Of a stretch of 33,007 nucleotides of DNA, positions 1 through 33,007 are shown piece after piece; positions within the stretch are counted from its first letter, which is position 1, and each line of letters begins with the position of its first letter. A program made the translations under genes and the position numbers. The notes beneath the pieces are model-generated. The model saw only the letters and a program-made list of their open reading frames with translations. It was not told the origin of the DNA and searched no databases. The DNA comes from Clostridia bacterium (lineage in GTDB: Bacteria > Bacillota > Clostridia > TANB77 > CAG-508): positions 1 through 33,007 of the forward strand of contig JAFRFO010000038.1 of assembly GCA_017434295.1 (NCBI GenBank). Reading direction: 5' to 3'.

Positions 1-1167
1 ATTTAAAACTAAAAATGAAGCATTAATGGCAGGAATGAAAGCGTATGATGAATATATAAATGGTGGAGTAACAAAAGACTCTCAAATGTCTTATGCGGAT
101 TATTTAGATTATTGGATGAAAGAATACTTTGAAATAAATTTTAAGTATTCTACAGCAAAAAGATATAAAAAAACATTTAAAGTTCTAAAAGAAAAAATAG
201 GAAAATATAAATTAAGTTTTATTACACCATATTTATTAAATCAATCACTATTAAGAATTGCACAAAAATGTAAAACTAAAGAAGGAGTTAGAAATTATCA
301 AAAAGTAATTAAAAGCTCTTTTAGAGATGCGACAAATTATTTTGGATTTTTAAAATATAATCCAGCAGTTGAATTACAAATTCCAAAAGTAATATTGTTT
401 GAACCCAAAAAAACAGAGTAAAACATATTTATTCTCAAGAAGAAATTGATAAAATTTTGTTAAGATTTAAAAATAATGATACTTTTATTTGTGCTTTTTT
501 AATGGCTTGTTATACAGGAATGAGTACAGGAGAAGTATTTGCATTAATATGGGATGATATTGATTTAGAAAATAGAGTTATTAAAATAAACAAAACAGTA
601 TATTGTAAAAAGAAAGATGATAAAGGGAGATGGTTTCTGGGGACAACAAAAACGACAGGAAGTTGTAGAGAGGTTTTGATATCAGAAACTTTATATAGAA
701 TAATATGTAAATATAAAGAAAAACAAAAACTTTTAAAAAAGAAATATGGAAGAAAATATAAAAAATTTGAACTAGAACCTATTAAAAATGAGTATGGAAA
801 AATAAATGAGTATAAAATTGTTGAAGGTAAATATAAAAATTTAAAAAGTGTAGAAATGGTATTTACAAAAAATAATGGATTATATGTAGGAACTGATATC
901 ATAAAATATCCTTTTAAAATAATACATAATGAACTTGGAATAAAGAATTGCAGATTTTATGATTTGAGAGGAAGTTATGCAACTAAGATTCTACGCAATG
1001 GAGCAGAAATTAGAGATGTTGCAGATATTTTAGGACATAGTAGAATAGAAACAACCGAAAATTATTATATATCAAGTTCAGAGGAAACAATAAAAGAAGC
1101 AAATGATATGTTAGAAGAAATTATGAAATCTGATGTAATAGATGAGATTATAAATTTGAAATTTTGA
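1..1167 (+). pseudogene. Tyrosine recombinase (Tn916/phage-type integrase), 5'-truncated by the window, frameshifted
   Basis: The reading frame is open from the window edge, so the N-terminus lies outside. Residues up to the stop at 419-421 look like the arm-binding and core-binding (SAM-like) domains of Tn916/phage-type integrases. The catalytic half continues in another frame from about 403 to 1167. The two halves join at a run of seven A (407-413); one more A would fuse them, so this looks like a 1-base deletion in a homopolymer. In the catalytic domain Arg II (YDLRGSYAT), the late His (ILGHS) and the Tyr nucleophile (TENYYIS) are present. The first catalytic Arg is lost: the usual TGMRxGE box reads TGMSTGE (AGT at 523-525). 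Frameshift plus lost catalytic residue indicate a dead gene. Family assignment is firm; loss of function is inferred. Confidence 0.85.
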
Positions 1168-1185
1168 AAAATTTTTATAAAAATA

Positions 1186-1244
1186 TTGAATTTTTAGTAT
1201 ATACATGATACAATACAAATGTTCGCAAAATACTAACAGGAGGT
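1186..1244 (+). promoter_or_regulatory. Promoter and RBS of the DUF1016 gene
   Basis: TTGAAT (1186-1191), a 17-base spacer and TACAAT (1209-1214) form a good sigma-A promoter. A strong AGGAGGT (1238-1244) lies 6 bases before the ATG at 1251. The gene thus has its own promoter, separate from the broken integrase. Confidence 0.7.
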
Positions 1245-1250
1245 GCTGGT

Positions 1251-2276
1251 ATGAACAACAAATTAATAAATAATGAAAAAGAAATTAATAATATATTTGA
1301 AAATATTAAAGAATTAGTAATTAGTAGTAGAAATAGAGTTTATGCAACTGTTAATACAGAAATGCTTAACTTATACTGGAATATTGGAAAAGCTATTATG
1401 GAAATACAGCAGGGTGATGAGAGAGCTTCATATGGGGAAACTGTACTTGAAAAATTATCTGAAAAATTAACAAACGAATTTGGCAAAGGTTTTTCTATAA
1501 TAAATTTAAGAAGAATGAGAAAATTTTATTGCTTATTTCAAATTCGTTCAACAGTGTTGAACGAATTGAGTTGGTCACATTATCTTGAATTAATGAAAAT
1601 AGAGGAAGAAGCAAAAAGAAATTTTTATATAAAAGAAACAATAAATGCAAGATGGAGTGTTCGTGAATTACAAAGACAAATAGGGGCATTACTTTATGAA
1701 AGACTAGTATTATCAGCTAATAAAAATAAAATACTAGAATTAGCAGAAAAAGGACATGAATTAAAAGAAAGTAAAGACTTGGTTAAAGATCCTTTTGTGT
1801 TAGAATTTCTTGATATTAAAGAAAATACAGATTATCTAGAATCTGATTTGGAAAAGAATATATTAGAACATTTAAAAGAGTTTTTATTAGAATTGGGAAA
1901 AGGCTTTATGTTTGTTGGCTCACAAGTGAGATTAACCTTAGAGGAAGATCATTTTTATCCTGATATGGTTTTCTATAATAGACTTTTAAAGTGTTTTGTT
2001 ATCATAGATTTGAAAATTGGAAAAGTAACACATCAAGATATCGGTCAAATGCAAATGTACGTTAATTATTATGATAGGGAAATTAAAAGCAATGATGAAA
2101 ATCCAACTGTTGGAATACTTCTATCTACTTTAAAAAATAAGACAGTAGTTAAATATACATTGCCAGAAGATAATAAAAACATTTTTTCTTCTAGTTATAA
2201 ATTACATTTACCAACAGAGCAGGAATTAATTGATGCTGTTGAAGAAGAAAAAAAGAACTTAGAATTAAATGAATAA
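1251..2276 (+). CDS. DUF1016 / YhcG-family PD-(D/E)XK nuclease-like protein
   Basis: 341 residues. The N-terminal half matches the DUF1016_N helical domain (NLYWNIGKAI, SYGETVLEKLSEKL, NLRRMRKFY, LSWSHY). The C-terminal half is the PDDEXK nuclease-like domain: P237-D238 (YPDMVFYN) and D253-x-K255 (VIIDLKIGK), followed by the QMQMYVNYYD segment, so the presumed active site looks intact. Family members are common on mobile elements and near restriction systems; the cellular role is not settled. It has its own promoter and RBS and sits just downstream of a dead integrase. A perfect 12-bp inverted repeat lies within the gene at 1541-1567. Family assignment is confident; nuclease activity is inferred. 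Confidence 0.88.
   Translation: MNNKLINNEKEINNIFENIKELVISSRNRVYATVNTEMLNLYWNIGKAIMEIQQGDERASYGETVLEKLSEKLTNEFGKGFSIINLRRMRKFYCLFQIRSTVLNELSWSHYLELMKIEEEAKRNFYIKETINARWSVRELQRQIGALLYERLVLSANKNKILELAEKGHELKESKDLVKDPFVLEFLDIKENTDYLESDLEKNILEHLKEFLLELGKGFMFVGSQVRLTLEEDHFYPDMVFYNRLLKCFVIIDLKIGKVTHQDIGQMQMYVNYYDREIKSNDENPTVGILLSTLKNKTVVKYTLPEDNKNIFSSSYKLHLPTEQELIDAVEEEKKNLELNE
1541..1567. repeat. Perfect 12-bp inverted repeat with 3-nt loop inside the DUF1016 gene
   Basis: AATTCGTTCAAC (1541-1552), AGT, GTTGAACGAATT (1556-1567). It encodes the stretch just before the conserved LSWSHY motif. The protein aligns there without an obvious insertion, so it may be a site or RNA hairpin embedded in coding sequence. 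Confidence 0.85.
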
Positions 2277-2294
2277 TAGATGGAGAACTAATAT

Positions 2295-3383
2295 ATGATA
2301 AAATTTATATGTATAGAGATTTTGGCTAGTGTTTTAGTAAGCCTTATATACTTTTATGTCAACATAAAAGATAAGAAAACAAAAAAATGTAAACTTGAAA
2401 AATTTTCATTATTAATATATTCAATGACTTTAGGATTACTATGGATAATTTTATTAAACATTAGTATATACTTTTCAAAATACACTAAATTGAAATTCAT
2501 TGTATTTATGGTGTCGGGATTAATTCTTCTACTTATATTGAATGAGATATTGAAAAGAATTAAATTTAAATATTCCTACAGAGATAAAGAATATAAAATC
2601 AATATTATAATTATGATAGAAATTTTAACACTAAAAATTTATCCGATATTTAAAAGAATAAAAAGAGCTTTTTTTAGAATGTCGAAAGAGCTAATTACAT
2701 TAATTCCAGTTATAGTAATAGAAATGTTGTTTGTATATTTTTTTTCATTTTTTTCATCTGTAGAAGATAAAGAATGGGATATTTTTGAATTGATTTTAAC
2801 TACAATAATAATAACTGCATATATAAACATATATAATTCTGAAAGAGAAAGAAGAAACAAATTAAAATGGCAATACAAATATTGCTATTTTGTAGAAAGC
2901 AATATGTATGATTACATAGAGAAAATTATGATTTTAATTGGCATAACAAAAGAAGAAAAATATAAGATTTTAGATTATTTAGCATTTCCAAAACCACTAA
3001 TAGCCGAAATAAAAGAATTTAAAATTACAGACAAATATAAACAATTTATAAATAAAAATATAAATAATACTGAAATAATACAGAAATACATTGAAGAAAT
3101 AACTGAAACATTTGTAAATAATATAAAAGAAAATAGAAATGAATTAATATTTATAAAAGAAAATAATAATAATGAGGATTATGTATTTCATAATTGTATA
3201 GATACAGCTAATAATATAAAAAGAAATATATTATTAGCTGATATAAACAAAATAGGAGATACTATTCTTATGATGTTACCAGATTTGATATATTATTGTT
3301 CGGATATCTTAAAATTAATTAATTCTATTTGGGATGAAGATAATGTATATAGTGACAGAATAAATTCTATATTACAAGAATAA
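2295..3383 (+). CDS. Multi-pass membrane protein of unknown function
   Basis: 362 residues; I do not recognise a family. Hydrophobic segments lie near residues 1-22, 38-58, 66-84, 134-155 and 163-182. A Lys-rich, mainly helical and probably cytoplasmic C-terminal half follows (about 185-362). It starts 18 bases after the DUF1016 stop and probably shares its transcript; the upstream purine stretch (ATGGAG) is a weak RBS. A SEC-C zinc-motif remnant follows in another frame 8 bases after the stop, and a terminator at 3479. It looks like accessory cargo of the decayed mobile element. The frame is long and very AT-rich but codon-like, so it is probably a real gene. Confidence 0.6.
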   Translation: MIKFICIEILASVLVSLIYFYVNIKDKKTKKCKLEKFSLLIYSMTLGLLWIILLNISIYFSKYTKLKFIVFMVSGLILLLILNEILKRIKFKYSYRDKEYKINIIIMIEILTLKIYPIFKRIKRAFFRMSKELITLIPVIVIEMLFVYFFSFFSSVEDKEWDIFELILTTIIITAYINIYNSERERRNKLKWQYKYCYFVESNMYDYIEKIMILIGITKEEKYKILDYLAFPKPLIAEIKEFKITDKYKQFINKNINNTEIIQKYIEEITETFVNNIKENRNELIFIKENNNNEDYVFHNCIDTANNIKRNILLADINKIGDTILMMLPDLIYYCSDILKLINSIWDEDNVYSDRINSILQE

Positions 3384-3385
3384 AA

Positions 3386-3445
3386 GTTTTAACTAATTGT
3401 GGAAGTGGTAAGAAATATAAAAACTGCTGTGGAAGAAATGCATAA
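3386..3445 (+). pseudogene. SEC-C zinc-motif remnant
   Basis: In the frame +2 to the membrane gene, a short peptide ends in TNCGSGKKYKNCCGRNA followed by TAA (3443-3445). CGSGKKYKNCC is the core of the SEC-C motif (CxCGSGKKYKxCC) with the first Cys lost. No start codon precedes it. It is either the C-terminus of the preceding gene cut off by a frameshift or a scrap of another SEC-C protein. Confidence 0.65.
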
Positions 3446-3478
3446 AATCAATATTTTTAGAGATTATATAAATATATT

Positions 3479-3509
3479 AAAAGTGTTATCATTTGTGGTA
3501 ACACTTTTT
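3479..3509 (+). terminator. Intrinsic terminator after the accessory block
   Basis: 13-bp stem with arms AAAAGTGTTATCA (3479-3491) and TGGTAACACTTTT (3496-3508), loop TTTG, ending in a T run. The hairpin is closely related to the one at 6233-6262, with paired substitutions in the stem. Confidence 0.8.
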
Positions 3510-3563
3510 GTTTAAAAATTTTTAATAATATAATATAATATCAGACAGAGATGATCAAATAAG

Positions 3564-3595
3564 CTTGTTAACAATATTGTAATATTGCAAACAAG
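3564..3595. repeat. Intergenic inverted repeat upstream of the GH3 gene
   Basis: CTTGTT (3564-3569) pairs with AACAAG (3590-3595), with an inner CAATATT-GT-AATATTG palindrome. It lies in the 287-base gap 3446-3732. I see nothing else firm there apart from A/T-rich promoter-like sequence. Confidence 0.5.
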
Positions 3596-3732
3596 TTTTA
3601 GAGAGATGGGGAAAAAAATAGGTCAACACAAATATTTATAACAATTATTAATTGAATAATGTGTAGAAATTTATTGCATAATTTTTAGAAATATGATTAA
3701 ATAAAAAATAAGATAGTAAATGAAGGGGGAAA

Positions 3733-6099
3733 ATGATGGGAAAACATAGAATTTCAATAATAATAATTTTAGTAATGTTGTTACAATTAGCAATACCATT
3801 AATGAGAGTAGAGGCTGTAATAGAAAATAAGTCTAAAGAGGAAATTTTAAATGACATGACAACTAAGGAAAAAATTGCTCAAATGTTAATGCCAGCATTT
3901 AGAACATATGATGGAACTAATGTAACTACGTTAAATGAAGAAATTGAAGGTATAATTGCAAAACATGGATTTGCAGGAGTAATATTATTTGCTCAAAATA
4001 ATAGTTCTACAACTCAAACATTAGAACTAATAGATTCAATACAAAAAGCAAATATTAAAAATGAAGATAGACCAGAATTACTTATATCTGTTGATCAAGA
4101 AGGGGCAACAGTAACTAGACTGGCAGAAGGAACACAAGGACCTGGAAATATGGCACTTGGTGCTACAGGTGATAGTAAAAATGCGTATAGTATAGGTGAA
4201 ATTATAGGATTAGAATTAAAATCAATTGGATATAATGTTGATTTTGCACCAGTAGTTGATGTTAATAATAACCCATCAAACCCAGTAATTGGAAACCGTT
4301 CGTTTTCAGATGATGCAAATATAGTTGTTGATTTTGGAAGCAAATTTATGAAAGGACTAAAAAGTCAAAGTATTATTACTTCTTTAAAACATTTCCCAGG
4401 ACATGGAGATACATCTACAGATAGTCATACAGGTCTTCCTAGAATAGAAAAAACATATAATCAATTAAAACAAAATGAACTTATTCCATTTACGAATTGC
4501 ATTGAAAATGGTGCGGAAATGATAATGACAGCACATATTCAGTATCCAAAAATTGAAACTGAAACATATACATCTATAAAAGATGGAAATGAAATTGAAC
4601 TTCCGGCAACTTTATCAAAAAAGATTATTACTGATATTTTAAGAAATGATTTGGATTATGATGGAGTAGTAGTAACAGATGCAATGAATATGCAAGCAAT
4701 TTCAGACAACTTTGATAAATTAGATTCTGCAAAACTTGCAATAAATGCTGGTGTAGATATAATTTTAATGCCTGTTGACATTTTAAATAAAGAAGGAATT
4801 GAAGCATTAGATAAGTATATTACAGATGTAGCAGATTTAGTAGATAATGGCGAAATATCAGTAGAAAATGTAAATAATGCTGTATTAAGAATATTGACAC
4901 TAAAAGAAAACAATGGACTATTAGGAACATATGATGACTCAAACTTAGAAACAAGAATTAATAATGCTAAAAAAGTTGTTGGCTCAAAAGAAAATCATGA
5001 TACAGAATGGGAAATTGCCAAAAAATCAATAACTCTTGTAAAAAATGATACCGATATGCTTCCAATACAAAATAATGGAAAAACAGTAATTTTGGTTCCG
5101 TATGCTAATGAAGTATTATCTGGTGAATATGCAATAAGTAAATTAAAAGAAGATGGAATCATTTCAAAAGATATGGACATTTCAGTACTTTTAATAAGAA
5201 ATAAAGAATTAGCTGAAATAGAAGATACTATTGCAGATGCTAAAAATGTTATTTTAATTACAGAACAATATAGTCAGGCAGGTTTAGCAGGAGCAAGCTA
5301 TGAAATGGCAGATAGTATAATTGATTTTGTTCATGAGCAAGGAAATAAAATATCATGTATTAGCTGTTATTTACCTTATGATGTTGCAAGGCTTCAAAAA
5401 GCAGATTCAATATTACTAGCTTATTCTGCAAATGGAATGAACGAATTGCCTAATTTTGAAAATGATATAGTTAAGACTTATGGAGTAAGTATTCCTTGTG
5501 GTATATATACAGCATTTAATAAAAATGCAAAACTTGGTAAACTACCTGTAAATATCCCTGAGTTAGATGATAATTATAAATATACATCTGAATACTTATA
5601 TAAAAGAAATTATGGACTACAATATGAAGAAAAAGAAGAATATAAATTTATTGAAGGACAGGAACAGTCTTTTAATATAACAACTGATTCAAAGCTAAAA
5701 TTTGAATTCAATATAGAATACGATGTGTTTATCAAACAAGGAAATGTGCATATAGATAATGAATTAGTAGATAGCAGTAATTATGCATTATCTAAAGGAA
5801 GTACAATAATAACATTTAATGATGAATATACAAAGTTGTTGGCAACTGGAGAACATACTTTAAAGGTAGCTGTAAATGATGGAGAAATAGAAACAAAATT
5901 TACAATAACAAAAATTGAATCTCCTAATAACAATGAAACAACTAATCCAACATCAGATGATACTACAAAATCAGCAACTACAATAGGCAAATCTTCTGGC
6001 CCAAAAACAGGAGATAACATTGTAATGTGGGCTACTTTACTGGTAGTTTCAATGCTAGGATTGGCCGGAACAGTAAAATTGTACAAGAAAAATAAATAA
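3733..6099 (+). CDS. Secreted GH3 beta-N-acetylhexosaminidase (NagZ-type) with C-terminal wall-anchor-like tail
   Basis: 788 residues. An N-terminal signal peptide (about 1-28, ending VEA) is followed by the GH3 domain. SVDQEGATVTRL and KHFPGHGDTSTDSH (from residue 219) give the His-Asp acid/base loop typical of NagZ-type enzymes. The nucleophile Asp is in VVTDAMNM (about D316). A second alpha/beta domain and a beta-rich segment (about 635-730) follow, then a Thr/Ser-rich linker and the tail GPKTGD (about 756-761), a hydrophobic helix and YKKNK. The tail resembles an LPxTG sorting signal with the first residues changed. The likely role is cleaving terminal N-acetylhexosamine from muropeptides or host glycans at the cell surface. 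RBS AAGGGGG precedes tandem ATGs. Function is confident; sortase anchoring is inferred. Confidence 0.9.
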   Translation: MMGKHRISIIIILVMLLQLAIPLMRVEAVIENKSKEEILNDMTTKEKIAQMLMPAFRTYDGTNVTTLNEEIEGIIAKHGFAGVILFAQNNSSTTQTLELIDSIQKANIKNEDRPELLISVDQEGATVTRLAEGTQGPGNMALGATGDSKNAYSIGEIIGLELKSIGYNVDFAPVVDVNNNPSNPVIGNRSFSDDANIVVDFGSKFMKGLKSQSIITSLKHFPGHGDTSTDSHTGLPRIEKTYNQLKQNELIPFTNCIENGAEMIMTAHIQYPKIETETYTSIKDGNEIELPATLSKKIITDILRNDLDYDGVVVTDAMNMQAISDNFDKLDSAKLAINAGVDIILMPVDILNKEGIEALDKYITDVADLVDNGEISVENVNNAVLRILTLKENNGLLGTYDDSNLETRINNAKKVVGSKENHDTEWEIAKKSITLVKNDTDMLPIQNNGKTVILVPYANEVLSGEYAISKLKEDGIISKDMDISVLLIRNKELAEIEDTIADAKNVILITEQYSQAGLAGASYEMADSIIDFVHEQGNKISCISCYLPYDVARLQKADSILLAYSANGMNELPNFENDIVKTYGVSIPCGIYTAFNKNAKLGKLPVNIPELDDNYKYTSEYLYKRNYGLQYEEKEEYKFIEGQEQSFNITTDSKLKFEFNIEYDVFIKQGNVHIDNELVDSSNYALSKGSTIITFNDEYTKLLATGEHTLKVAVNDGEIETKFTITKIESPNNNETTNPTSDDTTKSATTIGKSSGPKTGDNIVMWATLLVVSMLGLAGTVKLYKKNK

Positions 6100-6119
6100 A
6101 ACACAAAGAATAAAAATTA

Positions 6120-6149
6120 TTGACAAATGGCATAAAAATAGTCTATAAT
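6120..6149 (+). promoter_or_regulatory. Promoter of the ygjV-like gene
   Basis: TTGACA (6120-6125), an 18-base spacer and TATAAT (6144-6149): near-consensus sigma-A promoter. It is followed by a leader of about 120 bases. Confidence 0.75.
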
Positions 6150-6180
6150 TACTATAAGAAGAATGGATATTTAATATCTA

Positions 6181-6270
6181 TTTACAGCAAAAAATCAGGT
6201 GAAACCTACCAATAAGTGTGAGCTGTAAAATTAAAAGTGCTATCATTCGTGATAGCACTTTTTAAAGGAG
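6181..6270 (+). promoter_or_regulatory. Structured 5' leader with terminator hairpin abutting the RBS
   Basis: TTTACAGC (6181-6188) pairs perfectly with GCTGTAAA (6222-6229). It encloses a small AGGT-GAA-ACCT hairpin (6197-6207) and the unpaired ACCAATAAGTGTGA. Four bases later comes a 13-bp hairpin, AAAAGTGCTATCA / TGATAGCACTTTT with loop TTCG (6233-6262), then a T run and directly AAAGGAG and the ATG at 6277. This is the architecture of a transcription attenuator or riboswitch. I could not match it to a known class. Confidence 0.55.
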
Positions 6271-6276
6271 ATATTT

Positions 6277-6792
6277 ATGTTTTTTTTATTAATTCAATTT
6301 ATAGGAGCAATAGGATATACTACACTAGCACTAAGCTATTTTAAAAAGCAGAAAAAACAAATACTATTTATGCAAATAATAGCTTATATAATGTTTACAA
6401 TACATTATTATTTATTAAGTGGAATTACAGGTGCAATATGTAATTTTGTAGGATTATTAGCATTAATTGTAATCTATTTGTATGACATTTATAAATGGAA
6501 ATATAAAGAAATAATGGCAAGTGTATTTGTAATAATACTACTTGCAATTAATATTGCAACATTTCAAAATGTATATTCTATCTTCCCATTAATAGCATCA
6601 ATAATTGTTATTATTTCTTTTATTACTGATAATGAAAGATTTATTAGGGCAATTGGAGTAATTTCAGCAGTATGTTGGTTAATATATGCAATCGTATATA
6701 AATCATATATAGGTATTGTATTTGAGGTAATAACACTTATTGGAGTATGTATAGCATTTATAAAAAATGAAAGAGAAAAACGATTTGATTAA
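6277..6792 (+). CDS. YgjV-like inner-membrane protein
   Basis: 171 residues, almost entirely hydrophobic, with about six transmembrane segments. The opening (LLIQFIGAIGYTTLALSYFKKQKKQI) and the HYYLLSG-TGA stretch resemble the YgjV / Imp-YgjV family of small membrane proteins of unknown function. Strong RBS AAAGGAG sits 6 bases before the ATG, just behind a terminator-like hairpin, which suggests attenuation control by the leader. Family assignment is from pattern only. Confidence 0.65.
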   Translation: MFFLLIQFIGAIGYTTLALSYFKKQKKQILFMQIIAYIMFTIHYYLLSGITGAICNFVGLLALIVIYLYDIYKWKYKEIMASVFVIILLAINIATFQNVYSIFPLIASIIVIISFITDNERFIRAIGVISAVCWLIYAIVYKSYIGIVFEVITLIGVCIAFIKNEREKRFD

Positions 6793-6838
6793 TATATATA
6801 AATATGTTATAATAGTATCAATGGAAATGAGTCCATTG
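6785..6838 (+). promoter_or_regulatory. Promoter and leader hairpin of the 42-residue ORF
   Basis: TTGATT (6785-6790), 17 bases and TATAAT (6808-6813) overlap the ygjV stop. Right after it lies a 7-bp hairpin, CAATGGA / TCCATTG (6819-6838). Confidence 0.65.
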
Positions 6839-6870
6839 TTGGAGACCTAGCTTTTAAAGGAGGGCTTATT

Positions 6871-6999
6871 ATGAAGGTCTTATTGGGAGTGGTAATCGGA
6901 ACGATTACCACAATTGTTGGGATTATGATATTCATCGGAGTAATTTCAGGTGACAAATATTCCCAACAAAATGTTGCCAGCCAGTATTGGGGCTGGTAA
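6871..6999 (+). CDS. Small single-span membrane protein, 42 residues
   Basis: The ORF encodes one hydrophobic helix (about residues 3-26, rich in V, I, T and G) followed by a polar tail ending SQYWGW. An excellent RBS (AAAGGAGGG) lies 6-8 bases upstream, it has its own promoter, and a perfect 9-bp hairpin follows at 7003. Lys2 before the helix and the polar C-terminus suggest an inserted small membrane protein. I do not recognise it. Alternatives are a type I toxin-like peptide or a membrane-protein modulator. That it is a real gene is supported by promoter, RBS and terminator together. Confidence 0.65.
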   Translation: MKVLLGVVIGTITTIVGIMIFIGVISGDKYSQQNVASQYWGW

Positions 7000-7002
7000 A
7001 AC

Positions 7003-7023
7003 AGAGAGGGCTTAGCCCTCTCT
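7003..7023 (+). terminator. Hairpin after the small membrane protein
   Basis: Perfect 9-bp stem AGAGAGGGC-TTA-GCCCTCTCT; the T run after it is weak (AATTTG), so it may be a partial terminator before prfB. Confidence 0.6.
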
Positions 7024-7061
7024 AATTTGTATAATAATTAATAAAAAAGGAGAGTGATAAG

Positions 7062-8158
7062 ATGTTAGAGCTAGAAGAAAATGAAAAAGTTATAAAAGCA
7101 TTAATAGAAAAATTACAAGAATTGGGTGAGTCACTTTGACATAAAAGCAAAGCAAGAAGAATTAAAAGAATTAGAAGAAACAACTATGCAAGAAGGATTT
7201 TGGACAAACAATGATAAAAAAGATGAAATATTATCTAAAATAAAAAGTAATAAAAAAATATGTACAACATATTTAGAATTAAAAAATGAAATACAAAACA
7301 TTGAAGAATTATCAGAACTTGTTCAGCAAGAGTTTGATGAAGAAATAAAAAAAGAAGTAATAAAAACTACTTCTAAATTACAAAAAGAAGTAGAAAAATT
7401 AGAATTGCAGACAATGTTATCAGGTAAATATGATGCAAACAATGCAATTCTTACAATTCATCCAGGAGCAGGACGGAACAGAATCGCAAGACTGGGCAGA
7501 AATGCTATATAGAATGTATACACGTTGGGCAGAAAAAAATCAATATGAAGTAAAAGAACTTGATTATTTAGAAGGAGAAGAAGCGGGAATAAAAAGCGTA
7601 ACCTTTGAAATAATAGGTGAAAATGCATATGGATATATGAAAAGTGAAATGGGAGTACATAGATTAGTTAGAATATCGCCATTTGATAGTGGAGGAAGAC
7701 GTCATACATCATTTGCTTCAGTTGAAGTTTTACCAGAGATTACTGATGATATAGATATTCAAATAAACCCAGATGATTTAAGAATAGATACATACAGAGC
7801 ATCAGGTGCTGGAGGACAACATATAAATAAAACATCATCTGCTGTAAGAATTACACATATTCCAACAAATATAGTTGTAGCGTGTCAAACAGAACGTTCG
7901 CAAATACAAAATAGAGAAACCGCAATGAAAATGTTAAAATCAAAATTGATGGATTTAAAAGAAAAAGAACAAAAAGACAAAATAGAAGATTTAAAAGGAG
8001 TTCAAATGGATATAGCTTGGGGAAGCCAAATTAGGTCTTATGTATTTTGCCCATATACCATGGTAAAAGACCATAGAACAAACTACGAAGTAGGAAATGT
8101 TCAAGCAGTAATGGACGGAGATATAGATGGATTTATAGAAAGCTATTTAAAACAATAA
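7062..8158 (+). CDS. prfB: Peptide chain release factor 2, needing two +1 frameshifts
   Basis: RF2 reads UGA and UAA stops and hydrolyses peptidyl-tRNA. It starts at ATG 7062 (RBS AGGAGAG). The first 25 codons end at CTT TGA C (7134-7140), the classic RF2 autoregulatory +1 site, with a Shine-Dalgarno-like GGGTGA just upstream. The +1 frame then runs through the coiled N-terminal domain to HPGAG, where an extra C (7474) makes an in-frame CGG. Staying in frame ends at TAG (7510-7512). Skipping the C gives [10 protein letters not shown], exactly the family sequence, and continues to the GGQ motif ([16 protein letters not shown]) and the normal C-terminus. With both shifts the product is 364 residues, the usual RF2 length. 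Because RF2 is normally essential, the second shift is either efficiently recoded or a sequence error; see the CGG finding. Confidence 0.93.
7134..7140 (+). promoter_or_regulatory. prfB: Programmed +1 frameshift site of prfB (CUU UGA C)
   Basis: CTT TGA C after 25 codons, preceded by GGGTGA (7124-7129) and TCA. This matches the known RF2 autoregulatory element: low RF2 lets the ribosome slip over the UGA. Confidence 0.95.
7474..7477 (+). other. prfB: CGGA +1 recoding site in prfB
   Basis: GCA GGA C GGA ACA: an extra C creates in-frame CGG (7474-7476). Dropping the C restores the conserved GAGGTES sequence. Confidence 0.8.
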
Positions 8159-8160
8159 CG

Positions 8161-8246
8161 CGATCAGTTGGTTCCGGTCAATTGGTTCCGGGTTTAAATT
8201 GACCGATTTATGTCAAAACAAACCCGGAACCAACTGACCGTTTTTT
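8161..8246 (+). repeat. Hairpin repeat cluster forming the prfB terminator
   Basis: Three partial or full copies of the 31-base hairpin element. A full copy lies at 8175-8205 (stem CGGTCAATT / AATTGACCG, loop core TTGGTTCCGGGTT). Flanking copies at 8161-8177 and inverted at 8219-8240 pair with each other into a stem of about 17 bp, followed by six T. The repeat has been built into the terminator of prfB. Confidence 0.8.
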
Positions 8247-8250
8247 CATA

Positions 8251-8287
8251 AAATATATAGAGCAATAATTGCTCTATATATTTTTTT
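8251..8287 (+). terminator. Second terminator-like hairpin, just upstream of lysC
   Basis: Perfect 15-bp arms AAATATATAGAGCAA / TTGCTCTATATATTT around TAA, then T residues. It ends about 40 bases before lysC. No promoter is visible between it and lysC, so it could act as an attenuator. Confidence 0.75.
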
Positions 8288-8325
8288 ATTCAAAAGTAAA
8301 AAAAATGGAAAGGAATGTTGGCAAT

Positions 8326-9291
8326 ATGGAAGATAAAATAGTTGTTTTAAAATTTGGTGGTAGTTCTGTTGCAGATAATGAAAGGTTAAAACTAGTAGCA
8401 GACAAGGTAATTGAATTTAAAAAAAAGTATAAAAAAATTGTTGTAATTCTTTCAGCTCAAGGAAAAACAACAGATAAATTAATACATGAAGCAAAAGAAC
8501 TTGCAGATGACCCAAATAAAAGAGAAATGGCAGCATTAGTTTCAACAGGAGAACAAGTTTCAATTGCAAAATTATCAATACTATTAAATAATTTAGGACA
8601 TAAAGCAATTTCTTTAACAGGTTGGCAGGCTGGAATTAAAAGTAGCATAGCTAATAAATGTGCAATAATAGAGAATATAAATATTTTTAGAATTCAAAAA
8701 GAATTAGCAGAAGAAAAAATTGTAATCGTTGCAGGATTTCAAGGAGTTAATTCAAATAATGATATATCAACATTAGGTAGAGGTGGTTCTGATACCACAG
8801 CAGTAGCAGTTGCTGCAGCTCTAGAAGCAGATAAATGCATAATCTTTTCAGATGTAGATGGTGTATATACAGCAGATCCAAATAAAGTAAAGGATGCCAA
8901 AAAATTAAAAAGTATTTCTTATAAAGAAATGATAGATATTTCAAATGAAGGAGCAAAAGTTTTACATGATAGATCTATAAAGATAGGGGAAAAATACAAT
9001 ATTCCAATAATTACAAAGTCGACTTTTAATGAACAAGAAGGAACAGAAGTTAATAAAACAATTGAAGAAAATACAGTAAAAAGTGTAATTAAAAAAGATG
9101 TATCAAAGATATCTATTGTTGGAGAAGGCATAATTAGAAATACAAAATTAATAGAAAATGTTATTAATATACTTGAAAAATCTGAAGCAGAAGTGTTAAG
9201 AATCGAAATTTTAGATGGAAAACTTTCAATCATATTTAAGGAAATAGTTGATGATTTACTATTACAAAAATTTCATAATATTAGTTTTTGA
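8326..9291 (+). CDS. lysC: Aspartate kinase, short form with a single ACT domain
   Basis: Phosphorylates L-aspartate, the first step to lysine, threonine and methionine. The start at ATG 8326 (MEDKIVVLKFGGSS) is preferred because AAAGG lies 12 bases upstream; an in-frame ATG at 8305 has no RBS. The kinase domain shows KFGGSSVADNE, STGEQVS, GRGGSDTTAVA and DVDGVYTADP. About 321 residues is shorter than the usual 400: only one clear ACT domain (about 255-318, SKISIVGEGII...) follows the kinase, whereas typical enzymes have two. Feedback control may therefore differ. The terminator-like hairpin in front suggests attenuation. The enzyme family is certain; the consequence of the missing ACT is inferred. 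Confidence 0.9.
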   Translation: MEDKIVVLKFGGSSVADNERLKLVADKVIEFKKKYKKIVVILSAQGKTTDKLIHEAKELADDPNKREMAALVSTGEQVSIAKLSILLNNLGHKAISLTGWQAGIKSSIANKCAIIENINIFRIQKELAEEKIVIVAGFQGVNSNNDISTLGRGGSDTTAVAVAAALEADKCIIFSDVDGVYTADPNKVKDAKKLKSISYKEMIDISNEGAKVLHDRSIKIGEKYNIPIITKSTFNEQEGTEVNKTIEENTVKSVIKKDVSKISIVGEGIIRNTKLIENVINILEKSEAEVLRIEILDGKLSIIFKEIVDDLLLQKFHNISF

Positions 9292-9344
9292 TTTATAGTT
9301 ATATAAAAATAGTATTTATTCGATAAACATAAGAAATAACCTAA

Positions 9345-10752
9345 TGGTTTTTAGATATTATCCTTGCAAGAAGATATTTCGAAGGAATCCTGGCTGAAAT
9401 GGCATCTGATAGCATTATGGAAAGTATAAGGAACAATAATAAGGCAGATGATAATGAAGAGGAAGAGGAAAATGAAACCAATATCGAGGATGAATTTCCT
9501 TTGTTATCAGAGGAGCAGTATGGAGGCAAAGAAGAATCAAACTATTACGAAATTCCTATAAAGCTTAAAAGCTGCTTAAGCTACATAAATGCTGATGTAA
9601 CTAAGTCTTCTCCCATTTTAGGAAGAGAAAAGGAAACAGAAGCAATTATGAAAGTTTTGCTTAAGAACAAAAAAAGGAATTGTATCCTGGTAGGAAAACC
9701 TGGCGTTGGAAAAACTGCAATTATGGAGCATCTTGCCTGGAAAATTGCTAAAGGTGAGTGCGTAGAAGAGCTTAAGGGTAAAAAAATCTTGATGCTTGAT
9801 GTAAATGGCATAGTTGCTGGCACAATCTACAGAGGAATACTATTTGTATTTTGAAAGGGATAAAGCTTTCAAGAGAAGATTCGAAACTATTATGGTTAAG
9901 GTTCCTAAGTATAACGAAGTATATCCTATGCTTAAAATGCAAATAAGAAATTTGAGAAAAATTCACAGAGTTTCTATAACACCCGTGGTTGTAAATTTTA
10001 TCATTAAGATTGCATCTTGTTTTAATGCTGAAACCAGCAATCCAGATGTAAGCTTGGATTTGATTGACAAATCTATGGCTGCTGCTAAGATGCAGGGATC
10101 AAAGATTGTTACAAAGGAAATAGTTTTGAGCAATTTCGCAGAAGAATATAAAAGGTTCAGCGAGATGAGCAGTGAAATGAAAAACTCTGTAGCATATCAC
10201 GAAGTGGGACATTATTTGGTTAGAAGGTATGTAAATACTAAAGCTTTCAAAATCAATGTTCTTGCTATCAGCATAATTCCTGCAGAAGACCATCTTGGAC
10301 TTACAGTTTTTGACTCCAGCGATTATAAGGATAATCTTTGGGGATATAAAGAAATTGTTGAAGAGATTGCTATGGAACTTGGTGGACGTGTTGCAGAAAA
10401 GATGTATACAGGTGTATATTCATCTGGTGCTTCTGGAGATTTAAACATGGCAACAGAGAATGCACGTTCTATGCTCTTGGAATATGGGCTTATTCCTGAA
10501 TTCTCAATGAGAAACTTTGAAAAAGATATGGATAATGAAACAAGAAAAAAGCTAAATGATGAAATTGATAAGATTATCAAAGAAGCTTATAAACTTGCAG
10601 AAGTTATTCTTACAGAACATAAAAATGTTCTTGAGAATCTTTCAAACTCTCTTGTGGAAAATGGAATACTTGTAGATATAGAAATAGAAAAAATCTGCAA
10701 AGCCTATGAAAAAACGAAAAAGTCTTTAAAGCCAGAGAAAAAGCTTGGTTAA
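9345..10752 (+). pseudogene. ClpB-like AAA ATPase fused to M41 (FtsH-type) metallopeptidase, with internal deletion
   Basis: A coding-like frame from 9345 (ATG at 9399) has an acidic linker, then AAA sequence with Walker A GKPGVGKTA up to DVNGIVAGTIYRG. There it jumps straight into TEEYYLYFERDKAFKRRF of the same AAA fold in another frame and stops at 9854. About 60 residues, including Walker B, are missing by comparison with ClpB. The junction (near 9825-9834) lies in ACAGAGGA, which fits both sides: a deletion between short direct repeats. The downstream frame carries the M41 peptidase with HEVGH (about 10198-10212) and the third ligand region GASGDLNMATENARSML. The 5' end also looks cut. 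Codon use is richer in G/C than the neighbours. The downstream half could still be translated alone, but no RBS was recognised. Confidence 0.75.
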
Positions 10753-10789
10753 ATATAAGCTAAGTTTTTTTAACTCAAAAAACAAAAAA

Positions 10790-10815
10790 GAAGTCGGTAA
10801 TGCCGGCTTCTTTTT
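10790..10815. terminator. Bidirectional terminator between convergent genes
   Basis: GAAGTCGG / CCGGCTTC stem with loop TAATG, flanked by an A run on the left and a T run on the right. It serves the M41 remnant on + and phoH on -. Confidence 0.85.
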
Positions 10816-10862
10816 GTGCATAACATACAATGATGTTAATCAAAGTATATTAAAGGATTCAT

Positions 10863-12221
10863 TTACAGTATCTTGGCTGCGTATTTTGCGAGTTCTGAAC
10901 GTACAGATTCTTCATCATTCAAAGTAATCTGCCATGCTTTGGAATATCCTTTCATTTTTTCAGAAAGGAAAACCAAACCGTTGTAACGTTCGTCAAGTTT
11001 CGGATTGTCTATCTGGGTAGGATCTCCCAAAAAGACGATCTTTGAACCTTCACCAACACGAGAAACAATGGACTTAATGTCATCTGGATGGATATTCTGT
11101 GTTTCGTCAATTATGATAAAGGTATCAACAATTGTACGTCCACGGAAAAATCCAATAGGCTGCATCTGGATAATGCCTTTTTCATAGTAATAGAAGGTAT
11201 TATCTGTATTGTCCATATCCTTATTTTTCTTTTTATTCCTTCCGTTAACAAGAAGACGAAGATTATCCTTAAATCCACCAATATGAGGTGAGAACTTGTC
11301 TTCAATCTCTCCAGGGAGAAAACCTATTTCCTCACCGCCAACAGTAGCAACTGAAGTCGAAATCATTATAGAATCATACGTGTTGTTTTCAACAGTCTGA
11401 TCAAGGGCACATGCGAGTGTTTGGTAAGTTTTACCAGTACCAGCTCCGCCTTTTACTATAACGATTGGTGCTTCACTGCAATTTGTGAGCATTGCCTCAA
11501 TAAGCATAACCTGTCCAGCGTTTTTGGCTATTATGCCGTAGGGGTAATACTTCTCAAAGTTGAGACCAACAATGTTTTCGCCGTTGTAACGTCCAAGCTG
11601 AACGTTGTAAGGATTATTGGCATCATATAATTCAACGAACTCATTAGGTACCCATTCAAAGGTAGAGCTCTTATGAATTTTTTTGATATCAATCTGATTT
11701 TCGGATTTAAAAGCTTCCAAGTTTTCATAAGAAATAGTAGCATGTACTCTTCCTTTATACTGCTCATCAAGAGCAGGGAAAACCTCATCTTTATAATCCA
11801 TGGCTTTAATGCCTACAGATTTGGCTTTAAGCCTGAAAGCAGTATTCTTACTAATAAGAATGACCGGCCTTTTTGGTTTTTCTTCACTAAGACCGATTGC
11901 AATCTGCAATCTTCTTAGTTCAGAATTCGAGTTAGTCTCTACAGGAACTTTTACATCCTTAAATCCATATTCTACGCGTAAATAACCTCCATTCATCTGT
12001 TTTACTCCAGTTTCTGAAGTAAGTTCACGAAAACTGAAACTGTCAAGGTACTTGAGCACCTTTTGTGCATTTTTTCCCTTTGTGTTATACTGCTTTGCCA
12101 TTTCCTGCAGCTCATCAATTGATATGCCAGGAATAACGACTATATTGTCATCAAACCGTAAGCATGAATTGGGAGTGGCTGCAAGAGCATTGCTGCTGAG
12201 AATAAAAAACTTAGTAGCCAT
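10863..12221 (-). CDS. PIN-PhoH family ATPase with degenerate PIN site
   Basis: 452 residues from ATG at 12221 (AAAGGAG 8 bases before; an upstream TTG is less likely). The N-terminal PIN-like domain covers about 1-150. The C-terminal PhoH ATPase has Walker A GGAGTGKT (258-265), Walker B FIIIDETQN and the sensor FLGDPTQID. In PIN-PhoH proteins the first acidic residue is the D of LDTN; here it is LSSN (S9). The SKD motif reads SKN (N126). PIN nuclease activity is therefore doubtful while the ATPase looks intact. Composition is richer in G/C than in neighbouring genes, like the facing AAA/M41 remnant, suggesting transfer. Codon 22 is CGG (12156-12158), read as the conserved Arg of the family's FRFED-like motif; this matters for the CGG recoding idea. 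Confidence 0.88.
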   Translation of the reverse strand: MATKFFILSSNALAATPNSCLRFDDNIVVIPGISIDELQEMAKQYNTKGKNAQKVLKYLDSFSFRELTSETGVKQMNGGYLRVEYGFKDVKVPVETNSNSELRRLQIAIGLSEEKPKRPVILISKNTAFRLKAKSVGIKAMDYKDEVFPALDEQYKGRVHATISYENLEAFKSENQIDIKKIHKSSTFEWVPNEFVELYDANNPYNVQLGRYNGENIVGLNFEKYYPYGIIAKNAGQVMLIEAMLTNCSEAPIVIVKGGAGTGKTYQTLACALDQTVENNTYDSIMISTSVATVGGEEIGFLPGEIEDKFSPHIGGFKDNLRLLVNGRNKKKNKDMDNTDNTFYYYEKGIIQMQPIGFFRGRTIVDTFIIIDETQNIHPDDIKSIVSRVGEGSKIVFLGDPTQIDNPKLDERYNGLVFLSEKMKGYSKAWQITLNDEESVRSELAKYAAKIL

Positions 12222-12256
12222 ACACAAGACTCCTTTAATATATTTAAAGTTTTTTA

Positions 12257-12326
12257 GTTCATATACACTATGAACATAATCGAAACTTTATGTTAATATT
12301 ATATAATAGAATTATTTTTTTTTCAA
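12257..12326 (-). promoter_or_regulatory. phoH promoter and leader operator-like palindrome
   Basis: On the minus strand TTGAAA (12326-12321), 17 bases and TATAAT (12303-12298) form a good promoter. In the leader lies GTTCATA-TACAC-TATGAAC (12257-12275), a 7-bp inverted repeat that could be an operator or hairpin. Confidence 0.6.
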
Positions 12327-12356
12327 GCTTTTTTTTGCTTTCTTTATATATTTTTA

Positions 12357-12565
12357 TTTTTATTTTTACAATTCACAGTATGAATCTTAAAGCCCGCGCC
12401 GGGGAAAGATATTTATTTTTTAAGTGGCTCGGGGGGACCGTTCAAATTTTCTAGAAAGCTTTGCTTTCATTAGAAAATTTAGAATGGGGAGAACGGCAAA
12501 AAATAAATATCTTTCCCCATAGGCAGGGCAAATAAAACTTTAACTGTGAATTGTAAAAATAAAAA
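12357..12565. repeat. 209-bp nested inverted-repeat element (MITE-like or large structured RNA)
   Basis: It occupies most of the gap 12222-12650. The outer 23-bp perfect inverted repeats (12357-12379 and 12543-12565) end in ACAATTCACAGT / ACTGTGAATTGT. Inside are imperfect GCCC..GCC / GGC..GGGC arms, perfect 21-bp arms (12401-12421 / 12498-12518, GGGGAAAGATATTTATTTT and complement), CCGTTC / GAACGG, AAATTTTCTA / TAGAAAATTT, and the tip GAAAGC-TTT-GCTTTC (12454-12468). It is G/C-rich at the joints, unlike its surroundings. No ORF is seen in it. It could be a non-autonomous transposable element or a large cruciform/RNA. Confidence 0.8.
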
Positions 12566-12578
12566 AATTAAAAAATCC

Positions 12579-12617
12579 AAAAAAATGTTTGACATTTTTT
12601 TGTTTGTGTGATATTAT
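12579..12617 (+). promoter_or_regulatory. lexA promoter overlapped by a perfect palindrome
   Basis: TTGACA (12589-12594), 17 bases and TATTAT (12612-12617). The -35 is embedded in a perfect 10-bp inverted repeat, AAAAAAATGT-TTG-ACATTTTTTT (12579-12601), a candidate operator. No GAACnnnnGTTC SOS box is visible. Confidence 0.7.
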
Positions 12618-12650
12618 ATGAAAAAATATAGAAATAGGAGTGATGAAAAA

Positions 12651-13301
12651 ATGCCTAGAAAAAAACAAGAACTTAATAAAAGAGAAAAAGCAATATTAAA
12701 ATTTATTGAAAAACAAATATTAACAGAAGGATACCCACCATCAGTTAGAGAAATAGGAAAAGCAGTAGGATTAAACTCAACAGCTACTGTACATGGGTAT
12801 TTAGCAAGACTTGATGAAAAAGGTTATATCAAAAAACAAGATAAAAAAGGTAGAACATTAAGATTATTAAAAGGTGGTTCTGGTGAATCAAAATTAACAT
12901 CTAGCAAAGATTTCTATACACAAAAAGAATTAGTAGATGTACCAATTATTGGTAAAATCACAGCTGGAGAGCCAATACTTGCTGTTGAAAATATAACAGA
13001 TACCTTCCCAATTCCAATTGATTTTGTTGGAAACTCAGAAAGCTTTATGCTTACAGTTAGAGGAGAAAGCATGATAGAAGCTGGTATTTTAGATGGGGAT
13101 TATATATTAGTAAAAAGACAAAACTCTGCAAACAATGGAGAAATAGTAGTAGCTTTAATTGGTGATGAAGCAACAGTAAAAACTTTTTATAAAGAAAAAG
13201 ATCATATTAGACTTCAACCAGAAAATAGCACTATGGATCCTATTATTGTTCCTAATTGCGAAATATTAGGAAAAGTTGCAGGTGTATTTAGAAAGATGTA
13301 A
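12651..13301 (+). CDS. lexA: LexA repressor (SOS response)
   Basis: The start at ATG 12651 is chosen for AGGAG (12636-12640); it gives [13 protein letters not shown]. 216 residues. The N-terminal winged-helix DNA-binding domain ([25 protein letters not shown]) is followed by the self-cleaving S24 domain with cleavage site A105-G106 (ITAGEPI), catalytic S140 ([10 protein letters not shown]) and K177 (ATVKTFY). RecA filaments would trigger autocleavage after DNA damage. It has its own strong promoter with an overlapping palindrome. The ABC exporter genes begin 14 bases downstream, so they may be co-transcribed. Confidence 0.95.
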
Positions 13302-13315
13302 GGCGGAGATTATTT

Positions 13316-15079
13316 ATGCTAAAATTATTAAAATTTTTAAAAAAATCAGTAATAGCAGTATTATTAATAATACTGCTATTATGGCTGCAAGCATGGGCTG
13401 ATTTATCATTACCAGATTTTACATCTAAAATAGTTAATGAAGGTATTCAGCAAGCAGCATTAAATCCAAATGAAGAAACAACTGGATTTATTTTAAATAC
13501 TGGTTTCCAAATGTTAGGTGTAGCTTTAGTTAGTATGGCTTGTGCAATACTAATAATATTCTTGTCATCAAAAGTTGCGGCAAAACTTGGAAAAAACTTA
13601 AGAGAAAAAGTATTTAAAAAAGTTCTAAGTTTTTCTCGTTCAGAATTAACTGAGTTTAGTACAGCTTCTTTAATAACAAGAAGCACAAATGATATACAAC
13701 AAATTCAACAATTAATAACAATGATGTTTAGAGTTATTTTCTATGCTCCAATTATGGGAATTGGTGCATTTATTAAGGTGTCTACACAAAGTGATAATTC
13801 TATGGCATGGATTATTGGTGTTGCGATACTTGCAATACTATTTATCATTGGAACTTTGTTTATTATTGCTATGCCTAAATTTAAGAAATTACAATCATTA
13901 ATAGATAAAATAAACTTAGTATCTAGAGAAATACTAAATGGTATTCCAGTTATTAGAGCATTTAACAAAGAAAAAAGAGAAGAAAAAAGATTTGATGAAG
14001 CAAATCTTAATTTAAAGAAAACCAATGTATTTGTAAGTAGAACAATGTCATTAATGTTTCCATTATTAATGTTTATTATGAATTCAATTATGATACTAAT
14101 TATATGGAATGGTGGACATGGTGTAGATGAAGGTATATTACAAGTTGGAGATATGATGGCATTTATTCAATATACAATGCAAATATTAATAAGCTTTTTA
14201 TTTATATCAATGTTATCAATAATGTTGCCTAGAGCAGCTGTTTCTGCAAAAAGAATAAATGAAATATTAGAAACAGAGCCAAGTATAAAAGATAAAGAAA
14301 TAACAAAAGAATTTGATTCTACTAAAAAAGGATTAGTGGAATTTAAAAATGTTTCTTTTAGATATCCAGATGCAGACACAGAAATCTTAGAAGATATTAA
14401 TTTTACAGCAAGACCAGGTGAAACTACTGCAATTATTGGTAGTACAGGAAGCGGTAAATCAACAATTGTAAATTTAATTCCAAGATTTTATGATGTAACA
14501 GAAGGCGAAATATTAGTTGATGGTGTTAATATAAAAGAAGTAAAACAAAAAGATTTAAGAGATATAATAGGTTTAGTGCCACAAAAAGGAGTATTATTCT
14601 CTGGAACTATTGAATCTAACATTAAGTATTCAGATGAAAATATGTCAGATGATATAATGAAAGAAGCTGCCCAAATTGCACAAGCTACAGAATTTATAGA
14701 ATCTAAATCAAATAAATATCAAGATAAAATTGCCCAAAGTGGTAATAATGTTTCAGGGGGTCAAAAGCAAAGATTAGCCATTGCAAGAGCTATAGCTAAA
14801 AATCCGGAAATTTTTGTATTTGATGATAGCTTTTCAGCTTTAGATTTTAAAACAGATAGTAAACTTCGTGAGGCATTAAGTACAAAAACTAAAAACAAAA
14901 CAGTTATAATAGTTGCTCAAAGAATAAGTACTATTTTGAATGCAGACCAAATTATAGTACTTGAAGAAGGAAAAGTTGTAGGAATAGGTAAACATGAAGA
15001 ATTGATGAAAAATAATGAAACATACAGACAAATTGCATTATCTCAACTTTCTGAAAAAGAATTGGGAGGTGATGTATAA
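13316..15079 (+). CDS. ABC exporter subunit A (degenerate ATP site half)
   Basis: 587 residues: six-helix transmembrane domain (about 1-315), then a nucleotide-binding domain with Walker A GSTGSGKST, signature VSGGQKQRLAIARA and Walker B IFVFDDSFSALD. The catalytic Glu after Walker B is Ser (DDS instead of DE), as in the degenerate half of heterodimeric exporters such as TM287/288 or BmrC/D. RBS GGCGGAG precedes the ATG. The stop overlaps the partner's ATG by one base (TAATG), so the pair is translationally coupled. The likely role is drug or lipid/peptide export; the substrate is unknown. Confidence 0.92.
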   Translation: MLKLLKFLKKSVIAVLLIILLLWLQAWADLSLPDFTSKIVNEGIQQAALNPNEETTGFILNTGFQMLGVALVSMACAILIIFLSSKVAAKLGKNLREKVFKKVLSFSRSELTEFSTASLITRSTNDIQQIQQLITMMFRVIFYAPIMGIGAFIKVSTQSDNSMAWIIGVAILAILFIIGTLFIIAMPKFKKLQSLIDKINLVSREILNGIPVIRAFNKEKREEKRFDEANLNLKKTNVFVSRTMSLMFPLLMFIMNSIMILIIWNGGHGVDEGILQVGDMMAFIQYTMQILISFLFISMLSIMLPRAAVSAKRINEILETEPSIKDKEITKEFDSTKKGLVEFKNVSFRYPDADTEILEDINFTARPGETTAIIGSTGSGKSTIVNLIPRFYDVTEGEILVDGVNIKEVKQKDLRDIIGLVPQKGVLFSGTIESNIKYSDENMSDDIMKEAAQIAQATEFIESKSNKYQDKIAQSGNNVSGGQKQRLAIARAIAKNPEIFVFDDSFSALDFKTDSKLREALSTKTKNKTVIIVAQRISTILNADQIIVLEEGKVVGIGKHEELMKNNETYRQIALSQLSEKELGGDV

Positions 15080-16902
15080 TGCCAGGACCAATGGGAAAAC
15101 AAAAAGTAGTTGTAAAACCTAAAAATTTTAAGAAAACAGCCAAAAAACTATTCAAAGAGTATTTGTCACAATATAAAGGAAGACTTTTAATTGTTTTATT
15201 ATTTACTATTGCAAGTACTGTTTTTACAATAGTAGGACCAAAAATACTTGGGAATGCTACAACAGAAATATTTAACGGTTTAGTAAGTAAATTTACTGGA
15301 GGAGCAGGAATTGATTTTAGTGTAATAGGACAAATCTTACTAACATTATTAGTCTTATACATTATAAGTACGTTATTCTCTGTAATACAAGGCTTTACTA
15401 TGACAAGTGTTGTTCAAAACCTTACATATAAATTAAGAAATGAATTAGCACAAAAAATAAATAAACTTCCAATGAATTATTTTGATAAGAAAACAAATGG
15501 AGAAGTTTTATCAATTATAACAAATGATATAGATACATTAAGTATGAATTTAGACCAAAGTGTTACACAAGTATTATCATCTTTGTGTACAATAATTGGA
15601 ATACTAATCATGATGTTTACTATAAGTTGGGAAATGACTTTAATATCACTAATTATATTACCAGTATCAGGAATATTAGTAGGTATAATTGCAAAAAAAT
15701 CACAAAAATTCTTTAAAAAACAACAAGATTATTTGGGTCATGTAAATGGAAAAGTAGAAGAAATATATGGTGGTTTAAATATAGTAAAAGCATTTAATGG
15801 AGAAGAAAAAGCAATTCAGAAATTTAAAAAGCAAAATGATGAATTATATAAAGCAGGTTGGAAAGCACAATTTTTATCTGGATTAATGCATCCATTAATG
15901 AATTTTATAGCAAACATTGGTTATGTTGGAGTTGCTGTTGCAGGAGGATATTTTGCTATAAATGGAAGAATTACTGTTGGAAATATACAAAGCTTTATAC
16001 AATATAATAGACAATTTACACAGCCAATTGGGCAAATAGCACAAGTATCTAGCATGATTCAGTCTATGATGGCAGCTGCAGAAAGAATATTTGAATTCTT
16101 AGAAGAAGCAGAAGAAGTAAAAACATTAAATGGAATTACAGATACATCAAATGTAAAAGGAAGTATAGAATTTAAGCATGTAAAATTTGGTTATTCAAGC
16201 GAAAAAATAGTTATAAATGACTTTAATGCAAAAGTTAAACCAGGTCAAAAAATAGCTATCGTAGGTCCAACTGGTGCAGGTAAAACAACAATGGTAAAAC
16301 TATTAATGAGATTTTATGATGTATTAGATGGAGAAATACTTGTAGATGGAAAAAATATAAAAGAATTTGATAGAGGAGAGTTAAGAAAAACTTTTGGAAT
16401 GGTACTTCAAGATACGTGGCTATTTAGTGGAACTGTACAAGAAAATATAAAATATGGAAGAGAAGATGCCACTGATGATGAAATAATTAAAGCTGCCCAA
16501 GCAGCACATGTTCATCATTTTATAAAGACTCTACCAAATGGATATAAATCTATATTAAATGAGGAAACAAGTAATGTTTCAGCAGGCCAAAAGCAATTGC
16601 TTACAATAGCTAGAGTAATTTTGGCAGATCCAAAAATTCTAATATTAGATGAAGCCACAAGCTCAATAGATACAAGAACAGAATTACAAATTCAATCTGC
16701 AATGGATAATTTAATGAAAGGTAGAACAAGTTTTATAATTGCACATAGATTATCAACAATAAAAAATGCAGATTTAATTCTTGTAATGAATCATGGAGAC
16801 ATTGTAGAACAAGGACATCACGAAGAATTACTTGCTAAAAATGGATTTTATGCAGAACTATATAATAGTCAATTTGAAGACTGCAATGATGAAATAGAAT
16901 AA
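15079..16902 (+). CDS. ABC exporter subunit B (catalytically complete half)
   Basis: 607 residues: N-terminal extension, six-helix exporter domain and NBD with Walker A GPTGAGKTT, signature VSAGQKQLLTIARV and Walker B ILILDEATSSID with the catalytic Glu. The altered signature (SAGQ for SGGQ) would pair with the partner's Walker motifs, which lack Glu. The two subunits thus have matching defects at one composite site and an intact second site. This is strong internal evidence for a heterodimeric multidrug-type exporter. A type II hairpin repeat follows the stop. Confidence 0.93.
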   Translation: MPGPMGKQKVVVKPKNFKKTAKKLFKEYLSQYKGRLLIVLLFTIASTVFTIVGPKILGNATTEIFNGLVSKFTGGAGIDFSVIGQILLTLLVLYIISTLFSVIQGFTMTSVVQNLTYKLRNELAQKINKLPMNYFDKKTNGEVLSIITNDIDTLSMNLDQSVTQVLSSLCTIIGILIMMFTISWEMTLISLIILPVSGILVGIIAKKSQKFFKKQQDYLGHVNGKVEEIYGGLNIVKAFNGEEKAIQKFKKQNDELYKAGWKAQFLSGLMHPLMNFIANIGYVGVAVAGGYFAINGRITVGNIQSFIQYNRQFTQPIGQIAQVSSMIQSMMAAAERIFEFLEEAEEVKTLNGITDTSNVKGSIEFKHVKFGYSSEKIVINDFNAKVKPGQKIAIVGPTGAGKTTMVKLLMRFYDVLDGEILVDGKNIKEFDRGELRKTFGMVLQDTWLFSGTVQENIKYGREDATDDEIIKAAQAAHVHHFIKTLPNGYKSILNEETSNVSAGQKQLLTIARVILADPKILILDEATSSIDTRTELQIQSAMDNLMKGRTSFIIAHRLSTIKNADLILVMNHGDIVEQGHHEELLAKNGFYAELYNSQFEDCNDEIE

Positions 16903-16945
16903 AATTGCAATTATTGACATTGGGGCCGGGGTCATTTGGCAATTT
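16903..16945. repeat. Hairpin repeat, type II copy (degenerate)
   Basis: AATTGC...GGCAATT arms around TTGGGGCCGGGGTCATTT. Same loop core as copies at 30736-30797 and, more distantly, the GGTCA-stem copies. Confidence 0.65.
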
Positions 16946-16980
16946 TGGTGCAAGATAATAAGATAGATAGGAGAAGAAAA

Positions 16981-18225
16981 ATGAGTGAAAATAAAGTAGT
17001 GCCAATTACATTATTAACAGGATATTTAGGAGCAGGAAAAACAACATTAATAAATCATGTATTAAATAATCAAGAAGGATATAAAGTAGCAGTAATAGTT
17101 AATGATATAGGGGAAGTAAACATAGATGCAGATTTAATTGCAAAAGGTGGAGTTGTTCAAGAAGAAGATTCAAGTTTAGTTCCACTTCAAAATGGATGCA
17201 TTTGTTGTACATTAAAAGTAGATTTAATGCAACAAATAGTAGATATAATTAAAACAAAAAAATTTGATTATATTTTAATAGAGGCAAGTGGCGTATGTGA
17301 GCCTTTACCAATTGCTCAAACAATTACAGTATTATCAGAACAAACAACTCAGTATGGTTTACCACAAATTTGTCGATTAGATAATGTTGTAACAGTTGTA
17401 GATGCATTGCGTTTAAGAGATGAGTTTAACTGTGGAAATAATCTTGTAAAAGAAGATATAGACGATGAAGATATTGAAAACTTGTTAATACAACAAATTG
17501 AGTTTTGTAATAAAATAGTATTAAACAAAGTTGATGATTTGTCAGAAGAGGAATTAAATAAAGTAAAAGCAATAATTAGAAGTCTTCAACCAAAAGCTGA
17601 AATAATAGAAACAAATTATGGAAAAGTAGATGTAAGTAAAATATTAGATACTAATTCATTTGATTTTGAAGAAGCTTCTACATCAGCAGCATGGATAGAA
17701 GAATTAAACAGAATGGATAATGAAGATGATGACGATGATGAAAAAGAAGATGAACATGATGAAGAACACGAACATCATGATGAACACGGACATGAGCACG
17801 ATGAACATCATCACGAACATGGACATCACCACCATCATCATGGAGAAGGCGAAACAGAAGAATATGGTATAAGTACATTTGTTTATTTTAGAAGACAACC
17901 ATTTAACAAAGATGAATTTGATAAATTTGCTACAAATTTCCCTAAAAATATAATTAGATGTAAAGGAATAATTTGGTTTAAAGATGAACCAGACTTGTCT
18001 TATGTATTTGAACAATCTGGAAAACAAATAAGTGCAGCACCTGCAGGACAATGGATAGCATCACTTCCAGAAAAAGAACAAGCAGAAATAAAACTACAAA
18101 ACCCAAGTATAATGAATGATTGGGATGAAAAATATGGTGACAGAATAATGAAACTAGTTTTCATTGGTCAAGATATGGATAAAAAGTGGATTATTGAAGC
18201 ATTAGATAAATGTTTAAGCAAATAA
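16981..18225 (+). CDS. CobW/ZNG1-type COG0523 GTPase, putative metal chaperone
   Basis: 414 residues from ATG 16981 (RBS AGGAG 16969-16973). G3E GTPase: Walker A GYLGAGKTT (14-22), metal-binding C73-x-C75-C76 (NGCICCTLK), ASGVCEPLPI and the base-recognition motif NKVD. After an Asp/Glu-rich run comes a His-rich segment (about 258-285, with HHHHHH) and then the CobW C-terminal domain (from ISTFVYFRRQPF). Members use GTP hydrolysis to deliver zinc, cobalt or iron to client proteins; the His-rich loop is probably a metal store or sensor. No metal operator was recognised upstream, and neighbours do not identify the metal. Confidence 0.9.
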   Translation: MSENKVVPITLLTGYLGAGKTTLINHVLNNQEGYKVAVIVNDIGEVNIDADLIAKGGVVQEEDSSLVPLQNGCICCTLKVDLMQQIVDIIKTKKFDYILIEASGVCEPLPIAQTITVLSEQTTQYGLPQICRLDNVVTVVDALRLRDEFNCGNNLVKEDIDDEDIENLLIQQIEFCNKIVLNKVDDLSEEELNKVKAIIRSLQPKAEIIETNYGKVDVSKILDTNSFDFEEASTSAAWIEELNRMDNEDDDDDEKEDEHDEEHEHHDEHGHEHDEHHHEHGHHHHHHGEGETEEYGISTFVYFRRQPFNKDEFDKFATNFPKNIIRCKGIIWFKDEPDLSYVFEQSGKQISAAPAGQWIASLPEKEQAEIKLQNPSIMNDWDEKYGDRIMKLVFIGQDMDKKWIIEALDKCLSK

Positions 18226-18234
18226 AATAATAAT

Positions 18235-18286
18235 CGGTCAATTAAATCCGGTTAATTGGTTCCGGGTTTAGATTGACCGTTTTTTT
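18235..18286. terminator. Hairpin repeat copy acting as terminator between convergent genes
   Basis: CGGTCAAT...ATTGACCG arms with loop core TTGGTTCCGGGTTTAG and a partial second copy inside (AAATCCGG), then seven T. It lies between the CobW gene and the minus-strand M14 gene, whose stop codon overlaps the T run. Confidence 0.8.
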
Positions 18287-19203
18287 ATAGCACAGCACCT
18301 AAAACTAAAATGCCTAAATTATCTTGATAAATTTCATCAAATTGAGAAATAGGAAGCGGGTTTTGACCAAGACCTGCTTCAATTGTATATCCGGGTTTAT
18401 TATAATCTTGAATAAACCAATCTTTATAACCAGCAAAGCTAGAATTAAAAGGAACGTTTTCCACAGAATAACCACTAACAACAGCAAATTGATTAGCAAT
18501 ATCTAGTCCACGTGGAGGATTGATGTTCTGGAAATTCCAATAAATTTCTTGACCTTGAGTATGATATGCTATAACTAAACTAAAATTATGTGTTAAAGTA
18601 AAATTATAAATTGCAAGAGATTCTGGTTCTGTTAAAGGACCAAAACCAACAAAATCGCGAGGAGCTGGTGCAGTAAATCCTTGTGAATACTTAATTCTTC
18701 TTGCTTCATTCCAACCAGCTGGAAACTGAAGATTTAAGTCAATTCCTCGAATATTAGCCTTCCATCCAGATGTAAAAGGAATAGAAGGATAGTTTCTTGA
18801 AATATCTAGTGCTCTATTATAAGCAACAGAATTAGTTGGAATAGCATTAGTTACTAAATTTACGCCGTCAGGATTAACCATTGGCATAACATAAATAGAA
18901 ACAGAATTAAATAGATTACGTACATTGTAACCAAATAAACTAGTATTATTTTGATATGCTACTGCATAGTCTTCTATAAATTTCATTAGCACAGGAGCGG
19001 TAATCCATTCATTACCGATGAATTGCACCAGAATAAAAAACCTGTTTAGAACCTCTACCAAGTTTTATAACAAATATATCTTCACCTAAAACACTATTAC
19101 CAACAGTTTGGACATTTAAAAAAGGATAGCTTTTTAGTAGTGAATCTAAATTTTGTCTTAATAAAAAAGAATTATATGGAACAGAGGTATTAACAATACT
19201 CAT
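18285..19203 (-). CDS. M14 zinc carboxypeptidase, needing a +1 shift at CGG
   Basis: Start ATG at 19203 (AGGTGA upstream). The first frame ends SGAIHR-stop because an extra C makes CAT CGG TAA (CGG = 19017-19015). Skipping the C gives IHGNEWITAPVL, the M14 H-x-x-E zinc motif. The rest is intact: SIYVMPMVNPDGVNLV, RGIDLNLQFPAGW, third zinc ligand in AYHTQGQEIYW and catalytic Glu in YTIEAGLGQNP. The corrected product is 305 residues, the normal size for gamma-D-glutamyl-diamino acid endopeptidase-like M14 enzymes that trim peptidoglycan peptides. No signal peptide is seen. The break falls between the two zinc ligands, so only a recoded product could be active. Confidence 0.85.
19014..19017 (-). 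other. CGGT +1 recoding site in the M14 gene
   Basis: Minus strand CAT C GGT AAT GAA: in-frame CGG is followed at once by TAA in the unshifted frame. Confidence 0.8.
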
Positions 19204-19281
19204 AAAAAATCACCTAAAATATTATATGTAGATAGATAAAAATGTTTACTATAAAATATATACAAATATAAAAAAACATGT

Positions 19282-19292
19282 TATAATATAAT
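19282..19292 (+). promoter_or_regulatory. tmRNA promoter -10 region
   Basis: Two overlapping TATAAT hexamers (19282-19287 and 19287-19292) lie 15-20 bases before the mature 5' end at 19307; no clear -35. Confidence 0.5.
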
Positions 19293-19306
19293 AGTAATAA
19301 AACCAT

Positions 19307-19658
19307 GGGGGTGTAATGGTTTCGACATTGCACTAGAAGTAAGAATAGCAAGTAGTGGATTCTCGTTGGCCACTATAAAAGCGAGAAAATAAATATAAAC
19401 GCTGATAGAGAAGAATTAGCATTAGCTGCCTAGGTGCAGCTACACTTTATAAAACTCCCCACAAGTTTTGATAAAGTGCCGTATTAGTGGGAAACAAAGC
19501 TACTTTTGCTTTTAAAGTAGTAGGTATTTTAAAAAGCTATATTTAGTTTTAGCCTGTTTGCCGGCGAAAACTAAATGAATAAAAAAGACAAAATAAACTT
19601 GTAGAAGTTCTTATGGAAGGTGTTATGGACAGGAGTTCGACTCTCCTCACCTCCACCA
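19307..19658 (+). ncRNA. ssrA: tmRNA (ribosome rescue)
   Basis: The 5' end GGGGGTG pairs with CACCTCC before ACCA at the 3' end. The T arm GGAGTTCGACTCTCC is typical, and the 3' CCA is encoded. The tag frame GCT...TAG at 19401-19433 gives ADREELALAA, the hydrophobic LAA end expected for Clp recognition. Pseudoknot-like stems follow the tag. tmRNA with SmpB frees stalled ribosomes, which is of interest in a genome with presumed stalling CGG codons. No integrated element is seen at its 3' end. Confidence 0.95.
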
Positions 19659-19712
19659 AAAATTAATAAAATCATCAATCTGCACATGCTTCATACAATG
19701 GAGGAAAAATAT

Positions 19713-20570
19713 ATGAAATTTGGTAATGAAACATTATATAGATTATTTGTAATAGTAGCAGATGAAAAAAGTATAACAAGAGCTAGTGAAAAGTTATTTA
19801 TTTCACAACCCGCTGTTTCAAAACAAATTAAAAAACTAGAAAATGAGCTTAATACAACACTATTCAATAGAAAAAATATGGAATTAACAAAAAACGGTAA
19901 AAAGCTTTATGATCAATTAAAACCTATAATGGATGAATTAGAAAAAATTGAAAAAAGTTTTGAAACAAAAAGAAATATAAAACTTGGAACATATAATACT
20001 TTAATGAGCAAGTTACTAAGTACAAGTATTTTAGAATTTTATAAAACATATAAAGATAATGAAGTTATCATAGAGAATTCAAATACAGATAAAATGTTCC
20101 AAAAGCTAGAAAATGGCGAATTAGATTTAGTAATAGTTAAGAAGTATAATAAAGCAAATTCCAATACAAAGTACATAAAATTAGGAGATTTAGAAGATAT
20201 ATTTATATGTGGCAACAAAGTTAATTTTGGAAAACATAAAGAATTAAAACTATTAGATAATAAAATCTTATATATACCAAGAAATAACTCTAGTTCATTA
20301 GAAAAAGTGCTAGAAGTATTAGAAAAAAATAATATAAAGCCAATTATAAAAAGAGTAGATTCTACAACAATGGTAAAACTTGTAAAAGATAGTTCAAATA
20401 TAGGTTTTATAACAAAAGAATATCTTAGAGAAGAATTAGAGAAAGAAGAAATAAAAGAACTACAACTTGATATCGATATACCAAAGTCAGAATTTGGAAT
20501 TTACTATATCAAAGATAATAAATTCAAAGAGTTAAGCGATTTAATAAAAGAAATACAACATAACTTTTAG
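19713..20570 (+). CDS. LysR-family transcriptional regulator
   Basis: 285 residues from ATG 19713 (GGAGG at 19700-19704; upstream in-frame codons lie within tmRNA). N-terminal winged HTH (FVIVADEKSITRASEKLFISQPAVSKQIKKLENEL shows the family pattern), then a type 2 periplasmic-binding-like effector domain (about 88-285). It lies directly upstream of, and parallel to, the split chromate transporter, so it may regulate it; a promoter follows at 20596. The inducer cannot be told. Confidence 0.92.
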   Translation: MKFGNETLYRLFVIVADEKSITRASEKLFISQPAVSKQIKKLENELNTTLFNRKNMELTKNGKKLYDQLKPIMDELEKIEKSFETKRNIKLGTYNTLMSKLLSTSILEFYKTYKDNEVIIENSNTDKMFQKLENGELDLVIVKKYNKANSNTKYIKLGDLEDIFICGNKVNFGKHKELKLLDNKILYIPRNNSSSLEKVLEVLEKNNIKPIIKRVDSTTMVKLVKDSSNIGFITKEYLREELEKEEIKELQLDIDIPKSEFGIYYIKDNKFKELSDLIKEIQHNF

Positions 20571-20595
20571 TTATGCTAAGATAATTAATATATAT

Positions 20596-20624
20596 TTAAC
20601 ATAACACACTTTTGATACTATAAT
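20596..20624 (+). promoter_or_regulatory. Promoter of the chromate transporter pair
   Basis: TTAACA (20596-20601), 17 bases and TATAAT (20619-20624). A hairpin CATAAC-TTTTA-GTTATG overlaps the LysR stop just before. Confidence 0.65.
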
Positions 20625-20659
20625 TTAATTAAAGTTATAGTAAAAGGAAGTGTGTTTTT

Positions 20660-21203
20660 ATGTTATATATGCAATTAATTTTAGAATTTCTAAAGATAGG
20701 AGCATTTTCATTTGGCGGTGGATTTGCAACACTACCATATATATTTGAGTTAGCAGATAAAACTAATTGGTTTAACTATGTTGAGGTTAATCAGATGATT
20801 ACAATTTCACAAATGACACCACGGACCACTTGTATGTAATATGGCAACTTATGTTGGAGAAAAAGTAGGTGGAATAATTGGTTCAATCGTTGCAACAATT
20901 TCTTTTGTGATTCCAGCTATAGTTAGTATGTACTTTGTATATAAATTATTTGACAAATTTAAAGATAATAAAAGAGTAAACAAAGCACTTAAATTAATAA
21001 GAGCATCAACATATGCAACTATCTTGGTTAGCTGTTTTACAGTAATAAAAAATACTGTATTAACAAACTCAAATCAATTGAATTTTAAGGTGATTTTATT
21101 AGGTATTAGTCTTTATTTTTGTATGAAAAAGAAAAAATTACATCCCCTAATTTATATGGCAATTTCTGGAGTAATAGGAATAGTATTTAGTTTTAATATG
21201 TAG
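20660..21203 (+). CDS. Chromate transporter half 1 (CHR family), needing a +1 shift at CGG
   Basis: Starts at ATG 20660 (AAGGAAG upstream): LEFLKIGAFSFGGGFATLPYI is the CHR signature. The frame reaches TISQMTP, then an extra C gives CGG (20822-20824), and the unshifted frame stops at TAA six codons later. Dropping the C gives GPLVCNMATYVGEKVGG, matching the family MTPGPIAVNMATFVG motif. The corrected product is 180 residues, the normal length of a short-chain CHR subunit, with about six helices. Paired with the following half-transporter. CHR proteins export chromate or related anions; the true substrate is unknown here. Confidence 0.88.
20822..20825 (+). other. CGGA +1 recoding site in chromate transporter half 1
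   Basis: ACA CCA C GGA CCA CTT: in-frame CGG; skipping the C restores the TPGP motif. Confidence 0.8.
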
Positions 21204-21283
21204 GAGATGGAAAGTTTGAAAAGTATTTGTTCAATTGTTTTCTAAAAGGTTTTGTACCGTTAAAGAAAGGAAGGTTAGAAAAA

Positions 21284-21826
21284 ATGAAAAGATTTATAAG
21301 TTTAATGAAGTTGTTTTATTTGTTTAGTTTAATGGGAATTCAGATGTTTGGGAATCTTGTTACAATGATTCCAATTTTTGAAAATGAATTAGTTACAAAA
21401 AGAAAATTAATTACAAATGAAGATGTTTTAGATGCCATAACAATAGGAAGGTGTGGACCAGGTGCAGCAATAGTAAATACAATTGCTTTTATAGGTAATA
21501 AAATAGATGGATTTTTGGGTGGAATGTTTGCAACTTTGGGATTTTGTTTTTTTCCGTTTATGGTAATATTAATCATTTCTTTTTCAATGGATACATTTTT
21601 AAACAATGAAATAATTAAACATTTTCTAAAAGGTGTCTCAACTTGCATAAGTGTTATGATTATTAACTCAATGATTGATTTTGGAAAGAAAACACTAAAA
21701 TCTAAAATATGTGTGTTAGTGTTTTCTGTAACATTGTTGTTATCTATTACAACTGAAATTCCTATTGTATGTTATTTGATTTTTTGCATTTTTTTATCAA
21801 TATTTATAAAAACGGAGAAAATATAG
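21284..21826 (+). CDS. Chromate transporter half 2 (CHR family)
   Basis: About 180 residues from ATG 21284 (AAAGGAAGG upstream; a longer frame from 21227 lacks an RBS). LFYLFSLMGIQMFGNLVTMIPIFENELV and ITIGRCGPGAAIVNTIAFIGNKIDGFLGG are the second-half versions of the CHR motifs. About five or six transmembrane helices. Forms a pair with the preceding half, as usual for split CHR transporters in Firmicutes. This half is intact, with no CGG. Confidence 0.88.
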   Translation: MKRFISLMKLFYLFSLMGIQMFGNLVTMIPIFENELVTKRKLITNEDVLDAITIGRCGPGAAIVNTIAFIGNKIDGFLGGMFATLGFCFFPFMVILIISFSMDTFLNNEIIKHFLKGVSTCISVMIINSMIDFGKKTLKSKICVLVFSVTLLLSITTEIPIVCYLIFCIFLSIFIKTEKI

Positions 21827-21840
21827 GAAACGTCAAAATG

Positions 21841-21985
21841 TTGAAAAAACAAGAAATTTATGGTATAATAAAAAAGAATAAAAGAGAGGGGAAAATTAAA
21901 ATGGAAAATAATGATTTAATAAAAAACAAAAACAATAAATAAGGCAAAAAAGATTAGATAAATAAATCTAATCTTTTTTTAAATA
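21841..21985 (+). ncRNA. Tiny autonomous transcript with a 13-residue ORF
   Basis: TTGAAA (21841-21846), 17 bases and TATAAT (21864-21869) start a transcript. AGAGAGGGG precedes ATG 21901, which opens a 13-codon ORF (MENNDLIKNKNNK) ending at 21942. A strong terminator follows (AAAAAAGATTAGAT / ATCTAATCTTTTTT, 21946-21979). A complete unit of about 110 bases: either a small RNA or a micropeptide gene. Confidence 0.5.
21946..21980 (+). terminator. Terminator before the sigma-factor operon
   Basis: 14-bp stem AAAAAAGATTAGAT / ATCTAATCTTTTTT with a T run. Its core AAAAGATTAGAT recurs in the terminator at 23719-23753 after the operon. Confidence 0.85.
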
Positions 21986-21986
21986 A

Positions 21987-22027
21987 AGTGTAACTTTTTT
22001 TGAAAATAAGACATTATAAAAGTGTAA
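21987..22027 (+). promoter_or_regulatory. Possible ECF-type promoter of the sigma operon
   Basis: TGTAAC (21989-21994), 16 bases and ACATTA resembles an ECF promoter (AAC-type -35) more than a sigma-A one. AAAGTGTAA occurs twice, near 21986 and 22018. Self-activation by the downstream sigma factor is inferred. Confidence 0.35.
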
Positions 22028-22052
22028 GATATCTTATTAAAGGAGAAAAGAA

Positions 22053-22589
22053 TTGAGCAAGGAAGTAATAGAAAAATATATAACAAATGGAAAATTAGAT
22101 TTAGATAGAATAGTAGATGAGTATTCTAATTATGTTAGAACAATAGCAAATAATGCATCTAAAAATTTACTAAGTCCAGAGGATAAAGAAGAAATATTGA
22201 TAGATACATTTTTTATTTTATGGAAAAAATATAATGATAATAAGAATATATATGCTTTGGATGCATTCATTGCAGGTATAACAAGAAATCTAGTAAAAGA
22301 AAAACTAAGAAAAATGCACTATTCAGTAGATATAAGTGATTATGAGAACGTAATAGAGATACAAGAAAATGAATTATTTGAAGAAGAAAGAGAAGAAATA
22401 GAGAAGTTAAAAAATAGTTTAAAAAACTTAAAAGACATAGATATAAAAATAATTAATTCATACTATTATTTATCTAAATCCATAAAAGATATAGCTGAAG
22501 AATTTGATATTTCACAATCTAATGTAAAAACAAGATTACATAGAATACGTAAAAGAATTCAAAAACAATTAAATAAAGGAGAATTATAG
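22053..22589 (+). CDS. ECF-like RNA polymerase sigma factor
   Basis: 178 residues, starting at TTG 22053 (RBS AAAGGAGA). Region 2 (NYVRTIANNASKNLLSPEDKEEILIDTFFILWKKY) and region 4 (SLKNLKDIDIKIINSYYYLSKSIKDIAEEFDISQSNVKTRLHRIRKRIQKQL, a helix-turn-helix) are present, with no region 1 or 3. The next gene, starting 2 bases after the stop, is a membrane protein of the DUF4179 anti-sigma type, so the two form a sigma/anti-sigma module, probably autoregulated. Confidence 0.9.
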   Translation: MSKEVIEKYITNGKLDLDRIVDEYSNYVRTIANNASKNLLSPEDKEEILIDTFFILWKKYNDNKNIYALDAFIAGITRNLVKEKLRKMHYSVDISDYENVIEIQENELFEEEREEIEKLKNSLKNLKDIDIKIINSYYYLSKSIKDIAEEFDISQSNVKTRLHRIRKRIQKQLNKGEL

Positions 22590-22591
22590 TA

Positions 22592-23713
22592 ATGAATGAT
22601 GAGTTAAAAGAAAGAATAAAATTCAAAATAGCTATATCTCGAATGAAAGAAGAGGAGATAGTAGTTATGAAAAATAAAAAAAGAAATATAAGTAAAGGAA
22701 TTGGAATAGCAGCTTGTTTAGTGGTTGCAACAACAGGCATAGTATTTGCAAAAGATATAGGAAACTTTTTTAATAATATATTTGGTGGAAATTCAAGTGA
22801 TGGTGTTCAAACAGCAGTAGATAATGGATATATTGAAAATGTTGAACCACAATATATTAATGCTGATGGAATAGAGATTTCAGTAGATTCATTTTTGATA
22901 GATGATTATAATTTGGATATGAACTTCAAGATAAAATTAGATAATAAATATGACATAAAAAATATGGCAAATCTTCAACCATATGATATGAAAATTGTTG
23001 ATGAAAATAATGAAATAGTATTTTTAACACGTGAACAAGAAAAAATTATGTATGAAGAAAGCAAGAAAACAGGACATCCAAATGAACATCCTTTATTTTG
23101 GGGTGGATATGGTATGACGCCAGAAATAATTAATGACCATGAAATAATGTTCCATTTAACTGCTTATGGATCAGAAGAACATAGATTTCCAAAATCTAAA
23201 AAGTTATATGTAACATTTACTAAAGTAATAAACAGAATTGGTATGGACGGTTCGTTTAAAGATGCATATATGGGAAATTGGAGTTTTGAATTAAATGTGC
23301 CTGAAGAAATGTATAATAGAGAAACAGTGATTTATAGAGTAAAATCATGTAATGATAGTAAAACAAAGGTTGGAAGTGCAACGCTTTCAAATACAGCATT
23401 TAAAATAAGTATTCCAGAAACAACAACAGACAAAGTTGATTATGATTTGCTTAATCAAAGACCGCCTAAAAAAATATCTGATATGATAGCATTGCAAAAA
23501 GAATATGTAGAAACTTCAGATGGAAAAAGATTTGAGCCAGCTATGAGAAGTGATGGAGATGGTGGATATAGTTTACCAGCAGAATATAATAAAATAGTAA
23601 ATTATTCACAAACCTTTAATTTAACAAAATTTGATGCTACAGATGAATTAAAAGTTCATATATTCACTAATAAAGGCGAAGAGATAATAATTGAATATGA
23701 AAGAAGGAAATAA
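22592..23713 (+). CDS. DUF4179-type anti-sigma membrane protein
   Basis: 373 residues. A short cytoplasmic N-terminus with LKERIKFKIAISRMKEEE is followed by one transmembrane helix (about 38-54, GIGIAACLVVATTGIVFA) and a large extracytoplasmic domain, with the DUF4179-like start ISVDSFLIDDYNLDMNFKI. It overlaps the sigma gene's end (TAGTAATG), so translation is coupled. Likely holds the sigma factor at the membrane until a surface signal. The signal is unknown. Confidence 0.85.
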   Translation: MNDELKERIKFKIAISRMKEEEIVVMKNKKRNISKGIGIAACLVVATTGIVFAKDIGNFFNNIFGGNSSDGVQTAVDNGYIENVEPQYINADGIEISVDSFLIDDYNLDMNFKIKLDNKYDIKNMANLQPYDMKIVDENNEIVFLTREQEKIMYEESKKTGHPNEHPLFWGGYGMTPEIINDHEIMFHLTAYGSEEHRFPKSKKLYVTFTKVINRIGMDGSFKDAYMGNWSFELNVPEEMYNRETVIYRVKSCNDSKTKVGSATLSNTAFKISIPETTTDKVDYDLLNQRPPKKISDMIALQKEYVETSDGKRFEPAMRSDGDGGYSLPAEYNKIVNYSQTFNLTKFDATDELKVHIFTNKGEEIIIEYERRK

Positions 23714-23718
23714 AGCAT

Positions 23719-23754
23719 AAAAGATTAGATTAATAAAATAAATCTAATCTTTTT
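23719..23754 (+). terminator. Terminator of the sigma/anti-sigma operon
   Basis: 13-bp stem AAAAGATTAGATT / AATCTAATCTTTT with T run; sequence-related to the terminator before the operon. Confidence 0.85.
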
Positions 23755-23785
23755 CCATTCTTTGCCCAAAATTACCAAAAAATAG

Positions 23786-23814
23786 TTGCAAAAACAAATA
23801 AAACATAGTATAAT
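23786..23814 (+). promoter_or_regulatory. Promoter of the glycosyltransferase gene
   Basis: TTGCAA (23786-23791), 17 bases and TATAAT (23809-23814); RBS AAGGGG lies just before ATG 23869. Confidence 0.65.
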
Positions 23815-23868
23815 AGATAAGATAGCATAATAGTATTAATAATAAATATTATTAAAAAGGGGTAAAAA

Positions 23869-25128
23869 ATGGAATATTTATATATACTAAAAGAAGCACT
23901 AACTTGGCTATTAACAATATTTTGGATATATCAAGTAGCAATAAGTTTATGTGCTTTAATAAAATTTAAAGAAAAGCCAATGCTGATAAAAAAAGACCAT
24001 AGATTTATGGCAATAATACCAGCACACAATGAACAAGAAGTAATTGGAAACTTAATAGAAAGTTTAAATAATCAAACTTATAATAAAGAATTATATGATA
24101 TCTATGTAATTGCAGACAATTGTACAGATAATACAGCAAAAGTTGCAAAAGAATTAGGTGCAATAGTTCTTGAAAGATTCGATGAAACAAAGAAAACAAA
24201 GGGGTATGCATTAGATTGGTTTTTACAACAAAAAATTAAAGAAGATGCACCATATGATGCCTTCTTTGTTTTTGATGCCGACAACATAGTAGATAAAAAC
24301 TTCATTAAAAATATGAATAAAAAACTATGCCAAGGAGAAGATGTTGTACAAGGATATAGAGATATAAAAAATCCAACAGATAGCTGGATATCAGCTGGAT
24401 ATGCTTTATTCTATTGGACAATGCATAGATTTTATCATTTAGCAAGATATAATATAGGTCTTTCACCATTATTAAATGGTACAGGATTTATGGTTAGATT
24501 TGATATAGTAAAACCAACAGGTTGGGATACACAAACATTAACTGAAGATATTGAGTTTTCTTTAAAAAGAATAATAGATGGAAGAAAATTAGGTTGGTCT
24601 ACAGATGCAATCGTTTATGATGAACAACCAGTAGGATTTAAACAAAGCTGGTCACAAAGATCAAGATGGACAGTAGGACATATACAATGTTTAGCAAGAT
24701 ATACAAAAGCACTTGCAGTTGCGATTAAAGAAAATAAAACATTTATGAATTTTGACGGTTTATTATATATTATAGGTACATTACCAATGTTTGTTGCAAC
24801 ATTAATAGTAATTTTAGCAAATTTCATAATATTCTTAGCAGAAGGAATGACTGGAATGCAATTTGCTATAACAATTTTACAATACTTAGTTCCAGCAATA
24901 TTACTACCAATATTAACAGCAATTATTACAATGGCAATTGATAAAAGACCAATAAAGCCAATGATTAAAGGATTAGTATTTTATCCAATATTTCTAGGAA
25001 CATGGATGGTAATTAACTTTAAATGTTTATTTAAAAGAAACACAAAATGGGAAAAAATTAATCACGTTAGAAGTATTAAAATCAGTGATGTAAAAAAAGA
25101 TGATGAAACAGAAAAACAAAAAGTATAA
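23869..25128 (+). CDS. Membrane-bound family 2 glycosyltransferase (processive type)
   Basis: 419 residues: an N-terminal membrane helix (about 8-28), GT-A catalytic domain with AIIPAHNEQEVIGNLIESL, substrate motif FVFDADNIV (DxD), TEDIEFSLK (general base region) and QRSRWTVG (QxxRW), then C-terminal helices (about 295-385). The combination is that of BcsA/NodC/IcaA-like synthases that extend and export a polysaccharide. Monocistronic, so neither sugar donor nor polymer can be told. Confidence 0.88.
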   Translation: MEYLYILKEALTWLLTIFWIYQVAISLCALIKFKEKPMLIKKDHRFMAIIPAHNEQEVIGNLIESLNNQTYNKELYDIYVIADNCTDNTAKVAKELGAIVLERFDETKKTKGYALDWFLQQKIKEDAPYDAFFVFDADNIVDKNFIKNMNKKLCQGEDVVQGYRDIKNPTDSWISAGYALFYWTMHRFYHLARYNIGLSPLLNGTGFMVRFDIVKPTGWDTQTLTEDIEFSLKRIIDGRKLGWSTDAIVYDEQPVGFKQSWSQRSRWTVGHIQCLARYTKALAVAIKENKTFMNFDGLLYIIGTLPMFVATLIVILANFIIFLAEGMTGMQFAITILQYLVPAILLPILTAIITMAIDKRPIKPMIKGLVFYPIFLGTWMVINFKCLFKRNTKWEKINHVRSIKISDVKKDDETEKQKV

Positions 25129-25146
25129 AAAAATTTACTAAAACCC

Positions 25147-25223
25147 TTGCTTTTTTAGCAAAAATTGGGTATAATAATTAAAGCAAAATAATTATCAGAA
25201 GAGTGGGAACAAATCCCACTCTT
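25147..25223 (+). promoter_or_regulatory. Promoter and leader hairpin of the rimP-nusA-infB operon
   Basis: TTGCTT (25147-25152), 17 bases and TATAAT (25170-25175). Then a perfect 10-bp hairpin AAGAGTGGGA-ACAAA-TCCCACTCTT (25199-25223), in the position of the known rimP-leader hairpin. AAGGAGG precedes rimP. Confidence 0.7.
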
Positions 25224-25247
25224 AATTAGTATAAAGAAGGAGGATTT

Positions 25248-25694
25248 ATGGCAAATATAGAAGAAAAGGTAGAAAGCCTATTAAAAGGCAAAATAGAAAG
25301 CCTTGGATACACTCTATATGATGTAGAATATGCAAAAGAAGGACCAAATTATTTTTTGCGAATATTTATTGATAAGCCAGAAGGAATAGATTTAGATGAT
25401 TGCGAAAAAGTAAATAATGCAATAATGGATGATTTGGATAAAGAAGATCCAATAAAAGAACAATATTTTTTAGAAGTATCATCTCCAGGAGTTGAGAGAA
25501 TCCTAAGAAAAGATATTCATTTAGAACAAAACATTGGAAATAAAGTTCAAGTTAAATTGTTCAAAAAAGATGAAAATAATAAAAAAGAGTACATTGGAAT
25601 ATTAAAGGACTTTGATGAAAATCAAATAGTAATAGAAGATGAAATAAAAGTAGATAGGAAGAATATATCACAAATAAAAACAGTTTATTTTTAA
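25248..25694 (+). CDS. rimP: Ribosome maturation factor RimP
   Basis: 148 residues: N-terminal domain with GYTLYDVEYAKEGPNYFLRIFIDKPEGIDLDDCEKV and VSSPGVERIL, then the Sm-like C-terminal domain. Acts in 30S subunit maturation. First gene of the rimP-nusA-ylxQ-infB-rbfA-nrnA-truB cluster. Standard start with AAGGAGG. Confidence 0.95.
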   Translation: MANIEEKVESLLKGKIESLGYTLYDVEYAKEGPNYFLRIFIDKPEGIDLDDCEKVNNAIMDDLDKEDPIKEQYFLEVSSPGVERILRKDIHLEQNIGNKVQVKLFKKDENNKKEYIGILKDFDENQIVIEDEIKVDRKNISQIKTVYF

Positions 25695-25698
25695 GAAA

Positions 25699-25799
25699 CG
25701 GTCAGTTGGTTCCGGGTTTAGATTGACCGAAATGGTCAGTTAGTTCTGGGTTTAAATTGACCGAAATGCGCCAATAGGTTCCAGTTTTAAACGGGCGCA
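25699..25799. repeat. Three tandem hairpin repeats between rimP and nusA
   Basis: Copies at 25699-25729, 25733-25763 and 25767-25799, spaced about 34 bases. Copies 1 and 2 have GGTCAGTT / (G/A)ATTGACC stems; copy 3 has a different stem, TGCGCC / GGGCGCA. The loop core GGTTCCGGGTTTA is kept in altered form (AGTTCTGGGTTTA, AGGTTCCAGTTTTA). No T run, so they are not ordinary terminators. Confidence 0.85.
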
Positions 25800-25822
25800 C
25801 AATAATATAAGGAGGAATAAAA

Positions 25823-26980
25823 ATGAAAGCAATAGATAATAAAGAATTAATATTATCATTAGAGGATTTAGAAAAAGAAAGAGGAATTAAAAAAGAATAT
25901 GTATTAGAAGCAATAGAAACAGCATTAGTTACAGCATATAAAAGAAACTTTGATTCCTTAGAAAATGTAAAAGTTGAAATGGACAGAAAAACAGGAGCAA
26001 CACATATATATAGTATAACAGATGTTGTAAAAAAAGCAGGAGATGAAGTTCAAGAAATCAGTTTAAAAGATGCACAAAAAATCAACAAAGACTTAAAAGT
26101 AGGAGATAAAGTTGAAATAGAAATAGTTCCTAAGAACTTTGGAAGAATCGCTGCACAAACAGCAAAACAAGTTATTATTCAAAAATTAAGAGAAGTAGAA
26201 AGAGATATAATTTATACAGAATTTAATGATAGAAAAGGAGAAATAGTAACTGGACTAGTTCAAAAAGCTGATAAAAATATAGTAATATTAGACTTAGGAA
26301 AGCTAGAAGGAGTAATGCCTACAAAGGAACAAATTCCTACTGAAACATATAGAGTAAATGATAAAGTAAAAGGATATGTATTAGATGTAGAAAGAGGAGC
26401 AAAAGGAGCACCACAAGTGCTAGTATCAAGAAGCCATCCTGATTTTGTAAGAAAGCTATTAGAATTTGAAATTCCAGAAATATATGAAGGAGTTATAGAA
26501 ATAAAGAGTGTTTCTAGAGATCCAGGATATAGAAGCAAAGTTGCAGTTTATTCTCCAGATCCTAACATTGACCCAGTTGGTTCATGTGTAGGACAAAAAG
26601 GTGTTAGAATTCAAAATGTAATAAATGAATTAAATGGAGAAAAAATAGACGTAATTGAATGGAACGAAGATCCAGCAATATATATTTCTGCAAGTTTATT
26701 ACCAGCAAAAATATTAGCTGTAGATATAAAAGAAGAAGAAAAATTTGCACAAGTAATTGTACCAGATGATCAGCTATCTTTAGCAATTGGAAAATCAGGC
26801 CAAAATGCAAGACTTGCAGCAAGATTAACAAATTGGAAAATAGATATTAAATCAGAATCTCAATTTAGAGAAATGTTAGAACAAGCACAAAATGAAGACG
26901 CAGAAAAAGTAGAAATTGATGAAGAAAAAAATACAGAAAATGATGAAATAAAAGAAGAAACGTTAACAACAGAAGAATAA
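25823..26980 (+). CDS. nusA: Transcription termination/antitermination factor NusA
   Basis: 385 residues: N-terminal RNAP-binding domain (KEYVLEAIETALVTAYKRNF), S1 domain (about 135-200, GEIVTGLVQKADKNIVILDLG) and two KH domains (GSCVGQKGVRIQNVINELNGEKIDVIEW; LSLAIGKSGQNARLAARLTNWKIDI), then an acidic tail. RBS AAGGAGG. Modulates pausing and termination. Directly followed by ylxQ; the usual ylxR between them is absent. Confidence 0.97.
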   Translation: MKAIDNKELILSLEDLEKERGIKKEYVLEAIETALVTAYKRNFDSLENVKVEMDRKTGATHIYSITDVVKKAGDEVQEISLKDAQKINKDLKVGDKVEIEIVPKNFGRIAAQTAKQVIIQKLREVERDIIYTEFNDRKGEIVTGLVQKADKNIVILDLGKLEGVMPTKEQIPTETYRVNDKVKGYVLDVERGAKGAPQVLVSRSHPDFVRKLLEFEIPEIYEGVIEIKSVSRDPGYRSKVAVYSPDPNIDPVGSCVGQKGVRIQNVINELNGEKIDVIEWNEDPAIYISASLLPAKILAVDIKEEEKFAQVIVPDDQLSLAIGKSGQNARLAARLTNWKIDIKSESQFREMLEQAQNEDAEKVEIDEEKNTENDEIKEETLTTEE

Positions 26981-27036
26981 AATAACTTTACCTAAAGTAT
27001 ATTTTAAAGGACAAATAAAAAATAAGAGGTGTAATA

Positions 27037-27358
27037 TTGATTAATAAAAAAATATTAGGTTTACTTCGGACTGTCTGCAAGAGCAAGGAAAATATCTTTT
27101 GGAGCAGATAGCGTAAAAGAAGAAATAGAAAAAAGAAAAGCAAATTTAATAATTGTATCATTGGAAAGCTCTGAAAGAACAAAAGAAAAGTTCAAAAAAT
27201 TATGTTGTGAGTATAATATTCCAATTATAATAGATGGAACAATTGAAGAGTTAAGCAAAGCAATTGGAAAAGAAAACAAAGCAACTTTTGCAGTAAAAGA
27301 TGTAAATTTAGCAAACGAAATAAGAAAGATTTATAATGGGGGTGAAGTTATTGGGTAA
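27037..27358 (+). CDS. ylxQ: YlxQ-like L7Ae/L30e RNA-binding protein, needing a +1 shift at CGG
   Basis: Start TTG 27037 with AAGAGGTG 6-7 bases upstream. [10 protein letters not shown], then an extra C gives CGG (27067-27069), and the unshifted frame ends 14 codons later at TAG. Dropping the C gives [31 protein letters not shown], the family pattern (LLGLAxRAGKLxxG). The corrected product is 106 residues, the normal size. It is L7Ae-like and probably binds kink-turn RNA. The end overlaps the infB start by 8 bases, so translation to the end of ylxQ may help infB initiation. Confidence 0.87.
27067..27070 (+). other. ylxQ: CGGA +1 recoding site in ylxQ
   Basis: TTA CTT C GGA CTG TCT: in-frame CGG ten codons after the start; skipping the C restores the conserved LLGL sequence. 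Confidence 0.8.
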
Positions 27359-30308
27359 GATAAAAATACATGAAATAGCTAAAAAGCTAGGCTTAACCAG
27401 TAAAGAAATAATTGAAAAAGCAAATGAATTAAACATTGAAGCAAAAAGCCATATGAGTGGCGTATCAGATGAAGATGCTAAAAGAATAGAAGATAGTTTA
27501 AAAGGTAGAAAAACAAAAACGTCTGAAGAGAAAAAAGATAAACCTAAAAAAGAAGCAGTTAAAAAGGAAAGTAATAAAGCTTCTAAAAAAGAAGAAGAAA
27601 AAGCGCCTGTTATTATTAGAAGAGAAGTAATAATAACAGAAAATGATGCTGCTCAAAAAAAGGCAGAAAAACAAGTTAAAGATACAAAAAATAATAACAT
27701 AGGTTTTGTAGAAAGAAAACAAAATAAAGATTATAACATTGTTTATAGAAATAAACAAACCAAACCAATGACTGTAAACGAATTGTTTGGATTAAAACCT
27801 AAAAAAGAGGAAGCAAAACCAGAAAAAACTGATGTAGTTCAAGAAAAATCTAATAAAGTTGTTAAAGAAGAGGCTCTTAAAAACACAGAAAAATCAGATG
27901 ATAATACAAATGTTGATGATAAAGAAAGAAATTCATTTGCAAGTAGAGAAAATAAATCAAATTTTGATAACAGAGAAAGAAGACAAAACCAAGGATTTGA
28001 AGGAAGAGATAGAAGAACAAATCAAGGGTTTGAAGGTAGAGATAGAAGACAAAATCAAGGTTTTGAAAATAGAGATAGAAGACAAAATTTTGATAATGAT
28101 AGAAGAGGTCAAAATGGCTTCAGAAATGGTCAAAACAACATGAACAGACCAAATAATAATAGATTTAATAATAAATCAGGATTTGGTAATAATAATGGTA
28201 ATGCAAGAAGACCATTAGATGATAGAGGAATTGAGAAGAACATAAAAAATATAATGGCAGATACTGTTGTTGAAAAAGAAAATACAAGAGATTTCAATAA
28301 ATCAATTGATAAAATGAAAAACAACAGTAAATTTGATGAGAATAGAGGAAATAAAAAATCTAAAAACAAAAAAGGAAATAATAATAGTTTTGATGAAGGT
28401 AAATTAAAGAGCTTAAAACAACAAAACAGATTATCTAGTATGTTTGATGATGAAAGTGATGGCGGAATGCTAGATTACTATGATTTATCAACACAAAGAA
28501 ATAGAAAATCTAAGAAGAAACAAAAAGATGGTGGAGAAAGCAAGCAAAAAATCTTCAAATTAACTGAAATAACAATTCCAGAAACAATTACTGTAAAAGA
28601 CTTAGCAGCTGAACTTAAAAAGACTGCATCTGAAGTTATTACAAAATTAATGGGATATGGAATAATGGCTACATTAAACAACGAATTAGACTTTGATACA
28701 GCATTTTTAGTATCAGAAGAATTTGGTGTAAAAGCTATTAAGAAAGAAACCGTAACAGAGGAAGATATCTTATTTGATGATTCAGAAGATAAGGAAGAAG
28801 ATTTACAAGTAAGACCTCCAGTTGTTGTAGTTATGGGACACGTAGACCATGGTAAAACTTCACTTTTAGATGCAGTTAGAAAAACAAATGTAATAGAAGG
28901 TGAAGCTGGTGGAATTACACAAGCAATTGGTGCATATAAGGTAAAAATTAATGATAGAGAAATTACATTCTTAGATACACCAGGACACGAAGCATTTACA
29001 GCAATGCGTGCTAGAGGTGCTCAAATAACAGATATAGCAATACTAGTTGTAGCTGCAAATGATGGAGTAATGCCTCAAACAATTGAAGCTATTAACCACG
29101 CGAAATCAGCAGGAATACCAATAATAGTAGCAGTAAACAAAATAGATTTACCAGACGCAAATGTAGATAAAGTTAAACAAGAATTAATGACTTATGAATT
29201 AGTTCCAGAAGAATGGGGTGGAGACACAATTTATGTACCAATATCAGCTAAAAAAGGTGAAAACATTGACCAATTATTAGAGATGGTATTGTTACAAGCT
29301 GATGTGTTAGAATTAAAAGCAAATCCAAATAAACAAGCCAAAGGAACAGTAATTGAAGCAAGACTTGATAAAGCAAAAGGAGCAATTGCAACAATGCTTG
29401 TACAAAGAGGAAAATTAGACGTAGGAGATACAATAGTTGTTGGTTCTTCAATTGGTAGAATTAGAGCAATGAAAGATGATAAAGGTAAGAAAGTAAAAAC
29501 TGCTGGACCATCTACACCAGTTGAAATCATGGGATTAACAGACGTACCTCAAGCAGGAGACACTTTCTATGAAGTAAAAGACGAAAAAACAGCTAAACAC
29601 TTAATAGAAAGAAGAAAAATGCAAGACAGAGAAAAAGCAATAAATTCAAATACAAAAGTAACATTAGACAATTTATTCAGTCAAATGGAAGCAGGAAAGC
29701 TAAAACAATTAAATTTAGTAATAAAAGCAGATGTACAAGGATCTGTAGAAGCAGTAAAACAATCATTAGGAAATCTTAAAAATGAAGAAGTGAAAGTAAA
29801 TGTTGTTCATGCTGCAGCAGGAGCTGTAAACGAATCTGATGTAACACTTGCAAAAGTTTCAAATGCAATTATTATAGCATTTAATGTAAGACCAAACCCA
29901 GCAGCAAAAGAAATGGCAGATAAAGATGAAGTTGAAATAAAACAATATTCAGTAATTTATCAAGCAATTGAAGATGTAGAAGCAGCATTAAAAGGAATGC
30001 TTGCACCAAAATATGAAGAAAAAGTTATTGGTACAGCGGAAATTAGAGAAACTTTCAAAATTTCAAATGTTGGTACAATTGCAGGATGCTTTGTTCTTAC
30101 TGGAAAACTTGAAAGAAATGCAGGAGTTAGAATTATTAGAGATAATGTAGTAGTTCACGAAGGTCATTTATCTACTTTAAAAAGATTTAAAGATGAAGCA
30201 AAAGAAGTATCAAAAGGCTTCGAATGTGGTGCTCAAATTGAAGATTATAATGATATTAAAGTAGGAGATACTATTGAGGCATTTGTAATGGAAGAGATTA
30301 AGAGATAA
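27351..30308 (+). CDS. infB: Translation initiation factor IF-2
   Basis: 985 residues. TTG 27351 is taken as start because GGGGGTGA lies 8 bases before it; an ATG at 27336 in the same frame lacks an RBS and would overlap ylxQ more. IF2_N domains ([19 protein letters not shown]) come first, then a long basic linker with an 11-residue tandem repeat ([11 protein letters not shown], three copies plus a degenerate fourth, nt about 27990-28095). The G domain follows: [29 protein letters not shown]-terminal fMet-tRNA-binding domain intact. Guides initiator tRNA to the 30S subunit. Confidence 0.97.
27990..28095 (+). repeat. infB: 33-bp in-frame tandem repeat in the IF-2 linker
   Basis: Three near-identical units of 33 bp encoding [10 protein letters not shown] plus T or Q, and a decayed fourth. 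The Arg/Gly-rich linker is prone to length change. Confidence 0.8.
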
Positions 30309-30325
30309 ATTACTTTTGTCTAAAT

Positions 30326-30359
30326 GAATCGGAATTACAAATTAATATAATTCTGATTC
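30326..30359. promoter_or_regulatory. Hairpin between infB and rbfA
   Basis: 12-bp stem GAATCGGAATTA / TAATTCTGATTC with one G-T pair and a 10-base loop. No T run; possible RNA processing or attenuation site. Confidence 0.5.
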
Positions 30360-30384
30360 TAATTATGAAAGGAAAGAGAGTTTT

Positions 30385-30735
30385 ATGCCAAATAGTAATA
30401 GAAATGAAAGAATAAATGAAGAATACAGAAAAGAAATCAGTAATATAATAGATAATAAATTAAAAAATCCAAATGTTACTGGTTTAATAAGTGTTACAAA
30501 AGTAAAAGTAACACCAGATTTAAAATTTGCAAAAGTATATGTAAGTATTCTTAATTCTAAAAATATAAAAGAAACTTTGGCTGGTTTAAAGAAATCATCT
30601 GGTTTTGTAAGAAGTGAGTTAGCTAGAACAGTTAATTTAAGAAATACGCCAGAGATTATCTTTGAATTAGATGAATCTTTAGAATATGGTGCTAGAATTG
30701 ATAGTATACTTAAAGATATTATGCCAAAAAAATAA
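30385..30735 (+). CDS. rbfA: Ribosome-binding factor A
   Basis: 116 residues with the KH-like RbfA fold: RNERINEEYRKEISNIIDNKLKNPNVTGLISVTKVKVTPDLKFAKVYVSIL and the C-terminal PEIIFELDESLEYGARIDSIL. Needed for late 16S 5' processing of the 30S subunit. RBS AAGGAAAGAG. Follows infB as is usual. Confidence 0.95.
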   Translation: MPNSNRNERINEEYRKEISNIIDNKLKNPNVTGLISVTKVKVTPDLKFAKVYVSILNSKNIKETLAGLKKSSGFVRSELARTVNLRNTPEIIFELDESLEYGARIDSILKDIMPKK

Positions 30736-30797
30736 AATTGCCTTCGGGGCCGGGGCATTTGGCAATATTGCCATTGGAGCCGGGTTCATTTGGCAAT
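30736..30797. repeat. Two tandem type II hairpin repeats between rbfA and nrnA
   Basis: Copies at 30736-30766 and 30767-30797. AATTGCC / GGCAAT-type stems enclose TTCGGGGCCGGGGCATT and ATTGGAGCCGGGTTCATT. Loop core TTGGnnCCGGGTT as in the GGTCA-stem copies. Confidence 0.8.
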
Positions 30798-30836
30798 TTC
30801 GAAATGGATAAAAAATTAATTAGAGAGGAATAAAAT

Positions 30837-31790
30837 ATGACTTTAGATAGTATTTTAGAAGAAATAAAAAAAGCTAATAGCATTGTTATTCTAACACACG
30901 AAACACCTGATGGAGATGCTATTGGTAGTAGCTTAGCAGTAAAATTAGCATTAGATAATTTTGGGATAAAGGCAGATGTAATAATACCTGAATATTCAAG
31001 AGTTTTTAAATTTTTACCTGGAACAGAAGATATTCTTACTGAGTCAGAAATTGATAGATATGATTTAGCAATATCATTAGATTGTGCAACATTAAAAAGA
31101 TTAGCAGGTGGAGAATATTTTGAAAATGCAAGAAAAACAATTGTAATAGACCATCATGGAAGTAACAATATGTATGGAGATTTAAACTATGTAAATCCAG
31201 TATCTCCAGCATGTTGCGAAATACTTGCAGGTATATTTGATTATTATAATATGGAAATAACACAAGATATAGGAAAATGTTTATTAACAGGAATTATTAC
31301 AGATACAGGTGGGTTTAAATACCCGGCAACCACTGCAGAAACATTTGAATTTACTGCAGAGTTATTACGCAAAGGAATTAATGTTTCAGACATTTATAAA
31401 AGAGTAATGCAAACTGTTTCTTTTGCTCATTTTGAATTAGCAAAAAAAGTAATGGATAGATTAGAAATATTGGAAGATGGTAAAGTTACTTTTACATACA
31501 TAAATAAAGAAGATGAAGAAGAAGTTAATGCAGAGCCTGGAGATCACGAAGGATTAGTAGAAATTGGAAGAGATATAGAAGGTGTTGAAGTTTCTATATT
31601 TATTAGACAAAGTGAAAAAGGAAAAGATGAATACAAGGCTTCTTTACGTTCATCAGACTATGTAAATGTTTCTGATGTTTGTATAATGTTTGCTGGAGGA
31701 GGACATCCTAGAGCCGCAGGAGCAACAGTAAAAGGAACTGTTGAAGAAGTAAAACAAAAACTATTAAAAGAAATTAAAAAAGTATTGTAA
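30837..31790 (+). CDS. nrnA: DHH/DHHA1 phosphoesterase, NrnA-type
   Basis: 317 residues: THETPDGDAIGSSLAVKLAL, ISLDCA, the DHH motif (VIDHHGSN), TDTGGFKYPATT and the DHHA1 end GGGHPRAAG. NrnA enzymes degrade nanoRNA and pAp; some relatives act on cyclic dinucleotides. In Firmicutes it commonly sits between rbfA and truB, as here. RBS AGAGAGGAA. Confidence 0.93.
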   Translation: MTLDSILEEIKKANSIVILTHETPDGDAIGSSLAVKLALDNFGIKADVIIPEYSRVFKFLPGTEDILTESEIDRYDLAISLDCATLKRLAGGEYFENARKTIVIDHHGSNNMYGDLNYVNPVSPACCEILAGIFDYYNMEITQDIGKCLLTGIITDTGGFKYPATTAETFEFTAELLRKGINVSDIYKRVMQTVSFAHFELAKKVMDRLEILEDGKVTFTYINKEDEEEVNAEPGDHEGLVEIGRDIEGVEVSIFIRQSEKGKDEYKASLRSSDYVNVSDVCIMFAGGGHPRAAGATVKGTVEEVKQKLLKEIKKVL

Positions 31791-31841
31791 AATATAAAAA
31801 CAAATAGTAAATTACAAGGCTAAATAAATAGGATAGTGTAT

Positions 31842-31895
31842 TATAATAAACTATTTAATTAGAATAAAAAGCTAATTATAAATAATTAGCTTTTT
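31842..31895 (+). terminator. Terminator-like hairpin directly before truB
   Basis: A TATAAT at 31842-31847 without a clear -35 is followed by a perfect 13-bp stem AAAAAGCTAATTA / TAATTAGCTTTTT (31866-31895) with a T run. Then comes the RBS GTGGAGAT and truB. It could end the nrnA transcript or attenuate truB. Confidence 0.7.
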
Positions 31896-31912
31896 AAAAA
31901 AGTGGAGATAAA

Positions 31913-32785
31913 ATGGATGGAATTATATTAATAAACAAAACTAAGGGATGTACTTCACATGATGTTGTATATAAAGTAAAAAAAATGTTAAATGAAAAAG
32001 TTGGACATACAGGTACTTTAGACCCAATGGCAACAGGAGTTTTGCCATTATTAATAGGTAAAGGTACACTTTGTTCAAAATATTTAATAAATCATGATAA
32101 AAAATACCAAGTGGTACTTCAGCTTGGAAAAAAGACTACAACAGCTGATAGTGAAGGAGAAATAATAGAAGAAGATATTATAGAAGTACAAATGCTAGAT
32201 GAAGTAAATATTACAAAAGTATTAAAATCATTTATAGGACAACAAGAGCAAATTCCACCAATATATTCTGCAATAAAAGTAAATGGAAAAAAACTATACG
32301 AATATGCTAGAAGTGGACAAAAGGTTGAAATAAAGCCTAGAACGATAGAAATTTATGATATAAAGTTATTGAACATTAATAAAGAATTAAAACAAATATC
32401 TTTTGAGGTATCTTGTTCAAAAGGAACATATATTAGAAGTTTATGTGAAGACATTGCTAAATCTATGCACACAATAGGGTTTATGCAAGAATTACATAGG
32501 ATTCAAGTAGGCAATTTTAAAATAGAAGATACAATAACAGTAGATGAACTAGAAGCTAAATTTAAAGAAAATACTATAGAAAAATCAAAATCTTTTATTT
32601 CAATAGAACAGTTATTTAACCAAAATGAAAAAATAGAATTAGATAACAAAAAATTACAACTTTTTATAAATGGAGTTAAACTATCATTTGATATGCCAGA
32701 TGGTGTATATAGAATATATAATAAGGCTTTTGTAGGGATAGGAATAGTAGAAAAAGGATTGCTTAAAAGAGATATAGTTTTATAA
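31913..32785 (+). CDS. truB: tRNA pseudouridine-55 synthase
   Basis: 290 residues. MDGIILINKTKGCTSHDVV, the catalytic motif GHTGTLDPMATGVLPLLIGK (Asp in TLDP), PPIYSAIKVNGKKLYEYAR and CSKGTYIRSLCEDIA. A PUA-like C-terminal domain closes the protein. Makes Psi55 in the T loop of tRNAs. Last gene of the cluster. Confidence 0.95.
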   Translation: MDGIILINKTKGCTSHDVVYKVKKMLNEKVGHTGTLDPMATGVLPLLIGKGTLCSKYLINHDKKYQVVLQLGKKTTTADSEGEIIEEDIIEVQMLDEVNITKVLKSFIGQQEQIPPIYSAIKVNGKKLYEYARSGQKVEIKPRTIEIYDIKLLNINKELKQISFEVSCSKGTYIRSLCEDIAKSMHTIGFMQELHRIQVGNFKIEDTITVDELEAKFKENTIEKSKSFISIEQLFNQNEKIELDNKKLQLFINGVKLSFDMPDGVYRIYNKAFVGIGIVEKGLLKRDIVL

Positions 32786-32820
32786 AAAAATAAAATACAT
32801 AAGATTTTTTCAAAAAAAGG

Positions 32821-32850
32821 TTGACAAATGGGTGGAAAATAGGTTAAAAT
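32821..32850 (+). promoter_or_regulatory. Promoter of the tRNA genes
   Basis: TTGACA (32821-32826), 17-18 bases and TTAAAA/TAAAAT (32844-32850), 27 bases before tRNA-His. Confidence 0.65.
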
Positions 32851-32876
32851 AATATATGTGCTTAAACTGAGTACAT

Positions 32877-32954
32877 GGTGGATGTAGCGTAGTTGGTTAA
32901 CGCGCCAGTTTGTGGCACTGGAGACCGTGGGTTCGAGTCCCATCTTCCACCCCA
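32877..32954 (+). tRNA. tRNA-His (anticodon GTG)
   Basis: Includes G-1 opposite C73, D arm GCGT/ACGC, anticodon stem CCAGT/ACTGG with loop TTGTGGC, T arm GTGGG TTCGAGT CCCAT and encoded CCA. The acceptor stem GTGGATG / CTTCCAC has a T-T mismatch at pair 6:67. Confidence 0.93.
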
Positions 32955-32968
32955 TTTAATTTATACAT

Positions 32969-33007
32969 TGGACTGTAGCCAAGCGGTAAGGCACCAGACT
33001 TTGACTC
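32969..33007 (+). tRNA. tRNA-Gln (anticodon TTG), cut by window end
   Basis: TGGACTG, TA, a D arm GCC/GGC and the anticodon loop CTTTGAC (TTG). The 3' half lies outside. Confidence 0.85.

Follow-up and report, generated by a model that had tools for sequence, protein, structure and literature searches.

We found that a nested palindrome in the gap between the divergent phoH and lexA genes of an uncultured Clostridia bacterium is probably a composite non-autonomous mobile element, in which an IS66-type MITE holds at its centre another palindromic repeat that has dispersed on its own (core around 12431-12490). This reading follows from outer ends and 8-bp duplications that match IS66 elements of sister species, together with an inner family that is separate. 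The window, that is, the whole stretch of DNA analysed (33,007 nucleotides), is an entire contig of a genome of 1.40 Mb in 118 contigs; the genes named around the palindrome include prfB, an aspartate kinase, an AAA/M41 protease and phoH, which lies on the minus strand (10863-12227), with lexA on the plus strand (12618-13301). An earlier note, made from the sequence alone, had described a 209-bp nested inverted repeat with no ORF in this gap, and both observations held. Indeed, the 23-bp outer arms (12357-12379 / 12543-12565) and the 21-bp inner arms (12401-12421 / 12498-12518) are perfectly complementary, and no ORF of at least 80 aa is present in 12357-12565. The fold of 12340-12580 (241 nt) reaches -91 kcal/mol; dinucleotide shuffles average -43.2 ± 4.2, and none of 200 did as well (z = -11.3). 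The features are as follows.

12357-12565, no strand: whole nested palindrome, from arm search and folding
12357-12364, no strand: left flank of 8 bp, TTTTTATT, which is the inverted complement of AATAAAAA, the flank on the right (12558-12565)
12365-12378, plus strand: left terminal inverted repeat of the predicted outer IS66-type MITE, TTTACAATTCACAG; family form GTTACARTTCAC/G; same end type as the IS66-family elements L271, L273 and L277
12544-12557, minus strand: right terminal inverted repeat of the predicted outer MITE, end CTGTGAATTGTAAA
12388-12402, plus strand: joint 2, left strand, around AAAGCCCGCGCCGGG, common to partial outer copies elsewhere in the genome (L009, L010)
12514-12532, plus strand: joint 2, right strand, around CCCCATAGGCAGGGCAAAT, compared with L011, L012 and L013
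12403-12514, plus strand: inner dispersed element (helix, joint 1, apical hairpin), covariance-model match of 103.7 bits
12431-12443, plus strand: joint 1, core motif on the left side, GGGGGGACCGTTC; the family form is GTGGGGACCGTTC, from sequence comparison of copies
12588-12618, plus strand: lexA promoter, -35 TTGACA at 12589-12594 and -10 TATTAT at 12612-12617

The lexA promoter, which begins ~23-31 bp past the end of the nested element, is kept in 29 congeners. The listed lexA start (12618) immediately adjoins the -10 region, and the ATG at 12651, which follows AGGAG, is a more likely start (window 12618-12653). Elsewhere in the window, prfB (release factor 2; 7126-8158) is apparently split across two overlapping frames, as expected from its well-known programmed frameshift; two neighbouring ORFs at 9399-10752 match the start of an AAA ATPase (ClpA/B-like) and an AAA lid with an M41 (FtsH-like) peptidase, and together look like a single AAA-M41 protease, possibly frameshifted; and Rfam places a tmRNA gene at 19307-19658.

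BLAST of the element against its own genome returned two separate sets of partial copies, one to the inner and the other to the outer part, with matches reaching E 3e-26. The inner core consists of GGGGACCGTTC, a hairpin and GAATGGGGA (12403-12514), and the outer ends are TTTACAATTCACAG / CTGTGAATTGTAAA (12365-12557). Read side by side, the inner copies share the order helix, joint 1 with GTGGGGACCGTTC / GAATGGGGA and apical hairpin, and the outer copies have ends GTTACAATTCACAG followed by joint 2, CCCGCGCCGGG / CCCATAGGCAGGG. Further genome copies, for which the earlier note had proposed a search, were thus found: the inner repeat has 17 real sites by pattern and 19 covariance-model matches, and the outer family comes in addition. 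In two near-identically flanked regions of this genome (G000), on contigs C7 and C21 (L190, L191), each flank pair holds a core copy, which reflects either duplication of the region or an assembly of mixed strains.

The inner repeat behaves as a separate unit, because it is found without the outer shell and because, in one genome (CANPDB01), the same core and joint 2 lie inside two different outer palindromes, GTTACAGTTCAG... and GCAATCGCTTAAAATTTAATTATGA... Most core copies of the window's own genome have neither joint 2 nor the outer ends, and outer copies without the core occur (the L107 copy at 3078-3233, L124 and L171). Nesting of inner in outer was seen in the own genome solely at the window copy; L036 in genome G041 is nested similarly. 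The alternative that both layers are one IS66-type MITE family, whose standalone inner copies are remnants with decayed outer ends, gains from CANPDB01, where core, joint 2 and outer ends recur jointly in many copies. However, the two different outer palindromes of that same genome, the bare core copies and the core-less outer copies all count against it, and we consider it unlikely.

The outer part belongs to another dispersed family, whose terminal repeats read GTTACARTTCA(C/G). Exact 8-bp direct target duplications flank outer-family copies at L107 (AATAATGT), L133 (AACATTAT) and L122 (TATTTTTT), and the outer copy at L098 has one with a single mismatch (AATTTATT/AATTTCTT). At the window copy a direct 8-bp duplication is absent, and the flanks TTTTTATT / AATAAAAA are inverted complements. 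In sister species, IS66-family transposase genes (PF03050) sit inside 1.5-1.8 kb insertion sequences. The ends of IS66-type elements are GTTACTGTTCAGAC (L271), GTTACAGTTCAGTA (L273) and GTTACTGTTCAGCC (L277), with GTTACTACTCAGCC as a further end; the outer ends, tested against those of L271, L273 and L277, match them. Three IS66-family elements are bordered by perfect 8-bp direct repeats (ATAAAATC, ATTTGAGG and TTTATTTA), and duplications of 8 bp are described for the IS66 elements ISPpa5a and ISPpa7 (PMC3281130). Judged by its sequence, the outer part (193 bp, 12365-12557) is an IS66-type MITE, so called because its end sequence and the duplication length of its family match IS66-family elements. 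It contains no transposase gene, is multicopy and is not fixed at its site in relatives.

L271 has an uninterrupted transposase frame (496 aa) that passes the Pfam cut-off and scores 170.6 bits with NF033517, the NCBIfam IS66 model, slightly below the cut-off of 180; the frames are broken in L277 and probably also in L273. A PF03050 (IS66) search of G000, which is 95% complete in 118 contigs so that a copy at a contig break may have been missed, gave no match, and IS66 genes and the core occur together little across the genus (only in G024, G035 and G055, G053-type exceptions aside). Because of these two results, we infer the mobilising enzyme from relatives, and for the outer part only. A long end-to-end pair at L154, considered as a transposase-bearing element, was rejected, as it encloses an IMP dehydrogenase-like ORF (named from sequence only) instead. 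Like IS66-family insertion sequences and the MITEs derived from them, the element is non-coding, has GTTAC-type terminal inverted repeats as in the IS66 elements of the genus and shows 8-bp duplications at sister copies. Unlike IS66-derived MITEs, it has an interior of successive palindromes whose unpaired joints are conserved, and this interior is not an evident deletion derivative of an insertion sequence; it holds a second repeat at its centre, and its own genome yielded no IS66 transposase. A literature search for an IS66 MITE or a nested Clostridia MITE of like kind found nothing matching.

For the inner repeat, no direct target duplication was found in nine copies or, by eye, in the arms and flanks of 16 B1-type copies; in the latter the perfect arms continue a few bp past the shared arm part, with a sequence that varies by copy. 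We weighed whether a Y1/HUH transposase (RAYT, TnpA-REP) moves the inner repeat in single-stranded form, as it would a REP element. Y1_Tnp (RAYT-type) genes are common in the genus (51/59 genomes), and a G-rich motif, GTGGGGAC, precedes the hairpin and resembles GGGGACG palindromes beside RAYT genes of the genus. However, the search for such a gene (PF01797) gave no match in the own genome or in the core-carrying genomes G019, G045 and G050, and 20 congener RAYT loci that were inspected had other palindromes and no copy of the inner core. The GTAG-type tetranucleotide, by which REPs are defined (PMC8266576), is likewise missing 5' of the inner hairpin, GTGGGGAC standing in its place. A REP origin is, thus, improbable. 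Some RAYT genes of the genus (L253, L254, L256) lie near perfect palindromes with GGGGACGGAGG, GGGACGGAG or GGGGACGTTTC, which form a separate REP-like family. The inner repeat shares with REP/BIME elements short dispersed intergenic hairpins, a conserved G-rich motif by the stem and an internal mismatch region; the whole element differs in the lack of GTAG, in being much larger and nested, in having no linked RAYT and in its variable arms with double changes. A rather doubtful idea is that the conserved unpaired joints, between arms that vary freely and always pair, may be recognised, much as attC sites or REPs are, by a recombinase or transposase that reads structure and acts on extruded hairpins, and that would insert into the centres of other palindromes, building nests and flipping them.

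The composite reading retains the earlier suggestion of a MITE or other mobile element in part: further copies, patchy occurrence in congeners and matching IS66 ends bear it out, and what was taken for one element is two, one nested in the other. Likewise, a transposase with matching ends was found for the outer ends in sister species, with neither PF03050 nor PF01797 detected in the own genome, and target duplications were found at sister copies of the outer family, with none at the window copy or for the inner repeat.

Among the matches listed, the inner core occurs in more than 100 places of uncultured Clostridia assemblies; these copies were fetched by exact core match, so that their core letters are invariant by construction, the adjacent letters and the arms being free to vary. 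With the covariance model (R1), the core was found in 17 of 59 genomes of the genus (its own and 16 of 58 sampled congeners) at 1 to at least 63 copies each, the top count being the number of candidates scored in that genome. In a class sample of 196 genomes, the same type of model matched the core in its own genome and in 0 of 195 others, and viral contigs scanned with the exact core pattern gave no match. Pattern hits in other phyla (L068, L099, L112, L113 and L142), with no palindrome at their flanks, were set aside as chance, and one in a Clostridia record (L149) was dropped, also being without a flanking palindrome. Nearly all copies with resolvable context (96 of 98) are intergenic, and they occur in both orientations. 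When single inner copies were aligned in search of their empty sites, the intergenic DNA was too diverged or was occupied by other elements.

Upstream of lexA, the core was absent from all 29 congeners in which it was sought. Three of these regions (L218, L221, L229) hold other MITEs or palindromes with paired IS66-type ends, GTAACTATTCAG / GTTGCTATTCAG / GTTACAGTTTAG, and L222 has a single such end motif. At L218 (1306-1422) and L229, this spot upstream of lexA is taken in other species by different nested palindromes bearing IS66-type ends, which suggests an insertion hot spot.

The hairpin arms vary between copies and remain perfectly paired around conserved unpaired joints. The median own-arm alignment was 39.5 nt, and 15 nt when arms were swapped between copies. 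Double changes were seen at 13 of 19 consensus pairs, with one-sided changes (including G.U) nearly absent, and apical-stem pairs of same-genome copies gave 448 double Watson-Crick against 96 single changes, a tally over all copy pairs and hence of non-independent counts. Flank comparison of the fetched loci revealed several orthologous pairs with the core in the same orientation (for example, L064/L089, L069/L104 and L066/L122), and others in which the core is inverted relative to its flanks (L033/L109, L004/L114 and L039/L094); at L008/L128 two different subtypes occupy the same intergenic region. The flipped orthologues may instead have arisen by separate insertions into one spot, especially at L004/L114, where the arms differ.

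When template switching takes place between inverted repeats, its published signature is inversion of the spacer or loop together with homogenisation of the arms (PMC8794818; PMC8604942). Since perfect arms are copy-specific and centres are flipped at orthologous sites, we infer template switching between arms, which would explain the perfect arms, the flipped centres and the fact that the window copy has inverted flanks of 8 bp. The hairpins described in PMC8794818 likewise show compensatory double changes with no G.U intermediates, lengthened stems and inverted loops; those, in contrast, are RNA genes and quasipalindromes, and here we deal with a dispersed repeat family.

The earlier note had also offered a large structured RNA, and one that regulates lexA or phoH, be it a leader, a small RNA or a riboswitch, might account for the very stable fold, the covarying helices with conserved joints and the position adjoining the lexA promoter. 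The element, however, lies upstream of the predicted lexA transcript rather than inside it, and an Rfam search of the nested palindrome matched no family. An RNA under selection should tolerate G.U over A.C, yet arm mismatches show no G.U excess (67 G.T against 53 A.C in the outer arms; 3 against 2 in the apical stem), A.C being about as frequent as G.T, so that neither strand is favoured as folded RNA. Between co-directional genes, copies are antisense in 47 cases and sense in 19, and 20 further copies lie between divergent and 10 between convergent genes; these counts come from simple ORF calls and copies that are not independent. A single copy conserved at the same place would, according to the earlier note, have pointed to a regulatory RNA; the element is instead multicopy, beside unrelated genes, and missing from the 29 congener lexA regions. 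We therefore regard a regulatory RNA as very unlikely, and the arm, covariation, mismatch and orientation data speak for a process on double-stranded or replicating DNA over a functional RNA. A chance palindrome in AT-rich DNA, to which the AT-rich arms might point, is refuted by the fold z-score of -11.3 and by the genome repeats (E down to 3e-26), and deserves practically no credence.

ERIC, BOX and similar intergenic palindromic repeats are non-coding, intergenic sequences of 100-250 bp that fold end to end and occur in tens of copies per genome. The present element is like them in size, non-coding nature, location, folding and copy number, and differs in sequence and hosts. To our knowledge, perfect arms that differ from copy to copy around conserved joints have not been described for ERIC/BOX-type families.

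Under the composite reading, the GTTACARTTCA-type ends would be the substrate of an IS66-family DDE transposase, which would thereby move the outer 193 bp. The window copy would have arrived by transposition, its target duplication being later erased or converted to the inverted flank. Replication-time template switching between hairpin arms would then keep the arms perfectly paired, and may sometimes extend them into flanking DNA and sometimes flip the centre. For the host, the element would be expected to do no more than modulate the region between lexA and phoH.

The nested palindrome is, thus, of an ordinary kind, a non-autonomous transposable palindrome, with an unusual anatomy. It belongs to a dispersed palindrome family of uncultured gut Clostridia that had no match in Rfam or in the literature searched, and whose outer shell is linked to IS66-type elements. 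It also cautions that a stable fold and strong covariation in such genomes need not imply a functional RNA. With more than 100 copies, orthologous pairs and flipped centres, the family offers a natural data set for arm-to-arm template switching in bacterial palindromes.
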